DNA of 64,000 bases from Halorussus caseinilyticus (GTDB lineage Archaea > Halobacteriota > Halobacteria > Halobacteriales > Haladaptataceae). Under the pieces are notes generated by a model. It saw nothing but the letters and a program-made list of their open reading frames with translations. It did not search any database and had not been told where the DNA came from. The stretch is from assembly GCF_029338395.1 (NCBI RefSeq), contig NZ_CP119809.1, forward strand, positions 1,364,001-1,428,000. Direction: 5' to 3'. A program made the position numbers and the translations under genes. Shown here one piece after another: positions 1 to 64,000 of this stretch (position 1 is the stretch's first letter; each line of letters starts with the position of its first letter).

Positions 1-894
1 TCGTACCCCAAGGCCTCCCACGCCGACCTCACCGAGAAGTTGGCCGACGAGTGGGGCGTCTCGCCCGGCCAAATTTGGCTCGGCAACGGCGGCGACGGCG
101 TACTCGATTACCTCGCGCGCGCGATGCTCGAACCCGGCGACACCGTTCTCGTCCCCGAACCGGGGTTCGCCTACTACGGGATGAGCGCCCGCTTTCACCA
201 CGGCGAGGTCGAACGCTACCACCTCTCGAAGGCCGACGACTTCGCGCTGACCGCCGAGACGGTCCTCTCGGACTACGACGACGAGCGAGTCGTCTACCTC
301 ACGAGTCCCCACAACCCGACCGGCGGGCGGTTCGACCTCGAAGCGGTCGAGACGGTCGCCGACGAGACCGGCGAGGATACGCTGGTCGTCGTTGACGAGG
401 CCTACGGCGAGTTCGCGGAGGGGCCGAGTGCGGTCGAGCTCGTGGACTCGCGCGACGACGTGGCGGTCCTCCGGACGTTCTCGAAGGTGTACGGACTCGC
501 GGGCGTCCGACTCGGCTACGGCGTCGTGCCCGAGACGTGGGCCGACGCCTACGCCCGCGTCAACACGCCCTTCGCCGCGAGCGAAGTCGCGTGCCGGGCC
601 GGACTCGCCGCGCTGGACGACGACGACCACGCCGAGAAGACCGTCGAGACCGCGGCGTGGGCGCGCGAGTACGTCTACGAGCGTCTGGACGCGCCCACGT
701 GGGAGAGCCACGCGAACTTCGTCCTCGCAGAAGTCGGCGACGCCGCTGGCGTCGCAGACGTTCTCCAGCGCCGGGGGGTCATCGTCCGGGACTGCACGAG
801 CTTCGGCCTGCCCGAGTGCGTCCGCATCACCTGCGGGACGAAAGACGAGACCCGACGCGCGGTGTCGGAACTCAACGAGGTGCTGTCGTCGTGA
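1..894 (+). CDS. hisC: Histidinol-phosphate aminotransferase, 5' end outside window
   Basis: PLP-dependent class I/II aminotransferase that converts imidazole-acetol phosphate plus glutamate to histidinol phosphate in histidine biosynthesis; cytosolic. The open frame runs in from base 1 (reads SYPKASHADLTEKL), so the N-terminus is missing and the TTG at base 40 is not a real start. Visible family marks are the Asn in TSPHNPTGG, the VVVDEAYGEF segment around bases 388-420, and the PLP lysine in FSKVYGLAGVRLGYG, with its codon at 484-486. The gene ends in a GTGA overlap with the downstream kinase, so the two are likely co-transcribed and translationally coupled. A closely related class I aminotransferase cannot be excluded, but the context and length fit HisC. 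Confidence 0.85.
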   Translation, partial: SYPKASHADLTEKLADEWGVSPGQIWLGNGGDGVLDYLARAMLEPGDTVLVPEPGFAYYGMSARFHHGEVERYHLSKADDFALTAETVLSDYDDERVVYLTSPHNPTGGRFDLEAVETVADETGEDTLVVVDEAYGEFAEGPSAVELVDSRDDVAVLRTFSKVYGLAGVRLGYGVVPETWADAYARVNTPFAASEVACRAGLAALDDDDHAEKTVETAAWAREYVYERLDAPTWESHANFVLAEVGDAAGVADVLQRRGVIVRDCTSFGLPECVRITCGTKDETRRAVSELNEVLSS

Positions 895-1418
895 GGGTCG
901 CCGTCACCGGCACGCCCGGAACGGGCAAGACTTCGGCGGTCGAAGCCCTCGAAGACGAGACCGGATTCGGAGAATCCGGTCTCGAAGTCGTCCACCTCAA
1001 CGACCTGATTCGAGACGAAGACCTCTGGGACGAACGCGACGAAGCGCGCGATAGTCTCGTCGCGGACCTCGACGCGGTGGCCGAGCGACTGGCCGACCGC
1101 GAGGAGTTGCTGGTCGAGTCTCATCTCGCTCACCACCTCGACGCCGACAGGGTGGTCGTCCTGCGGTGTCACCCCGAGGAGTTAGAGCGCCGCCTCACCG
1201 AGCGTGGGGAGTCCGACGCGAAAGCCGCCGAAAACGCCGAGAGCGAGGCTCTCGACGTTATTCTGTCCGAGACCGTGAACCGCCACGGCGTCGAGAACGT
1301 CTACGAGGTCGAGACCACCGACCGGTCGCCCGACGAGGTGGCCGCCGCAATCGCGGCAGTCGTCGCGGGCGACCGAGAACCGAGCGCCGGAACCGTCTCG
1401 TACATCGACTACCTATGA
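891..1418 (+). CDS. AK6/Fap7-type adenylate kinase family NTPase
   Basis: A 175-residue P-loop kinase. The Walker A motif GTPGTGKT is at residues 7-14, followed by a short NMP-binding segment and a C-terminal LID-like region with CHPEELERRLTERG. This arrangement is that of the archaeal/eukaryotic AK6 (Fap7) group, which phosphorylate AMP and, in better studied members, help small-subunit ribosome maturation. The GTG start at 891 overlaps the hisC stop by four bases, and the stop overlaps the next ATG by four (ATGA at 1415-1418), so it sits in the middle of a three-gene operon. The biological role here is inferred from the family. Confidence 0.8.
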   Translation: MRVAVTGTPGTGKTSAVEALEDETGFGESGLEVVHLNDLIRDEDLWDERDEARDSLVADLDAVAERLADREELLVESHLAHHLDADRVVVLRCHPEELERRLTERGESDAKAAENAESEALDVILSETVNRHGVENVYEVETTDRSPDEVAAAIAAVVAGDREPSAGTVSYIDYL

Positions 1419-2023
1419 CCCTCGACCAGTTCCGACACGTCGCCGACCGGATACTCGACCCGCTGGTGTCGGTCTCGACCAGACTCGGCCTGACCCCCGA
1501 CGCGGTTAGCGTCGTCGCCTTCGTGCTGGCGGGCGGTGCTGGCGGCGCGTTCTACTTGGGCGAGCAGGCACCCGTCTGGTACCTCGCGGGCGCGGTCCTC
1601 GTCTTCCTGAACGGGTGGTTGGACCTGTTAGACGGCGCGCTGGCGCGGGAACTCGGCACCGACTCGAAGGCGGGCGACCTGCTGGACCACGTGCTGGACC
1701 GCTACGCCGACCTCGTGATGATTGCGGGTCTGGCGGCCGGAATCAGCAGGTACGCGCTCGGTCTCGCCGCGGTGACGGGCGTGCTGATGACATCCTACCT
1801 CGGGACGCAGGCCCAAGCGGTCGGACTCGACCGGGTGTACGGCGGACTGCTCGGGCGCGCGGACCGACTCGCGCTCATCGGCGTGACGGGTGTCCTCGCC
1901 GCCGCGGTGTCGGGGACCGTCGCCGGTCTGACAGTCGTCGGGTGGCTCTTGGTCGTGTTCGCCGTCGTGGGCCACGTCACGGCGCTTCAGCGGTTTTACT
2001 ACGCGTGGCGCGCGCTGTCGTAG
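1415..2023 (+). CDS. CDP-alcohol phosphatidyltransferase family membrane enzyme
   Basis: A 202-residue integral membrane enzyme. It carries the complete family signature: D70, D73-G74, A77-R78, G87, D91 and D95, with the spacing D-x2-DG-x2-AR-x8-G-x3-D-x3-D. Hydrophobic stretches suggest about six membrane segments. Such enzymes transfer a phospho-alcohol from CDP-archaeol (or a CDP-alcohol) to make polar head groups of archaeal lipids. The acceptor alcohol (glycerol phosphate, inositol phosphate or serine) cannot be told from the sequence. It is the last gene of the hisC-kinase operon, starting with the ATG of an ATGA overlap. Confidence 0.85.
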   Translation: MTLDQFRHVADRILDPLVSVSTRLGLTPDAVSVVAFVLAGGAGGAFYLGEQAPVWYLAGAVLVFLNGWLDLLDGALARELGTDSKAGDLLDHVLDRYADLVMIAGLAAGISRYALGLAAVTGVLMTSYLGTQAQAVGLDRVYGGLLGRADRLALIGVTGVLAAAVSGTVAGLTVVGWLLVVFAVVGHVTALQRFYYAWRALS

Positions 2024-2108
2024 GTTCGACAGGTCACGACGGTTGGTCGGGAATTAGTTATCTTTTTTACCCTGCTATCCTCGAAATCAAGCGAGGTAGC
2101 GAAGTGTC

Positions 2109-2363
2109 ATGACGGATGAAAGACCGGGTGAATCGGGTATCAACGTGGACTTAGAAGAGATACTACCGGCGAACAGCCACATCACTATGGACGAGTTTCT
2201 CGAAGTGGCCGAGGAAGTGGACTCGCTGTTCGAGTTGAGCCGCGAAACCCGGCTTTCGCGGGAGACTTGTCGGCGCGTGCTGAAGTACTTCGAGCGAAGC
2301 GAGGAAGTCAAGCAGGGGTTCGGCTACCTGCGGGACAAGCGAAACGACGACCGACTGCCGTGA
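2109..2363 (+). CDS. Small acidic protein of unknown function
   Basis: An 84-residue soluble acidic protein that I do not recognise. The N-terminal third is disordered and Glu/Asp-rich; the middle (about residues 28-70) looks helical, with a repeated SRET pattern that could form a small helical bundle or HTH-like fold. A GAGGT Shine-Dalgarno-like sequence lies 12 bases before the ATG at 2109, and a T-rich TATA-like stretch (around 2056-2068) precedes it. It lies between the lipid enzyme and the HTH protein on the same strand. Codon usage is typical of the neighbourhood, so it is likely real. Confidence 0.65.
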   Translation: MTDERPGESGINVDLEEILPANSHITMDEFLEVAEEVDSLFELSRETRLSRETCRRVLKYFERSEEVKQGFGYLRDKRNDDRLP

Positions 2364-2410
2364 GCGCGGTCCCGAACGACGCCGACCGTGGGATTCGGCG
2401 GTCGTCGCGG

Positions 2411-2423
2411 CGTGTAATTTAAG
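2411..2423 (+). promoter_or_regulatory. TATA-box promoter of the aMBF1-type gene
   Basis: A TAATTTAAG element at about 2414-2422 lies 26-34 bases before the ATG at 2448. This places the transcription start at or next to the start codon, the common leaderless arrangement in haloarchaea. Confidence 0.55.
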
Positions 2424-2447
2424 AGCGGCGACAGACTACCCATCAGT

Positions 2448-2972
2448 ATGGTTCAGTGTGAGATGTGCGGTGCCGAGACGAGTTCCCCGAAGACCATCAA
2501 GGTCGAAGGGGCCGAGCTGGACGTTTGCGACAACTGCTCGGATTTCGGGACCGAAGTCAAGACCCAAGACGACTCTAGCTCCACCTCTACGAAGTACTCG
2601 ACTTCCTCGTCGTCGGGAAGTTCTTCCTCCTCGTCGGCGAGTACGTCGTCGAGTTCCTCCCAGTCGCGGCGCTCGGACATGTTCGACGACATGGACGAAA
2701 TCGCCCAAGACTACGACGACCGCATCCGGAACGCCCGCGAGAGCGCCGGATTGACTCAGGAGGACCTCGCCGACGAACTCAACGAGAAGGCCAGTCTCAT
2801 CCGGAAACTGGAACGGGGCGACGTGCTTCCGAGCGACGAAGTTCAGCAAAAGCTCGAAAGCCAACTCGACATCACGCTCACGGCCGGTGGCTCCGCCGAC
2901 GACGAGGAGTGGAGCGGCGGCAGTTCGACGGGCGAGTACACGCTCGGCGACGTAGTGAAGCGCAAGGACTAG
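2448..2972 (+). CDS. aMBF1-type multiprotein bridging factor (zinc ribbon plus HTH)
   Basis: A 174-residue cytosolic protein with an N-terminal zinc ribbon (C4-x2-C7 and C27-x2-C30), a very serine-rich linker (about 43-77), and a C-terminal XRE/cro-type helix-turn-helix. In the latter the IRNARESAGLTQEDLADELN and SLIRKLERGD segments are the classical helices. The order zinc ribbon, linker, HTH is that of archaeal MBF1 homologues, which contact transcription or translation machinery. The Ser tract is longer than in most proteins of the window. It has its own leaderless promoter. Confidence 0.88.
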   Translation: MVQCEMCGAETSSPKTIKVEGAELDVCDNCSDFGTEVKTQDDSSSTSTKYSTSSSSGSSSSSSASTSSSSSQSRRSDMFDDMDEIAQDYDDRIRNARESAGLTQEDLADELNEKASLIRKLERGDVLPSDEVQQKLESQLDITLTAGGSADDEEWSGGSSTGEYTLGDVVKRKD

Positions 2973-3390
2973 CGACGAGCGTCTCCGAGACCACGACCGA
3001 CGCTCGGCGGAATCGCGGCGTCGCCGCGATTCCGCGCGACGGCCGGGGTTCTCGGTCCGTTCCGCGAAGCGATGGATAGCGTGCGCTCCGACTTTTCGGT
3101 CCGCTCCGGCTTCTTTCGGTTCCACGAACGCTCGTTTCGAGCTTTCCACCCGGCGACGGAAGGAACGCAGTGACGGCCGAGGACCGCACCGAGCCGCGGG
3201 AGTCGAGCGCGCGGGGGGCTTTCTGGGAGTTCCCTGTAGCGATTGCCACGGTTGCGGTGGCGGTTCCTGCGGTCGCCGTCGCGTTCCCGACGGTGCGGCA
3301 CGACGGGAGAGAAATCTGCACTCCCATCTAACAAATCCATACCTTGCTCGGGGAAACGAATACAATCGTTTGAGAAACTAATACCGTTCT
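2973..3390. other. Gene-free stretch with a perfect hairpin and a dispersed repeat copy
   Basis: No convincing gene. Bases 3009-3033 form a perfect 12-bp inverted repeat with a one-base centre, 36 bases after the aMBF1 stop, and may end its transcript. Bases 3211-3316 resemble a dispersed repeat seen again near 16718, 40431 and 58424, with the shared pieces GGGGGCTTT and GTTCCTGCGGTCG. The open frames here on either strand have no family character. Confidence 0.6.
3009..3033. terminator. Perfect 25-base palindromic hairpin
   Basis: The arms GGAATCGCGGCG and CGCCGCGATTCC pair perfectly around a single T. The site lies just past the aMBF1 gene; terminator function is inferred from position. 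Confidence 0.45.
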
Positions 3391-4035
3391 CTACAGCGGC
3401 GCAACGAGGTCTTCCAGCGCCGCCTTCGGGTCGTCGGCCTTCGCTACGCCGCTGGCGAGCAGAACGCCCTCCGCGCCGAGGTCTTGGGCGGCGGTCAGGT
3501 CCTCGCCGGTGGAAATCCCGGCACCGCAGTAGACCGGCACGGAGTCGTCTACGCTCTCGGCGGCCGCTACCGCGTCCGTAACGATGTCGGGGTCGGCCTT
3601 GCTGACGGGCGTGCCGGTGCCGATGAGTTCCGGCGGTTCGACGGCCACCGCGTCCGGGCCGAGGGCGGCGACGGCCCCGATTTGGTCGGGGTCGTTCGCG
3701 CAGACGCAGGTTTCGAGGTCCGCGCGCTCGGCGGCGTCGAGTGCGGCGTCGATGTCCGCGAGTTTCAGTCGTCGCTCGGAGTGGTTGAGCAGGGTTCCGG
3801 TCGCACCCGCGTCGGCGGCGGCCTCGGCCAGCGTGGACCCGGTGTGACTGCCGTGTTCGACCGCGCTGACGTGCTGTGCCCACGTCTCGACGCCCGTGTC
3901 GGCGACACGCTGGAGGTGGGCGGCCTGTGGCGCGACGGCGATGGCGACGCCCGACTCGTCGCTGACTTCGCGGGCGGCGGTCGCTACTTCGACTGGGTTA
4001 CAGGGGTACGCTTTCAGGTTGACGACGACTTTCAT
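3391..4035 (-). CDS. tpiA: Triosephosphate isomerase
   Basis: A 214-residue cytosolic TIM-barrel enzyme that interconverts dihydroxyacetone phosphate and glyceraldehyde 3-phosphate in glycolysis/gluconeogenesis. N6 and K8 in VVNLKAY, the loop [14 protein letters not shown], the catalytic histidine in LLNHSERRL and the catalytic glutamate in [11 protein letters not shown] are all present, as is the phosphate-binding end YCGAGIS...[11 protein letters not shown]. The short length, about 35 residues below bacterial TIM, is the archaeal form. The ATG at 4035 is the natural start. It is separated from the upstream gene by a hairpin, so it is probably its own transcript. Confidence 0.95.
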
Positions 4036-4162
4036 ACCCGAATCGACCGGCGGACGCGACTAATAGGTTGCGAGAACGGGCAAGATTGGGGGTCGGAAGT
4101 CGGGTTTTTCCGGGCGGTTCTCGGTGATGTGCTACGCACCGGTATCGTGACGAGAACGCCCC

Positions 4163-4207
4163 GAAAGCCCCCGCCCGGTCGCGGTCACGCGACCGGGCGG
4201 GGCTTTC
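4163..4207. terminator. Long GC-rich hairpin with GAAAGCCCC arms
   Basis: The left arm (4163-4183) and the right arm (4188-4207) pair over 20 positions with one bulged base around the loop GTCA. It lies between the end of the PQQ-dehydrogenase gene and the start of tpiA, both read on the minus strand, and probably ends the former transcript. The arms resemble the palindrome at 58407-58438. Confidence 0.5.
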
Positions 4208-4298
4208 ATCCATCCCGACCGGCGGTCGGCTAGCCGAGCGTTCGCCGTGGTTTGGTCGGCCTGTCTCGCCGTCGTTCGCTTCGCGTTCGGCGAGTCGG

Positions 4299-6254
4299 TC
4301 AACTACCGTCAGTCGTCGTTTCTACCTGTCCGGTCGTCGTCTCGCCGCCCTCCGTCGTCGTTTCTGCCTGTCCGGTCGTCGTGGCGCTGGTCGTCGTCGC
4401 CTCGCCCGCAGTCAGTCGCTCGCCCTCGCCCGGCGGGACGATGCGGAACACCTCGCCCGTCTCGCCCGTGATGACGCCGGTGTCGCTCCCGAGGACGTAG
4501 AGTTGCCCCGCGTTGTCCTGCCCGAACGCGAGAATGAACTTGTTCAGTTTCCCGTTCGGCGAGTTGGCGACCTGCAACTCCTCCAGCGACCAGAGTTCGC
4601 CCTCGCTGTCCGAACGCGTGGCGGCGAAGATTCGACCCGCGGGGTCGGCCCCCGTCCGACTGTAGTCGCCGAAGACGTACTTTCCCCCGATGTCCGAGAT
4701 GGCGTCGTTGGTGTACGTGTAGCCCCCGATGACCGAGACGCCGACCCCTCGGCCTTGGAACGTGTGGGGGTACTCTATCACGGGTTCGACGAACTCCTCG
4801 CCGCCGCGCACGTCGTCGGGCGTCCGACTCGGGCACTGCTCGGGCGGTTGGTTCGGGTTCTCGGTGCTGAAGCAGTGGGTCGCCTCCTTGACGTTCCACG
4901 CGTGGTTGCCGCCGAGTTGCGCGATGTCCACCTGCTCGAAGAGGTTCTGGCCGTTCGACGCCACGAGGAAGTTGCCGTCGGGGTCGAACGACGCCCGCCA
5001 CGGGTTCCGAAAGCCCCACGCGAAGTGTTCGGGCAGGCCCGCGCCGTCGCCCGCGAAGGGGTTGTCCTCGGGGATAGCGTACGGCAGGTCGCCTTGCTCG
5101 CCGTCCACGTCGATGCGCAGGATGCTCCCCATCAGGTTCTCGGTCACGTCCTGTCCGTTGCCGCCCGCGTTGCGGTCGTACCAGTCTTCGACGTGCCCGA
5201 GTCCCACGTCGTCGGCCCCGCCGCCGTCGCCGGTCGGCACGTAGAGGTAGCCGTCCGGCCCGAACGCGAGGTCCCCCGCGTTGTGGTTGAACTGCGGCGA
5301 GGGCATCTCCAGCAGTCGGCGCTCGGAGTCGGGGACGCCACGACTCAGGTCCTCGCTCGCGCGGAACTCCGAGAGAACTTCCACGTGGTCGTACTCGTCC
5401 AACCGCGGCGTCTCGCTCCAATCGGCGCTACTCACGAACGGCGGTTCGCCCATCGGCGCGCTGTACCGGACGAACAACCGCCGGTTGTTCTGGAAGTCGG
5501 GGTGGAAGGTCAGACCGAGCAGTCCCCGCTCGTCGAAGTCGCTCCCCTCGCGGCCCCCAACGTCCACGAGTCGGTCGGCGATGTCCATGAACGGCTCCTC
5601 GCGGAGTCCGTCGGCGTCGTGGACGTAAATCTGGCCCACTTGGTCCAAGATGAATCTGCGGTCCGAATCACCCGGCGGGACCTCGAACCCGACCGGCGAG
5701 ACGAATCCGTCGGCGACTCGCTGGACGCCGACGCCCGCCCCGCGGGGCATGAACCGCTCCGCTTCGTCGGTCTGAGTCGTCGCCGCCCCCTCGAACCGGA
5801 GGTTCCCGCGCATCGACGCGGGGTGGACCTCGCAGACGTACTCGGCCATGTTCGTGCTGGCGGTGAACTGCAGAGTCTGGGTCGCGCCCTGTTCGGCGAT
5901 GATTTCGGTGCGCTCTACGGCCTCGCCCTCCCGATTGAGGATGGCGACGTTGTGGGGTAGACCGTCCAAGTTCTCCCACGTAATCGCGTACTCTTGGCCC
6001 TCCTCCAACTGGAGCGTCGGATTAGTCTGGCCCTCGATTTCCGACGGCGCGCGGCCCTGCCACCCCGCGACTTCGCCGCCGAGTCGGAACTCCTGTCGTT
6101 CCTGTCCGGCGGTCACGACCGCCCCGACGCCGACGACTGTGCCCGTGGCCGCAGTCGCCTTCAAGAAGGTCCGGCGCGACCCGAGATACGCTCCGGTCTC
6201 GCCCTTTTGTTCGTCGCTCTCTCCTTCGTCCGTCGCGTCCGGATTCCCCGTCAT
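4299..6254 (-). CDS. Tat-exported fusion of a cupredoxin domain and a PQQ-type sugar dehydrogenase
   Basis: A 651-residue predicted extracytoplasmic protein. Residues 1-50 form a Tat signal (SRRTFLKATAATG). Residues about 55-150 look like a plastocyanin/azurin-type copper domain: the ligand candidates are the His in DGLPHNVAIL and the Cys, His and Met of EYVCEVHPASMRGNL. Residues about 170-615 form a six-bladed propeller of the soluble glucose/aldose dehydrogenase (GSDH/HHIP-like) family, with the marks RGLLGLTFHPDF, FNHNAGDLAFGPDGYLYV, AWGFRNPWRASFDPDG and GGNHAWN. The C-terminus is a Thr-rich spacer without an obvious anchor. The likely chemistry is PQQ-dependent oxidation of a sugar or aldehyde with electrons passed to the fused copper centre; substrate unknown. 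Confidence 0.82.
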   Translation of the reverse strand: MTGNPDATDEGESDEQKGETGAYLGSRRTFLKATAATGTVVGVGAVVTAGQERQEFRLGGEVAGWQGRAPSEIEGQTNPTLQLEEGQEYAITWENLDGLPHNVAILNREGEAVERTEIIAEQGATQTLQFTASTNMAEYVCEVHPASMRGNLRFEGAATTQTDEAERFMPRGAGVGVQRVADGFVSPVGFEVPPGDSDRRFILDQVGQIYVHDADGLREEPFMDIADRLVDVGGREGSDFDERGLLGLTFHPDFQNNRRLFVRYSAPMGEPPFVSSADWSETPRLDEYDHVEVLSEFRASEDLSRGVPDSERRLLEMPSPQFNHNAGDLAFGPDGYLYVPTGDGGGADDVGLGHVEDWYDRNAGGNGQDVTENLMGSILRIDVDGEQGDLPYAIPEDNPFAGDGAGLPEHFAWGFRNPWRASFDPDGNFLVASNGQNLFEQVDIAQLGGNHAWNVKEATHCFSTENPNQPPEQCPSRTPDDVRGGEEFVEPVIEYPHTFQGRGVGVSVIGGYTYTNDAISDIGGKYVFGDYSRTGADPAGRIFAATRSDSEGELWSLEELQVANSPNGKLNKFILAFGQDNAGQLYVLGSDTGVITGETGEVFRIVPPGEGERLTAGEATTTSATTTGQAETTTEGGETTTGQVETTTDGS

Positions 6255-6388
6255 CGGCAGTTCGCACGCGGGACGCCCACATAAGCCGAAAGTATCGTTC
6301 TCCCAATCTAACGCGGCGTTTCCGGGTCGAAATGCGGGTTATATCCGGGTTGTACTCGGCTTACTCGCCGCCCGGCCTCGGGGTGGCT

Positions 6389-6667
6389 TCACTCGGCGAG
6401 GATAATCCAGTGGTCGTCGTCCTGCTTCTCCAGCACCGACTCCTCGCGCATCCGGACGACGTAGCCGGTGACGGTGTTCTCCAGTTCGTGGTCGGCCTTC
6501 ACCCGGACGAGGTTTCCCAGTACCCGCGCCGAGGGCGGTTTCTGGGCCGCGCCGCAGTCGTAGATTGTCAGCAGTTCGGTCTCCCGCTCGTCGTAGACGA
6601 CCACGTAAGCGTGCTGGGGGAGTCGCCACCGGTCGTCGCCGTCTTCGGCCCGCGCCAGTGTGTTCAT
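6389..6667 (-). CDS. Small conserved-looking haloarchaeal protein, unknown function
   Basis: A 92-residue acidic soluble protein beginning MNTLARAED. The frame stays open for another 113 codons upstream, but that extension is the translated 51-bp tandem repeat and a dispersed repeat, so I chose the internal ATG at 6667. The protein looks like a compact beta-rich domain (AYVVVYDERETELLTIYDCG, then LVRVKADHELENTVTGYVVRM) and may be an OB- or SH3-like fold. No catalytic motif is visible. It is divergent from nothing obvious and stands alone between the dehydrogenase and the repeats. Confidence 0.6.
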   Translation of the reverse strand: MNTLARAEDGDDRWRLPQHAYVVVYDERETELLTIYDCGAAQKPPSARVLGNLVRVKADHELENTVTGYVVRMREESVLEKQDDDHWIILAE

Positions 6668-6754
6668 GTCCGGGGGTTGTCGGCGTGACGGTAAAAGGTT
6701 CCTCGCTACGGCTTCCCAGTCGGTGTGGTGGGTCGTCGGTGGCGGTGCGAGTAG

Positions 6755-6932
6755 GTCGTCGGTGTTGGATGGAGTCGAGGTTGCGGATGGAGTCGGTGTG
6801 AGTGAGCCGTCGGTGTTGGATGGGGTCGAGGTTGCGGATGGAGTCGGTGTGAGTGAGCCGTCGGTGTTGGATGGGGTCGAGGTTGCGGATGGAGTCGGTG
6901 TGAGTGAGCCGTCGGTGTTGGATGGGGTCGAG
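6755..6932. repeat. 51-bp tandem repeat, about 3.5 copies
   Basis: Units start at 6755, 6806, 6857 and 6908 (last one partial). Units two and three are identical by eye and the first differs at a few bases. Each unit is 51 bp, so all frames stay open and give a 17-residue repeated peptide; within the unit there is a half-length echo of GGATGGRGTCG. The array sits upstream of a dispersed-repeat arm and looks like an expansion of its inner part. Confidence 0.9.
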
Positions 6933-6938
6933 GGGGCG

Positions 6939-7117
6939 GCTAGCTTCAGGCTTGAACCAATCAGGACCGCACGGCACCGCACAGCACCGCGCCTCCTCCT
7001 CCCCAACCTCCTGTGCGTCTCGGTCGTCGCTCCCTCCGGTCGCTTCTCCTTGCGATGCTCGTCCCTCGCGCGGACGGGCGCGACACGCTTGCGCGGTCGC
7101 GCCCGCGCGCGCCGACG
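6939..7117 (+). repeat. Dispersed repeat family A, copy 1
   Basis: Begins with GGCTAGCTTCAGGCTTGAAC and continues through ACCGCACAGCACCGCG, CTCCCCAACC, TGCGATGCTCGTCC and GGGCGCGACACGCT. The same ordered pieces occur at 48001-48141 and 50143-50472 in the same orientation. Confidence 0.75.
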
Positions 7118-7154
7118 ACTGTAGTAAATCCTGTAGTAAATCCGCTAACCTTTC

Positions 7155-8708
7155 CTACGCCTCTTCCACGTCGGGAAGTTCCTCGGCCACCGTCGAGAGC
7201 GCCTCTTGGCGGGTCTCGTCGTCCATCTCGCCGTCGGTCAGCGCCGCGAGCAGACTCGGCAGGGCCGCGACGTACTCCCCGCCTCCGGCGTGTTGGACGA
7301 ACCCGCGCTGGCGGAGCGTCCGGTTGTGACTGTAGGCGAGTTCGCGGTCCTCGGAACCGCCCGCGGCGGCGTGGGTCTCGTCCGGACTCGCCGGTCCCTC
7401 CCGGAGGTAGTAGGCCAGCATCGCGCGCTCGACCGGTTCGAGGGCGTCGAGTTCCGCGCGGATGGCGTCGAGGGGGTCGTCGCCGCGCTCGCTATCGCCG
7501 TCTTCGCTTCCGGTCGCGCCGTCGCTCTCGGAGGCGTCCTCGCCCGCATCGAATCCGCCGAGGTCCGCTTGCTGGGCTTTCCCGCCCTGTCGGACTTCCG
7601 GCGGGGCTTGCCCTTCCTGCTCGGCCCCGTCGGTGTCGATGTAGGGGTTCGCGCGCCGATTCCGGGAGGTGTCGAGCATCGCCTTGGCGAACTTGTCGGC
7701 GACTTCCTCCATCTCGCGGGCCTCCTCCAGTCGGCGTTCGAGGTCGGCGATGCGTTCGTCTTTCTTCTGAAGTTCCCGCTTCAGTTCCTCGATTTCGTCC
7801 TCCCGGCGAGTCTCGGCCTCGCTTATCTCCCGGAGGTCGCCCACGAGGTCGTCGCTGACCGACTTGAGGTCCGGACGCTCGAAGTCGTCGAGACCCGGCG
7901 TGGCCCCCGCGTCGAACGTCCGCTTGCGGTGGAACTGGACCCGGCGGGTCTCCTCGGACCAGTCGGTCGTCAGGAACGCCTCGCCGTCGCCCATGTCCTC
8001 GATGGCGTCGGCGTACTCGCTCCCGAGGATGCGCCCGACGACCTTCGTGTCGTTGTTCCACGTCAGTCGGTGCCACACCAGCCAGTCGCACTGGGTGATG
8101 AAGTCCTTCTTCACGTCGGCGGGGCGCTGGCTGATGCCCGCGATGCCGAGTCCGTGCTTGCGCCCGCGCTTGCCGATTTTGATGAGCATCCGGCCGCACT
8201 CGCCCAACCCGGCCCCCTCTGGGATGTACTCGTGGACCTCCTCTACCACCATCAGGAACGGCTTCTTCAGCTTCTTCTCCTTGGCGAAGAGGTGGCGCGC
8301 GACTTCGGTCAGCAGTTCCTTGCCCTCGTCCTCGTTCAGGTAGCCCGACACGTCGAGGATGATGGGCACGTTGTCCTCCAGCGCGAGCGACGCGAGTCGC
8401 TCGGCGTGTTCGGGGTTGACCTGTATGTCGCACTCGTCGTCGGCCCCGGCGTGTAAAAGTTCGTACTCTTCTTTGAGACCGTAGTACTCACCATCTGTGT
8501 CAACGAGTATTACCGGATATCCACCGTCTAAGAGCTTCTCCGCGACGACTGACGCGGTATTCGACTTCCCGCTTCCGGACTTTCCGGTGATGAACGCCCG
8601 GCCGGTAAGCACCTCTACGACGGGCAGTCTCACGGGGTCGCCGGGGTCGCCAGCGGTGCCCCCTTTCCCGGCGCTCACCTCGGCCACGTCGATGGTCTCT
8701 CGGGACAT
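7155..8708 (-). CDS. HerA/DUF87-like ATPase with coiled coil and C-terminal winged-helix-like region
   Basis: A 517-residue cytosolic P-loop ATPase. Walker A is GKSGSGKS at residues 42-49, Walker B is FLMVVEEVHE near 151-160, and the sensor-like region GLGIAGISQRPADVKKDF follows, typical of the HerA-FtsK superfamily DUF87 domain. A charged coiled coil spans about residues 285-345. After an acidic linker, residues about 425-517 look like a winged-helix domain (LEPVERAMLAYYLREG, NRTLRQRGFVQHAGGGEYV). HerA proteins are hexameric DNA translocases; no NurA nuclease is next door. The gene diverges from the EamA transporter over 89 bases. Role (DNA repair, plasmid or defence-related) is open. Confidence 0.78.
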   Translation of the reverse strand: MSRETIDVAEVSAGKGGTAGDPGDPVRLPVVEVLTGRAFITGKSGSGKSNTASVVAEKLLDGGYPVILVDTDGEYYGLKEEYELLHAGADDECDIQVNPEHAERLASLALEDNVPIILDVSGYLNEDEGKELLTEVARHLFAKEKKLKKPFLMVVEEVHEYIPEGAGLGECGRMLIKIGKRGRKHGLGIAGISQRPADVKKDFITQCDWLVWHRLTWNNDTKVVGRILGSEYADAIEDMGDGEAFLTTDWSEETRRVQFHRKRTFDAGATPGLDDFERPDLKSVSDDLVGDLREISEAETRREDEIEELKRELQKKDERIADLERRLEEAREMEEVADKFAKAMLDTSRNRRANPYIDTDGAEQEGQAPPEVRQGGKAQQADLGGFDAGEDASESDGATGSEDGDSERGDDPLDAIRAELDALEPVERAMLAYYLREGPASPDETHAAAGGSEDRELAYSHNRTLRQRGFVQHAGGGEYVAALPSLLAALTDGEMDDETRQEALSTVAEELPDVEEA

Positions 8709-8797
8709 TCCTTGCGGGCTACCTCTCGCCGGTTCCTCATAAACGGTCGGGGCGACGCTCCCGAACTGCTTTCCCCGACTCCGGCGTACCCCGCGAC

Positions 8798-9715
8798 GTG
8801 TCCCGCGCCCGCGACATCGCCGCCTTCCTGCTGATGGCGCTCCTGTTCGGCGGAGCGTTCCCCGCCATCGAGGTCGGCCTGCGCTCGCTCCCGCCGCTTC
8901 TGCTCGCCGGGGTTCGGTACGGCGTCTCCGGCGCGCTACTGCTCGGTTACGCCCTCGTTCGGACCGACGACTGGCGGCCCCGCGTCCGGGCCGACTTCGC
9001 GGCGGTGCTGGCGGGCGGCGTCTTCTTCATCGGCGGGAGCGGCCTGACCTTCGTCGGCCAGCAGTACACCACTGCGGGGACCGCGGCGGTCGTCTTCAGC
9101 GCGATTCCTATTCTGACAGTCGTGGTCGGCCACGTCCTGCTCCCCGGCGAACGCGTCTCCCGGCGCGGCGCGGTGGGTCTCGTGGTCGGGGTCGTCGGAG
9201 TCGCAATCGTGGTCCGACCCGAATCGGGCGGGTCGAAGCTCGGCGCGGGTCTGGTCGGCGAGGTGCTGGTCTTCCTCGCGGCACTCAGCGTCACCCTCGG
9301 GACGGTGCTGGTCCGCCGGAGCGACCCGCCGATGCCGGTGGTGGCGCTGACCGGGTGGTCGATGGTACTCGGCGCGGTGATACAGGTCGCGCTGGGCGTG
9401 GCCGTCGGCGAATCGTTCGCGTCGGCTCGCTTCGACCCGGCGGCGGTCCTCGCGCTGGCGTACCTCGCGGTGCTGGCCAGCGGCGTCGGGTTCGTGGTCT
9501 ACTTCGACCTGCTCTCGCGGGTCGGACCGCTGGAGGTGAATCTGGTGTCGTATCTCGTGCCGGTGGTCTCGGTCGTCGTCGGGTGGGTGTTGCTCGGCGA
9601 ACCCGTCTCCCCCTCGACGCTCGCGGGGTTCGGCGTCATCGTCGCGGGGTTCGCCCTCCTGAAAGACCGGGAACTGGCCGCGGAGTTGGCGAAGTATCGC
9701 GGCGCGGCGCGGTGA
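8798..9715 (+). CDS. EamA/DMT-superfamily transporter
   Basis: A 305-residue polytopic membrane protein with about ten hydrophobic helices in two EamA repeats. The first includes FGGAFPAIEVGLRSLPPLLLAG-type helix ends and the second ends in the family-typical YLVPVVSVVVGWVLLGEPVS segment. Members export small metabolites or amino acids; the substrate cannot be named. The GTG start at 8798 gives an N-terminus that enters the first helix directly. It is divergent from the HerA-like gene and convergent with dinB. Confidence 0.85.
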   Translation: MSRARDIAAFLLMALLFGGAFPAIEVGLRSLPPLLLAGVRYGVSGALLLGYALVRTDDWRPRVRADFAAVLAGGVFFIGGSGLTFVGQQYTTAGTAAVVFSAIPILTVVVGHVLLPGERVSRRGAVGLVVGVVGVAIVVRPESGGSKLGAGLVGEVLVFLAALSVTLGTVLVRRSDPPMPVVALTGWSMVLGAVIQVALGVAVGESFASARFDPAAVLALAYLAVLASGVGFVVYFDLLSRVGPLEVNLVSYLVPVVSVVVGWVLLGEPVSPSTLAGFGVIVAGFALLKDRELAAELAKYRGAAR

Positions 9716-9734
9716 CGGGAGACGACTCCCCGCG

Positions 9735-11261
9735 CTATCCGAAGTCGCCGAGCGGCACCTGTCCGTCCGCGCCACCCGTCGAGTCGGGGTCCTCCGCGAC
9801 GGTATCGGAGTCGTCGCCGCCCGAGTCGGAACCCCCGGACTCGGCGAAGGCGTCGAGGGTGACATCGGTCGCCGAATCGGTCTCGCCGTCCCCGTCGGCC
9901 GCCTCCGACCCGTCGGAGGCGGCCGCGTCCCACTCGGCCTCCAGCGACAACTGGCCGTCGCGGGCGGCGTCCGGCCCCGCCGCCGCGTCTCCGTCCCCCT
10001 CCCCGGACTCGCCGCGGTCGGTCTCCCACTGTTCGCCGAGCGAACGCTGGCCGTCGTCGGTTTCGGACGCCGTGGGTTCCGTTTCGACCTCGCCGGACCC
10101 CCACCTGTCGCCGAGACTCGCCTGCTCGCCGTCGGCGAACGAGAGGTTCGAGACCCTGACGCCCACCTTCCGGACCGCCTCGCCGTCGAACTCGCCGAAC
10201 AACTCCAGTGCGACTTCCTCGACCAGTCTGGGGTCCTCGACGGGTCCCGGAAGCGACTTCGCGCGGGTGTTCACGTCGTAGGGCGGCGTCACGGCCTTGA
10301 TGCCGATGGTCCGATACATCGCTCCCTTCCGGCGGGCGCGGTCGGCCACCGCCTCCGCGAGGGTCCGAATCCGGTCGCGCTTTTCCTCGTCGTCGTCGGT
10401 CGCTTCGGTGAACGCCGACTCCCGCGAGAGACTCTTCGGGCGGCCTCTCGGCGTGACCTCCCGGTCGTCCTCGCCGCGGGCGCGGCGGTGCATCTCCGCG
10501 CCGCGTTCGCCGAACCGGGCTTCGAGTTCTCCCCGGTCTGCCGCCGCGAGGTCCGCCGCGGTGTCGATGCCCATCCCGCGCAACTCGCGGGCCGTGACCG
10601 GGCCGACGCCGTGAATCTCGCCCGCGTCGAGCGGTGCCAAGAAGTCCCGGACCTCGCCGGGTTCCACCACGACCAAGCCGTCGGGCTTGTCGAAGTCGCT
10701 GGCGATTTTCGCCGTCGCCATGTTCGGCGCGACTCCCACGCTGGCGGTGACGCCCACCTCGCGGTCGATGCGGTGTTTGACGTGGCGGGCGAACCCCTCG
10801 GCGACCTCCCACCCGGTCCGGTCGGTCACGTCGAGGTACGCCTCGTCGATGCTGACCTCCCGGACCACCTCGGCCGACTCGTGGAGAATCTCCTTGACCT
10901 CCGCGCTCACCGCCTCGTAGTAGTCCATGTCCACCGGCCGGTAGTGGCCCGTGTCGTCGGGGTCGGCGTCCGAATCGGGGTCGTCGGCGTCCGCCTTCCG
11001 GGGCAGACGCTCCAGCGCGGTACTGATGGCTTGGGCGCTCTCGACGCCGTACTCGCGGGCCTCGTAGCTCGCGGTGGCGACCGCGCCGTGGGTCTCGCCG
11101 CCCTCGTAGCCCATCCCGACGACGACGGGTTCGCCCTCCAACTCGGGGTCCCGGCGGCGCTCGCAGGCCGCGTAGAAGCAGTCCATGTCCACGTGGAGGA
11201 CGATTGGGTCGTCGCCCTCTTCGTCGGGCGTCCCCGGCAGGCGCGACCCACCTCCAGTCAT
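9735..11261 (-). CDS. dinB: DNA polymerase IV (Y family) with extended acidic C-terminus
   Basis: A 508-residue translesion polymerase. Catalytic carboxylates sit in VDMDCFYA (residues 24-31) and SIDEAYLD (137-144), the helix-hairpin-helix in IHGVGPVTARELRGMGI (217-232), and the little-finger domain runs to about 372. An acidic insert (about 90-103) interrupts the palm. The tail from 378 to 508 carries repeated motifs of the form QxSLxxxW at 380-387, 405-412 and 437-444, plus QVPLGDFG at the very end. The last resembles a PCNA-interacting (PIP) box and the others are PIP-like variants. A TATA box GTTTTAACC at 11287-11295 makes the ATG at 11261 a leaderless start. Confidence 0.93.
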   Translation of the reverse strand: MTGGGSRLPGTPDEEGDDPIVLHVDMDCFYAACERRRDPELEGEPVVVGMGYEGGETHGAVATASYEAREYGVESAQAISTALERLPRKADADDPDSDADPDDTGHYRPVDMDYYEAVSAEVKEILHESAEVVREVSIDEAYLDVTDRTGWEVAEGFARHVKHRIDREVGVTASVGVAPNMATAKIASDFDKPDGLVVVEPGEVRDFLAPLDAGEIHGVGPVTARELRGMGIDTAADLAAADRGELEARFGERGAEMHRRARGEDDREVTPRGRPKSLSRESAFTEATDDDEEKRDRIRTLAEAVADRARRKGAMYRTIGIKAVTPPYDVNTRAKSLPGPVEDPRLVEEVALELFGEFDGEAVRKVGVRVSNLSFADGEQASLGDRWGSGEVETEPTASETDDGQRSLGEQWETDRGESGEGDGDAAAGPDAARDGQLSLEAEWDAAASDGSEAADGDGETDSATDVTLDAFAESGGSDSGGDDSDTVAEDPDSTGGADGQVPLGDFG

Positions 11262-11284
11262 GTCCGGGGATGTTCGCCGCGGTG

Positions 11285-11297
11285 GGTTAAAACTTCA
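11285..11297 (-). promoter_or_regulatory. TATA-box promoter of dinB
   Basis: On the minus strand, GTTTTAACC (11287-11295) lies 26-34 bases before the dinB ATG at 11261, which fits a leaderless transcript. Confidence 0.5.
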
Positions 11298-11305
11298 GTT
11301 CGAGA

Positions 11306-11332
11306 CCGGCCGGTCGCCGTGCGACCGGCCGG
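11306..11332. terminator. GC-rich hairpin between the membrane-protein gene and dinB
   Basis: CCGGCCGGTCGC (11306-11317) and GCGACCGGCCGG (11321-11332) are perfectly complementary around CGT. It lies after the stop of the gene ending at 11367 and just before the dinB promoter, both on the minus strand. Confidence 0.45.
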
Positions 11333-11366
11333 AGTCGCCCCGGTGTCACTCGGCGTCGGTCCGAAC

Positions 11367-11777
11367 TCAGGCGATTTTCCCGTCCCGGAGCAGGTCGGCG
11401 ACGACGTGGACGTAGAGGACCCCCGCCGTGAACAGCGCGTAGACGGGCGCGACGAGCGCCAGCGCCGCGACCAACGCCCCGCCGAGGACCATGTGACTGA
11501 GCAGGCGGTGGACCTCCAGCGACCGGGTGTCCACGCCCTCGAAGACCCGTTCCTGTTCGGTGAACGCGAACACGGGGTCGGTCACGCACCGCCGGAGGTG
11601 TGACCAGTCGCCAGCGTGGACCCGCGCGAGGACGAAGTGGTCGAGGTCGATGAAGACCGAGAGCAGGAGACCGTAGCCGACCAGCACCGCGGCTTCGAGC
11701 GGAATCGAAACCGGGAGCGCGACGACGAGAAGTAGGGAGGCTATCGCGCCGAGAGTCGCGTGTTCGGGGGACTTCAT
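11367..11777 (-). CDS. Membrane protein resembling metal-dependent hydrolase-like (DUF457/YdjM type) family
   Basis: A 136-residue membrane protein with about three to four helices. The sequence IDLDHF near residue 48, with later HxxxHR/SH-type residues (GDWSHLRR, EVHRLLSHMVLGG), is the polar-residue pattern of the membrane-bound metal-dependent hydrolase-like group. The frame is open far upstream, but that extension is basic and Arg/Ser-rich, unlike haloarchaeal protein, so I chose the ATG at 11777 (MKSPEHATLGA). The substrate and activity are unknown. Confidence 0.65.
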   Translation of the reverse strand: MKSPEHATLGAIASLLLVVALPVSIPLEAAVLVGYGLLLSVFIDLDHFVLARVHAGDWSHLRRCVTDPVFAFTEQERVFEGVDTRSLEVHRLLSHMVLGGALVAALALVAPVYALFTAGVLYVHVVADLLRDGKIA

Positions 11778-12073
11778 CGGCCGGGGGTTCGGAGGCTGGG
11801 CAATTAGTTCGTGGGGTACCGCGTCGGCGACGTGCGGAGACGCGACGGGCCGAACGCCGGGGCGCGCTCGACTGACCGACCGCCGGGAGACGCTCGAACC
11901 TGCAAACCGCGGAGTGTCTGCTCGGGAGGGGGCTTTCGAGGCGTTCGTCGCTGTAGCAGGTCGGAGCGCGGGCGAGGACGTTCCGGACGCTCGTCGCCGC
12001 GTGGAGAATAGTATGGAAATATTTAACAATTGTAATTGCTTCTCTAAGCAAGAAATACAAATTTGAAAGAAAT

Positions 12074-12592
12074 CTATTTATTTCTTTTATCCGTGACCGG
12101 AATCTCCACGGTGTCGCTCTCGGTGTCGTCCGTCGCGTCGGAGAGAGCGTCTCTCGGGTCGGGCATCGCGCCCTTCGCGCCCTCCACTGCGCCACTGACG
12201 CCGGTCAGCAGTCCGGTCGGCGCGAGGTCCGGCGTGTCGCGGTCCACGGCCCGGAACCGGCGGTAGAACTCCGCGAACGTCGTCGCCTCCTCCTCGCTCC
12301 CGTCGAACGCCTCGTCCAGCGCCGCGACGTTCTCGCCGAGGTAGTCGGTCAAGGGGTGGTCGTCGCCGTAGCGTTCGGCCGATTTGTCGCGCAGGAACTC
12401 GCCGACCGTCACCCCGCCTCTGTCGGCGTACTCCACGATGGTCCCCTGATTCTCGTAGACGAGTTGGCCCGCGAACAGCGCCGCGCCGAGGTGGTTGGTC
12501 GAGACGCCGAGTTTGGTGGCGACGGGTTTCAGGACGGCCAGCGGAACGTCGCTGTGTTTGACGAGCCACGACGCGGTGTGATGGACGGTCAT
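12074..12592 (-). CDS. Hypothetical acidic protein
   Basis: A 172-residue protein that I do not recognise. Residues 1-60 look helical and moderately hydrophobic (SDVPLAVLKPVATKLGVSTN, ALFAGQLVYENQGTI); the C-terminal 50 residues are acidic and disordered (DATDDTESDTVEIPVTDKRNK). The ATG at 12592 was preferred because the 30 codons before it are Pro/Arg-rich and unlike the rest. It is followed by a strikingly AT-rich stretch (12005-12090), which may hold its T-rich termination signal. Confidence 0.6.
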   Translation of the reverse strand: MTVHHTASWLVKHSDVPLAVLKPVATKLGVSTNHLGAALFAGQLVYENQGTIVEYADRGGVTVGEFLRDKSAERYGDDHPLTDYLGENVAALDEAFDGSEEEATTFAEFYRRFRAVDRDTPDLAPTGLLTGVSGAVEGAKGAMPDPRDALSDATDDTESDTVEIPVTDKRNK

Positions 12593-13059
12593 TGGGTATG
12601 TTGGGTAGTGGACGAGGACGGGTGACTGTTGTGGCGTGGGGTTGGAGTTTCTTGTCGGGGGGACGACGTGCGCTCTACGCATAGGATAATCATGTCCGAT
12701 AAAGTCTGATTCCAGTATTACAGCATCAAACTGCGGAAATTACACATCTCGCCGACCACCGGTGTGCAAACCGAACCGCCCGCGACCGCCGCCACCTCGA
12801 CTCGTCGTCACTCACCACCGTCTGGGACTTCACTTATTATCACTGCTTCCGTTATCCGAAAAACTAACCGCTCGCCGTGTTACTCGCGGTAAAATTCAGT
12901 GGGGTCGGAGGGATTGTGAACTACGGCAAGAGGTTCCTGCTCACTTCGTTGCGCGGGCATGCCTCTTGTCTAGTTCAAATCCCCCTCCGAACAGACGTTG
13001 CCGCTCACGGAGTGGCGAGCGCACGAGGCGCTCGCCGTGTTACTCGCGGTAAAATTCAG
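12593..13059. other. Gene-free stretch between a hypothetical gene and tRNA-Trp
   Basis: AT-rich near 12685-12760, probably promoter DNA for the minus-strand gene. From 12869 on it is the duplicated tRNA 3' end and hairpin described separately. Open frames here are by-products of the repeat. Confidence 0.6.
12869..12990 (-). repeat. tRNA-Trp 3'-end duplicate with long hairpin
   Basis: Bases 12869-12915 repeat 13029-13075 exactly over 47 bp, including the last 15 tRNA bases plus the flank. The copy then forms a hairpin: 12903-12923 pairs imperfectly with 12971-12990 (T-arm-like GTTCAAATCC), and inside it 12925-12933 pairs with 12962-12970. The loop contains a 26-base sequence found again at 40378-40403. 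Confidence 0.8.
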
Positions 13060-13239
13060 TGGGGTCGGAGGGATTTGAACCCCCGATCGACTGATATCTC
13101 CGGTGTGTGCGCCTCGGAACTCCAGAGGGTCGTCGTCGCGGACCGATGATCAGTCGGCCGCTCGGTATATCAGCTGGAGTTTCGTCCCGGGCGCGTAGCC
13201 TCTGGAGTCAGTCGCCATCCCTGACTTGGCCACGACCCC
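13060..13239 (-). tRNA. tRNA-Trp (CCA) with a 106-base intron
   Basis: Read on the minus strand. The 5' acceptor GGGGTCG pairs with CGACCCC, the discriminator is A, the D-stem is GCCA/TGGC, the T-arm is GGGGGTTCAAATCCC, and the anticodon CCA follows CT in the loop. The tRNA is interrupted after position 37: exon 1 is 13202-13239, exon 2 is 13060-13095, and the intron is 13096-13201. Haloarchaeal tRNA-Trp genes are known to hold an intron of this size, which in Haloferax acts as a box C/D guide for methylation of the same tRNA. Two CTGA boxes are visible here, but I could not confirm a canonical box C. Confidence 0.92.
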
Positions 13240-13284
13240 GCACGAATTCGTTGGTCCATACGCACTAAAGGAGTTTCGATTTTC

Positions 13285-13512
13285 TTACTCGCGGTCGGTC
13301 TCGGACCAATCGCAGTCTTGGCACTTCCACCCGGTGACGAACTCGGTCACGCTCGGCATGTAGCCCACTTCGAGAACGTCGCCGCCGCAGTCGGGGCACT
13401 CGCGGTCGGTCTCCTCGATGGCTTCTGCGTCCATCACGTCTTCGCCCTCGACGAGTTCGGCGAGGCTCTCGGGCGTCACCATGCGACCCTGCACGACGCG
13501 GTTGTCGGCCAT
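13285..13512 (-). CDS. Small zinc-ribbon protein (DUF5795-like)
   Basis: A 75-residue protein with two cysteine pairs, CPDCGGD and CQDCDW, forming a C-terminal zinc ribbon after an acidic N-terminal helix region (MVTPESLAELVEGEDVMDAEA). The pattern fits a haloarchaeal family that I believe is DUF5795. I chose the ATG at 13512 (MADNRVVQGR) over the upstream alternative because conservation-like features begin there. It lies downstream of a DUF5794-like membrane protein on the same strand, 101 bases apart, so the two may be linked. Function unknown. Confidence 0.72.
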   Translation of the reverse strand: MADNRVVQGRMVTPESLAELVEGEDVMDAEAIEETDRECPDCGGDVLEVGYMPSVTEFVTGWKCQDCDWSETDRE

Positions 13513-13613
13513 GTCGGAACGAAGCAGGTCCGTCCGGGTAAGCTTTCCCGTCGCTGTCGGCACTGTCGGGACGAGAGGAGTCAGAAGCAGTCAGTTTCGG
13601 TTCGCGCGCGGCC

Positions 13614-14549
13614 TCACAGCCACGGTTCGCGCTCGTCGCCGTCTTCCTCGCCGGGGTAGCCGTAGCCCGCGTCGTCGGACTCGGACCCGCCCGAGCCATC
13701 GGTAGCGACCGCCTGCGAACCGGCGGGGTTCGAGGGGTCGGCGGGGTTCGAGATTTCGGCCGCCATCGCTTCCGCGGCGGCGGTCGTCTCGTCGTCCTCG
13801 TCGGTCTCGTCGGGTTCGGCTTCCTCGGCCGAGTTGGGGTCGAACGCGAGCAGACTGGTGACGGCGAGGACCGCCAGCGGCGCGCGTCCGGGCGCGAACC
13901 CGAGCAGACTCAGCGGCAGGACGCCCAGCGCGACGGCGCTCCCGAACCGGAAGCGGTCTATGTCCACGACACCGCGAAGCCACGGCGAGGTCAGCGCGAC
14001 GGCCAGCGCGAACGCGACGCCGGACCCGGCCGCCGCAGTCGCCTTCAGGATGAGCGCGTGATCGACCGTCGCCACGGTGAATCCCGAGGGCTGGAAGCTG
14101 GCTATCATGCCCAAGCCGACGATGACCGCCGGGCGGGGCAGATACTCGCCGACCCGCGAACTCGCGGTCTTGGCGGCGATGGCCAGCATGACGAGCGCGG
14201 CGAATCGCTCGAACGTCTCGGTGTGAAGCACGCTCTCGATGGTCGGCGCGAACGCCGCTTCGACGGCGGCGACGGCGACGATGCCGACGCCGACTACCAG
14301 CACCGACGCCGCCTGTTCGCGGGGCGTGCCGTCCATCTCGGCGAGGATGACCGCGACGGTCGCGCTCCCGCCGAAGACCAGCAGGCCGACTTGAAGGACG
14401 CCCGCGAGCGTCTCGACGCCGCCCGCGAGGACGAGCGCCGGGAAGATACCGTCTACCAGCGGCAGACCCATGACGGTCGCCAGCAACTTGGTCGCGCCAC
14501 CTACCTGTTGCTCTAGGCGAAGAGCGACCGGATGTTGTGAACTACTCAT
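13614..14549 (-). CDS. Haloarchaeal polytopic membrane protein (DUF5794-like)
   Basis: A 311-residue protein with about eight transmembrane helices in residues 20-235 and a long acidic, Ser/Gly-rich C-terminal tail that ends in EEDGDEREPWL. The membrane part (LLATVMGLPLVDGIFPALVL, VLQVGLLVFGGSATVAVIL) looks like a haloarchaeal family of unknown function, which I believe is DUF5794. The tail is probably cytoplasmic. It is upstream of the small zinc-ribbon gene on the same strand. Confidence 0.72.
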   Translation of the reverse strand: MSSSQHPVALRLEQQVGGATKLLATVMGLPLVDGIFPALVLAGGVETLAGVLQVGLLVFGGSATVAVILAEMDGTPREQAASVLVVGVGIVAVAAVEAAFAPTIESVLHTETFERFAALVMLAIAAKTASSRVGEYLPRPAVIVGLGMIASFQPSGFTVATVDHALILKATAAAGSGVAFALAVALTSPWLRGVVDIDRFRFGSAVALGVLPLSLLGFAPGRAPLAVLAVTSLLAFDPNSAEEAEPDETDEDDETTAAAEAMAAEISNPADPSNPAGSQAVATDGSGGSESDDAGYGYPGEEDGDEREPWL

Positions 14550-15019
14550 GGAACACTAACTGGCGTGGCCGTGTCCATCGGCCGAACGGTGGTGATAGTC
14601 GCGGTACCTGCGATGGTCGCCGTTTCCGAGAGTCCATCGCCGTCCCACGAATGTATTCTCTACCAGTGTAAGGAATGCCAGCGCAAAAATCGGTTTGCAG
14701 GAGCTACCGGAGGTAGCCATCGTCTGACCTGCAGTACGCGCGGCGGTGGGACTGGTAGAGTCCATACACGTTACAAATCGGGTTTCGAGTATAAACGTTG
14801 CGTGAGAGACAACCTCAGACAACAATTATAAATAGGAACACTACTTGCTGTAGGATTAATATCGTAGATTTACACCCGCCATAATCTACGATTCGTTCGG
14901 TGGTCTCGGCTTCCGAATCGTGAGTCACCGTTGCACGACCATGCACATGTTGGAGGTATGGGGTATCGAAACGTGCAACATCTCGCAACATTTTTCACGG
15001 GGCGAGACCTTCGCCTTAC
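14550..15019. other. Gene-free stretch upstream of guaB
   Basis: Small overlapping open frames on both strands lack family character. Bases 14861-14870 and 14883-14892 form a perfect 10-bp inverted repeat (ATCGTAGATT / AATCTACGAT) with a 12-base loop, in an AT-rich context. A T-rich element ACATTTTTCAC near 14986-14996 is the best TATA candidate for guaB. Confidence 0.5.
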
Positions 15020-16513
15020 ATGGAAAAAGACTCTCAGCGGAGAGGCCAGTTCACCGACAAGCTCCGCGTGCCCGAGGCACTGACCTTCGACGACGTACTT
15101 TTGCGACCGAAGGAGAGTCGCGTCGAACCCGACGAGGCCGACGTTTCGACCCGCGTCTCGACCAACGTCGAGGTCAACGTCCCGATTCTCTCGGCCGCGA
15201 TGGACACCGTGACCGAGAGCGAGATGGCTATCGCCATGGCCCGACAGGGCGGACTCGGCGTCCTCCACCGTAATCTGGACGTTGACGAGGCCGCCGCCGA
15301 GGTCGAACGCGTCAAGCGCGCGGACGAACTCGTCATCCGCGACGTGGTGACGGCCGACCCCGACCAGACCGTCCGCGAGGTGGACACGATGATGGAGCGA
15401 AAGGGCGTCTCGGGCGCGCCCGTCACCGACGAGGAGGGCGACGTGTTGGGCATCATCTCGGGCACCGACATCCGACCCTACCTCGAAGTCGGCGAGAGCG
15501 ACGAGGTGCGCGAGGCGATGACCGACGAAGTTGTCACCGCGGGCGAGGACGTGACCGCCCGCGAAGCCCTCGAACTCATGTACGAACACAAAATCGAGCG
15601 CGTCCCCATCGTTGACGACGACGGCCACCTGACCGGACTCGTCACGATGCAGGGCATCCTCCAGCGCAGGGAGTACGGCAACGCCGCCCGCGACGAGGGC
15701 GGCCACCTGCGCGTCGGCGTGGCCGTCGGTCCCTTCGAGACCGACCGCGCAGTCACCGTGGACGAGGCGGGTGCGGACGTACTCTTTATCGACTGTGCGC
15801 ACGCGCACAACCTCAACGTCATCGACGGCGCGCGCGAGATTCAGGAGTCCGTCGAGGCCGACGTGGTGGTCGGCAACGTCGGAACCCGAGAGGCCGCCGA
15901 GGACGTGGTGGACTTCGCCGACGGCATCAAGGTCGGCATCGGACCGGGGTCCATCTGCACGACGCGAGTCGTCTCCGGCGCGGGCATGCCCCAGATTACG
16001 GCCATCGCGGAAGTCGCCGACGTTGCCGCCGACGAGGACGTGCCGGTCATCGCCGACGGCGGCATCCGATACTCGGGCGACGCCATCAAAGCAATCGCCG
16101 CGGGCGCTGACGCGGTGATGCTCGGGTCGTACTTCGCGGGCACCGACGAAGCGCCGGGCCGGGTCATCACCGTGGACGGCAAAAAGTACAAGCAGTACCG
16201 CGGCATGGGGTCGGTCGGCGCGATGCAGTCGGGCGACGGCGACCGCTACCTCAAGGACGAACCCGACGAGGACGAGGAGTACGTCCCCGAGGGCGTCGAG
16301 GCGGCCGAACCCTACAAGGGGAGCCTCGAAAGCGAACTTCACCAACTCGTCGGCGGGATGCAGTCGGGCATGGGCTACGTCGGCGCGGAAACGATTCCGG
16401 CGTTCAAGCAACGTAGCGAGTTCGTCCGGGTCTCCTCGGCGGGCCAGACCGAGGGCCACCCCCACGACGTGATGATTACCGACGAAGCGCCGAACTACAG
16501 TCCCAGCGAATAA
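15020..16513 (+). CDS. guaB: Inosine-5'-monophosphate dehydrogenase
   Basis: A 497-residue cytosolic TIM-barrel enzyme that oxidises IMP to XMP with NAD+, the committed step to GMP. The two CBS domains occupy about residues 105-225 ([11 protein letters not shown]..., [11 protein letters not shown]...). The catalytic loop GPGSICTTR has the nucleophilic cysteine at residue 313, followed by [11 protein letters not shown] and [14 protein letters not shown]; the flap is [12 protein letters not shown]. The ATG at 15020 is right after CCTTAC with no Shine-Dalgarno, so it is probably leaderless. Length and motifs are normal. Confidence 0.96.
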
Positions 16514-16815
16514 ACACCCGGAACCGAGTCAGGAGTGAGGGTTAGACGACCCTGACAAATCTGCTTCGCTCGGTGCCACAATCAACATTCCTGGTGGAAT
16601 GAAAGGGCGAGCGCGGTTCGCGTTTACGTGGTCGTCTCAGCGACCCCTATCCGAGACGAACCGAGCGAAGCGAAGGTGAGTCGAGGATATGTTGCTGTGC
16701 GACCGCGAACCGCGCGAGGGCTTTCGAGGACGTTGCTGTCCCATCAATTTCTGCGGTCTCTCCGAATACGAACCGAACCCTGACAAAAAACGAAACGACG
16801 AGCCAGCCGCCGACT
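16514..16815. other. Gene-free stretch with a dispersed structured repeat
   Basis: No gene. Contains family B copy 1 (16585-16770). Confidence 0.6.
16585..16770 (+). repeat. Dispersed repeat family B, copy 1
   Basis: Bases 16618-16648 match 40261-40292 with one mismatch and one inserted base (both contain TCGTCTCAGYGACCCCT). Both then run through a GCGAAGCGAA-type segment and end in a GGGCTTT piece (16718 on). An upstream ATTCCTGGTGGAAT inverted repeat at about 16588-16601 and internal CGTCTC...GAGACG pairing suggest folded DNA or RNA. It may be a relic end of an IS200/IS605-type element, but no transposase is near. Confidence 0.55.
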
Positions 16816-16932
16816 TCAACTGCTGGTCTGGCACTTCGGACTACAGTAGGCGTTCTCCGCGGCGTTCGCGCTCTCGTGCGCTTTGAAGTCGGTACCGCAG
16901 TTCTCGCAGGTGTAAGTCTCGAAGTCCGACAT
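16816..16932 (-). CDS. 38-residue zinc-finger microprotein
   Basis: A short frame from ATG 16932 to TGA 16816 encodes 38 residues beginning MSDFETYTCENCGTDFKAHE. It carries a four-cysteine site, C9-x2-C12 and C30-x3-C34 (CENC, CSPKC), typical of the many haloarchaeal zinc-finger microproteins. It lies 69 bases downstream of the McrC-like gene on the same strand, so it could be the last gene of the cassette or an independent small gene. No other feature predicts its partner. Confidence 0.65.
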   Translation of the reverse strand: MSDFETYTCENCGTDFKAHESANAAENAYCSPKCQTSS

Positions 16933-17001
16933 CGCGGGCGGGGATGTCGGTCGGCGGAGTCAAAAATCCCACGCTCCGGAACGCTCGGGACTTTCCGACG
17001 T

Positions 17002-18513
17002 TCAGTCCGCGAACGGGAGTTCCGGGTCGTCGCCGAACCCCTTCACCTGAATCCCGTCGAGTTCCACGTCCTCGACCGACTCCGACGCGCCGACGAAGTA
17101 GCCCAGTTCCACCTCCGGGGACGCCACCACGTCGGGGTCGCTGGCGACGAACTCGCTGTCGGCGTCGCGGTCGATTCGAAGGTCTTCGCCGACTTTCGCG
17201 TAACACCCGTAGGTCAGCAGTTGCTGTGCCTTTTCGCGCAAGCGACCCCTCCCGACGCTGTGTTTCACTTCGGCGAGAAACAGTTTCTCCAGCGTGGCTT
17301 GCTCGGCCGTCGTGTCGAGGCGGAGTAACGCAATGTCGGGATACTTCCGGTCGGCGTCGTAGTCGAAGGCCTCCGCGCGAATCTGTTGGGTGTAGCGCAG
17401 GAGGTACCCGCTCCGGAGCGTCGGCCGGGGGTCGTCGTCGCTCGGATACGCCTCGCCGTCGGGGTACTCCGGGAGGGTGATTTCGACGTACTCGCGCTCC
17501 TCGTCGTCGTCGGTCCACTGGTGGGTGCCCTTCCAGTCGTTGAACAGGAGATACTCCTTCCCGCCGCCCTCCCACGCGGCGACGAACTCCTCGCGGCCCT
17601 TCGCGTCTATCTGGCGCAGGCGCGAGTTCTCGAACTCGTCCACGATTCGGAAAATCCAGTACAACTCGAAGAGGTCCGGGTTCGTCACGTCGTCGTCGTC
17701 CGGTTCGAACACCTCCATCGAGAGCAGTCGCTTGGCGTCTTCCTCCCGGAGGTCGCCCCCCGTGATGCGCCGGTAGTCCTCGAGCAGGGCGGCGGCCTCC
17801 CGGTAGAGGGGGTTGCGGTCGCCGAGGACGGCGGCGAGTTCGCGGTCCGAGACCGACACCGACTCGGCGTCGAAGTTGTCGAGGTGGGCGTTCTCCAGCG
17901 CCGACCGGACGATTCTCCGGGCGCGAGCGCCGGGTGCCCACTCCGAGAACCATCCCGGCCGGTCCGACTCGTCGTCGCCCGTGAAGTTCCGGTCGAATCG
18001 CTCGTAGACCCGCTTGATGGTCGCCAACAGTTCCACGAGTACCTTGTTTCTCGACGTGACGACGCTCCGGTTCGGGACCCGACAGACGAAACTCTGACCC
18101 CGAACGTCGCCGGTCGCGCGCCGACGCTTGACCGTCCGGTTCCAATCGACGTGGCCCCGGACCTCCCCCTCGAAGGTGTCGAGGCGCTGGCGAACCGTCG
18201 GTTCGAGCGACCGGAGGCGGTGGGGCAGAAGGGCAACGAAGTCCAGCACGCCGACCGGTTCGCCCTCCCCGTCGGTGATTCCGGCGGTCTCTCGGGCGTC
18301 GAGGTCCAACTCGGCGCGGTCGGTGAGACCCTCCGACCCGAGGTTACCGGTCCGCAGGAAGCGATATTCGAGCAACTCGGTCAGGCCCTCGATGCGGACC
18401 ATCGGGTCGAGACCGTCGAGGAACCGCCGGATACTCGCCACTCGGCCGACGTAACTGACGAGGTACCGCGCGGTCTCCTCGACGAGGCGGTCCCTGTCGG
18501 GTTTCTCACTCAT
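17002..18513 (-). CDS. McrC-like protein with PD-(D/E)XK nuclease site
   Basis: A 503-residue protein. Residues about 115-165 hold the pattern GHVDWNRTVKRR followed by RVPNRSVVTSRNKVLVELL, which I associate with the DUF2357-type region of McrC-like proteins. The C-terminal part carries a nuclease core: PDIALLRLD (391-399) gives the acidic residue D393, and FLAEVKHSVGRG supplies E415-x-K417. Its start overlaps the end of the upstream McrB-like gene by eight bases, so the pair is translationally coupled. The likely role is the DNA-cutting subunit driven by the McrB-like motor. Family assignment is by motif only. Confidence 0.75.
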   Translation of the reverse strand: MSEKPDRDRLVEETARYLVSYVGRVASIRRFLDGLDPMVRIEGLTELLEYRFLRTGNLGSEGLTDRAELDLDARETAGITDGEGEPVGVLDFVALLPHRLRSLEPTVRQRLDTFEGEVRGHVDWNRTVKRRRATGDVRGQSFVCRVPNRSVVTSRNKVLVELLATIKRVYERFDRNFTGDDESDRPGWFSEWAPGARARRIVRSALENAHLDNFDAESVSVSDRELAAVLGDRNPLYREAAALLEDYRRITGGDLREEDAKRLLSMEVFEPDDDDVTNPDLFELYWIFRIVDEFENSRLRQIDAKGREEFVAAWEGGGKEYLLFNDWKGTHQWTDDDEEREYVEITLPEYPDGEAYPSDDDPRPTLRSGYLLRYTQQIRAEAFDYDADRKYPDIALLRLDTTAEQATLEKLFLAEVKHSVGRGRLREKAQQLLTYGCYAKVGEDLRIDRDADSEFVASDPDVVASPEVELGYFVGASESVEDVELDGIQVKGFGDDPELPFAD

Positions 18514-20497
18514 CGCTCAGGTCGGCGTCGAGGAAGTCCTCGGCGAACCGCTCGGCGCTGGCGCGGTCGAACCCCTCCACGGTCTCCATCTCGCCGAGCA
18601 GGTCGTCTATCTCGTCGCCGCGAACGCCGTCGAGTTGCGGGAGGACGTGGGCCGCGACTGCGGGGCCGTACTCCACGACGCCGCGGGCCTCCATCGTCTG
18701 GACGGCGTGGTTCAGCACGTCCTCCACCAGCGCCGGACCGACCGGACGGACCGCTTGGACCGCCGACCAGATGTCCGCGAGGTCATCGCGGAGTCGCGTT
18801 TCGAGGTCGTCTCCGTCCGCGCCGATGGCGTCCTCGTCGGGGAGTTCGGTGTCCCAGTGGTCGAAGTACTCGCCGACGAGTTCGGGCGAAATCTCGTCGG
18901 CCTCGGTCGGGACCGGCACGGAGACGAAGGCGAACCGGCGCATGAACGCGTAACTCAGGCGATAGAGCGACGACTTGTCGTCGGTGTTCATCGTGGCCAG
19001 CAGTCGCCAGTCGTCGGGGACGTAGTAGTCGTGGTCGGTCACGGGCGGGTCGTCGTCGGGGTCGCCGTGGAGCGTGACCGACCCGCCTTCGGTGTCGAAC
19101 GGGAGGGTGACGTTGTTCCCCGTCAGCGCCGAGAACAGCGACCCGAAGGCCTTGTCGATGTCGGCGCGGTTGAGTTCGTCGATTACCAGCCACTCGTTTT
19201 CGGGTTCGGGTTCGGCGTCGGCCTTCCGCAAGCCGGGGTCGAGAAAGCGCCGCAGGAAGACGCCGGGTTCGAACTCGAGTCGGCCGTCGTCGCGCTGTTG
19301 GCGGTACCCGCCGATGGTGTCGAAGGTGGTCCAGTCGTCGGTCGCGGTGGCCAACTCGTAGTCGTCGCCGACGTAGTGGTCGCAGACGACTTCGGCGAGT
19401 TCGGTCTTGCCCGACCCCGGCGGCCCCGTCAGGACGACGTGCTTGCCGCTCCGAAGTGCGTCGTGAATCTGGTGGGTGACGGGCGGTTCGTCGTCTTCGG
19501 CGGGGAAGTGTAGCCTCTCGGCGGTTGGCGGGCCTTCGACCGTCTCGAACGCGTCCCGTGGGAGGTCCCAACTTCCCCAGTCCGGTTCCGAGTCGGTTTT
19601 CGCGGCGGTGTCGTCCATACCGGAGGCGTCGGTCGCCTCAAGAGTGGCGGCGTCCGCGGTGGAAGCGTCGGCCTCGCCCGCGTCCCACCCCTGCCACGGG
19701 TCGTCGCTGGCCTCCCAGTCGCCCTCGATTGCTTCGAGGTCGGAGTCGAAGTAGTCGGGGTGATAATCGGTCCCGTCTTCGTCCCGATACAGTTTCCGGC
19801 CGCACTTGTCCTGTATAGTACTGAGATTCACGTTAAGGTCGTCGGCTACCGACTGTTGGACGAGTAACCGGCGTTCCTCGGTCGTGAGGTCTTCTCGGTC
19901 GTCTAGCAGAAATCGCAGGACGACCTCCTCTATCTGGTAGTGTTTCGACGGCGAGTCGTTCCAATCGTCGGGAAGATGCTCGTCGGCGAGCGACCGGACG
20001 TGTTCGCGGCGCGCGCGCCGGACGATGGCCTCCCGGAGCGAGTCGGGGGTCGCCGCGATTGCGACTTCCTTTTCCGGTCTCTTTTTTAAGTCCCGAATCT
20101 GCGTCTCGATTCCGTTCTCGACGGCTCCGTCGAGTGTTTTTTCCTTTATTTGCACCGTCTCGGAGTACGAGAACTCCCGCCGGAGGTCGGCGTCCCACAG
20201 CGCGAATACGTCTTTTTCCTCGTTGTATCCCGCGAGAACGACGAAGTAGTCCCCCGAGTCGTCTAACGACCCCCCATCCCCGTCCCACGAAGACACTATG
20301 ACCTGAACGTTGTACTCGTTTCCCCGCGTAGAGTCCGTCAGACTGTAGAGGTAGACCCGGAGTTTCTCGGGGAGTGGCGGCGACAGTTCGAGTTCGAGCG
20401 GCTTTTCGTCCGGCCCCGAACTACGCTCGACGTGCGGGTCGAGGGCGTCCTCGAATGTTCGGTTGAGAACGTCGCGGGAAATCCGACCGTTCGACAT
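18506..20497 (-). CDS. McrB-like AAA+ NTPase with N-terminal sensor-like domain
   Basis: A 663-residue protein. The AAA+ part has Walker A GPPGSGKT (358-365), Walker B LVIDELNRADIDKAF (437-451) and the McrB-type signature MNTDDKS (503-509), followed by AFMRRFAFVSVPVP. The N-terminal domain (about 35-165) contains FVVLAGYNEEKDVFALWDAD, probably a DNA- or modification-recognising domain. Residues about 185-245 look like an HTH (VADDLNVNLSTIQDKCGRKL). A low-complexity linker (260-315) separates the halves. In McrBC, such subunits form GTP-driven rings that load the McrC nuclease. It is 86 bases downstream of the methylase on the same strand. Confidence 0.82.
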   Translation of the reverse strand: MSNGRISRDVLNRTFEDALDPHVERSSGPDEKPLELELSPPLPEKLRVYLYSLTDSTRGNEYNVQVIVSSWDGDGGSLDDSGDYFVVLAGYNEEKDVFALWDADLRREFSYSETVQIKEKTLDGAVENGIETQIRDLKKRPEKEVAIAATPDSLREAIVRRARREHVRSLADEHLPDDWNDSPSKHYQIEEVVLRFLLDDREDLTTEERRLLVQQSVADDLNVNLSTIQDKCGRKLYRDEDGTDYHPDYFDSDLEAIEGDWEASDDPWQGWDAGEADASTADAATLEATDASGMDDTAAKTDSEPDWGSWDLPRDAFETVEGPPTAERLHFPAEDDEPPVTHQIHDALRSGKHVVLTGPPGSGKTELAEVVCDHYVGDDYELATATDDWTTFDTIGGYRQQRDDGRLEFEPGVFLRRFLDPGLRKADAEPEPENEWLVIDELNRADIDKAFGSLFSALTGNNVTLPFDTEGGSVTLHGDPDDDPPVTDHDYYVPDDWRLLATMNTDDKSSLYRLSYAFMRRFAFVSVPVPTEADEISPELVGEYFDHWDTELPDEDAIGADGDDLETRLRDDLADIWSAVQAVRPVGPALVEDVLNHAVQTMEARGVVEYGPAVAAHVLPQLDGVRGDEIDDLLGEMETVEGFDRASAERFAEDFLDADLSDE

Positions 20498-20583
20498 GCT
20501 GAGAAGCGAAACAGTAGGATGGTATATATCTTCTTACTTCGCGAGAACATCGAACGCAGTCCGTCTCGGTTTCGCGCGACCCG

Positions 20584-23349
20584 CTACTCGAACTCGCCCA
20601 ACCGCGCTTCCAGAAGCTTCCGGTAGGCGTCGTCGCCGGTGGCGTCGGCCAGTCCCTCGCACAACGCCCGCAGGTCGTCGGTGACTGACCAGCGGTCTAC
20701 GTACTCCGCGAGCGACTTGTCGTGTTCCCACCGATAGCGCAGGAACTGGGCCTTGTCGAGGTCCGTGAGGTCCGCGCCGTCCCCGTCCCGGTCGCTCTCC
20801 ACCCGGTCTCGGAGGTAGGCGATGCGCTTGTCGTCGTCCCACGTCCCGAGTCGGAAGTCGCCGTCCTCGGTCCGGTAGAGGCGGGCGTCTTCCAGTTGCT
20901 CGGGGGTGGCGTCGGTTCCGCGGGCGAGTTTGTTCAGGTCGTCGAAGGTGGGGTCGGGGACCTCCAGCAAGTCCAAGAAGAGGTCGATTTCGCCGATGTC
21001 GCTCCCGTGCTGGACGACGCCGTAGATTTCCTCGACGACTTCCTTGGCGGTCATGATGTCCCCCGCGCGCCGGACCTCGCCGTGGTGTTTGGAGTACTCG
21101 TGGAAACACCGGCCCATCTCCACGACGCCGATGTCGCCCTGCGCGAGGTTGCGGTCGGTTTCGAGGCGCTCGCGGGTCTCCTCGGCGGTCCGGTAGATTC
21201 GCCGTCGCAGGGAGTTCCACGAGATGGGTTCGCGTTCGTCGGCGGGACGCGCGACGATAACGATGTCGAACTCGACCGCTTCGCCCGAGATGAACTTGTT
21301 GCTGTCGGCCGAGACGGGGGCCGTCGCGGTGACTTCGAAGCCAACGTCACAGAGGGCCGCGAGGAGTTCGCCCCACGATTCCGAATCGCTGTGGTGGTAC
21401 GTGAACGCCAGCACCCCGTCGTCTTTCAGCGCCCGATGGATGACCGTGAACGCCTCGTGGAGTTCCGACTCGAAGTCCTCGGTGGTCTTGTCGAGGAACG
21501 GGTTCGTGACGATGGACTCGGCACGCGGGGTTTTGTCGTACTCGAACCAGTCGTACTCGTCTTCGAGCAGGAGCTTCTGCCAGACGTAGAAGTAGTCCGA
21601 CACCTCCGAGTACATCAGGTTGTCGTAGTACGGCGGGTCCGTGATGACCGCGTCGTACTCGTCTTCGGCGTCTATCGTCCGCATGTCGCCCTGATAGACG
21701 CTGGCGTCGTCGCCTATCGGCTTGGCGAACGGCGGGGTCTCGACGGTTTCGCCGTCCGAGACGTAGCGTTCGGTCGGGTTCGCGGCGTACTCGACCGCAC
21801 GCCGGACCTTCTCGTAGGTGTTCGAGAACGTCCCCCTGCCCGCCCGCGTCCCCCAGACGTTGTTCTCGACGATTTCGACCTGCGGCACGAACGAGTTCAG
21901 GCGGAAGGTCCCCTCTATCTTGTTCGCGGCGAGGTTGTAGATGGTGAACGTACTCTGGAACATCAGCGAGTCCGAGAACGTCAGCAGGAGCAACTCCCGG
22001 AGGTTGCGGTCCTCGATGCGGTCTATCGAGCGCAGGAGCGACGACAGACAGAGAAGCTGTCTCGCGTTGAACATGTCCGTCCAGTCGTGGTAGCCGTGGT
22101 CGAATATCGGGTTGCGCTCGGCGGTCAGGTGGCCCTCGGGAATCGCCTCGTCGGGGACGTACTCGCGCAACTCGTCGCGTTCCTCCCACGCCTGTTCCGC
22201 GGCGTCGTAGAGGGCCTCGTCGAACGCCCCGACGGACTTGTAGCCTTTCACCTCGCTCCGGTCCAATCCGCGGTCGTCGCAGGTCTCACAGTAGTACTCG
22301 ACGGCGTACTGACGCAGGTCGAATCCTCCCTGTTCCCGTATCGCGTCGGTGATGGCGTAGCGTTGCCCGCAGTCGGTGCAGGTGTACTCCCTGCCGCGGG
22401 AGACGGTGCCCCGTTCGGGGACCCACTCGTGACCGCACTCGCTACAGGTCGATTCGGACTGCCAGTCGTCTACCACCACGACCGACTCGCAGGCCGGACA
22501 GAAGACGTTGTACCGGCCGTCGTCCTCGTAACGGCCGCTGGCGACTCGGTAGTCCTTGAAGAGGGGAACGGTCGTCCCGCACGAAACGCAGTCGAGTTCC
22601 TTGACCCAGAACTCGTACATCACCTCGGCGTGGTGGTCGTGGGCCGCGAGTTCGTCGCGGGCGTCGTCACCTATCTCGTACTCGAAGTCGGCGTCCAGAC
22701 CGAGGAGGTCGTCCGCGGCGGGGTCGTCGTCCGCCCTCGGGTCCTCGCGCTCGGCGTTGGGACAGGGCGTCCGGTAGTAGCGAGTTATCTCCTCGCGCAC
22801 GTCGTCTTCGACACTCTCGAACGCGGCGTCCAACTCGCCGAGGTCGGTTCGGCCCGCTTCGAGTTGCTTCTTCGTGACTAGCCACGCGACCGGGTTCAGG
22901 TCGTAGCCCACCGACTCGACGCCGAACCGGGAGGCTTCCACCAGCGAGGTTCCCCCGCCCATGAAGGGGTCCAGAATCTTCTTGCCCTCGACCTGCACGT
23001 CCTTCGGGTAGAGTTCCCAGAGCGACTCGGGGTCCGAGAGGTCCACGCTCTCGACCAGTCGTTGCACGTCGCTCGTCCCGCCGACGAAACTGTCGAGCGA
23101 GGCGTTCCGACCGGGTTCGCGGACGCTCACCGTCTCTGGGTCGTCCACCAGCGCGTAGAGACAGATAGTGCGGAAGACGCATCCGAGGCGGCGCGCCCAC
23201 CACTTGTGCATCGTGGCAATCGGGCGGTAGTGAATCTTCGCGCGGCCTTCCTTCGCCGCGATTTCGTTCACCCGCTCTATCGGAAACCCTCTCTCGATGG
23301 GAAGGGTATTCCGCTCGTCGTCCGCAGACCGCCCCGATTCCTGCGCCAT
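20584..23349 (-). CDS. Zinc-ribbon DNA adenine methylase (DUF1156/COG1743 type)
   Basis: A 921-residue predicted N6-adenine DNA methyltransferase. The N-terminal DUF1156-like segment has KIHYRPIATMHKWWARRLG. The AdoMet-binding motif is DPFMGGGTSLVEASRFG (127-143) and the catalytic motif is DPPY (571-574) in VITDPPYYDNLMYSEVSDYF. Between them are five CxxC knuckles (254, 284, 302, 324 and 354 are the first Cys of each), which form zinc ribbons. The C-terminal third is acidic and helical. It is the first gene of a minus-strand cassette with McrB- and McrC-like genes; its presumed job is to mark self DNA. Such methylases more often occur with DUF499 ATPases, so this pairing is notable. Confidence 0.85.
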   Translation of the reverse strand: MAQESGRSADDERNTLPIERGFPIERVNEIAAKEGRAKIHYRPIATMHKWWARRLGCVFRTICLYALVDDPETVSVREPGRNASLDSFVGGTSDVQRLVESVDLSDPESLWELYPKDVQVEGKKILDPFMGGGTSLVEASRFGVESVGYDLNPVAWLVTKKQLEAGRTDLGELDAAFESVEDDVREEITRYYRTPCPNAEREDPRADDDPAADDLLGLDADFEYEIGDDARDELAAHDHHAEVMYEFWVKELDCVSCGTTVPLFKDYRVASGRYEDDGRYNVFCPACESVVVVDDWQSESTCSECGHEWVPERGTVSRGREYTCTDCGQRYAITDAIREQGGFDLRQYAVEYYCETCDDRGLDRSEVKGYKSVGAFDEALYDAAEQAWEERDELREYVPDEAIPEGHLTAERNPIFDHGYHDWTDMFNARQLLCLSSLLRSIDRIEDRNLRELLLLTFSDSLMFQSTFTIYNLAANKIEGTFRLNSFVPQVEIVENNVWGTRAGRGTFSNTYEKVRRAVEYAANPTERYVSDGETVETPPFAKPIGDDASVYQGDMRTIDAEDEYDAVITDPPYYDNLMYSEVSDYFYVWQKLLLEDEYDWFEYDKTPRAESIVTNPFLDKTTEDFESELHEAFTVIHRALKDDGVLAFTYHHSDSESWGELLAALCDVGFEVTATAPVSADSNKFISGEAVEFDIVIVARPADEREPISWNSLRRRIYRTAEETRERLETDRNLAQGDIGVVEMGRCFHEYSKHHGEVRRAGDIMTAKEVVEEIYGVVQHGSDIGEIDLFLDLLEVPDPTFDDLNKLARGTDATPEQLEDARLYRTEDGDFRLGTWDDDKRIAYLRDRVESDRDGDGADLTDLDKAQFLRYRWEHDKSLAEYVDRWSVTDDLRALCEGLADATGDDAYRKLLEARLGEFE

Positions 23350-23378
23350 TGACGTTCCGCTTCTCGGAGTGAGAGCGT

Positions 23379-23393
23379 GTATAACCTTTCGGT
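23379..23393 (-). promoter_or_regulatory. Promoter of the methylase/McrBC-like cassette
   Basis: On the minus strand CCGAAAGG (BRE-like, 23386-23393) is followed by TTATACA (TATA, about 23379-23385), 30-37 bases before the ATG at 23349. This predicts a leaderless transcript for the whole cassette. Confidence 0.6.
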
Positions 23394-23432
23394 CCGACGC
23401 AGTGGTCGAAGAGACACCGACGAGTGCCTCAC

Positions 23433-23555
23433 GGTGTAACTCGCGGTAAAATCACGGGCCGGAAGGGATTTGAACCACGCCGAGACGGTCCGGGCGTGTG
23501 GCGCTTCGCGCCATTCCGGGCTTTCGTCTCGTCTACTTCAAATCCTTCCGTCGAA
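23433..23555 (-). repeat. tRNA-Lys 3'-end duplicate with long hairpin
   Basis: Bases 23454-23475 repeat 23629-23650 exactly (22 bp covering the tRNA 3' end and T-loop). The copy folds: 23461-23474 pairs with 23537-23549, then 23480-23486 with 23525-23531, with a GGCGC/GCGCC stem at the tip. The flank GTGTAACTCGCGGTAAAAT (from 23434) is the same as at the tRNA-Trp duplicate apart from one base. Confidence 0.75.
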
Positions 23556-23562
23556 CGATTCT

Positions 23563-23621
23563 CGCCGCTCGCGTAATTACCGAGAACCGCAGTCGCGATT
23601 CTCGGTGTGTTGCGAGCGGCG
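23563..23621. terminator. Nested hairpin directly behind tRNA-Lys
   Basis: Inner arms CGAGAACCGC and GCGATTCTCG (about 23581-23604, one mismatch) and outer arms CGCCGCTCGC (23563-23572) and GCGAGCGGCG (23612-23621). It starts nine bases after the tRNA 3' end and probably ends or processes its transcript. Confidence 0.5.
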
Positions 23622-23629
23622 AAAGAATA

Positions 23630-23703
23630 CGGGCCGGAAGGGATTTGAACCCCTGACCGTCTGATTAAGAGTCAGACGCTCTCCCTAACTGAGCTACCGG
23701 CCC
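23630..23703 (-). tRNA. tRNA-Lys (CTT)
   Basis: A 74-base minus-strand tRNA. Acceptor GGGCCGG/CCGGCCC, D-arm with GCTCAGTTAGGGAGAGC, anticodon stem TCTGA/TCAGA with loop CTCTTAA (anticodon CTT), T-arm AGGGGTTCAAATCCCTT and discriminator G. No intron and no encoded CCA. Its 3' end is partly duplicated 175 bases downstream. Confidence 0.95.
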
Positions 23704-23850
23704 AACGCATCCTGAAGTTACCGGGTGGGACGTAAATACGTTTCCGTTTCGCCGGAGTGTTACTCCTTTCGATTCGGCGCGAAACTGGCCGACGGCTCCC
23801 CGGTGGAAGTCGGCGCTCCGACGGATTTTCCGCATAGAACCTCTCCGGGA

Positions 23851-23861
23851 ACGTTAAGTAC
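23851..23861 (+). promoter_or_regulatory. TATA-box promoter of the RCK-DHH gene
   Basis: GTTAAGTA at 23853-23860 lies 26-33 bases before the ATG at 23886, which supports that start over the in-frame ATG at 23913 and suggests a leaderless transcript. Confidence 0.5.
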
Positions 23862-23885
23862 GGTCCGAAGCTACGCCACAGTATC

Positions 23886-25337
23886 ATGAGCGCCGGGATT
23901 ACCATCTCCTCGATGTCCGACTACGCTATCTTGGGCTGTGGTAGCGTCGGGCACGCGGTCGCCGAGGAACTGGTCGAGCAGGGCAAAGACGTACTTATCA
24001 TCGACCGGGACGCCGACCGCGTAGAAGCCCTGCGCGACCAAGACCTCAACGCCCAGACCGCCGACATCCGGGAGGAAGACCTCCACGAGACTGTCGCCGA
24101 CAACGAGGTCATCCTCATCCTCGCCTCGGACGTAGAGACCAACAAGGAAGCCGTCGAGAACATCCGGGAGAACGGCGGCGAACAGTTCATCGTCGTGCGC
24201 GCGAGCGACCCCGTTTCCGAGGACGAACTCACCGAGTTGGGCGCAGACGTGGTTATCAACCCCTCGGAAGTCATCGCCGACTCCGCCCTGCGCGCGCTCG
24301 AAACCGGGGAGCTAGAGTACAAGGCCCAACAGCTCGCGGAGGTCATCGAGGACACCGACGAGCGTCTCTCTATCGTCACCCACGACAACCCCGACCCCGA
24401 CTCTATCGCCAGTGCGGTCGCGCTACAGGCCATCGCCGACACCCTCGGCGTCGAGGCCGACATCCTCTACATCGGCGACATCGGCCATCAGGAGAACCGC
24501 GCGTTCGTCAACCTACTGGGCATCGAACTGCTCCCCTACGCCGAGGCCGACCCCGACGAGTACGACACCGTGGCGCTGGTGGACCACGCGAAGGCGACCG
24601 AAGCGACGTTCGACCGGCCGGTGGACATCTTCATCGACCACTTCGAACCCGACGAGGAGTACGAGGCCGACTTCGTTGACATCCGGCCGTCCGTGAGTTC
24701 GACCTCCACCATCATGACGAAGTACATCCAAGAGTTCGACCTCAACGTCAGCGAGGAGGTCGCTACCGCGCTTCTCTACGGGATTCGAGCCGAGACGCTG
24801 GACTTCAAACGCGACACGACGCCCGCCGACCTCACCTCCGCGGCGTACCTCTATCCGTTCGCCAACCACGACACGCTCGAACAGGTCGAGTCGCCCAGCA
24901 TGTCGCCCGAGACGCTGGACGTACTCGCGGAGGCCATCACCAATCGCGAGGTGCAGGGAAGCCACCTCGTCTCGAACGCGGGGTTCATCCGCGACCGGGA
25001 CGCACTCACGCAGGCCGCCTCCCACCTGCTGAATCTGGAGGGCATCACGACGACGGCCGTCTTCGGCATCGCCGAGGAGACCATCTATCTGGCCGCCCGG
25101 TCGAAGGACATCCGGATGAACATCGGGAAGGTGCTTCAGGACGCCTTCGCCGAAATCGGCGAGGCCGCGGGCCACTCGACGCAGGCCAGCGTCGAGATTC
25201 CGCTCGGCATCTTCACCGGCATCGAGACCACCGACGACAACCGCGACACCCTGCTCTCGCTGACCGAGGAAGCCGTCAAGCGAAAGCTCTTCGACGCGAT
25301 GGGCGTCGAGAGCGGCGAAGGGTCGAACGGAAGCTAA
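23886..25337 (+). CDS. RCK/TrkA-N and DHH-DHHA1 fusion phosphoesterase
   Basis: A 483-residue cytosolic protein. Residues about 12-130 form a TrkA-N nucleotide-binding domain with GCGSVGHAVAEEL and the acidic strand end DVLIIDRDADR. Residues about 155-310 form a DHH domain: THDNPDPDSIASA, VDHAKA and FIDHFEPD provide the metal-binding Asp/His residues. A DHHA1-type domain follows, with GSHLVSNAGFIRDRDALTQA and SKDIRMNIGKVLQDAF. DHH-DHHA1 enzymes hydrolyse nanoRNA or cyclic dinucleotides such as c-di-AMP. The fused nucleotide-sensing domain suggests ligand control, but the substrate is inferred only. Confidence 0.85.
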   Translation: MSAGITISSMSDYAILGCGSVGHAVAEELVEQGKDVLIIDRDADRVEALRDQDLNAQTADIREEDLHETVADNEVILILASDVETNKEAVENIRENGGEQFIVVRASDPVSEDELTELGADVVINPSEVIADSALRALETGELEYKAQQLAEVIEDTDERLSIVTHDNPDPDSIASAVALQAIADTLGVEADILYIGDIGHQENRAFVNLLGIELLPYAEADPDEYDTVALVDHAKATEATFDRPVDIFIDHFEPDEEYEADFVDIRPSVSSTSTIMTKYIQEFDLNVSEEVATALLYGIRAETLDFKRDTTPADLTSAAYLYPFANHDTLEQVESPSMSPETLDVLAEAITNREVQGSHLVSNAGFIRDRDALTQAASHLLNLEGITTTAVFGIAEETIYLAARSKDIRMNIGKVLQDAFAEIGEAAGHSTQASVEIPLGIFTGIETTDDNRDTLLSLTEEAVKRKLFDAMGVESGEGSNGS

Positions 25338-25443
25338 ATCGGAGTTCCGCGTTCCGGCGCTCTTTTCCGGTGACAGTCGAACACGGACGAATGTCAGAGG
25401 TATTTTAATCTAATCCGAAATACTCGAAGCAGAACGAGACAGA

Positions 25444-26181
25444 ATGAGTTCGGAAAGTTACGGAAAGTTATCTCGGCGGACACTTCTCGCTGGCGTCGTC
25501 ACGACCGAAATCGTCTCCCTGCAATCGGGTCGGGCCAGCGCGCAGGACACCGACTGTCTGTTCTACGAGTTCACGGACGGGCAGATACGGAACATCCTCG
25601 CCGATTGGGGCGACGAACTCGCCCGAGAACGAGTCAGGGTACTGGAAGACATCGAATCGGGTCCGGCCGAGACGAACTACGTCTACTCGACGCCCGACGG
25701 CGACTTTTACGACAACGGGCGGCGCGCGGACGTTTCCGACGCGTTCACGTCGGACATTATCTACATCTACCACGAAAGCGGGAAGGACGAGAAGTACTTC
25801 ACGCGCGGCGGGGAAATCGACTGCGAGAGAGTCCCGTTCGAGCGCGAAACCGCGACACCGGAAAGTACCACGACCACGGAGGCAACGCCTGCGACGACCG
25901 GGACTCCGAGGTCCGACGAGAGAGCGACGCGCACGACGGCGAGCGACGACGTTTCCGCGACCACCGTGCGGGACACTTCCGAGAGGAAAACCGCTCGAAG
26001 GGCTACCGAATCGACAGTCTCACAGTCAGAAGCTACCGAATCGACGGTCTCGAAGTCGGAGTCCTCGGACGAGTTCGTAAGCAAACTCCCGACCGGCGGT
26101 CTCCCGACGGAGGTCATCGCGGCGGGTCTCTCGGCCGTCGCGGTGTTGGTCGTCCAACGGATAACCAGCGGCGATAACTGA
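25444..26181 (+). CDS. Exported, membrane-anchored protein of unknown function
   Basis: A 245-residue protein. The N-terminus has a Tat-like signal (SRRTLLAGVV...ASAQD, cleavage near residue 36). Residues 36-135 form a compact domain with two cysteines (DTDCLFYEF, EIDCERVPF) that may pair. Residues about 140-215 are a Thr/Ser-rich, probably glycosylated stalk, with a near-repeated ATESTVS/SEATESTVSKSE. A C-terminal hydrophobic helix (VIAAGLSAVAVLVV) would anchor it. I do not recognise the domain. A TATA-like TATTTTAATC lies at 25399-25408. Confidence 0.65.
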   Translation: MSSESYGKLSRRTLLAGVVTTEIVSLQSGRASAQDTDCLFYEFTDGQIRNILADWGDELARERVRVLEDIESGPAETNYVYSTPDGDFYDNGRRADVSDAFTSDIIYIYHESGKDEKYFTRGGEIDCERVPFERETATPESTTTTEATPATTGTPRSDERATRTTASDDVSATTVRDTSERKTARRATESTVSQSEATESTVSKSESSDEFVSKLPTGGLPTEVIAAGLSAVAVLVVQRITSGDN

Positions 26182-26201
26182 GCAGTCGGCGTCCGCCCGA
26201 G

Positions 26202-26495
26202 TCAGACCGTGACTTCCTCGTCGTCGCCCGCGGGTTGCTGGAGTCGTTCGATGGTGTCGTTGATGAGAACCACGTCGCCGACGGCGCGTACCCACCGATA
26301 CGGAATCATCACGCCGTTCTCGTTGCCGACTACGTCCGAGAACAACTCGCGGTTGAGTTCTCCGAGGGCGAGTCCGGTGACGGCGCACGCGTCCACGTTC
26401 AGTCGCACGTCCTCGACTTCGCCGACGAAGACGCCGTTGTTGGAGTACACCTCCCGTCCGACGAGATTCGTAATCTCCTGCGGTGTTCCGTCCAT
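26202..26495 (-). CDS. PRC-barrel domain protein
   Basis: A 97-residue protein made almost wholly of a PRC-barrel: NLVGREVYSNNGVFVGEVEDVRL, then VTGLALGELN and MIPYRWVRAVGDVVLIND. Haloarchaeal single-domain PRC-barrel proteins of this size include the cell-division factors CdpB1/CdpB2, which link division proteins; whether this is one of them needs a comparison. The ATG at 26495 gives the typical short N-terminus. It is convergent with the exported-protein gene 21 bases away. Confidence 0.78.
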   Translation of the reverse strand: MDGTPQEITNLVGREVYSNNGVFVGEVEDVRLNVDACAVTGLALGELNRELFSDVVGNENGVMIPYRWVRAVGDVVLINDTIERLQQPAGDDEEVTV

Positions 26496-26697
26496 GTGGA
26501 CAACGATTGTCTCGCCGGGTCTTAACTTTTGGCAGAACCCGCCGAAAACATCCGCGGTCGTCAGCGTTCCGACCGTATCGACTCGCCGCGCGCCGGAAGT
26601 CGCCGTCAGTCGCGGTTTCGAACGTCGAGAACGCCACCGCCCAATCCCCGACGTTTCCGACGCTATTGACAGCTCGAACAGTCAGGTCGAGGACACG

Positions 26698-26904
26698 GTG
26701 CAGGGGAACTGGCTCACGAGGAACTTCCGGATACTGAAAGGAGTCGTCGCCGCCGGGGTTCTCGCGGGACTCGCGTTCGCCAGCCTCTCGGTCTTCGAAC
26801 ACGAACTGGGGAACGTGCTGTGGGCGATTTCGATGACGCTGGCGGTACTCGTCGCGGCGTTGCGAGCGCTGTTCGGCGGACCCCAAGCCGCCGAGTCAGC
26901 GTAG
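26698..26904 (+). CDS. Small two-helix membrane protein, start uncertain
   Basis: An open frame whose last 68 codons (from GTG 26698) encode NWLTRNFRILKGVVAAG..., with two hydrophobic helices (GVVAAGVLAGLAFASLSVF and LGNVLWAISMTLAVLVAALR) and a short acidic-free tail. The frame is open further upstream over the divergent PRC-barrel gene, but that part has no protein character. Haloarchaea encode many such small membrane proteins. The start could also lie a little upstream. Confidence 0.45.
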   Translation: MQGNWLTRNFRILKGVVAAGVLAGLAFASLSVFEHELGNVLWAISMTLAVLVAALRALFGGPQAAESA

Positions 26905-26950
26905 CCCTACGCCTCTCTTTCGGCACGAAGGAGAATCCCCATAGCAACAT

Positions 26951-26994
26951 ATAGTGTGCCTTCGGAAATCAATAGATTTCCGAAGGCACGCTAT
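26951..26994. terminator. Hairpin between convergent genes
   Basis: Arms 26951-26970 and 26975-26994 pair at 19 of 20 positions around AATA. It sits between the plus-strand gene ending at 26904 and the minus-strand gene ending at 26997, so it could terminate both. Confidence 0.6.
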
Positions 26995-26996
26995 CT

Positions 26997-28121
26997 CTAT
27001 TCGAGCGCGTCCAGCACGCCGCCCAACCGGTCGAGACCCGCCCGGACCGTCGCCGGGTCGCGGCACGCGCCGACGCGCACGGCGTCGGGGTCGTCGAAGA
27101 ACCGGCCGGGGACCACCAGCACGCCCTCGTCCCACGCCGCCTCCGCGAGGGCGTCACCGCCGACCGACTCGTGGCGCAGGAAAGCGTAGGGACACCCCGG
27201 TTCGACCCGGCCGCCGAGTTCGTCGCGGGACGCGACGAACTCGGCGAGGACCTGTCGGTTGGTCCGGATGCGCTCGCGGGACTCGGCGGCGAGTCGGTCG
27301 GCCTCCGCGAGGGCGCGGCGGGCCAGTCGTCTGCTCGGTTCCGCCACGGGGACGAAGTGGTGGTTGACCGACCGGGCGCGGGCCACGAAGTCGGCGTCCG
27401 CGACCAACCACCCGATTCGCAGGTCGCCGAACCCGAGGAACTTGGTCAGCGAGTTCGTGACCACCGTGTTCGGGAGTCGCGCCGCGGTGGGACCGCCGAA
27501 CGGCCCGTCTCCGGCCTCACTGTCGAACGGCGCGTACACCTCGTCTACCAGCAACTCCGCGCCCATGTCGCCGACCTGCCGGGTGATTTCCGCGAGAACG
27601 TCCCGACCCGTCCGGCGACCGCTCGGGTTGTGGCGGTTCGTCACCGTGACGAGCGCGGTGTCTTCGACCGTCGCCGCGGCGACTCGCTCGGGTTCGAGGG
27701 GGTACCCCTCTTCGGCGGGCCGACGGAACCTATCGACGGTCGCGCCTAGTCCGTCCGGAGTCGCCAGAAGGGGTTCGTAGCCCGGTTTCTCGACCAACAC
27801 GCGGCGGGTCTCGTCGGTCGCGGACTCGGCGTCTTCGTCGGTCTCTGCTCTCTCTTGGGCCTTCGAGACCGCAGTCGCGGCCGCGAGAACGTTGGCGTGG
27901 GTCGCGCCCGCAGTCACGAGGACGTTCTCGGGGGCGACGCCGTAGAGTTCGGCGAGTTGTGCTTCGACAGTCGTCTCGGGCGTCGGCGCGGCGCTGAGCG
28001 CTGGCGGGACCACGGAACCGGGTTCGGGCGGCGCGCGATGGAGGTCCGACGACCCGAGGTCGAACTCGGCTTGCGCGGGTCGCCCGGTAATCCAGTCGAG
28101 GTACGCGATGTCGGGAAACAC
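26997..28121 (-). CDS. Fold-type I aminotransferase (class I/II)
   Basis: A 374-residue PLP enzyme. Marks are TAGATHANVLAA, VTVTNRHNPSGRRTG (the substrate-binding Asn region), ELLVDEVYAPF, and the PLP lysine in NSLTKFLGFGDLRIGWLV. I chose the GTG at 28121 (VFPDIAYLDWITGRP), because the preceding residues of the longer frame do not look conserved. The reaction and amino acid cannot be named. The gene is divergent from the winged-helix regulator at 28235. Confidence 0.78.
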   Translation of the reverse strand: MFPDIAYLDWITGRPAQAEFDLGSSDLHRAPPEPGSVVPPALSAAPTPETTVEAQLAELYGVAPENVLVTAGATHANVLAAATAVSKAQERAETDEDAESATDETRRVLVEKPGYEPLLATPDGLGATVDRFRRPAEEGYPLEPERVAAATVEDTALVTVTNRHNPSGRRTGRDVLAEITRQVGDMGAELLVDEVYAPFDSEAGDGPFGGPTAARLPNTVVTNSLTKFLGFGDLRIGWLVADADFVARARSVNHHFVPVAEPSRRLARRALAEADRLAAESRERIRTNRQVLAEFVASRDELGGRVEPGCPYAFLRHESVGGDALAEAAWDEGVLVVPGRFFDDPDAVRVGACRDPATVRAGLDRLGGVLDALE

Positions 28122-28234
28122 GTCTCCGAGTAGGACCAACGGAGGAATTAACGTTCGGATAGGATAGCGACCCTGACAGTGCATGCAATCTCCTTATCGG
28201 TGGACGAGTACACTCTGTTAGTACATCTCCCCTA

Positions 28235-28687
28235 ATGTCTAAGGACTCGACCGAAACCAAATCAGAGACGACGCCCGAGACGGGGACCACGGACGCCGAC
28301 CCCGGCGACACGACGCCGGACGCCGTTCCCACCGCAGACCTGCGCACGGGAGCGGAACCCTCCGAGCGACTCGACGCCGCCTTCGAACTCCTCGCCGACC
28401 CGCTCCGCCGGGAGATACTCTACCACCTCGCGGACGCCGACGAGACGAGCGTCGAACTCTCGTCGCTGGCGGAGGCAGTCGTCCGAGAGGGGACGCCGGA
28501 AGGCGAATCGGGCGCGTCCGGCGCTCGCTCGCTGGCGGTCGAACTCCACCACGCCCACCTGCCGAAACTGGAGTCCCACGGCGTCGTGGCCTACGACCCC
28601 GAGCGCCGAACCGTCCGGTATCGCCGTCGCCCGTGGCTGGACGAGTGGGTCGAACACGTCCGGCGCGCGGAGTCCGAGCGTCGGTAG
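28235..28687 (+). CDS. ArsR-like winged-helix transcription regulator (haloarchaeal type)
   Basis: A 150-residue protein. The first 45 residues are disordered and rich in Thr/Asp/Glu. Then comes a winged helix: LDAAFELLADPLRREILYHL, SSLAEAVVREG, ELHHAHLPKLESHGVVAYDPERRTVRYR. This spacing is that of the large haloarchaeal DUF7344-like group of regulators. No ligand cysteines are seen. It ends four bases before the convergent trpG stop. Confidence 0.78.
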   Translation: MSKDSTETKSETTPETGTTDADPGDTTPDAVPTADLRTGAEPSERLDAAFELLADPLRREILYHLADADETSVELSSLAEAVVREGTPEGESGASGARSLAVELHHAHLPKLESHGVVAYDPERRTVRYRRRPWLDEWVEHVRRAESERR

Positions 28688-28691
28688 GGAC

Positions 28692-29306
28692 CTACCAGTC
28701 GCCGCGCCGACAGAACTCGCAGAAGTTCTCGACCAGTCGCTCGCCCGCGTCGGTCAGGATGCTCTCGGGGTGGAACTGGACCCCGACGTGAGGTCGCTCG
28801 CGGTGGCGCACGCCCATGACGACCCGTTCGGGGGCGTCTCGCGCTCTCTCACCGTCTCGTTCGCCGACCGTCCGGGCGGTGACTTCGAGGCTATCGGGCA
28901 CCTCGCCGGGTTCGACCGCCAGCGAGTGGTAGCGCCCGACCTCGAAGGGGTCGGGCAGACCCGCGAAGACGCCCTCGCCGTCGTGGGTCACGACCGAGGG
29001 CTTGCCGTGGACCACCTCGGGTGCGTGACCGACCGTCGCGCCCTCGGCGGCACAGAGCGCCTGATGACCGAGACAGACGCCCAGAATCGGGTAGTCGGTG
29101 CGCTCGAACAGCGCGACGGAGATTCCGGCGTCGTCGGGCGTCCCCGGACCGGGCGAGACGACGATGCCGTCGGGGTCGAGGTCCCGAACGTCCGCGATGC
29201 TAACGGCGTTGTTGCGCCGGACCACCACGTCGGGGTCGAACCGGCCGACGTACTGGACGAGGTTGTAGACGAACGAATCGTAGTTGTCGATGACGAGGAC
29301 GGACAT
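28692..29306 (-). CDS. trpG: Anthranilate synthase component II (glutamine amidotransferase)
   Basis: A 204-residue class I glutamine amidotransferase. The nucleophile is the Cys in PILGVCLGHQAL; the other triad residues are His and Glu in GVQFHPESIL. It supplies ammonia to TrpE (or to aminodeoxychorismate synthase). An insert of about 20 residues (VGERDGERARDAPERV) lies before the C-terminal strand. It is downstream of trpE on the same strand but separated from it by 124 bases, unusual for a pair that is often overlapping. Confidence 0.88.
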   Translation of the reverse strand: MSVLVIDNYDSFVYNLVQYVGRFDPDVVVRRNNAVSIADVRDLDPDGIVVSPGPGTPDDAGISVALFERTDYPILGVCLGHQALCAAEGATVGHAPEVVHGKPSVVTHDGEGVFAGLPDPFEVGRYHSLAVEPGEVPDSLEVTARTVGERDGERARDAPERVVMGVRHRERPHVGVQFHPESILTDAGERLVENFCEFCRRGDW

Positions 29307-29430
29307 CGCTTGAAGTTCGACGTTCGGTTTCCGTGAGGAACGTTGGTTCGAGATTGCTAAATCTGCTTCGGAAATCCCGGTGTTTCTTCGCTCGGACTCG
29401 GATTTGGTCCGCCCGTTTCCGACCTCGACT

Positions 29431-30936
29431 TCAGTCCTCGAACCGCAGTGCTGTCTCGTCGTCCAGCGCGTCGTCCATCGCCCGGACGAGCGCCCGGCCC
29501 TTCGCCAGCGTCTCGTCGTACTCGGCGTCGGGGTCCGAGTCGTGGACGATACCCGCGCCGACCCGGAGGTAGTACCGGTCGCCAGCGCGCACCAGCGTCC
29601 GGATGACCATGTTGAGGGTCGCGCGCTGGTCGAAACCGAACACGCCGATAGCGCCGGTGTAGGGACCTCGACGCGTGGATTCGAGTTCGTCGATAATCTC
29701 CATCGTCCGGGGTTTCGGCGCGCCCGTGATGGTCCCGCCGGGGAACACCGCGGCCACGGCGTCGGCGACCGAGGCGTCCGGGCGGCGTCGGCCTTCGACT
29801 TTCGAGACGGTGTGCATCACTTCGGAGTAGCGGTCGATGCGCCGGTACTCGGGGACTTCGACCGACCCGAACTCGCAGACCTTCCCGAGGTCGTTGCGCT
29901 CCAAATCGACCAGCATCGCGTGTTCGGCGCGTTCCTTCTCGCTGTCCAGCAACTCGCGTTCGAGTTCGCGGTCGGCCGCGGGCGTCTCGCCGCGGGGTCG
30001 CGTCCCGGCGATGGGTTCGGTGACGAGTCGGTCGCCCGCGCAGTCTATCAGGAGTTCGGGACTGGCCGAGACCAAATCGACGCCGGGGAACTCCACCAGC
30101 GCGGAGTAGGGCGCGGGGTTGACCCGCCGGAGCGCCGCGAACGCCGCGACGGGGTGGACCGCCGCGGGCGCGACGAGTCGCTGGGAGACGTTGGCCTGAA
30201 ACGTCTCGCCGTCCCGGACGTACGCCTTGGTCCGACGCACCCGGTCGGCGTACTCCGCGCGGCCGATTTCGTTGCGGAACGTCGCCGCCTCGCCTTCGGC
30301 GGGCGGGGTCTCGGTCGTCGGGTCGCCCTCGAGCGCGCGGCGTGCGAGGGCGCGAGCGCGTTCGACCGCGCGGTCGTACGCGCTCGCGGGGTCGGGCGCG
30401 CCCGACCCCGCGAGCGCACCCGCGCCGCCGGGTTCGACCCGCGGACAGCACGTGACGCGGAGTTCGGTCGGACCCTCGCGGGGTTCGCGCCACGCCGCCA
30501 CGCGGTCGTAGACGCCCAACTGGAGGCGCGCGAGACCCCGGTCGTCGTCGGTCGCGTCGGGCAACTCCTCCAACTCGCGGGCGAGGTCGTAGGATAGCCA
30601 CCCGAACGCGCCGCAGGGGTAGGGCACCGCGCAGTCGCCCCGGACGAGTCGCTCGTCGGCGAGCAGACCGTCTAAGGCGTCGAATCCGTCGGGGGTCCCG
30701 GCCGTGGCGTCGGTCGTCACCCACCGCTCGGGGTCCGTGGCAAAGTAGCCCCACCCGTCCTGCCCGCCCGTGGTTTCGAGGTAGACTCCGCCTTCTTCGT
30801 CGCGTGCCCGCCGGTAGGCGTCGTAGGGGTCGCCGACCACCGTGCGGAGTTCGACCGGGATTCGGGCCGGGGCGTCGAGTTCGCCCGCGAGTCGGGCGAA
30901 CTCCACGCGGGACGTGACCGTTCGAGTCTCGCTCAC
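29431..30936 (-). CDS. trpE: Anthranilate synthase component I (chorismate-utilising enzyme)
   Basis: A 501-residue enzyme of the chorismate-binding family. Visible motifs are [58 protein letters not shown] and [11 protein letters not shown]. In aminodeoxychorismate synthase (PabB) the PIAGT motif usually reads PIKGT with a catalytic lysine; the alanine here favours anthranilate synthase. An acidic/Ala-rich insert (about 185-225) is haloarchaeal. The start is a GTG at 30936. The partner amidotransferase gene follows. PabB cannot be fully excluded because haloarchaea hold several paralogues. Confidence 0.85.
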
Positions 30937-31180
30937 GTCGGAGCGTAACGCGCCGGTGGTTATGCGTGAATCGGTTCCCGCGCTGGACGCCGTGGAGGAC
31001 GCTGGCGACCACCTCGTTTCCGAACGCCAACAGCGTGTAAGCCGCCTTCGAAAACTTTTTTGAGTCTTTTAGCAATAAATAGTTGTCCCAAAAAATTGTA
31101 GAGGTTTCTATCCCGCCGCTTCGGAGTCGGGACTGTCGAGGACGGGTATCGACGCGAAAAAGCGGAAAATCGCGCGGGGG

Positions 31181-31654
31181 TTAGAGGTCCACTTCCGACT
31201 CGCCGATGACGGCGGTCTTGTCGCTACCTTCGGCATTCCAGATGACTTTCACCGTCTGGCCGTCGGAGATAGTCGCACTACCGCTGTCGTCGAGCGAGAG
31301 TTGGGAACCAGCAGTTAGCTTGCCGGTCCATCCGCTTCCGGCGTGGACGCTGAATCCGTTGACTGCGCCGTCGTCGGTCCCGTAGGCGTTCGTTCCGCCG
31401 ACCGAGACGTTCGCCTGACTCGCCTGCACGCCGTCGCCGCCGTCGTGGGTGACGTTGACGACGTTGTTGTTCCCGACGGCAGTGTACTCGAACGCGAAGT
31501 TCGAGTTCGGACTGGCCTGACTCACTCGGTCGCCGAGACCGAGGACGAACGTTCCGATGACGGCCGCGAGGATGACCGTAATCGCCACCATCAGGATGAC
31601 GCCGATGACCGGCGAGACCGCGCCGTCGTCCTCGAAGAGGGCTTTCAGATTCAT
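31181..31654 (-). CDS. Type IV pilin-like protein, third of a tandem trio
   Basis: A 157-residue protein with an archaeal prepilin N-terminus: MNLKALFEDDGAVSPVIG, then a hydrophobic helix to VLGLGDRVSQA. The predicted PibD-type cleavage is in front of the AVSPVIG segment. The globular part is Gly/Asn/Ser-rich with the shared TVKVIW and SDKTAVIGESEV at the end. Such pilins build adhesion pili. The first about 45 residues are nearly identical to those of the two upstream genes while the middle differs. The ATG at 31654 is two bases after the upstream stop. Confidence 0.85.
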   Translation of the reverse strand: MNLKALFEDDGAVSPVIGVILMVAITVILAAVIGTFVLGLGDRVSQASPNSNFAFEYTAVGNNNVVNVTHDGGDGVQASQANVSVGGTNAYGTDDGAVNGFSVHAGSGWTGKLTAGSQLSLDDSGSATISDGQTVKVIWNAEGSDKTAVIGESEVDL

Positions 31655-31656
31655 CG

Positions 31657-32127
31657 TTAGAGCGAGACCTCGGATTCGCCGATGACGGCGGTCTTGTCGC
31701 TGCCGGAGGCCTTCCAGATGACTTTCACGGCGTCGCCGTCCTCGATGCTACTCGGATTTCCGGCGTCGTTAATCTCTACCGTGGACCCGGCAGTCAACTT
31801 GCTACTCCACGTCGCGTTCGTCCCGAAGTTACTCGTCGCACCGTCGGGACTATAGGCCGTGTTACCACCAATCGAAACGTTCACTTGAGACGATTCGACG
31901 CCGTCACCGCCGTCGTGGGTGACGTTCGCGTAGTTCGTCCCGTGGTTGTCGGTGTGGTACTCGAAGGTGAACTGCGAGTTCGGACTGGCCTGACTCACTC
32001 GGTCGCCGAGACCGAGGACGAACGTCCCGATGACGGCCGCCAGAATCACCGTAATCGCCACCATGAGGATGACGCCGATGACCGGCGAGACCGCGCCGTC
32101 GTCCTCGAAGAGGGCTTTCAGATTCAT
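31657..32127 (-). CDS. Type IV pilin-like protein, second of a tandem trio
   Basis: A 156-residue pilin with the same prepilin signal (MNLKALFEDDGAVSPVIG), the same hydrophobic helix and the same C-terminal VKVIWKASGSDKTAVIGESEV. The middle (FEYHTDNHGTNYANVTHDGG..., NTAYSPDGATSNFGT) is its own. The VTHDGGDGVESSQVNVSIGG segment is shared with its neighbours. N-glycosylation sequons (NVT, NVS) are present. The start lies two bases after the stop of the first gene, which suggests translational coupling. Confidence 0.85.
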   Translation of the reverse strand: MNLKALFEDDGAVSPVIGVILMVAITVILAAVIGTFVLGLGDRVSQASPNSQFTFEYHTDNHGTNYANVTHDGGDGVESSQVNVSIGGNTAYSPDGATSNFGTNATWSSKLTAGSTVEINDAGNPSSIEDGDAVKVIWKASGSDKTAVIGESEVSL

Positions 32128-32129
32128 CG

Positions 32130-32618
32130 TTAGAGCGAGACCTCGGATTCGCCGATGACGGCGGTCTTGTCGCTGCCGGAGGCCGTCCAGATGACCTTCA
32201 CTGCTTGACCGTCCTCGATTTTAGCGTCCGCGTCGTCGTAGATGGAAATCTGGGCTCCAGCAGTTAGCTTCCCGGACCAACCGGACTGTTCTGCGAAGCC
32301 GTTACTGCTCTTGATTCCGCTCTCGTCCCACGCGGTCACGCCATCGACGCTAATCTTTAGCTGGCTACTTTCCACGCCGTCACCGCCGTCGTGGGTGATG
32401 TTCACGTAGTCGGCCGTCGCGCCTGCTTGGTCGCTCGCGTTGTCTGCGTACTCGAAGGTGAACTGCGAGTTCGGACTGGCCTGACTCACTCGGTCGCCGA
32501 GACCGAGGACGAACGTTCCAATCACGGCCGCCAGAATCACCGTAATCGCCACCATGAGGATGACGCCGATGACCGGCGAGACCGCACCGTCGTCTTCGAA
32601 AAGTGCTTTGATGTTCAT
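32130..32618 (-). CDS. Type IV pilin-like protein, first of a tandem trio
   Basis: A 162-residue pilin starting MNIKALFEDDGAVSPVIG (I chose the ATG at 32618; an ATG nine codons upstream is also in frame but would spoil the short prepilin leader). The hydrophobic helix and the C-terminal VKVIWTASGSDKTAVIGESEV match the next two genes. It is the first gene of the operon; a TATA-like TCATAAAG lies on the minus strand at about 32676-32683. Confidence 0.85.
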   Translation of the reverse strand: MNIKALFEDDGAVSPVIGVILMVAITVILAAVIGTFVLGLGDRVSQASPNSQFTFEYADNASDQAGATADYVNITHDGGDGVESSQLKISVDGVTAWDESGIKSSNGFAEQSGWSGKLTAGAQISIYDDADAKIEDGQAVKVIWTASGSDKTAVIGESEVSL

Positions 32619-32926
32619 GTTTCGTATGTCTCCGTTTTCCCGCACGTTATCATCGGTGAGAAGTGGCCAGACCCTTTATGAGACCCGACGAGTAAGGGAA
32701 ACTCGTCGGCGGGGGGCCGCCAAATTCGCCCCAGTCCGGCACTTCTCTCTCGGTGACACGTGCTTATTTGGCCCGTTCGTAGGCCCCCTATATAAATACT
32801 TCTTTACCTGAAAATACGATTATAGAATCTGATACCCTCTCGAAAGTTAAGAGGAATCATTCGTTATAAAACTGACGATTACGGGAACGCTCAAATTTAA
32901 GACAGGGCATACGTATCTAAAAATAG
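32619..32926. promoter_or_regulatory. Divergent control region between the pilins and the repeat protein
   Basis: A 308-base intergenic region, AT-rich on its right half. On the left, 32685-32693 and 32701-32709 form a perfect 9-bp inverted repeat (CCGACGAGT / ACTCGTCGG) next to the pilin TATA-like element. On the right, TCAAATTTAA at 32891-32900 lies 27-36 bases before the ATG at 32927 and looks like the TATA of the divergent gene. Confidence 0.5.
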
Positions 32927-33652
32927 ATGAGCCAGCAAGTCTCTCCAGAGACGCTTCGGTCCGCGCTTCAGTCGCTGGCCGCCCGACTGGGCAAGACACC
33001 CACAGTAGTTGACATGTACGAAGAGGGTCAGTACGCGCCGAAGCGCTATCAAGAAGTCTTCGGGGGCTGGAACGAGGCACTGGAGTCCGCCGGACTCGAC
33101 CCCGAGGAGATGGGGAGCAAGCGCATCCCCGACCGGGAACTGCTGGCGGAACTCCAGCGACTCTACACCGAACTCGGCAAGCCCCCGACGCAACGCGATA
33201 TGACCGAGCGCGGCCAGTACTCGAATCGCACCTACCAACTCCGATTCGGCAGTTGGTCGAACGCGCTACAGGAAGCGATGCTCGACACCAACGACGGCAT
33301 CTCGGAGACCGAACTCCTCCGGGAAATCGAGCGCCTCGCCGACGAACTCGGACGCGCGCCGAAGGCGGCCGAGATGGACGAACGCGGCGAGTACGCGCCC
33401 GTGACCTACCACCGTCGGTTCGGGTCGTGGCGAGAGGCGCTCACGGAAGCCAACTTGGACGGCAGTCGCCAGAACGTCTCGGAAGAAGAGTTACTGGCGG
33501 ACCTCCGGAACCTCGCCGACGAACTCGGCGAAGCCCCGACGACCGAAGACGTGCGCGAACGCGGCGACTACTCGCTTCGGACCTACTACGACCGCTTCGA
33601 CTCTTTCTCCGCCGCGCGCGAACAGGCGCTGAGCGAGCGGTCCGACCGCTGA
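32927..33652 (+). CDS. Protein of four homing-endonuclease-associated-type repeats, no nuclease
   Basis: A 241-residue soluble protein built of four repeats of about 58 residues, starting near residues 8, 68, 126 and 186. Each reads roughly LLxELxRLxxELGxxPTxxDMxERGxYxxxTYxxRFGSWxxAL. This is the pattern of the short helical repeats found beside HNH homing endonucleases, thought to bind DNA. No HNH, LAGLIDADG or other catalytic motif is present, so it may act as a DNA-binding regulator. It diverges from the pilin operon over 308 bases. Confidence 0.78.
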   Translation: MSQQVSPETLRSALQSLAARLGKTPTVVDMYEEGQYAPKRYQEVFGGWNEALESAGLDPEEMGSKRIPDRELLAELQRLYTELGKPPTQRDMTERGQYSNRTYQLRFGSWSNALQEAMLDTNDGISETELLREIERLADELGRAPKAAEMDERGEYAPVTYHRRFGSWREALTEANLDGSRQNVSEEELLADLRNLADELGEAPTTEDVRERGDYSLRTYYDRFDSFSAAREQALSERSDR

Positions 33653-33698
33653 ATCGACCACTGCCGAGTCGTCTACCGCCCGAACGGTCCGATAGCCG

Positions 33699-34304
33699 CT
33701 ACCCGCTGGCGAACTCCTCGTAGGAAATCGTCCCTCGGTCCACGATGGCCTGACTCTCGGGCACGTCGCCGTCCGGCGGCATGCTCCCCTCCGCGGGACC
33801 GCCGGGTTCCCCGCAGACGACTCGACCCACCATCCCGAGGGCCTTGTGCGGGATGCAGAAGTAGTCGTAGGTGCCCGACACCTCGAACGTGTAGCTGAAC
33901 GTCCCCCCTTGCTCGGAGATGATTTCGCTGTTCCACGGCTCTGCGTCCGACGGAATCCGGGTCACGCTCGCGCCGCCGGTCCCCTCGGCGTACGCCGTCG
34001 AGGAGTGTGCGCCCGACTCGTTGACCCACTCGACGGTGGTTCCGGGTTCCACGAACAGTCCGATGGGGTCGAAGTAGTACTCGCTCCCCTCCGTGACCAT
34101 CGCAATCGACCCGCCGCCCTGCGCCCCTTGTCCGCCCGCAGTGGTCGTCCCGTCTCCGCCACCGCCTTCCGTCGTCCCGTCCTCCGTCGTCGTGTCGCCA
34201 CCGGCAGTCGTCTCCGTCTCGGTACCACCGCTCGGGGCACCGCAACCTGCGAGTCCGCCCACCCCGACGGCGCTCACTGCGCTCAGGAACGTTCGCCGTC
34301 TCAT
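33699..34304 (-). CDS. Halocyanin-like blue-copper lipoprotein
   Basis: A 201-residue exported protein. MRRRTFLSAVSAVG is a Tat signal, ending in a lipobox GLAGCGA (lipid attachment at C21). A Thr/Gly-rich spacer (about 24-65) is followed by a plastocyanin-like fold. Copper ligands are the His in NESGAHSST and the Cys, His and Met of YDYFCIPHKALGMVG. A tail of about 45 residues (GEPGGPAEGSMPPDGDVP...) is unusual for halocyanins. The role is electron transfer at the outer membrane face. The start is the ATG at 34304. Confidence 0.88.
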   Translation of the reverse strand: MRRRTFLSAVSAVGVGGLAGCGAPSGGTETETTAGGDTTTEDGTTEGGGGDGTTTAGGQGAQGGGSIAMVTEGSEYYFDPIGLFVEPGTTVEWVNESGAHSSTAYAEGTGGASVTRIPSDAEPWNSEIISEQGGTFSYTFEVSGTYDYFCIPHKALGMVGRVVCGEPGGPAEGSMPPDGDVPESQAIVDRGTISYEEFASG

Positions 34305-34405
34305 GATACCGCCTACGGTATCGAGGGGGAATAAGCACACGGCCGACCGCTTTCGGCCCTGTCCCCGCCCAACGGCTTTTGCCGGTTGGTGGCCTACTGG
34401 CGTGC

Positions 34406-35351
34406 GTGTCCGAGCAGTCCGGTCGGGACGCCACTGCGACGACGTTAGACGCCGAGGGCGAGAGTGGACGCCGGACCGACCGAGCGACGGACTGGCTTCT
34501 CGTGGAGGGCGACCGGTTGGTCGTCGCGGGCGGCGTCCTCGCGGGAATCTCGGCGGCACTGCTCGCGCTCGTGTGGTCGTTCGGGTTCGCCGCGGTCCGG
34601 TCGGAGAGTCCGATATACTTCCTGTTCAGTTCGCTCGTCACGGGCAACCTGACGCTCGTCACCGTCGTTCTCTCCATCAACCAACTCGTCCTCTCGCGCG
34701 AACTCGGCCGAGACGGGCGTCACGCCGAAGTCGCCCGCCCGGTTCCTGCGCTTTCTCCACGAACGCGTCGAGTCGAGGGCTTACCGACTCGACGAGGCCG
34801 CGACCCTCGCGGACGACGCGTTGCGCGAGCGCCTCGGAGTCCTCGTCTCGTCGCTGTCGGACGACGTGGAACTGGTCAATCGCACGCTCGACGCCGACGA
34901 CGGCGTATTCAGCGTCGTCGCGGCGACGATAGCGACCAACCACGCCAGCCAACTACAGGAGATAGCCGCGGTCCGCGACGAGTTCGGCGACTCGGTGTCG
35001 GCGGAGGTAGACGACGTACTCGACGCGCTTCAGACTCACCTGCTCCAAATCGACGTGGCGCGAAACTACTTCAAGACGGTGTACGTCCAGAAGGAACTGG
35101 CCTACCTCTCGCGGGTCCTGCTGTACGTCGGGGTCCCCGCAATCGTCGTGGACGGTCTCGCGTTGGTGTTCTACAACGCGCTCGGCGCGGTGACGGTCCC
35201 GGCGCTCGCCGTCTACGCCGTCGTCGCAGTCGGGGTCGTCGTCGGGTTCGGGCCGCTGGCAATCCTGTTCGCGTTCGTCCTCCGACTCGCGTGGGTCGCA
35301 CAGCGGACCGCGACCGTCGCGCCCTTCTCGTCCGACCGGTATCGGCCCTGA
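34406..35351 (+). pseudogene. Disrupted gene for a two-part haloarchaeal membrane protein
   Basis: The reading frame from GTG 34406 encodes an acidic N-terminus and two helices (VAGGVLAGISAALLALVW, LVTGNLTLVTVVLSI) up to SINQLVLSRELG near 34706. From there the protein continues in another frame (34707 on: AETGVTPKSPARFLRFLHERVESRAYRLDEAAT...) to the stop at 35351, with two more C-terminal helices. The two parts read as one gene joined at a frameshift, and I think a short segment between them is missing. The first frame stays open as nonsense Arg-rich sequence. Either a decayed gene, a recent deletion or a sequence error. Confidence 0.7.
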
Positions 35352-35353
35352 AC

Positions 35354-36316
35354 CTACCGAATCTCGATGGAGACCGACCCCCGGCCGCCCGAATCCCGGT
35401 CGCGGTCGGCGCGCGCGACCAGTCGGTCGATGCGGTCGTCCATCTCCGGATGAGTCGAGAGCAGGCGCGTCAGCGTGCCGTCCTCGTCGCCGCGGACGTA
35501 GAGCGGCGAGGTCATGCCGAAGCGTGGCTTCGTCGCGCGCTCTATCTTCCGGAGCGCACGCGCCAGCGCGAGGGGGTCACCCGTGACCGCGGCCGCGCGG
35601 TCGTCCGCGGCGTACTCACGCCTGCGCGAGTGCGCGAGCAAGACCAGCGTGAGCGCGACGAACCCGACCATCACGACCTGTCCGACGCGGCGGCGGAGCG
35701 CCGCGACCGGAGCGAAGGCGTCTTCGGGCGGGCGACCCCAAATCCAGTCGAACGCCCGGCGCAGGCCCGACCCGACGAGGACGAACGGGAGCGCAAGCGC
35801 GACGACGACCCAGACCAGCGACTGCCCGGCGCTGTAGGCCAGCGTCTGGACGAGACCGTCCCGGCTTTCGAGGTGGGCGAGTTCGTGGGCGAGCAACCCC
35901 TCGATTTCGTCGGCCGTCAGCAGGTAGAACAGCGACCTGTCGAGGACGACCACGCCGCCGCTCCCGGCCAGCGCCATCGCGTTCGGTGCGCCGATTCGAC
36001 CGACCAGCAGTCGGGGTCGGCCCGCGTCCATCGCCTCGGCGAGTCGGTCGAGTCGGGCGTGAACCCCGGGCGCGCGATTCCGCGGGAGGTCGGCCGCGTC
36101 CACGCGCGCGAGCAGTTGCGCCGTGCCGAACCGGTAGCTGAGATAACCCAGCAGAATCGTGAGTCCGGTCGTCCAGACGACGACCTCCAGCAGGTCGGCA
36201 CGCGCGAACCAGACGGCCACGAGCAGTCGGTAGCCGAGGTACGCGACGCCCGCGTAGACGACCAGTAGCGCGAGACCTACGAGTGCCATCAGAACGCGGA
36301 GACCGACTCTGCGCAT
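35354..36316 (-). CDS. M48-family (HtpX-like) membrane zinc metalloprotease
   Basis: A protein of 320 residues from the ATG at 36316 (MRRVGLRV). An in-frame ATG at 36388 would add 24 residues, but a TATA-like ATACAATAG at about 36400-36408 is too close to it, so I prefer the shorter form. Two N-terminal helices are followed by HELAHLES (zinc site H-E-x2-H), two more helices and the third ligand in SRRREYAADDRAA; NAMALAGSGGVVVLD is also typical. It degrades misfolded membrane proteins in the HtpX family. It ends two bases after the convergent broken gene. Confidence 0.85.
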   Translation of the reverse strand: MRRVGLRVLMALVGLALLVVYAGVAYLGYRLLVAVWFARADLLEVVVWTTGLTILLGYLSYRFGTAQLLARVDAADLPRNRAPGVHARLDRLAEAMDAGRPRLLVGRIGAPNAMALAGSGGVVVLDRSLFYLLTADEIEGLLAHELAHLESRDGLVQTLAYSAGQSLVWVVVALALPFVLVGSGLRRAFDWIWGRPPEDAFAPVAALRRRVGQVVMVGFVALTLVLLAHSRRREYAADDRAAAVTGDPLALARALRKIERATKPRFGMTSPLYVRGDEDGTLTRLLSTHPEMDDRIDRLVARADRDRDSGGRGSVSIEIR

Positions 36317-36423
36317 GGCGGCAGTTCGGTCCTCGGGAGCAAGGGGATGACGGTCTAGACGGTCGGGTAGACGACTGACAGAAGGCAAAGCTATTGTATC
36401 GCGGTCGCCCGTATTTCCATATA

Positions 36424-39111
36424 ATGACTACCAGTTCCGGAAACCAACGCGAACGAGGGTTCGACCACACCGAGGTCGAACCGAAGTGGCAACGCGAGTG
36501 GGACGACGCCGACGTGTTCCGAATCCCCGACAGCGCCGAGGACCCCGAGTACGTCCTCGCCATGTTCCCCTACACCTCCGGGAACCTCCACATGGGACAC
36601 GTCCGAAACTACACGATTACCGACGCCTACGCCCGGTTCGAGCGACTCCGCGGCGAGAGCGTCCTCCACCCGATGGGGTGGGACTCGTTCGGCCTGCCCG
36701 CCGAGAACGCCGCCGAGGAGCGCGACACCAACCCCCGCGACTGGACGATGAAGTGCATCGACTCGATGAAAGAGCAACTGCAGGCGATGGGCTTTGGCTA
36801 CGACTGGGAGCGCGAGGTGACGACCTGCGACCCCGACTACTACCGGTGGAACCAGTGGCTGTTCAAGCAGTTCTTGGACGAGGACCTCGTGGAACGCCAG
36901 AGCGCCGAACTCAACTGGTGTCCCTCCTGCGAGACGGTGCTGGCCGACGAGCAGGTGGAGGGCGAGGCCGAACTCTGCTGGCGATGTGACACCCCCATCG
37001 AACAGCGCGAGATGGACCAGTGGTTCTTCACCATCACCGACTACGCCGACGAACTGCTGGCGGCGCTGGACGAGTTGGAAGGATGGCCCGCCAACGTCCG
37101 GGAGATGCAACGCAACTGGATAGGGCGTCAGGAGGGCGACAGCGTGTCCTTCGAGATTCCGGGCTACGGCGACGTGGACATCTTCACGACCCGACTCGAC
37201 ACCATCCACGGTGCGACGTTCTTCTCGCTCGCGCCCGGCCACCCCGTCGCCCAAGAAATCGCCGAAGAGAACGACGAAGTGGCCGAGTACATCCACGAGG
37301 CCGAACACGCCGACGAGGACGACTTGGACGTGACTTCCGGCGTGTTCACCGGCGAGTACGCCGTCAACCCCGCGACCGGCGAGGAGATTCCGGTCTACGT
37401 CGCCGACTACGTGCTGACCGACGTGGGGACCGGCGCGCTGTACGCGGTGCCCGGCCACGACGACCGGGACCACGAGTTCGCAGAAGCCCACGACATCCCC
37501 ATCGAGCAAGTCGTGGAACCGTCCCCGGAAGCCGAGACCGACCCCGAGGACGTGGACGTGCAGGAGGACGCCTACACGCCCGACGGGGTGCTGGTCAACA
37601 GCGGCGAGTTCGACGGCCTGACCAGCGAGGAGGCCCGCGAGCAGTTCGTCGAGGAGTTCGACGGCGAACACCGAACCGAGTACAAACTCCGGGACTGGGG
37701 CATCTCGCGCCAGCGCTACTGGGGCACCCCCATCCCGATGATTCGGTGCGACGACTGTGGCTACGTCCCGGTCCCCGACGAGGACCTGCCGGTCGAACTC
37801 CCCGAGTTCGTCCACACCACGGGTAACCCGCTGGACGCCGCCGAGGAGTGGAAGCACGTCGATTGTCCCGACTGCGGCGGCGAGGCGGTCCGCGAGACCG
37901 ACACGATGGACACGTTCGTAGACTCGTCGTGGTACTTCCTGCGGTACGTCTCGCCGGACCTCGAAGACGCGCCGTTCGACGCCGACCGAGCGAGCGACTG
38001 GATGCCGGTGGACCAGTACGTCGGGGGCATCGAACACGCCGTGATGCACCTGCTGTACGCCCGGTTCTTCACGAAGGTGCTGGACGACTTCGAACTGCTG
38101 GAAGGGGTCCGCGAACCGTTCACCGACCTGACCAACCAAGGGATGGTGCTGGGCGAGGACGGCAACAAGATGTCCAAGAGTCTCGGTAACGGCGTCTCTC
38201 CCCAGCGCATCATCGACGAGTACGGTGCCGACACCGCCCGCCTGTTCATCATGGAGGCGGCCCAACCCGAGAAGGAGTTCGCGTGGAGCGCCGAGGGCGT
38301 CCACTCGGCGAACAACTTCCTCCAGAACGTCTACCGACTCGCCGACGAGTTCGCCGACGGCGAGGTCACGGCGGGCGAGTCCGGCGACGACTCGTCGGTC
38401 GGGGAGTACGTCTCGCGGGAGATAGACGCGACTATCGCCACCGCCACCACGGAGTACGAGGACTTCCGGTTCAACCACGCGCTCCAAGCGGTCCGCGAGA
38501 CGATTTCGCTGTTGCGTCGCTACCGCGAGTACACCACGCCCGACGCCGACACCTTCGAGCGCGGACTGGTGACGGTCGTGAAACTCCTCGCGCCCGTCGC
38601 GCCCCACCTCGCCGAGGAGGTCTGGGAGCGACTGGGCCGCGACGGTCTGGTGGCCGAGGCCGACTGGCCCGACGCCGACGCGCCCGAGGACTACGACGCC
38701 GAGCGCCGACTCGTGGAGAACACCCGCGAGGACGTGCGCGACATCGTGGAGACGGTCGGCATCGAGAACCCCGAGACCATCACGCTCGCCGTCGCGCCCG
38801 AGTGGAAGCACCGCGCCCACGAGATTGCGATGAACGCCGACGGCAACGTCGTCGGCACCGTCATGGGCGACGACCAACTCCGAGCGCAGGGCGAGGACGC
38901 CGCCGACTTCGCCAAGGACCTCGCCGCCCAGTCGGAGGCGCTGGACGAGCAACTGCCCCCCGAGCGCGAACGCGGCGCGCTCGAACGCGCCGCGTGGTTG
39001 CTCGAACGAGAGTTCGGTGCCGACGTAGTGGTCCGGAGCGCCGAGGAAGCCGACGGCCAACTGGCGGGGAAGGCCGAACCCGGACGCCCCGCAATCGACA
39101 TCGCGGAGTAG
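36424..39111 (+). CDS. leuS: Leucyl-tRNA synthetase, bacterial-type
   Basis: An 895-residue class Ia synthetase that charges tRNA-Leu. The HIGH-type motif is HMGH (residues 56-59) in [16 protein letters not shown] and the KMSKS motif is at 582-586. The CP1 editing domain lies about 225-420 ([13 protein letters not shown] is its Thr-rich site). A zinc-like cluster WCPSCETV...CWRCD is at about 160-195. The overall arrangement, with [16 protein letters not shown] at the start, follows the bacterial form. The ATG at 36424 follows CCATATA directly. C-terminal residues 800-895 are the tRNA-binding extension. Confidence 0.96.
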
Positions 39112-39187
39112 CCGAGACCGCGAGCGGGCGGGGGCTAAACCGGCCCCGAGTACCAACCTTCTTTATGGCTCGCTGAGAGTTTCGACC

Positions 39188-40150
39188 ATGAACCAACCCA
39201 CGGCCACACAGCGATGCGAGCGCGTCTTAGACGCCGTACACTCGGCCGTCGTCGCCGACCGCGAGTTTCTCGAAACCGTTCTCACCGGCATCCTCGCGCG
39301 GGGGCACGTCTTGCTCGAAGACGTGCCGGGCACCGGCAAGACCCTGACCGCCCAGTCGTTCGCCGACGCCCTCGGCCTGTCGTTCTCGCGCATCCAGTTC
39401 ACGCCCGACCTCCTGCCCGCCGACATCACCGGGTCGAACGTCTACGACGAGGGCACCGGCGAGTTCGAGTTCTCGCCCGGTCCCGTCTTCGCCAACGTGG
39501 TGCTGGCCGACGAAATCAACCGCGCGCCGCCCAAGACCCAAGCCGCCCTGCTCGAAGCGATGGGCGAGGGGCAGGTCACGGTCGACGGGACGACTCACGA
39601 CCTGCCGACGCCCTTCTTCGTCCTCGCAACGCAGAACCCAGTCGAACAGGAGGGCACCTTCGGACTCCCGGAGGCCCAGCGCGACCGCTTCATCGTCAAG
39701 ACCACGATGGGCTACCCGGACTTCGACGGCGAGCGAGAACTCGTGGACCGGCGGGCCGACCGGACCGCGAAGGCTCCGAGCGTCGAGTCGGTGATGCAGG
39801 GTCGGGAGGTCCCGGCTATCCAGCGCGTCCTCGAAACCGTCCGCGTGGACGGGAAGATTCGGGACTACGTGGTCGCGCTCGGCCGGGCGACCAGAGCGGA
39901 CGACCGCGTGGATGTCGGGGTCTCCCCGCGGGGCATCCAGCGCCTGTTCGAGGCCGCCCGCGCCCGCGCCGTCGTCGCTGGCCGGGAGTACGTCGTCCCC
40001 GACGACGTGAAGCGGGTCGCCGAACCCACCTTCGCGCACCGACTCGTCCTGACCGACGAGGCGACGGTCCGCGGGACCGACCGGAGCGAGGTCCTCGCGG
40101 ACGTGCTGGACCGCATCGAGGTGCCCGCGGTGAAGTCGTCCACGCGATAG
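39188..40150 (+). CDS. MoxR-family AAA+ ATPase
   Basis: A 320-residue AAA+ chaperone. Walker A is EDVPGTGKT (about 43-51), Walker B is VLADEINRAPPKTQAALLEAM, and sensor regions are FFVLATQNPVEQEGTFGLPEAQRDRF. MoxR proteins load or activate partner proteins with von Willebrand/DUF58 domains. A DUF58-type gene lies about 2.2 kb further on the opposite strand within the same block, so it is convergent with, not co-transcribed with, its presumed partners. A hairpin follows the stop by 21 bases. Confidence 0.9.
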   Translation: MNQPTATQRCERVLDAVHSAVVADREFLETVLTGILARGHVLLEDVPGTGKTLTAQSFADALGLSFSRIQFTPDLLPADITGSNVYDEGTGEFEFSPGPVFANVVLADEINRAPPKTQAALLEAMGEGQVTVDGTTHDLPTPFFVLATQNPVEQEGTFGLPEAQRDRFIVKTTMGYPDFDGERELVDRRADRTAKAPSVESVMQGREVPAIQRVLETVRVDGKIRDYVVALGRATRADDRVDVGVSPRGIQRLFEAARARAVVAGREYVVPDDVKRVAEPTFAHRLVLTDEATVRGTDRSEVLADVLDRIEVPAVKSSTR

Positions 40151-40171
40151 CCGAAGCAGTGCCAATCTGCG

Positions 40172-40196
40172 GGCCGAGCGTCCACGACGCTCGGCC
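40172..40196 (+). terminator. Hairpin after the MoxR gene
   Basis: GGCCGAGCGTC and GACGCTCGGCC pair perfectly around CAC, 21 bases after the stop at 40150. Confidence 0.5.
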
Positions 40197-40260
40197 GACC
40201 AACCGACAGCAGACGCTCGGCGAACCAGTCCACCGTCGGGCGGATAAAGGGGCCGCCCGC

Positions 40261-40500
40261 TCGCGTTTACCGTGGTCGTCTCAGTGACCCCTCTCGAAGG
40301 TGAGCGAAGCGAACCGGAGAGATGTCACTGAGCGACCGTCTCGTGAACGGACGTGAACGAGACCTCGGAAGTCGCACGCCCGCGCAACGAAGTGAGCAGG
40401 AACGTCTTCCGGCGGCGAGCGGGCGGGGGCTTTTGAAACGTTCTTCCTAGCAGTTCCGGCGGTCGCAGTAGCGGTACGTAGCGAGCGGACGGGAGATTTC
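40261..40500 (+). repeat. Dispersed repeat family B, copy 2 (longest)
   Basis: 40261-40292 matches 16618-16648. It is folded: 40274-40288 pairs with 40324-40337. It then holds the 26-base sequence 40378-40403 shared with the tRNA-Trp hairpin loop, and ends in GCGGGGGCTTTTGAAACG and GTTCCGGCGGTCG, as in the copies at 3211, 16718 and 58424. Confidence 0.65.
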
Positions 40501-40703
40501 TGAGACCGCTTCTCGGGCGTTATCTCATTTGCTAAAGACAACTATACAATTGCTTCAAAGTTGTATTTCTATGTTTAGTGTGCTTCTACATTGCTACTAT
40601 CGCGCCAGCGAGAACCCCGCCCCGCTTTCCTCCCTCGCCCGACTCCCTCGCTCCTTCCAGTCGCTCGGTCGTCTGACGGCTACCGACACCGCGGTCAGTT
40701 GCC

Positions 40704-42338
40704 TCACCGAAGCGCCATCACCAGCAGGACCACGCCGCCGACGGCACCCAACAGCGCGACCGAGAGACCGCCGAGTTCGCTCGAAGTCGTCCCCGTCGGG
40801 ACCACGCCGACCAGTCCCGTGGCCGCGAGCGCCGCCGCGCCGCCGACCGAGAGCGCGGTCAGACCGTGGAGCAGCTCGACCCGGCGGGTCTCGGCCCGCC
40901 GACCCACCTCGGACCCGAGCGTCGTGGCGAACGACCCGGCGTCCCACACCACCAGCGCCGCGACCACGCCGCCGAGGACGACCCACAGCGGCGTCTCCAG
41001 CGTCCCCGCGAACGCCGCCGCGAGGAACAGGCCGCCGCCCGCCAGCGACGGACCCGCCGCGCGGTCGGAGACGGCCCGGAGCGCGAACGCCACGTAGAGC
41101 GCGAAAACCGCGCCCGCGGCCAGCACCAGCACGCCCGCCGTCAGGCCGAGGACCACCGTCTCCGTGCCGTAGAACTCCGCGACTCCGGCCGCGAGGTCAC
41201 GGAATCGACCCGACAGCGGCGGTTCGAGTCGCCCGGCGACGAACCCGACCAGCGCGTCGAACACCGGCCGGTGGACGACCGCCACGCCAGCGACGACCAC
41301 CAGTCCCGCCGCGAACGGCGCGTACCCGGCCAGCAGGTCGCGGGTCCGGGCGCGCGACGACCGGCGGACGAGCGTGGCGACACCCGCGAGCGCACCCGAG
41401 ACGAGCGTGACCCACCACAGCAGGGTCCGGAGACCCGCCGACGAGGTGAGCGCAACCAACAGGTCGTGACCCGCAGGAGGGAGGATGTTCAGGCCCACCT
41501 CCGCGGGGACGACGAACTCCACGACGACCGCAGGCGGCACCGACAGCACCGCGAGAACGACCAGCGCGCCCAGACCCTTCCGAACCACGTCGAGGGCGTC
41601 GGCGACCCGAACCCCGCCGACCGACGCCTCGCCCGCGAGTTCGCGCGTCGGCAGGTCCCGGAGCGCGAGGTAGACCCCGAGACTCGCCGCCGCCGACAGC
41701 ACGCCGAACTGGAACAGGTGGACCGACCCCGGTTCGGGCGCGAGCAACCAGTCGGTCGCCGCCGCCACGAAGTCGCCGACGACCCCGAAGACGCCGGGTT
41801 CGAAGTTCGTCACCAGCGCGTGGCCCGCCAGCGCGAGAAAGAGGTTGGCCGGGAGAAGCGCGACCCGCGTCACCAGACGCAGACACCGCGACACCGACCG
41901 GGTGGTGGCGACGCCGCGGACCGACGACGCCGCGCCGAAGACGCCGACCGTACTGCCCCAGAGAACCGCCATCACGCCGACGATGTGGAGTATCTGGCCC
42001 ACCACGCGGGTCTTCGAGGCCGCGGGGAACGACTCGGCGAACGCCACCAGCGACTCGTAGCCGATGCCGGTCGCCACGCCCGCGCCCGCCGGGACGAGCA
42101 GTAGACTCGCCGCGAACGCCGCGGGCACGCGCCACTGCTCGAACGTGAGCAACCAGAGCGCGACCGCGAGACAGGTCGCCCCGGCCGCCGCGACCACCGC
42201 GCCCGTCGTGACGCCCGCGGCGGCGCTCAGTGCCGCCACGCCGCCAGCAGTGCCCGCCAGCGCCACCGCGGTACTCGCGCGGGTGGGTGCCCAGTTCGTC
42301 TCCGTGTCGGTCGCGTCGTCGAGTTCGGATGCAGTCAT
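40704..42338 (-). CDS. Large polytopic membrane protein of the DUF58/transglutaminase locus
   Basis: A 544-residue protein with about 14 transmembrane helices and no soluble domain beyond the first 15 acidic residues. It is Ala/Val/Gly-rich with few charged residues. I recognise it only by place: haloarchaeal MoxR-DUF58-transglutaminase loci usually include such a membrane protein (DUF7519-like). The ATG at 42338 is two bases after the stop of the DUF58 gene. Possible roles are scaffold or lipid/sugar handling in surface assembly; none can be shown. Confidence 0.68.
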   Translation of the reverse strand: MTASELDDATDTETNWAPTRASTAVALAGTAGGVAALSAAAGVTTGAVVAAAGATCLAVALWLLTFEQWRVPAAFAASLLLVPAGAGVATGIGYESLVAFAESFPAASKTRVVGQILHIVGVMAVLWGSTVGVFGAASSVRGVATTRSVSRCLRLVTRVALLPANLFLALAGHALVTNFEPGVFGVVGDFVAAATDWLLAPEPGSVHLFQFGVLSAAASLGVYLALRDLPTRELAGEASVGGVRVADALDVVRKGLGALVVLAVLSVPPAVVVEFVVPAEVGLNILPPAGHDLLVALTSSAGLRTLLWWVTLVSGALAGVATLVRRSSRARTRDLLAGYAPFAAGLVVVAGVAVVHRPVFDALVGFVAGRLEPPLSGRFRDLAAGVAEFYGTETVVLGLTAGVLVLAAGAVFALYVAFALRAVSDRAAGPSLAGGGLFLAAAFAGTLETPLWVVLGGVVAALVVWDAGSFATTLGSEVGRRAETRRVELLHGLTALSVGGAAALAATGLVGVVPTGTTSSELGGLSVALLGAVGGVVLLVMALR

Positions 42339-42340
42339 GG

Positions 42341-43785
42341 TCAGAGCAGGGTCCTCAGCGAGCGTTCGAGGGCGATTCCCAACGGGTCGTCCACGTCCCA
42401 GTCCACGACGGTCGCGCCCGCCGTCCGGAGGTCCCAGAGTCGAATCGTGCGCCGGGTCCCGGCGACCGCTCGGCCGGGCGACTCGCTCCCGTCGGCCCAA
42501 CCGCCGGTCACGTCGGGACTCAGGACCGCGAGTTCGTGGTCCCGGACCGACAGCGACCGGGCCAGCGACTCCGGCCAGTCGTCGGGGACGGGCGAGACAA
42601 CCACGACCTGCGCGTCGGCGGGCAGTCGGGCCAGCAGTCGCCGGACCGCCGAGTTCCTCGGCGGTCCGGCGTCGGTCGGGGTCCGGAGTCCGCCGGGGTT
42701 CCGGCGTCGGCGGGCGTCCCGCCGTCCGCGCTCGCGGTGGCCGGGTCGGGACTCGCGGTCGAACCGACGCTCTCAGTCGGACTGGTCCCGTCGCCGGGAA
42801 CCTCGGTCGGCGCGTCCCGGTCGGCGGCGCGCCCGACCGCCTCGAAGACGAGTCGGGCGCTCGCGCCGTCGGCGTCGGAGGCCGCCCACGGCAGACCGTC
42901 GGCCGGGAGTCCGCCCGGCAGGTCGCCGTCCCCGAGACCGACCGCGGTGACGCTGGTCGCCACGTTCGCCGCGGTCAGCGCGTCGTATAGTCGTTCGCCC
43001 GCGTACGCGCAAAGCTCCGCGCCGTTGGGATAGCCCGCGCTCGGGGTCGTCCGAGCGACCGGCCGGGCGTCCACCACGACGACGGTCCGGGCCGCCCGTT
43101 CCTCCCGGAACTCGACCGTGGTGAGGTCGCCGGTCTTGGCGAACCGCCGCCAATCGACGCGACTCACGGGGTCGCCGGGTCGGTACTCGCGGGTCGAGTG
43201 AAACTCGACGCCCTCGCCGCCCGAGTCGGTCGTGTGGGTCCCCACCCGGCGGAGAGAGGGCCGACCGAACGGCGGGTCCGAGACCGACCGCGAACACGAG
43301 AGGGTCGTCTCGCCCGCGGCCGGAATCTCGGTCGTCGCGCGGTCGGTCCCGCTGGCGGTCCGGACCCGAACCGCGGGGTCGTCGAAGTCGTAGTCGCCGC
43401 GCTTGGCGACCACCGAGTACGAGCAGGTCGCCTCCTCGCCCGGCCGGAGCGCGACCGCGGCCCGCGGCGACCCGGAGACGACGGCCAACTCGTCGGGCAC
43501 GCCGTCCACGACCCGAACGTCCGCGAGCGCCGACTCGCCCTCGTTGCGGACCGTGAGCGTGACCGCGACTTCCTCGCCCGGCGGCGGACGCGCGGCGTCG
43601 AATTCGCGCCGGATGTCAGGTTCGTCCGCACCCGACAGCGACGAGAGCGCGCCGAACGCGACGTACGCCAGCGGGACGACCGCGACCGCGAACAGTCGAT
43701 GTTCGGCGTAGAACAGGCCGAGTGTGGTCAGCAGGAGCGTCCCGGCGAGCGCACCCCGGAACCGGGGAACTCGCTCGCGGTTCAT
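42341..43785 (-). pseudogene. DUF58-domain protein gene with a frameshift
   Basis: From ATG 43785 the frame encodes two N-terminal helices, an extracellular-type beta domain (about 65-155) and the DUF58 core FHSTREYRPGDPVSRVDWRRFAKTGDLTTVEF with VVVVDARP. After a low-complexity Ala/Thr/Pro/Asp stretch near 42660-42800 the frame becomes nonsense (DCWPDCPPTRRSWLS). The proper C-terminus continues in the next frame (RNSAVRRLLARLPADAQVVVVSPVPDDW... to the stop at 42341). The total length is one base short of a full frame, so a single-base deletion explains it. It could be a real mutation or a sequencing slip in GC-rich repeats. Confidence 0.75.
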
Positions 43786-44426
43786 CGCTCGCCTCCCGTC
43801 GCCGTCGGGCGCGGACCCTCCTGTTCGTCAAGCACACGACCCACCGCCGCGACGGTTCGCCGGACGCGCCGCCGTCGCTCGGCCGCGGGGTCCAACCACG
43901 CCCGGAGGCGGGCCGAAAGCGGGAATTTCGGCCCGGACTCTTCGGCGAGGAACGCCGCGGCGGTCGGGTCGTCGGTCCACGCGCCGGTCTCGACCGCGCG
44001 GCGGGCCTCCTCGCGCGGGCGGTCGGCGGCCCGAGCGTGCGCGCTCGCGGCCGTGTCCGCGAGCGTCGCGCGGACGCGCTGGAGCGCACCCTCCTCGCCC
44101 GCGCACGCCGCCGCGACCCGGCCGTCGAACTCCTCGCCGGTCCGGGTGCGGTGGGCCGCGGTCACGCGCTCGGGTCGGTCGCCCGCGTCGGCGAACCGGA
44201 GGGAGGCGTCGTCTTCCGGGAGTCGGTCGGGCGGACTCGCGCGGGCGGTCCACGCCGCGTACGCGCCGACGGCCGACCCGAGAACGAGCAGGAGTCGCTT
44301 CGGTCCCTGCGATTCGAGGGGCGAAACCACCGCCGACAGCGAGTCGGCGAGACTCGGTGAGACGACGACTGCGGCCGCCGCGAGCGTCAGAAGCGCGCCG
44401 AGCGAACCGAAGACGCGGGCGCGCAT
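43782..44426 (-). CDS. DUF7269-like protein of the DUF58/transglutaminase locus
   Basis: A 214-residue protein with two N-terminal membrane helices (VFGSLGALLTLAAAAVVV and RLLLVLGSAVGAYAAW) and a soluble helical, Arg/Glu-rich C-terminal domain. Gene order is transglutaminase, this protein, DUF58, then the large membrane protein. The stop of each gene overlaps or touches the next start: 44426 shares its A with the upstream stop, and 43782-43785 is ATGA. Its role is unknown; I infer it belongs to the same surface complex from this order. Confidence 0.68.
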   Translation of the reverse strand: MRARVFGSLGALLTLAAAAVVVSPSLADSLSAVVSPLESQGPKRLLLVLGSAVGAYAAWTARASPPDRLPEDDASLRFADAGDRPERVTAAHRTRTGEEFDGRVAAACAGEEGALQRVRATLADTAASAHARAADRPREEARRAVETGAWTDDPTAAAFLAEESGPKFPLSARLRAWLDPAAERRRRVRRTVAAVGRVLDEQEGPRPTATGGER

Positions 44427-47400
44427 CACTCGTCACCCCCCGATTCGGGGTCTGCGTCCCCGTCTGTGCCCCCGTCCCCCTCTGCCGTCCGGCGTCGGGT
44501 CGCGCGCTCGATGGCGTCGATGGCCTCTTCGACCTGCGGGAGTCGGTCGCCGGGCGAGCGCGCGCCGTACTCCACGTCGCGGAAGGCGTCCCGGAGCGTC
44601 ACGACCGGACCGGGCGGCAGGTCGTCCTCGCGGACCGCGTGGTCCGCGAGTTCGCCGGGCGTCGAGGCCGAGGGCCGTCGGACCGAGACCGACCGGAGGA
44701 ACGACTCCCACGCCTCCCGGAGCGTCCGGTAGTCGTCGGGGTCGGGCGCGTCCGACGCCGAACCGTCTGCGAGCGCACCGCCAGCGAGCGCGCCGCGGGA
44801 CCGGCGTCGAACCGCCTGCTCGCGTTCGCGGAGCCACGCCCGGAGTCTGGCGAGGAGTTCGCCGACCGTGGTCTCGCCAGCCGCGAGTTCCCGGAGGGCG
44901 TCGGCGACGGTTTCGACCGCCCACGAGAGTCGGTCGGCCGCGCCGAACAGCGCCGCGACCACGAGACCCGGAATCGCCCGAATCGCGCCGCCTAAGAGTG
45001 CGAGGAGTTTCCGCGGGCCGACTCCTCGTCGGGACGCCGCGACGACGACGACGCCGAGGGCGAGCGCGATTCCTCCGAGGAGACCGGCGAGATTGACGAA
45101 CAGCCCCGAGACGGTCCTCACGCGGGTCTGGCCGCGGGCCGAGACGAGGATTCGGGCGCTGTCGCGCAACGGGAGCGTGGCGGTGGCGGTGCCGTCGATG
45201 TCGGTGGTCCGGACCGCGCCCGCGACGGAGACGTTGGCGTTCGCGAGCGGGTCGCCGCCGTAGGTCGTGCGGATTTCGACCGGCGTGCCGGGGAGCGCGA
45301 CCGGTAGGGCGGGGTCCGCGGTGACTTCGAGGTCCGGGATGGTGAGCGTGCGCTCGCCCGAGACCGACCCGCGGGAGACCGCGAGTGTGACGTTTCCGGG
45401 CGATTCGGGGAGTTCGACCCGGACCCGGCCGCTCCGGTCGGTGGTGCCGACCGACTCGCCGTCGAGGGTCACGTCGGCGTCCCGGACCGGCACGTCCCGG
45501 ACCGTCGCGGTCACGACCACGACGCTCTCGGTGGCCACCTCGCCCGAGACGATGAGCGTGGCGTTCGTCGCCAGCGCGTACTCGGTTCCGTCGTCGTCAC
45601 TGCCGTTTTCGGACTGGAGCGCGCGGGACGAAGACGTTCGGGGAGAGGACGCGCCGGAGGAAGATGCCCCGGAGAGGGACGCTCCCGACGAGAATCCGCC
45701 GGGCGGTCCCGCGGTCAGCGCCATCGGCGCGTCGAACGTGGCGGGCGCGCCCGGCGCGGCGGTCGGCGCGGGCGGTGCGACGAGTGCCGCGGTGTCGCCG
45801 GAGTCGGTTCCGAGACCGACCCTGAGTTGGGCGGTGTAGGGGACCGGCGCGACCACGGTTCCGGAATCGTCGGTGACGCCGACGCGTTCGCCGTTGAACG
45901 AGACCGGGACGCCGACGGCGGGGGTGGCGTTGTCGCGGACCGTGACTTCGACGATTGCGCCGGGAACGGGCGTCCGGTTGAGCGTGACCTCGTAGGGAGT
46001 CCGGGGTCCCCGCGACTCGCCGGGGTCGGTCGCGGTGGTCCCGTCGCTGGTGGTCGTGGTCGTCGCGGCGACAGTCGTCGCGGTGACGGTGGTCCCGCCG
46101 GGACCGCGGGTGGTCTCGCGGGTGTCGGTCGCAGTACCGGAACCCGTCGCGGTCCGGGTTCCGTTCCCGGTCGCGGTTCCGGCGGTCGTCGCGGTGCGGG
46201 CGTTCGACCCGCCGGGTGCGGAGTCGCTCGTCGCCGTCCGCGTCGTCGCGGTTCCGGTCTCGCGGGTCGTCGTCTCCTCGGGGTCACTCACCGAGAACTG
46301 CTCGCCGGGACTGCCCGACTCGTTGGGGGTGTACTCGCCGGCGTCGGCGTCGGTCCGGTTGGCGAGCGCCTGCTGTTCGGCCTGTAGGCGCTGTTCGCCG
46401 GGGGTCGGGTCGAAGCGGACCCACCCCACGTCGGGGAAGTAGACTTCGACCCACGCGTGGGCGTTCATCGCCCGGACGCGGTAGGTGTTCGCGCCGACCG
46501 ACTGGCCGGTCGAGTAGCCCACGACGTAGCGGGCGGGGACGCCCTGCGACCGGAGCATCGCCACCATCGAGGTGGCGAAGTACTCGCAGTAGCCCGACTC
46601 CATCTCGAAGACGAACTGGGAAGCAACGTCCTCGTCCGCGGGTTGCGAGACGTTCAGCGAGTAGGTCTTGTTCGACTCCAGCCACGACTCGATTCGCCGG
46701 GCCGACTCGTAGGGCGAGTCGGCGTCGCTGGTGAGGCGGTCGGTGAACGGCCCGAGTCGCTGGCGGGTCTCCTCGGGGAGCGCGGTGTAGCGGCGCTCGA
46801 TTTCTGCGGGGTAGTCCCGGCCCGCGGTCTTCAGGACCGCGGGGTCGCGCGGCGGGAGGTGGCTGACGCCCGCGTAGGTCGTCCCGGCGGGCAGGGGGTC
46901 GTCGGTCACGAACGCGCGCTGGTCGGTGACCGACAGCGAGTCCGCGCCGGTCCGGGAGAGGGCGTTCGCGCGCCAGACGCTCGGCAAGGCGGTGGCCGAC
47001 CGCTGGAGGGTGACGCGGTAGGCGACCTTCCGGCCCTGAATCCCCTCGCCCTCGATTGGTCCGGTGTAGGGTCGGCGGTCGCCGGACTGCTCCCACCCCG
47101 ACCCGGTGTAGGTGTCGTACGCGCCGGTCCGCCAGTAGGAGGCGGCCGAACTCCGGACGGTGAAGTGGGTCTCGGCGTTCCGCGACCGGAAGGCGCTCTC
47201 GTTGCTGGCGAGCGACCCGCCGAGCGAGGCCTGCTGGCCGGGGTTGAGCGCGCCCAACCCGCCGGTGGCGAGGCCGCTTCCCCCACCTCCGGCGCTACCG
47301 CCGCCGCCGTCGGCGGGTCCGTAGGGGTCGACGTTGGGCGTCGGGACGACCGACCCGAGCGGCGTCCCGCCGAGTCCGGCCCCGGAGACGGCGGGGACGA

Positions 47401-47509
47401 CGGTACCCGCGAGCAGGACCGCGACGACGCAACACAGCACCAGCGCGGCGCGGAGTCGGTCGCGGGACTGTTCGTCGTCGGGCACGAGCGGTGACGGCTT
47501 CTCGGACAT
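44426..47509 (-). CDS. Membrane-bound transglutaminase-like protein with DUF4129-type tail
   Basis: A 1027-residue protein: an N-terminal helix (about 20-42), then a Gly-rich secreted segment. A transglutaminase core lies at about 250-370 with Cys in SGYCEYFATSMVAMLRSQG, His in NAHAWVEVYFP and Asp in WVRFDPTPG. A very long Thr-rich stalk (about 400-500) follows, then three Ig-like beta repeats (about 505-800), a second helix (NLAGLLGGIALALGVVVVA), and a cytoplasmic acidic tail with a DUF4129-like region. The catalytic triad suggests protein cross-linking or proteolysis on the outer face. It starts the minus-strand operon. Confidence 0.85.
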   Translation of the reverse strand: MSEKPSPLVPDDEQSRDRLRAALVLCCVVAVLLAGTVVPAVSGAGLGGTPLGSVVPTPNVDPYGPADGGGGSAGGGGSGLATGGLGALNPGQQASLGGSLASNESAFRSRNAETHFTVRSSAASYWRTGAYDTYTGSGWEQSGDRRPYTGPIEGEGIQGRKVAYRVTLQRSATALPSVWRANALSRTGADSLSVTDQRAFVTDDPLPAGTTYAGVSHLPPRDPAVLKTAGRDYPAEIERRYTALPEETRQRLGPFTDRLTSDADSPYESARRIESWLESNKTYSLNVSQPADEDVASQFVFEMESGYCEYFATSMVAMLRSQGVPARYVVGYSTGQSVGANTYRVRAMNAHAWVEVYFPDVGWVRFDPTPGEQRLQAEQQALANRTDADAGEYTPNESGSPGEQFSVSDPEETTTRETGTATTRTATSDSAPGGSNARTATTAGTATGNGTRTATGSGTATDTRETTRGPGGTTVTATTVAATTTTTSDGTTATDPGESRGPRTPYEVTLNRTPVPGAIVEVTVRDNATPAVGVPVSFNGERVGVTDDSGTVVAPVPYTAQLRVGLGTDSGDTAALVAPPAPTAAPGAPATFDAPMALTAGPPGGFSSGASLSGASSSGASSPRTSSSRALQSENGSDDDGTEYALATNATLIVSGEVATESVVVVTATVRDVPVRDADVTLDGESVGTTDRSGRVRVELPESPGNVTLAVSRGSVSGERTLTIPDLEVTADPALPVALPGTPVEIRTTYGGDPLANANVSVAGAVRTTDIDGTATATLPLRDSARILVSARGQTRVRTVSGLFVNLAGLLGGIALALGVVVVAASRRGVGPRKLLALLGGAIRAIPGLVVAALFGAADRLSWAVETVADALRELAAGETTVGELLARLRAWLREREQAVRRRSRGALAGGALADGSASDAPDPDDYRTLREAWESFLRSVSVRRPSASTPGELADHAVREDDLPPGPVVTLRDAFRDVEYGARSPGDRLPQVEEAIDAIERATRRRTAEGDGGTDGDADPESGGDE

Positions 47510-47842
47510 GGGATTTGGAGTGGGGGCGGTCGAGTCGCAGGGGTCGGTGCGGTCGGGTGGCGATGCGGGCGGATGTCAGTGCAGTCGGATGTCGGTGCGG
47601 TCGAACTCCGGGCGGTTCGTGCGGGCCGTCGCAACGCCCGGCGTTCGACGCGACGACCCTGCGTGCGGTATGGATGCAACGTGCGCGGAGGTACGTGAAA
47701 AGAGTAGTGGAAATTCGGCGGCTTGACAAGAACGGTTCGCGCCCGGTGGGACCAACCACGGGACGCGCACCGCGGAACTAACCACGGGACGCGCACCGCG
47801 AGCGCCGACAGGCGCGAGCGGTGCGGGAGGTCCGGGGGCGCG

Positions 47843-48041
47843 GTTGCGGTTGCGGTCTTCATCGGTTCAAGCCTGAAGCTAGCTCTCTCGACAAATCGCG
47901 TTCGCATTGCGGTGGCGGATGCGGTCTTCGTCGGGTCGGTCGTTCGGGTTTGCCTCGTTCACAGCGTCGGGCTCGACGGAGAACCGCGAAGACCGACGAG
48001 AAGCTAGCTACTCCTTGAACCAATGAAGACCGCAACCGCAC
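47843..48041. repeat. MITE-like element with about 40-bp inverted repeats
   Basis: The left arm 47843-47884 and right arm 48002-48041 are near-perfect inverted repeats: 26 of 27 bases match in the TGCGGTTGCGGTCTTCAT...GGTTCAAG part, then a small indel before AGCTAGCT. The arms flank 117 bases without a gene. The right arm leads into dispersed family A. No flanking target duplication is obvious. Confidence 0.65.
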
Positions 48042-48141
48042 AGCACCGCGCCTCGTCCTCCCCAACCTCGGCGGCCGCGTTCGCGGCCGCCGTCCCTCGC
48101 GCGAATTGGCGCGGCACAGGGCCGCGCCAGCGCGCACCGGT
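48001..48141 (+). repeat. Dispersed repeat family A, copy 2
   Basis: GCTAGCT, CCTTGAACCAATGAAGACCG, CACAGCACCGCGCC, CCTCCCCAACC and CCCTCGCGCGAATTGGCGCG occur in the order seen at 6939-7117. Confidence 0.7.
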
Positions 48142-48313
48142 GGTGAGTTCGAGTCTGCGAGCGCCGATAGGAAACAAATAGGTCGCTCAAAAATATATTT
48201 CTAATTCTAAGAGAATTATAAAAGATGCTCAAAGACAACCAAACAGTTCCGAAATCCCCGGGCGGACCGACAGGGACCAACACCTTTCACGCGCGATTCC
48301 GAATCACACACCC

Positions 48314-50020
48314 ATGACCGACGAGTACACCGGGGCCGACCTGTTCGTGGACGCGCTGGCGGAGTACGGCGTCTCGCGCGTCTTCGGCAACCCCGGCACC
48401 ACGGAACTGCCCGTGATGCGGGCGTTGGGCGACAGCGACCTCGAATACGTCCTCGGACTCCACGAGGACGTGGCCGTCGGGATGGCCGCGGGGTACGCTA
48501 GCACCCGACGGTACCACTCCCACCGCGCCGAGCGCGAGGGCGACGACCACGTGAACCCGGTCGGCGTCGTGAACCTCCACGTCGCGCCGGGACTGGCCCA
48601 CGGACTCGGCAACCTCTACGGCGCGAGCGTGGCGGGCGCGCCGCTGGTCGTCACCGCCGGGAACCACAGCACCGACTTCCGCCACGAGGAGCCGATTCTG
48701 TCGGGGGACCTCGTGAGCATGGCCGACGAGTTCGCCAAGTGGAGCGCCGAGGTGGGCGACGTGTCGGCCCTGCCCGCGATGGTCCGGCGGGCGTTCCGGG
48801 TCGCGCTGACGCCGCCGACCGGCCCGGTCTTTCTGGCGCTTCCCCTCGACGTGATGATGGCCCCGACCGACCGGTCGCCCGAACGCCTCGGCGAGATTCC
48901 CGACGCCGGGCGCGGCGACCCGACCCAAATCGAGCGCGCGGCCGACCTGCTTGCGGACCCCGACGAGGACGTGGCGCTGGTCGTCGGCGACGCAATCGCG
49001 CGCTCGGGCGTCGATGCGGTAGAGGCCGCCGTCGAGTTCGCGGAGGCGTCCGGCGCGCGCGTCCACGGCGAGATTCTGGCCTGCGAGGTGGACTTCCCGA
49101 CCGACCACGGCCAGTGGGTCTCCTACGTCCCGCCGGACGAGGACCTCGCCGCGACGCTCTTGGGCGCGGACAACCTCGTCTTCGTCGGCACTTCGACCAA
49201 CACGACGCTGACCCGCCACGACCGACCCCTCGTCGCCGAGGACACCACCTGCGTCCACGTCAGCGACGACGCGTGGCAGGTCGGCAAGAATCACCCGGCG
49301 GACGCCGCCGTCGTGGGCGACCCCGGCCGGGTTCTCTCGGAACTCGCCGACCGACTCCGCGAGCGAATCGACGACGCGGGCCGCGAGGCGCGACTGGAGC
49401 GCGTCGAGATGGTCAAACAGATGGTCGAGAGCCGGATGGCCGAGATTGGCGAGGACCACAGCGACGACCCCCGCGCGTCGAAGGCCGAACTCGTGGACGC
49501 GATGGAGGAAGTCGCCCCCGACGCCTACGTCGTAGACGAGGGCGTCACCGCCAAGTACGCCATGCTGACCCGGTGGGACTTCGAACCGGAGCAGTACGTC
49601 TCGAACAAGGGCGGCGGACTCGGCTACGGACTCCCGGCCGCCGTCGGCGCGGCCATCGCCGAATCGGAGACCGACGACCCCCGCGACGTGGTGGGGTTCG
49701 TCGGCGACGGGTCGTACCTCTACTACCCCCAGACGCTCTACTCGGCGGCCCGCTACGACGCCGACCTGACCGTCGTGATTCCGGACAACCGCAACTACCG
49801 CATCCTGAAGGACAACGCGCTGGACCTCTTCGGCGGCGACGAATCGGACTACGAGTTCGTCGGCATGGACTTCGACCCGCCGGTTGACATCCCGGCGAAC
49901 GCCGAGAGCCACGGCGCTCGGGGCCGACTCGTGGAGGACCCCGAGGAAATCGGTCCCGCGCTGGAGGCGGCGCTGGACCGCGACGGCCCGGACGTGTTGG
50001 ACGTGCTGGTTCACGACTGA
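48314..50020 (+). CDS. Thiamine-diphosphate enzyme, benzoylformate-decarboxylase-like
   Basis: A 568-residue ThDP-dependent enzyme. The PYR domain carries the activating Glu in LGLHEDVAVGMAAGYA; the central TPP_enzyme_M-like domain lies about 195-350; the PP domain has GLGYGLPAAVGAAIAE and the metal-binding GDGSYLYYPQTLYSAARY...VIPDNRNYRI. The order and the VFGNPGTTELP opening fit the benzoylformate decarboxylase/acetolactate-synthase-like group, and the substrate is not settled. The ATG at 48314 follows a promoter-like AT-rich region. Confidence 0.85.
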   Translation: MTDEYTGADLFVDALAEYGVSRVFGNPGTTELPVMRALGDSDLEYVLGLHEDVAVGMAAGYASTRRYHSHRAEREGDDHVNPVGVVNLHVAPGLAHGLGNLYGASVAGAPLVVTAGNHSTDFRHEEPILSGDLVSMADEFAKWSAEVGDVSALPAMVRRAFRVALTPPTGPVFLALPLDVMMAPTDRSPERLGEIPDAGRGDPTQIERAADLLADPDEDVALVVGDAIARSGVDAVEAAVEFAEASGARVHGEILACEVDFPTDHGQWVSYVPPDEDLAATLLGADNLVFVGTSTNTTLTRHDRPLVAEDTTCVHVSDDAWQVGKNHPADAAVVGDPGRVLSELADRLRERIDDAGREARLERVEMVKQMVESRMAEIGEDHSDDPRASKAELVDAMEEVAPDAYVVDEGVTAKYAMLTRWDFEPEQYVSNKGGGLGYGLPAAVGAAIAESETDDPRDVVGFVGDGSYLYYPQTLYSAARYDADLTVVIPDNRNYRILKDNALDLFGGDESDYEFVGMDFDPPVDIPANAESHGARGRLVEDPEEIGPALEAALDRDGPDVLDVLVHD

Positions 50021-50142
50021 TTCGGCGGTCGGGTCGTTTCGGAGTTGGCCGTCGGTGTCGTCGGATTTCCGGTCGGCGAAACGGCGCGCTCTCGGTTTGC
50101 GGAATTCGGAAGTGGTCAGTTTCGGTCGCAGAAGTCGGAGAA

Positions 50143-50472
50143 CGTCAGGCTCGAACCTGTCGGACCGCTCCGCGACGACGGAGCATCCGAGACGCGGGCG
50201 ACTGCCGACTCCCCTCAGACCGCAACCGCACCGCACAGCACCGCGACCGCGGGCCACACCCTCCCCAACCGACTGCGCTTCTCGGCCTCCACTTCGTTTC
50301 GGCCTGCGATGCTCGTCCACCGTCGGAAGCGAGTTCCGACGAGCCTGCGCTCACGTCCGTTCGCGCAGACACCGGCAGACGAACCGCGTCTGCCGAGCCG
50401 TCCGTCGCTTCGCTCCGGACGACCTCGCGCGAATGGGCGCGACACGCTCCGCGGTCGCGCCCGCACGCGCCG
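50143..50472 (+). repeat. Dispersed repeat family A, copy 3
   Basis: Begins with TCAGGCTCGAACCTGTCGGA (compare the copy at 6945) and, after an insertion of about 50 bases, continues with ACCGCACAGCACCGCG, CTCCCCAACC, TGCGATGCTCGTCC and GGGCGCGACACGCT. It is the longest copy because of internal insertions. Confidence 0.65.
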
Positions 50473-50598
50473 GTGTGTACGTGTGAGCGCGCTCGGGGAC
50501 GTGCGGGTCTGCGAGCGCACCCCTGCGAGCGCGCCCGGCGCTGGCACGCACGGGCGCGAGCGAGACGAATACGTCTCACCTCGCGCAAGCGAAGAGTA

Positions 50599-50612
50599 GA
50601 ACACTTATCACG
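50599..50612 (+). promoter_or_regulatory. TATA-box promoter of the propeller-protein gene
   Basis: CACTTATCA at about 50602-50610 lies 25-33 bases before the ATG at 50635, so the transcript is probably leaderless. Confidence 0.45.
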
Positions 50613-50634
50613 CGAGAGCGGTCTCTTTCGGCCG

Positions 50635-51801
50635 ATGGATTGGTCCCGTCGCAAACTCCTCGCCGCCCTCGGCACCGCTGGCGTCGGTGGCTACTGGTGG
50701 GTCAGCGATGGCCGCTGTCCCGACCGCAGAGCGCCCGACTGGACCCTCGACGGCCGGTACTGGTCGCCGCCCACCCGCGACGACGGGGACACTTTCGTCT
50801 CCGAAGGCTACGGCATCACCGGCAGGGACGCGCCCCACCGCATCGCCTCGCTGGACGCCCGCGACGGGAGTCCCAACTGGGTCTTCACCGTGGTCGGCGC
50901 GGGCGCTGGCGCTCCGCGCGTCTCCGACGGCGCGGTCTACGTGGGCACCGGGAACGACCGGGTGTACGCCTTCGACCGGCGGACCGGCCACGTCGAGTGG
51001 CGCTACGACGCCGGAGGCCACGAGACCTACGGCGGGGGAGCGTGGGGCCGACCCGCCGCAGTCGCCGGTGTCGTCGTCGCTGGCGTCTCACACTCCGAGA
51101 TTGCCGACCCGCCCCCGACCGACAGCGGCGCGTACACCCACCGCGTCGTCGCCCTCGCCGCCGAGTCGGGCGAGGAAGTCTGGTCCGAGCGAGTGGACGC
51201 GATGGCGAAGACCGGTCCGGTCGCGGTCGGCGAGACGGTCGTCGCGGCGACGAAGGCCGGGAGCGTCTACGGGTTCGGAGTCGCCGACGGCACGGAACGC
51301 TGGCGGACCGTCGTCCCGACGACGGTCCGCCACTCACTGTTCGCCGACCGCGAGCGAGTCCACGCCGCCAGCGTGGACGGGCAGGTCGCGGCGCTGAATC
51401 CGGAGTCGGGGGAGAAGCGCTGGACCGCCTCGCTCGCGGCGAGCGTGCGGGCAACCGAGCGCGACTCCCGGTCGTTGCTGGTCGGCACCGAGTCCGGGGC
51501 GGTGGTCGCGCTTGCCCGCGACTCCGGGCGCGAGCGGTGGCGGTTCTCGGCCGACGCTCCGATAGGGGACCTCTCGTCCGACCGCGCGCACGCCTTCGTC
51601 CTCGACCAGCGCGGACTCGTCCACGTCCTCGACGCCGAGACTGGCGAGGCGCGCGATCGCTTCCGAGTCGCCGAGAACGCCGGAACCGACGCCTGCGGTT
51701 GGGTCCCCCGCCACCACCGCGGGACGGGACTGGACGCCGACGAGGACTCGCTGGCCGTGACCGGGCCGTGGGTGGGTCACGTCCGGCGCTACCGGGAGTA
51801 G
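50635..51801 (+). CDS. Exported PQQ-like beta-propeller repeat protein
   Basis: A 388-residue protein. MDWSRRKLLAALGTAGVGG is a Tat-like signal. The rest is a propeller of PQQ-like repeats, each near 40-45 residues: AVYVGTGNDRVYAFDRRTGHVEWRY, VVALAAESGEEVWSERV, KAGSVYGFGVADGTERWRT, QVAALNPESGEKRWTA, GAVVALARDSGRERWRF, GLVHVLDAETGEARDRF. Residues for PQQ chemistry are not seen, so this is probably a binding or scaffolding propeller. It lies 86 bases before the carotenoid oxygenase gene on the same strand, which may be coincidental. Confidence 0.8.
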   Translation: MDWSRRKLLAALGTAGVGGYWWVSDGRCPDRRAPDWTLDGRYWSPPTRDDGDTFVSEGYGITGRDAPHRIASLDARDGSPNWVFTVVGAGAGAPRVSDGAVYVGTGNDRVYAFDRRTGHVEWRYDAGGHETYGGGAWGRPAAVAGVVVAGVSHSEIADPPPTDSGAYTHRVVALAAESGEEVWSERVDAMAKTGPVAVGETVVAATKAGSVYGFGVADGTERWRTVVPTTVRHSLFADRERVHAASVDGQVAALNPESGEKRWTASLAASVRATERDSRSLLVGTESGAVVALARDSGRERWRFSADAPIGDLSSDRAHAFVLDQRGLVHVLDAETGEARDRFRVAENAGTDACGWVPRHHRGTGLDADEDSLAVTGPWVGHVRRYRE

Positions 51802-51887
51802 GCCGCCGCGAGGTCGGAGAGGACCGGCCGTCGCGCCGCCCCGAGCGCCGCCAGCGTTTTCGAGGTGCGGCGCGATTGGGGAGACGA

Positions 51888-53333
51888 ATGCCAGCCTACA
51901 GCCCCGGATTCCGGTCGCTCGACGCCGAACACGACGACCTCTCGCTCGACGTTGACGGCGAGATTCCGGCGTGGCTCTCGGGGTCGCTGGTCCGCAACGG
52001 TCCCGGCAAGTTCGAGGTCGGGGGTCGGCGCGTCGAACACTGGTTCGACGGACTGGCGATGCTCCACAAGTTCCGGTTCGACGGCGGCGACGTGGCCTAC
52101 TCGAACCGCTTTCTCCGGACCGAGACCTACCGGCGGGCCGTAGAGGAGGGAACTATCGCCAGCCAGTTCGCCACCTCCGGGAGCTATCTCGACCAGTTGA
52201 AGTCGTTTCTCGGCGACCCGACGGACAACGCGAACGTCAACGTCGCCCGCGTCGGCGGCGACTACCTCGCGCTGACCGAGACCCCCCGGCGGGTGCGCTT
52301 CGACCCCGAGACGCTGGCGGTCCGGGGCGACCTGCCCGCCGACGACGTGCCGGGCCACCACGTCACCGCGCACTTCCAGCGCGACGACCGGCGCGGCGAG
52401 ACGGTGGGCTACGCCACCGAGTTCGGCCGGACGAACCGGTATCGAATCTACCGGGTGCCAGACGACCCGCCCGGACCCGGCGCGGGCGCAGAGCGCGTCC
52501 CCGTGGCGTCTCTCGAAGTCGAACGCCCGGCCTACCTCCACAGTTTCGCGCTCACGCGGCGGTACGCGGTCCTCGTGGAACCGCCGTTCGTCGTGAACCC
52601 GATGCGCTTCCTTCTGCCCGGAAGCGGTGGGTTCATCGACAACTACCGGTGGAGACCCGAGCGCGGAACTCGGTTTCTGGTCTTCGACCGCGAGTCGGGC
52701 GAACTCGCCGCCGAGCGCCGGACGGCCCCGTTTTTCTTCTTCCACACGGTCAACGCCTTCGACGCGGAGGGCCACGTCGTCGTGGACCTCGTGGCCTACG
52801 AGGACGCCGACATCGTGGAGAACCTTTTCATGTCCTCCGTCGAGGGCGAGGCGGGCCGCCCCGACTCGGGGCCGGAACTCGACGCCGCCGAAGGCGAGTT
52901 GGCGCGCTTCCGGGTCCCGGTCGAAGAAGGGACCGGAACGACAGTAGAGCGCCGGGACCGCTACACGGGCACGGAACTCCCGCGGGTCGCGCCCGGCGCG
53001 CGGATGGACCGGTACCGCTTCGCCTACGGGCAGGCCACCGCACGCGAGGGCCAGAACGGACTCGTCAAGGTGAACGTCGAGACGGGCGAGGCCACCGAGT
53101 GGTGGGCCGAGGGCCACTACGCCGGGGAGCCGATTTTCGTCCCGAACCCCGACGACGCCGCGGTCCCCGAGGACCGCGGCGTCGTCCTCGCGCCCGCCCT
53201 CGACACCGAGTCCGAGCAGTCGCTGTTGGTCGTCCTCGACGGCGAGACGTTCGAGGAACTCGCGCGGGCACAGGTACCCCACCACATCCCGTTCGGGTTC
53301 CACGGCGAGTTCTTCCCCGAAGTCGTCTCGTAG
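51888..53333 (+). CDS. Carotenoid cleavage oxygenase
   Basis: A 481-residue non-haem iron enzyme with a seven-bladed propeller. The four iron-binding His are H162 (VTAHF), H218 (AYLHSFALT), H286 (FFFFHTVNAF) and H472 (IPFGFHGEFFP). N-terminal LSGSLVRNGPGKFEVGG and the later HWFDGLAMLHKF are also family marks. Such enzymes cut carotenoids or related isoprenoids; in haloarchaea one use would be retinal supply for rhodopsins. The cleavage position cannot be read from sequence. A strong hairpin follows the stop. Confidence 0.9.
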   Translation: MPAYSPGFRSLDAEHDDLSLDVDGEIPAWLSGSLVRNGPGKFEVGGRRVEHWFDGLAMLHKFRFDGGDVAYSNRFLRTETYRRAVEEGTIASQFATSGSYLDQLKSFLGDPTDNANVNVARVGGDYLALTETPRRVRFDPETLAVRGDLPADDVPGHHVTAHFQRDDRRGETVGYATEFGRTNRYRIYRVPDDPPGPGAGAERVPVASLEVERPAYLHSFALTRRYAVLVEPPFVVNPMRFLLPGSGGFIDNYRWRPERGTRFLVFDRESGELAAERRTAPFFFFHTVNAFDAEGHVVVDLVAYEDADIVENLFMSSVEGEAGRPDSGPELDAAEGELARFRVPVEEGTGTTVERRDRYTGTELPRVAPGARMDRYRFAYGQATAREGQNGLVKVNVETGEATEWWAEGHYAGEPIFVPNPDDAAVPEDRGVVLAPALDTESEQSLLVVLDGETFEELARAQVPHHIPFGFHGEFFPEVVS

Positions 53334-53337
53334 GCGA

Positions 53338-53369
53338 GCGTCCGGCCGCGTCCGGTCGCGGCCGGACGC
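53338..53369 (+). terminator. Hairpin after the carotenoid oxygenase gene
   Basis: GCGTCCGGCCGCG (53338-53350) and CGCGGCCGGACGC (53357-53369) pair perfectly around six bases, starting five bases past the stop. Confidence 0.55.
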
Positions 53370-53671
53370 CGCCACCTCTGGAAGTGTTAAACAAAGATAT
53401 AGAAGTAGGAGAAAAAGAGATAGGTGGTGGAGAAAAATGAGAATCTTTGGGAAAGAAAGAGGTAGGTAGTCGGGAGAATGGGGCGAGAGACCGGCGTCGG
53501 CGGTCGAAACGGTGTGCAACGGTCCGGCTAAGCCCGGACTGTATCCGGTTAAGTGCCGACGACGCCGGGCGTCCGGCCGGGGCTACCCCCCGACAGACGA
53601 CGTATAACAAAGGCCGTTTCCGGGGAACGTCGTGGCAACCGCCCGCTCGCTGGCGGTCGAAGACGCGAACG

Positions 53672-53704
53672 CGCGACCGGCCGGGAGGTTCCCGGCCGGT
53701 CGCG
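53672..53704 (+). promoter_or_regulatory. Stable hairpin just before the PKD-protein start
   Basis: CGCGACCGGCCGGGA (53672-53686) and its perfect complement (53690-53704) flank a GGT loop, 15 bases before the ATG at 53719. With the TATA-like element near 53601, it would lie in the 5' leader. Confidence 0.5.
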
Positions 53705-53718
53705 GCCCTCCGAAACCC

Positions 53719-56700
53719 ATGACACGGATACGCACGCGACTCGCTACGGTCGGTATCGCTCTCTTGCTGGTCGCCTCGGCAGTTCCGCTCGCTCCCTCCG
53801 GGGGAACTGCCGCCGCCGCGGAACACGCCTTCGTCGTGGAACAGGGCGACCGGTGTGTCGAGGTGTCGCCCCTCCGCGGCGACGACGGCGTGGTCTCGTT
53901 CTACGACTACCGGACGATTGGGAACGCCCCGCGGGGTCTCTACAGTTCCTACATGCCCGCGGGACTCCAACGGGCCGACGCGAGCAGACTCTTCCTCTAC
54001 GAGGGTCCCGACGGGGTGAGCCTCGTGATGGTCCACAACGCGAACGGCGGCGACGGCGGCGACGGGAGCGCCGCCACCTTCCGGTTCCGCGGACTCCCGA
54101 GCGGCGGCGACTGGGTGGTCGAAGACGACAACTACGTCGGGCAGGACGACCGCTTCTCGCGCAACCGCATCGACTGGTCGTGGTACGGCGACCGGACCGA
54201 CGGCGCGGCCTTCCGGGGTCTCGACCGCGGTAGCACCGAAGTCACGGTCGTCCCGGCGTTCGACGAGCAGGCCGCCCTCTACGACGCTCCCGTCCAGCGG
54301 TCGGGCGAGACCCGCGCGTGGCAGTTCCTCACGGGGAGCGTCGGGAATCCCGAGACCGTCGCTCTCGACATGAACGCCCCGGTGACGATTCGGACCGGCC
54401 ACTGCACGCCCGACGAAACCCCGCCGAGCGCCGCGCTCTCGGGCGAAGACGGCGTGGCGGGCCGTCCGGTCTCGTTCGACGCCAGCGGGTCGTCGGACGA
54501 CCGGGAAATCGCGGCGTACCGGTGGGACTTCGACGGCGACGGCGACGTAGAGCGAACCACCACCGACCCGACCGTCGCCTACGAGTACGGCGAGACGGGC
54601 ACCTACGACGCCAGCGTGACCGTCGTGGACGAGGCGGGCAACGCCGACAGCGCGCAGGCTCGGATTACCGTCGAGACCGACGACCCGCCGGAGGCCGCCT
54701 TCCGGACTTCCGACGCACCGACCGAGGGGTCGCCCGTCACCTTCGACGCGAGCAACTCCACCGACGACACCGGCATCGCGGCGTACCGCTGGTCGTTCGG
54801 CGGGAACGCGACGGCGACCGGCCAGCGCGTGACCCACACCTTCGACGCCAACGGGACCTACACCGTCACGCTGGAGGTCGTAGACGAGGGCGGCAACAAC
54901 GCCACGACGACGACCGAAGTCGAGGTCCTGCCCGCCGACGAGACGGCCCCGAACGCGACGGTTCGGGCGAACCGGACCAACGTCACGGCGGGCGCGCTAG
55001 TCTCGTTCGACGCGGCCAACTCATCAGACAACCGGGGCGTCTCGGAGTACCGCTGGGACTTCGGCGACGGGACCGGCGCGACCGGTCCGCGGGCGACCCA
55101 CGCCTACGACTCGGCGGGGACCTACGACGCGACGGTCACCGTCGCCGACGCGGGAGGCAACGCGGCCACCGCGAACGTGACCGTGGTCGTCCGACCGCCC
55201 GACCGGACCGACCCCGCCGCGAACCTCTCGGTCGGGACCAATCGGACCGAGACGGGCACCGAAGTCGCCTTCGACGCGAGCAACTCGACCGACGATGGCG
55301 GGTCCGGTATCGCCGAGTATCGCTGGGACTTCGACGGCGACGGCGAAGTCGAGCGCACGACCGGGAACGCGACGGTCCGCCACGCCTACGACTCGAACGG
55401 CACCTACGACGCCAGCGTGACCGTCGTGGACGAGGCGGGCAACCCCGACGAGGCGGCCGTCTCCGTCCGCGTGGAACGGGACCGGCAGGCCCACCGGGGG
55501 AAGGGCGGAGACGACGGCGGGAACGCTGGCGGCGGTTCGACCAGTCTCGGCCCGCCGCCGGTCGTCACCCGCTCAGAGTCCCGCGGGCCGAACGCCGGAC
55601 TCGTGGACGTGCGCAACGGCCGGGCCGACGAGACGATTCGGGCCGACCTGCCCGCGAGCGCAGTCGCCAACCGAACCGGCGTGACGTTCCGGAAAATCGC
55701 GGTGGACCTCGCAGACGACGACACCCACTTCGCGGTCCGGACCGCCCGACCCGCCGCGGGAGCGACAAACGCCTCGCTCCCGGCGGACGTGACCCTCGGG
55801 TCGCTGTCGGTCGAATCGAAGTACGTCCGGTCGCGGACCGTCGCGGGCGTCACCTACGAGGTGGCAATCGAGCGGTCCCGCCTCGCCGACGCGGGTCTCG
55901 CGCCCGCGGACCTGACCGCGTACGAGCGCACGGGCGGCGCGAGCGCCGCGGGTGACGCGGGCGAGCGTGCAGGCGGCGCGCGCGAGGCGTGGGCGCAGGC
56001 CAACGCGTCGGTCGTCTCGAGCGGCGAGACCGTCGTCCTCCGGGTCCGAACCGACGGGTTCGGACCGATTGCGCTCGGGGCCGACAGGTCGGTGACGCTC
56101 GCCGACGCCGAACTCGACGCGGCGCAGGTCGAGGCCGACGAACCGGTCTCCGTGACGGCGACACTCCGGAACGAGGCCGACCGCGCCGAGGAGTTCGCGG
56201 CGAACCTCACGGTAGACGACGAGGTGGTAGCGACCGAGACGGTCGAAGTGCCTGCGGGCGCGACCAAGCGGGTCACGGTCGAGGCGACGCTTGCACCGGG
56301 TACCCACCGAGTCGGACTCGGCGGTCGGCGAGTCGGCAACGTGTCGGTGGCCGAACCCACCGCGGACCTCGGCGTGGCCGACGTGTCGCTGAACTCGTCG
56401 GCTATCCCGGCGGGCGGGCGGGTCGCAATCGCGGCGACCGTCGAGAACACCGGGAGCGCGGCGGGCGAGCGGACGGTCGCACTGACCCTGTTCGGCGAGC
56501 AGTTGGCGACGAAGACGGTCCGGGTCCCGGCCCACGAGACCCGACGGGTGACGTTCGCCCGAACCGTGAACGCACCGGGAAGCTACACCGCGAGGGTGGG
56601 CGACGAGACGGCCGCGCTGGAGGTCGAGTCCGGGGGCGACGGCGAGGACGGACGGACTGCGCCCGCCGTGCCGGGATTCGGGGTCGGCGCGGCGGCGGTG

Positions 56701-56751
56701 GCGCTGGTCGCGGCCCTGCTGGTCGCGCTGTCGGCCCGCACCCGCCGATGA
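53719..56751 (+). CDS. PKD-repeat surface protein with PGF-CTERM anchor
   Basis: A 1010-residue secreted protein. Signal peptide about 1-38 (VGIALLLVASAVPLA...TAAAA). Residues about 40-230 form a domain with aromatic residues (SFYDYRTIG, DWSWYGDRT). Four PKD domains follow (about 235-590), each with variants of YRWDFDGDG and TYDASVTVVDEAGN. Next come a Gly/Lys linker, a domain with many N-glycosylation sequons (about 620-790) and two CARDB-like beta domains (about 795-965). The C-terminus VPGFGVGAAAVALVAALLV plus Arg residues is a PGF-CTERM sorting signal for archaeosortase A. Likely a surface-attached adhesin or structural protein. ATG 53719 chosen for the signal peptide. Confidence 0.85.
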   Translation: MTRIRTRLATVGIALLLVASAVPLAPSGGTAAAAEHAFVVEQGDRCVEVSPLRGDDGVVSFYDYRTIGNAPRGLYSSYMPAGLQRADASRLFLYEGPDGVSLVMVHNANGGDGGDGSAATFRFRGLPSGGDWVVEDDNYVGQDDRFSRNRIDWSWYGDRTDGAAFRGLDRGSTEVTVVPAFDEQAALYDAPVQRSGETRAWQFLTGSVGNPETVALDMNAPVTIRTGHCTPDETPPSAALSGEDGVAGRPVSFDASGSSDDREIAAYRWDFDGDGDVERTTTDPTVAYEYGETGTYDASVTVVDEAGNADSAQARITVETDDPPEAAFRTSDAPTEGSPVTFDASNSTDDTGIAAYRWSFGGNATATGQRVTHTFDANGTYTVTLEVVDEGGNNATTTTEVEVLPADETAPNATVRANRTNVTAGALVSFDAANSSDNRGVSEYRWDFGDGTGATGPRATHAYDSAGTYDATVTVADAGGNAATANVTVVVRPPDRTDPAANLSVGTNRTETGTEVAFDASNSTDDGGSGIAEYRWDFDGDGEVERTTGNATVRHAYDSNGTYDASVTVVDEAGNPDEAAVSVRVERDRQAHRGKGGDDGGNAGGGSTSLGPPPVVTRSESRGPNAGLVDVRNGRADETIRADLPASAVANRTGVTFRKIAVDLADDDTHFAVRTARPAAGATNASLPADVTLGSLSVESKYVRSRTVAGVTYEVAIERSRLADAGLAPADLTAYERTGGASAAGDAGERAGGAREAWAQANASVVSSGETVVLRVRTDGFGPIALGADRSVTLADAELDAAQVEADEPVSVTATLRNEADRAEEFAANLTVDDEVVATETVEVPAGATKRVTVEATLAPGTHRVGLGGRRVGNVSVAEPTADLGVADVSLNSSAIPAGGRVAIAATVENTGSAAGERTVALTLFGEQLATKTVRVPAHETRRVTFARTVNAPGSYTARVGDETAALEVESGGDGEDGRTAPAVPGFGVGAAAVALVAALLVALSARTRR

Positions 56752-56775
56752 CCGCCGTCCGTCGAGGGTCCGGGT

Positions 56776-58071
56776 CTACTCCGTGAGGGATTCGACGGTC
56801 CGCGCGGCGTTTATCCGGCCCGCACCGAGTTCGGGGTCGCTCGCGCCCGGCGTGAGGTCGGCGTTCCGCTCGATTGCCCGGTGGACCTGTTGGGGACTCG
56901 CGTCGGGCGCGAGTTCCCGGACGAGAGCGGCGAGACCCGCGACCTGCGGGGACGCCATCGAGGTACCCGCCAAGTACGCGTAGGACCCGCCGGGAACCGT
57001 CGAGAGGACGAGATTGGTCGGATACGGCCAGTCGGTGTCTGGCGAGAGGGTCTTCTCCAGCGTCTCGTACCCGCCGCCGGGTGCGCCCACGTCGATGGTG
57101 TTGGTGCCGTAGTTCGAGTAAAACGACCGTTCGTCGTTCGGGCCGGTCGCGCTCACGGCAAACGTACTCTGGAGGCTGGACCACATGTACCGGTAGCCGC
57201 CGTGCTGGAGGTCGGCGTCGGAGTTGCCCGCCGAGACGACGACGCTGGTCCCTCGCTGGAGGACGCTCCGACAGACTCGTTCGCAGACGACCCGACGGAC
57301 GCCACGGGAAGTCTGGTTCTCCCGTGGCGGTCGGGGACTCCACCCGAGACTCATGTTGACGGCATCGGCACCGATTTCGGCGGCGTAGTCGAGCGCCAGC
57401 AGGCAGTCGCTGATTCGTTCGAGTAGCGGCCCCTCCTTCGGGAAGACCCGAATCGGGACGATTTCGGCGTCGGGCGCGGTGCCGACGACGCCCCGTTCGC
57501 CGGTGGCGGCGGCGATGCCCGCGACGTGCGTGCCGTGGTAGTGTACGGGACCACTGTCGGGACCCGACTCCCCGTCGATGAACGACCGGCCGAGGTCGGT
57601 GTTCACGTTGTCCGTGAGGTCCGGGTGGGTGGCATCGACGCCCGTGTCCACGACGGCGATTCGGGTGCCCTCGCCGGTGGCCGTCTCGTGGGCGTCGAAC
57701 GCTTCGGTCACCTGTTTGTCCCACTGGCGGTCGGCGTACTCGGCGTCCTCGGTCCGGTCGGCCGCCTCGACCGGCGAGTCGCCCAACTCGTAGGCGGCGT
57801 CGGTGGCGACCCGTCGGACGCCGTTCACGCTCCGGATGTCGTCGGCCGCGTCGGTCGGGCCAGCGACCAACAGCACGTTCGCGGCGGCTATCTCGTTGCG
57901 GACCGTGTAGCCCGCTCGCTCGACGTTTCGCTTCGCTGAGTCGCTCGCGGCGGTGACGAGGTACGTCACCTGCTCGTCGGCACTCGCGGGGGCGGACGCC
58001 GCGAGACCGACGGCGGTAGTCGTGGCGAAGCCTTTCAGGAACTTTCGTCGCGGGGTGGTAACGCCTCTCAT
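56776..58071 (-). CDS. Tat-exported subtilisin-family serine protease
   Basis: A 431-residue S8 protease of the halolysin type. PRRKFLKGFATTTAVG is a Tat signal and residues about 40-100 a propeptide. The catalytic triad lies in VVDTGVDATHPDL (Asp), HYHGTHVAGIAAATG (His) and GTSMASPQVAGL (Ser); SAGNSDAD carries the oxyanion Asn. There is no C-terminal extension. The TTG at 58089 is upstream of the best start: a TATA box at 58097-58104 points to a transcript beginning near 58074, so ATG 58071 is preferred. It acts outside the cell. Confidence 0.9.
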   Translation of the reverse strand: MRGVTTPRRKFLKGFATTTAVGLAASAPASADEQVTYLVTAASDSAKRNVERAGYTVRNEIAAANVLLVAGPTDAADDIRSVNGVRRVATDAAYELGDSPVEAADRTEDAEYADRQWDKQVTEAFDAHETATGEGTRIAVVDTGVDATHPDLTDNVNTDLGRSFIDGESGPDSGPVHYHGTHVAGIAAATGERGVVGTAPDAEIVPIRVFPKEGPLLERISDCLLALDYAAEIGADAVNMSLGWSPRPPRENQTSRGVRRVVCERVCRSVLQRGTSVVVSAGNSDADLQHGGYRYMWSSLQSTFAVSATGPNDERSFYSNYGTNTIDVGAPGGGYETLEKTLSPDTDWPYPTNLVLSTVPGGSYAYLAGTSMASPQVAGLAALVRELAPDASPQQVHRAIERNADLTPGASDPELGAGRINAARTVESLTE

Positions 58072-58093
58072 TTCCGCAGTAGGATACAAGTTG

Positions 58094-58108
58094 GAATATT
58101 ATAATGTT
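58094..58108 (-). promoter_or_regulatory. TATA-box promoter of the subtilase gene
   Basis: An ATTATAAT element (58097-58104), the same on both strands, lies about 26-33 bases before the ATG at 58071. Confidence 0.55.
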
Positions 58109-58406
58109 TCCGACGGATGGGTATGGTTTAGTACGAGTCCGGCGAAAATTCCGAGCCGTGTCTCGCGCGCCCGAGAGCAACTAAATTCGTTTCTTTGGAA
58201 TCAAATCTACTTCTTATACATGTTCATACTTGTCTTTTAGTGGTCGGAATATTGTCTAACCGACCGGGCGGGCGCGGCGCACAAGCGCCGCGCCCGCCCG
58301 CGAGAAGACGACTGAGCGACCGGCGGGAGCGAAGGAGTCGGCCGGACGCCCGCGCACGGTGGGACACTCGAAGGCGTTCGGCCCGCCGGACTCCGGTCCG
58401 GGCGGA

Positions 58407-58438
58407 CGAAAGCCCCCGCCCGCGGGCGGGGGCTTTCG
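58407..58438. terminator. Perfect 32-base palindrome, GC-rich
   Basis: CGAAAGCCCCCGCCCG followed by its exact reverse complement, with no loop. It lies 74 bases after the queC stop, and both flanking genes are read on the minus strand. Terminator or cruciform; related to 4163-4207. Confidence 0.5.
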
Positions 58439-58505
58439 AAGCCTTCGTCTCGGAGGTTCCTGCGGTCGTCGTAACGACGCGAAGCGAGCAGACGGAAGCC
58501 CGAAA
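58424..58505 (+). repeat. Dispersed repeat family B, 3' part
   Basis: GGCGGGGGCTTTCGAAGCC, GGTTCCTGCGGTCGTCG and GCGAAGCGAGCAGACGG follow the order of 40431-40493. Confidence 0.55.
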
Positions 58506-58511
58506 CGGGGT

Positions 58512-59213
58512 CTATTCCGCGTACTCCGGCCGTTGCTCGTACTCGATGGGGTCCCGGACGCCGAGGTTCTGGAACGCCTGCAACCGGAACGCGCAGGCGT
58601 CACAGGTCCCGCAGGCCGGGGCTTCCGCCCGGTAGCAACTCCACGTGTGTTCGTAGGGGACGCCCAACTCGGTTCCTCGCTCGGCGATGTCGGTCTTCGA
58701 CCACTCCACGAACGGCGCGCGGAGGTCGATGTCGGTGTCGTCTCTGGTCCCCGTATCGACGACCTGCTGGAAGGCGTCGAAGAACGCCGGGCGGCAGTCG
58801 GGGTATCCCGAGAAGTCCTCGCTGTGCGCGCCGATGAAGACGGCCCCGCAGTCGTTGGTCTCGGCGTAGGAGACCGCCATCGAAAGCAGGTTGGCGTTCC
58901 GGAACGGGACGTAGGAGGTCGGCACCTCCTCGGATTCGAGGTCGGCGTCCGCCACGTCCATCTCGTCGTCGGTGAGACTCGACCCGCCGACGGCGGCGAG
59001 GTGGCCAGTCTCGACGTGGAGGAAGTCCGCGGCGTCCACCTCGTCGGCGAGTCGGCGGGCGCAGTCGTACTCCTTGCCCTCGGTCTCCTGCCCGTAGGAG
59101 GTGTGGAGCAGGTAGCAGTCGTAACCCTCCTCGTCGGCGACGTAGGCCGCAGTCGCGCTGTCCATCCCGCCCGAGGCGAGGACGACCGCGCGCTTCGGTG
59201 TGCTGTCAGTCAT
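58512..59213 (-). CDS. queC: 7-cyano-7-deazaguanine synthase
   Basis: A 233-residue enzyme that converts CDG to preQ0 with ATP and ammonia, on the path to archaeosine in tRNA. The PP-loop is LASGGMDSATAA, and a C-terminal zinc site is formed by cysteines in WSCYRAEAPACGTCDAC. ATG 59213 (MTDSTPKRAVV) fits the family; the 12 codons before it do not. The gene shares a 90-base divergent promoter region with the membrane protein gene at 59304, which separates it from queE-queD. Confidence 0.93.
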   Translation of the reverse strand: MTDSTPKRAVVLASGGMDSATAAYVADEEGYDCYLLHTSYGQETEGKEYDCARRLADEVDAADFLHVETGHLAAVGGSSLTDDEMDVADADLESEEVPTSYVPFRNANLLSMAVSYAETNDCGAVFIGAHSEDFSGYPDCRPAFFDAFQQVVDTGTRDDTDIDLRAPFVEWSKTDIAERGTELGVPYEHTWSCYRAEAPACGTCDACAFRLQAFQNLGVRDPIEYEQRPEYAE

Positions 59214-59303
59214 ACTTGGATACTCGCTTGGGAATACCAAGAGCCACACGGTTTCGAGACGGCCATCGACAGGAATAAACCAATTAGATTTGGTAATTCT
59301 AGT

Positions 59304-60128
59304 ATGGGTGCAATTTCAGCCTTCTCGACCGCGGCCGGGACGCTCAAGCGGAACGGCGTCCTCGTCGTCGCGGCGTTCGTCGCCTTGTTGGTAAACGCTC
59401 TCCCCTCCGGCGTGGTGGCCCTGCTACCGGCCTCCGTCGGGCCGTTCGTCTCGCTCCCGGTGTCGGGACTCGTCTTACTCGCCGTCCCGTTCCTGCTCGG
59501 CGGACTGCTCTCGATGGCCGCCGAAGGGTTGGACGGCGTTACCCGACTCGGGACGTTCGTCGAGGGCGGGAAAGAGTACTACCTCAGCATTCTCGGCGCG
59601 CTACTGCTGTTCGCCGTCGTGATGACGGCCATCACGACAATCTTCGTCATCGGCATCGCCGTGGTCGGCGTGTTCGTCCTCGGGATGGGCACGTCCGGTC
59701 TCGGCGGGTCGGTGGCTTCGCCGGGTGCCGGTATCGCCGCCTTCGCTCTCGTCGGACTGCTCGTCGGTCTCGGGACGATGCTCCCGCTGTTCTTCCTCCA
59801 GTTCTACGCCCCGGCCATCGTCGTCTCGGACCTCGGCGTCGTCGCGTCGTTCAAGCGGAGCGCCGGACTCGTCCGCCGAAACTTCGTCTCGACGCTCGGA
59901 TACACTGCTCTCACGATGCTGGTGGGTCTCGTGGCGGGCGTCGCGGGCATCTTCGTCACGATTCTCGGCGGACTCGGCGGCAGTCTCTCGGCGACCCCCT
60001 CGGAGTTCGGCGTCGGCATGGTCGCCCTCGGCGGCGTCCTGTCGCTGGTCGTCTCGGCAGTCGTCTCGGCGTTCGGCACGACGTATCAGGTCGCGTTCTA
60101 CGCCGACTGCCTCGACTCGCTGGAGTGA
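59304..60128 (+). CDS. Haloarchaeal polytopic membrane protein (DUF7847-like)
   Basis: A 274-residue protein with about six to seven transmembrane helices, rich in Gly, Val and Ala. The segment LGVVASFKRSAGLVRRNFVSTLGYTAL is a recurring feature of such proteins: a cytoplasmic basic loop (KRSAGLVRRN) before a helix. Function unknown. It lies between queC and queE but on the opposite strand, so it is not part of an archaeosine operon. Confidence 0.65.
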   Translation: MGAISAFSTAAGTLKRNGVLVVAAFVALLVNALPSGVVALLPASVGPFVSLPVSGLVLLAVPFLLGGLLSMAAEGLDGVTRLGTFVEGGKEYYLSILGALLLFAVVMTAITTIFVIGIAVVGVFVLGMGTSGLGGSVASPGAGIAAFALVGLLVGLGTMLPLFFLQFYAPAIVVSDLGVVASFKRSAGLVRRNFVSTLGYTALTMLVGLVAGVAGIFVTILGGLGGSLSATPSEFGVGMVALGGVLSLVVSAVVSAFGTTYQVAFYADCLDSLE

Positions 60129-60134
60129 CTCGAA

Positions 60135-60917
60135 CTACGTCTCGGGCGCGTCGTTCCAGAGGTCCACGTGGAGGCGCGGCGTGTACCGAAAGCCGTACTC
60201 TCGGGCGAGTTCGGCGGTGAGCGCGCGGGTCTCTTCGATTCGGTCTCTGGTCGCGCCCTCGGGCATCAGCAGAACGTCGGTGTCCCGTATTTCGACCGCG
60301 GAGGCGTCCCGAATCCGACCGAGCAGGTCGGTAATCTCGTCCACGTCTTCCCGGTCGCTGACGACGAACTTGAGTTGGAAGTCGTAGGCTTCGACCAGCG
60401 CGGCGAGCGCGTCGAGGTCGATGCGTCGATTCTCGTGGCGGTCGGCCCACTCGCCGTCGCCCTTCGGGTCTCGCTCCGGGGTCGGCGTGCTGGAGGCGAG
60501 TTTCGGACTGACGCTGGCGAGGTCGATGGGCGCGTCCCGGTAGACGGTACCGTTGGTCTCGACGGTGGTGTGGTAGTCCCGCGCGTCGAGCTTCCGGAGG
60601 AGCGACTTTACGGCGTCGTGTATCATTGGTTCGCCGCCCGTGACGACCACGTGGTCGGCGTCGTAGGACTCGACTTCGGCCAGAACTTCCTCGACGCTCA
60701 TCGTCGCGTGGGAGGGTTCCCACGAGGTGTGATACGAGTCGCAGAACCAACACCGGAGGTTACACCCCGAAGTGCGGACGAACACGCTGGGAACGCCCGC
60801 GAGTCGGCCCTCGCCCTGCAACGACTCGAAGAGTTCGTTGACCGGGAGGGCGTCCCCCTCCCCGTCGAACTCTCCGTCCTCGGCGTCCGCGCGGTCCACG
60901 TCGCTGGAGACGGGCAT
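60135..60917 (-). CDS. queE: 7-carboxy-7-deazaguanine synthase
   Basis: A 260-residue radical-SAM enzyme that makes CDG from carboxy-tetrahydropterin. The cluster-binding site is CNLRCWFC (C-x3-C-x2-C), with the substrate-recognition NELFESLQGEGRLAGVPSVF before it and VVVTGGEPMIH (Gly-rich AdoMet motif) after it. ETNGTVY and VSPKLASS are further marks. The 20 acidic N-terminal residues are haloarchaeal. It starts two bases after the queD stop, so the pair is coupled. Confidence 0.93.
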   Translation of the reverse strand: MPVSSDVDRADAEDGEFDGEGDALPVNELFESLQGEGRLAGVPSVFVRTSGCNLRCWFCDSYHTSWEPSHATMSVEEVLAEVESYDADHVVVTGGEPMIHDAVKSLLRKLDARDYHTTVETNGTVYRDAPIDLASVSPKLASSTPTPERDPKGDGEWADRHENRRIDLDALAALVEAYDFQLKFVVSDREDVDEITDLLGRIRDASAVEIRDTDVLLMPEGATRDRIEETRALTAELAREYGFRYTPRLHVDLWNDAPET

Positions 60918-60919
60918 CG

Positions 60920-61369
60920 TCAGAAGGTGGACCCGCCGCAGAGTTCGGCCGTCTCGCTCACCTGCACCGCGACTTCCGAGACGTTACTGGGCAACTTCTC
61001 GGCGAGTCGGCGCTCCAGTATCGCGCTCATGACCTCGGCGGTCGGGGGCGCGTCCAACACGACCACGCCGTCGCCGTCGCCCGACTCCTCGAACGCCTCT
61101 ACGAGGGGGTCGCCCGCCTCCAGCAGGAATCGGTGGTCCCACTCGGAGATAACCGAAGTCACGTCGCCCTTGTCCACGACCCATCCCTCCTCGCGCAACT
61201 CGCCGACGACTTTCACGGTAATCTCGTAGTTGTGCCCGTGGGGGCGACTGCACTTGCCGTCGTGGTGGCGGATGCGGTGCCCGGCGCTGATTCGAATCGG
61301 CCGGTCTCGGCCGACGTAGAGGGTGCGCTCGGACTCCACAGGAGGAGACTCCAGTACTCGTTCAGCCAT
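60920..61369 (-). CDS. queD: 6-carboxy-tetrahydropterin synthase (QueD/PTPS family)
   Basis: A 149-residue enzyme that makes 6-carboxy-tetrahydropterin from dihydroneopterin triphosphate. The zinc ligands are His in ISAGHRIRHH and in CSRPHGHNYE; Cys of CSRPHGH is catalytic. WDHRFLLEAGD is also typical. It starts the queD-queE operon. A TATA-like ACTTAAGTG at about 61394-61402 on the minus strand lies 25-33 bases before the ATG at 61369. Confidence 0.92.
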   Translation of the reverse strand: MAERVLESPPVESERTLYVGRDRPIRISAGHRIRHHDGKCSRPHGHNYEITVKVVGELREEGWVVDKGDVTSVISEWDHRFLLEAGDPLVEAFEESGDGDGVVVLDAPPTAEVMSAILERRLAEKLPSNVSEVAVQVSETAELCGGSTF

Positions 61370-61391
61370 ACTCGGAGATTATTCGGCGCGC

Positions 61392-61404
61392 ACTTAAGTT
61401 CACG
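61392..61404 (-). promoter_or_regulatory. TATA-box promoter of queD-queE
   Basis: ACTTAAGTG at about 61394-61402 lies 25-33 bases before the queD ATG, so the transcript is probably leaderless. Confidence 0.5.
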
Positions 61405-61455
61405 CAAACGGGCCGGTGGTCGGTGGTCGCCCCTCGCTCCCGGACGGCAGTCGAG

Positions 61456-62640
61456 TCACCGGCAGGTGCGACAACCGAGTCCATCCCCAGTCACGCGAAC
61501 CGGGTTCGCTCCGGTCAACTGCTCGCCGCAGTTCTCGCAGGTCACTTCGTCGGTCACTCCCGCGCCGACTGCGTAGGGGACGCGGACCGACTCGGTTCGA
61601 CCCCCCTCGCGCAGGCGCAGGTCGATTTCACCTCGTTCGTAGGTTACGAGCGTCACCGCGAGCGGCGTCGTGGTCACGTCGAGCGCGTGGCGGTCGTAAA
61701 TCTCGCGGCGCTTCTCGGCGTATCCCCGCTCTTTCTCCCGGCAGACCTTCTCGAGTTCCGCCTCCACGTCCGCTTTCCGGTCTTTGAGTTCCCGCCGTTT
61801 CTCCAGAATCTCGACCCGTCGCTGGCGCGACTCCGCGTCGTCCGCTTCGGCGGCTATCGTCTGGAGTCGGTTCGATACGGAGTCGATTTCGTCCCGGAGT
61901 TCGTCGAGTCGCTGTTCCCGGAGTTGACGGTACTCCTCGAACTCCGAATCGGCCGCGCGGGTCGCCGACCGGCGGACTTCCTCGATTTCGCTCCGGACTG
62001 TCTCGGTCGCGGTCCGCTGTCCGGCGGCTATCGCGTCGGCGAGTCCGTCGGGCGAAATCGTCGCGTCGTCGGTCTCGGTGGTCCGGTCGGCGGCGGGTTC
62101 GGACTTCGGGGCGTAGAACTCAGTCACGAGTCGCTCGGCGATACCGGGGAGACGGGTCTCCGATTCGGCGTCCACGGCGACCGCTCGCAGGAACTGGGTC
62201 TGGTACTCGCTGACGGTTTCGACGCCGATTCGGACGAACGCACAGACCCCCGTCCGGTCGTAGTAGGGGTGAAACGTCGCGTCGGCGACTTCGGCGCTCC
62301 CGGCGGTAATCCACGCGGGGTACCGATAGTCTCCAGCGAGGTGGTCCTCGGTCAGGGCGAGTCGTCCCACCCTCGCCATCTCGGACGCTTCGGCGAGCAA
62401 CTGCTGGGCGAACTCGCTGTCGGGGGTCAGCAGGTGCGACTCGTCGGTGTCGTCTCGTCGCTCGTCGCCGAGGACGACTTCGAACTCCCGGTCGTCGCTG
62501 AAGCCGACATCGACGTGGGAGGGCAAGCGAACGCGCCACCGGTTGCCGTCTTCGCGGAGCGACGCCCCGAGACCGGCGAGGTACTCGCGGGCGAACGCCC
62601 GTAGCGCCGACTGCGTTATCGGGTGGGTCGCGTCAGTCAT
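61456..62640 (-). CDS. Coiled-coil zinc-ribbon protein linked to a SNF2 helicase
   Basis: A 394-residue protein. Residues 1-165 form a soluble alpha/beta domain (HPITQSALRAFAREYLAGLG, HVDVGFSDDREFEVVLGDER). About 195-320 is a long charged coiled coil (VRRSATRAADSEFEEYRQLR..., EKRRELKDRKADVEAELEKV). The C-terminus is a zinc ribbon with CENCGEQ and CRTC. It overlaps the end of the helicase gene by eight bases, so they are probably co-translated. I infer that it is a helicase partner, such as a DNA/RNA clamp; no enzyme motif is seen. Confidence 0.72.
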   Translation of the reverse strand: MTDATHPITQSALRAFAREYLAGLGASLREDGNRWRVRLPSHVDVGFSDDREFEVVLGDERRDDTDESHLLTPDSEFAQQLLAEASEMARVGRLALTEDHLAGDYRYPAWITAGSAEVADATFHPYYDRTGVCAFVRIGVETVSEYQTQFLRAVAVDAESETRLPGIAERLVTEFYAPKSEPAADRTTETDDATISPDGLADAIAAGQRTATETVRSEIEEVRRSATRAADSEFEEYRQLREQRLDELRDEIDSVSNRLQTIAAEADDAESRQRRVEILEKRRELKDRKADVEAELEKVCREKERGYAEKRREIYDRHALDVTTTPLAVTLVTYERGEIDLRLREGGRTESVRVPYAVGAGVTDEVTCENCGEQLTGANPVRVTGDGLGCRTCR

Positions 62641-64000
62641 CGTCGGCCCCCAAATCGAAGCTCTCGAAGACGCCGGTGTTGAACTGCTCGACTTTCCGGG
62701 AGAGGTCCCGCTGTTCTTCGAGGTCGATTGCCATCCCCTCGAAGTCGTTTTCGAGGTCGATTTCCGAGTCGGCGTCTACGAGTCGGTCGAAGATTTCGTC
62801 CTCAAAGCTCCGTCCGGAGTCTTCGAGGCGGGTGAGGATGGTACTCAACTCGCCGACGGTCTGCTGGAAGAGGTCGATTTTGTGGTAGAGTTTGTCGAGA
62901 ACGTACTCCTCTACGGTGTCGTTCAGCGCCACGTTGAAGACGTACACCTCGCGCTTCTGGCCGATGCGGTGAATCCGGCCGATGCGCTGTTCGACCTTCA
63001 TCGGGTTCCACGGCAGGTCGTAGTTGACCATCACGTTGCAGAACTGGAGGTTGCGCCCCTCGTTCATCGCGTCGGTCGAGACCAAAACGCCGCCGTCCTC
63101 GCGGAAGTCGTCCACGATTCGCTCTTTCTCGTCGCTCGAATGGCCGCCGTGGAAGGCGTGGGTCTCGTAGCCCCGTTCGTCTAAGGCGTCTAGGACCCGC
63201 CGCTGGGTCTCGCGGAACTGGGTGAACACGATGACCCGGCCCATCTCGACGCGTTCGCGGGCCTCCTCCACGATGTCGAACAGTCGGCGTTGCTTGGTGG
63301 GGGTGTCGATGGCGGCTATCTCGTCCAGAATCGTTTCGAGTTCGTCGCGGTGGGCGAGTTCTCGGTGGTCGTCGAGTTGCTCGCGGATGGTCCGCTCTAA
63401 GGCGGCCGGACTGCTGACGACTTCCTTCTGGAGGAGCATCAGGACGAGCTTCTGGCCGCCGTCCTCGCTGTACGCGGACCGAACGTAGTCCGAAACCGAC
63501 TCGTAGAGGTCCATCTCGGCCTCGGTCGGGTCGAAGCGCCGGGTGTCGATAACCCGGTCGGTGAAGTCGATGTCGGTCTCGGCCCGGCGGTTTCGAATCA
63601 TCACCTGACTCAGACGCCGCTGGAGTTCGTCGCGGTTCACCAGCGTCTCCTCGTCGCGTTCCACGAAGTAGCGGTGGAACGTCTCCCGACTGCCGAACAG
63701 TCCGGGCCGCAGGAGCGAGACGATGTTGTAGAGGTCGGCGAGTTCGTTCTGGATGGGGGTCGCGGTGAGGAAGAAGGCGTAGTCGTAGGTGAGACCGTCC
63801 ACGAGGGCGTAGCGGTCGGTCTCCTCGTTTTTGACGTAGTGGGCCTCGTCCAACACGAGAACGTCCCAGTCGCGCGCGAGGACGGCGGCGCGGTGGCGGT
63901 CGCTCTTTGCGGTGTCGATGCTGGCGATAACGCGGTCGTGGGCGTCGAAGCCTCGAAACTCGTCGTCGTAGTTGCAGACGAACTCCAGACCGAACTTCTC
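62633..64000 (-). CDS. SNF2/RapA-type DEAD/DEAH helicase, N-terminal part outside window
   Basis: The window holds the C-terminal about 455 residues. Motif II is VLVLDEAHYVKN (bases about 63834-63869). Then come YDYAFFLTATPIQN (motif III) and the helicase-C marks VIVFTQFRETQRRVLDAL, HAFHGGHSSDEKERIVDDF, VLVSTDAMNEGRNLQFC and QRIGRIHRIGQ (motif VI). The acidic C-terminal tail is short. It belongs to the HepA/RapA-like SNF2 ATPases, which remodel protein-DNA or RNA-polymerase complexes and are also used in some phage-defence systems. The upstream end is unseen, so extra domains cannot be judged. Confidence 0.88.
   Translation of the reverse strand, partial: EKFGLEFVCNYDDEFRGFDAHDRVIASIDTAKSDRHRAAVLARDWDVLVLDEAHYVKNEETDRYALVDGLTYDYAFFLTATPIQNELADLYNIVSLLRPGLFGSRETFHRYFVERDEETLVNRDELQRRLSQVMIRNRRAETDIDFTDRVIDTRRFDPTEAEMDLYESVSDYVRSAYSEDGGQKLVLMLLQKEVVSSPAALERTIREQLDDHRELAHRDELETILDEIAAIDTPTKQRRLFDIVEEARERVEMGRVIVFTQFRETQRRVLDALDERGYETHAFHGGHSSDEKERIVDDFREDGGVLVSTDAMNEGRNLQFCNVMVNYDLPWNPMKVEQRIGRIHRIGQKREVYVFNVALNDTVEEYVLDKLYHKIDLFQQTVGELSTILTRLEDSGRSFEDEIFDRLVDADSEIDLENDFEGMAIDLEEQRDLSRKVEQFNTGVFESFDLGADDD

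Follow-up and report, generated by a model that had tools for sequence, protein, structure and literature searches.

The window, i.e. the whole stretch of 64,000 nucleotides analysed here, derives from a haloarchaeon of the genus Halorussus and carries on its minus strand neighbouring genes for a DNA methylase (M), a McrB-like protein (B) and a candidate McrC-like nuclease (C). Their positions are given in Table 1 together with those of the surrounding features. The initial annotation had placed the three genes on one strand and quoted a set of motifs for them, and all of these motifs were found at their place. The 8-bp overlap that it reported between B and C was found at 18506-18513, and it is repeated in three relatives of the locus (L038, L076 and L077).

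Table 1. Features of the locus, in coordinates of the window.
Feature	Position	Strand	Remarks
M gene	20584-23349	minus	921 aa; DUF1156-type DNA methyltransferase, HmaB / BREX-related type
B gene	18506-20497	minus	663 aa; McrB-like
C gene	17002-18513	minus	503 aa; predicted McrC-like
MTaX1 domain of B, residues 45-157	20027-20365	minus	Pfam PF20296
M residues 441-520, core of hypervariable segment	21790-22029	minus	common to MTaX1-partnered methylases
BRE/TATA-like element CCGAAAGGTTATAC upstream of M	23392-23379	minus	candidate, sequence only
TATATA upstream of B	20528-20523	minus	~26 nt before the ATG of B; candidate, from the sequence
38-aa zinc finger	16816-16932		real ORF
tRNA-Lys	23629-23704		

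M consists of a DUF1156 and an N6_N4_Mtase domain (Pfam). Its best matches were the PADLOC model HmaB and the NCBI model for anti-phage DUF1156 proteins, the latter below its cut-off. Motif I (DPFMGGGTS) is found at residue 127 and motif IV (DPPY) at residue 571, and between the two lie five CxxC pairs (at 254, 284, 302, 324 and 354), the cysteines of which are invariant across six methylases. When methylases with over 90% identity across a large part of their remaining length were compared, residues ~361-560 proved hypervariable, as would be expected of a target-recognition part.

B carries two Pfam domains, MTaX1 (described as 'methylase-associated') in the N-terminal part and AAA_5 at residues 353-522, and a helical domain covers residues ~166-264. 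The Walker A motif GPPGSGKT is located at residue 358, DELNRAD at 440 and MNTDDKS at 503, where the signature NTDD is of the NxxD type. The profile of B matches E. coli McrB in PDB (6hz4, E=2.4e-14), so that its description as a McrB-like AAA+ protein is confirmed. MTaX1 is previously known from other restriction-modification type contexts (PMC10853773). Among the 50 PDB fold matches listed for this domain none had an E-value below 0.03, the best being I-Ssp6803I (E=0.03, not significant), and no B3 structure was among them.

The putative nuclease site of C is formed by PD at residues 392-393 and EVK at 415-417. In an alignment of 39 homologues P392, D393, E415 and K417 are all invariant, which answers the question, raised by the initial annotation, of whether the acidic residues of the nuclease core are conserved. 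No family match was obtained for C in Pfam, NCBIfam or PADLOC, the Pfam McrC/DUF2357 families included, and a sequence search of PDB gave no match. A structure model of C with a mean pLDDT of 81.5 was compared with PDB using Foldseek, and the four best fold matches were all McrC chains. The best of these is modest, with E=2.1e-3, a probability of 0.93 and a low TM-score. From the sequence motifs and the model together we assign C as McrC-like with moderate certainty.

The initial annotation reported one promoter. A promoter-like element, CCGAAAGGTTATAC, does precede M, but its being the only one is called into question by a probable second promoter in front of B. The gap between M and B measures 86 bp and has a GC content of 52%, compared to 67% for the window. 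Only two TATATA hexamers occur in the whole window, and one of them lies inside this gap. Its distance from the ATG of B and the AT-richer surroundings suggest that B and C are transcribed separately, probably from a leaderless promoter of their own. Separate transcription would suit a system in which the methylase must act first.

The three genes are flanked by tRNA-Lys on one side and by guaB and the 38-aa zinc finger on the other. The zinc finger had been proposed as a further part of the system. It adjoins guaB in most of 16 congeners without the trio at this site, and the proposal is hence refuted. In the congeners the gap from guaB to tRNA-Lys is filled by other genes, which by sequence are GNAT-, luciferase- and kinase-like. 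From this arrangement the zinc finger is taken as a core neighbour and the trio as an insertion in a variable site. An exact 22-bp repeat of the 3' end of tRNA-Lys was also observed (23455-23476 and 23630-23651, ~150 bp from the tRNA), and similar repeats are found at the same site in congeners. The possibility that the trio is a mobile element with tRNA repeats at its ends was considered and rejected, as the repeat at 23455-23476 is absent from the other side of the trio and similar repeats occur in congeners lacking the trio.

Co-occurrence of the three genes, a check named by the initial annotation, was evaluated on 293 haloarchaeal genomes of one order. C-like proteins were found in 83 of these genomes, DUF1156 methylases in 89 and MTaX1 (PF20296) in seven. 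A DUF1156 methylase lies within ~6.5 kb of MTaX1 in all seven, and an eighth genome (G250, locus L037) has a divergent N-terminal domain at the position of MTaX1, with M adjoining. For the association test, McrB/C loci were taken from whole genomes and GTDB contigs, the window was excluded and L037 was scored as MTaX1. M was within 6 kb of 7/7 McrB/C loci with MTaX1 versus 5/59 without it (p=1.0e-6). The N-terminal domains recognised in McrBs lacking MTaX1 were MrcB_N (6/38) and EVE (4/38).

The trio thus recurs in haloarchaea, with relatives for example in Halorubrum saccharovorum, Halorubrum lacusprofundi and Haloferax larsenii, and adjacency is kept despite varied gene order: M-B-C in the window, DUF499-B-C-M in L038 and L076, divergent in L037, and convergent in L060 and L117. 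In L057 an MTaX1 domain is fused to an HNH nuclease (7550-8557) and situated between DUF499 and a DUF1156 methylase, which means that reader and M remain together even though the type of nuclease changes. Beyond the order, 393 genomes of the phylum contributed one weak extra MTaX1 match only, and the only relative on viral contigs was one distant McrB. Two congeners (L061 and L062) have a DUF1156 methylase convergent with a McrB/C pair without MTaX1; these pairs possibly carry a different reader for a different specificity.

The hypervariable segment is common to methylases that adjoin MTaX1 effectors. Over residues 441-520 the M of the window is 71-76% identical to the methylases of the four non-divergent MTaX1 loci (L037, L038, L057 and L076), while identity to 71 other methylases is at most 66%, with a median of 46%. 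Among 81 other aligned methylases the four segments nearest to that of the window are exactly those of L037, L038, L057 and L076; the limits 441-520 were chosen after inspection of the data, and the same four also ranked first with a coarser split at 431-560. Between three separate lineages, the methylases partnered with MTaX1 have an identity of 73.5% over 441-520, and in a null matched for relatedness and structure (mean 47, standard deviation 4) none of 20,000 draws reached the observed value.

The four methylases occupy different positions in the methylase tree. A single trio lineage was tested on this tree and rejected, since the tree requires no fewer than four label changes. The pairing of methylases with MTaX1 effectors has accordingly come about repeatedly. 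A divergent MTaX1 clade (L052, L058-L060 and L117), which adjoins DUF499 operons, has a different segment with ~42% identity to that of the window over 441-520. The N-terminal domain of L037 shares only 28% identity with the MTaX1 of the window, compared to 76% between their M segments, and the reader is therefore not diverging in step with the recognition segment.

These data bear on whether M and B-C belong together at all. They could be independent genes that became neighbours by chance in a defence island at a tRNA-Lys hot spot, given that this site holds other genes in congeners and that DUF1156 methylases are common (89/293 genomes). With the p-value of the association, the recurrence in varied orders and the sharing of the recognition segment against it, we regard such a coincidence as very improbable.

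The main rival explanation is that the trio serves a DUF499-centred, BREX-related (Hma-like) system in an accessory role. M would then be an ordinary methylase of BREX-related type and MTaX1-McrB/C one among several exchangeable nuclease cassettes backing a DUF499/helicase core, and the cassette would work in trans with a DUF499 protein encoded ~55 kb away. M is closest to the HmaB and DUF1156 anti-phage models, and the genome has one DUF499 and three further DUF1156 methylases at 1.43-1.445 Mb. In Halorubrum (L038 and L076) DUF499, B-C and M follow one another in this order on one strand, which indicates that the pair could be an added effector of a DUF499 system, and other genes occupy the slot between DUF499 and M in relatives. 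Against this, neither DUF499 nor a helicase adjoins the trio in the window, the occurrence of PF20296 goes with that of the DUF1156 methylase gene, and the segment 441-520 of M sorts by the presence of MTaX1 and not by that of DUF499. We therefore consider an accessory role of this kind unlikely.

The DUF499 island of the same genome (C1:1427000-1446900, L056) lies outside the window and contains the three additional DUF1156 methylases, a Fic protein and a McrC-like pair of AAA_5 and PF10117 proteins. One of its methylases (L056:9561-12185) has DPPH in place of DPPY and may be inactive. A second McrBC-like pair, different from B-C, is present in DUF499/DUF1156 islands of L037, L038, L056, L057, L067-L071, L074 and L075. 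It is made up of an AAA_5-type protein of ~370-425 aa and a protein of ~585-610 aa, where PF10117 was confirmed in L056 only. The plasmids pMBLA003601 (Haloplanus rallus, L249) and pHLAC01 (Halorubrum lacusprofundi, L250) carry a McrB-like ATPase, a Dam-like methylase, a second DNA methyltransferase and DUF499 together; the former additionally has an 'alkaline phosphatase' protein, and the latter locus is interrupted by an ISH3 element.

Methylase and reader stay together through changes of nuclease, gene order and methylase lineage, and a recognition segment is shared among the MTaX1-partnered methylases. This argues for restriction-modification, and the trio is probably a stand-alone system in which the host's own DNA would be protected by M, and sites left unmethylated would be cut by MTaX1-McrB/McrC. 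M would methylate a specific DNA site selected by its recognition segment, probably at adenine N6, and thereby mark the host genome. B is predicted to recognise the same site by means of MTaX1 and would bind it when unmethylated. The McrB-type AAA+ ring of B would then join C, hydrolyse NTP and translocate along or loop the DNA, whereupon the PD-(D/E)XK site of C would make the DNA break. The presumed benefit to the host would be antiviral.

Cutting of modified DNA is the opposite possibility. McrBC is the textbook enzyme for cutting modified DNA, and a type IV-like MTaX1-McrB/C would, by analogy with this modification-dependent system, attack modified foreign DNA, with M as a mere neighbour or as a shield for host DNA. 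MTaX1 has moreover been proposed to discriminate modified DNA (PMC10853773). Every MTaX1-McrB/C locus found includes M, though, and the host itself would become the substrate if its own mark was the target. Furthermore, the McrBs of the family with known readers of modified bases (EVE and MrcB_N) are among those mostly without M. We find a type IV-like action very unlikely. The initial annotation had suggested restriction-modification on a McrB motor, with cutting of DNA either lacking or carrying the mark. The trio recurs, its nuclease residues are invariant and restriction-modification is the best reading, whereas cutting of M's own mark is disfavoured.

A more general proposal can be put forward tentatively. 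MTaX1 may be a sequence reader that is portable and corresponds to a single specificity class of DUF1156 methylases, and that plugs either a McrBC motor-nuclease or an HNH nuclease onto methylases taken from BREX-related systems. This would give stand-alone, DUF499-free restriction-modification systems in which the specificities of methylase and reader are inherited as a set. The restriction-modification reading itself gives MTaX1 a predicted function, and BREX-related methylases a second possible use. As a methylase would accompany the same McrB motor, and the choice of mode would fall to the reader domain, a switch between 'cut if marked' and 'cut if unmarked' becomes directly testable.

Compared to E. 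coli McrBC (type IV), the trio has the same kind of AAA+ GTPase-type motor with NxxD signature and a McrC-type nuclease. The E. coli system needs modified cytosine and has no methylase of its own, whereas the trio has an MTaX1 reader, and its adjacent DUF1156 methylase is recurrently linked, contrary to the lack of a cognate methylase that characterises type IV. The CoCoNuT census describes McrB-like GTPases with recurrent predicted-methyltransferase neighbours and NxD, NxxD and NxxxD branches, and leaves the methyltransferase-associated McrB clades to a later publication (PMC11090510). A fusion of MTaX1 and McrB with a DUF1156 methylase is not described in the passages of the census consulted, and B has NxxD (NTDD) instead of the NxD signature of CoCoNuTs.

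Hma and other DUF499-centred BREX-related systems share the DUF1156 N6-methyltransferase family with the trio, but their restriction arm is a DUF499 ATPase with a helicase-nuclease (PMC12839542). Here McrB/McrC are found instead and neither of those components adjoins; the genome gave a single DUF499 match, ~55 kb away at C1:1441468. The literature searched, with most subscription journals outside its scope, contained no report of a DUF1156 methylase combined with an MTaX1-McrB/McrC pair.

The statement of the initial annotation that such a trio is biochemically undescribed is not supported in view of LlaJI from Lactococcus, a characterised McrBC-like restriction-modification system targeting unmethylated DNA (PMC1459862, PMC12707154), and of the methyltransferase-associated McrB clades in the published census (PMC11090510). 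LlaJI demonstrates that a McrBC-like pair can act in restriction-modification on unmethylated DNA. Like the trio, LlaJI (R1/R2) has a McrB-like AAA+ protein with a site-recognition N-terminal domain, a McrC-like PD-(D/E)XK partner and dedicated methylation. The differences are that the site of LlaJI is asymmetric and is served by two methylases, and that its recognition domain is of the B3 type, whereas the trio has a single DUF1156-type methylase with DPPY (N6/N4-amino type) and MTaX1 as N-terminal domain.
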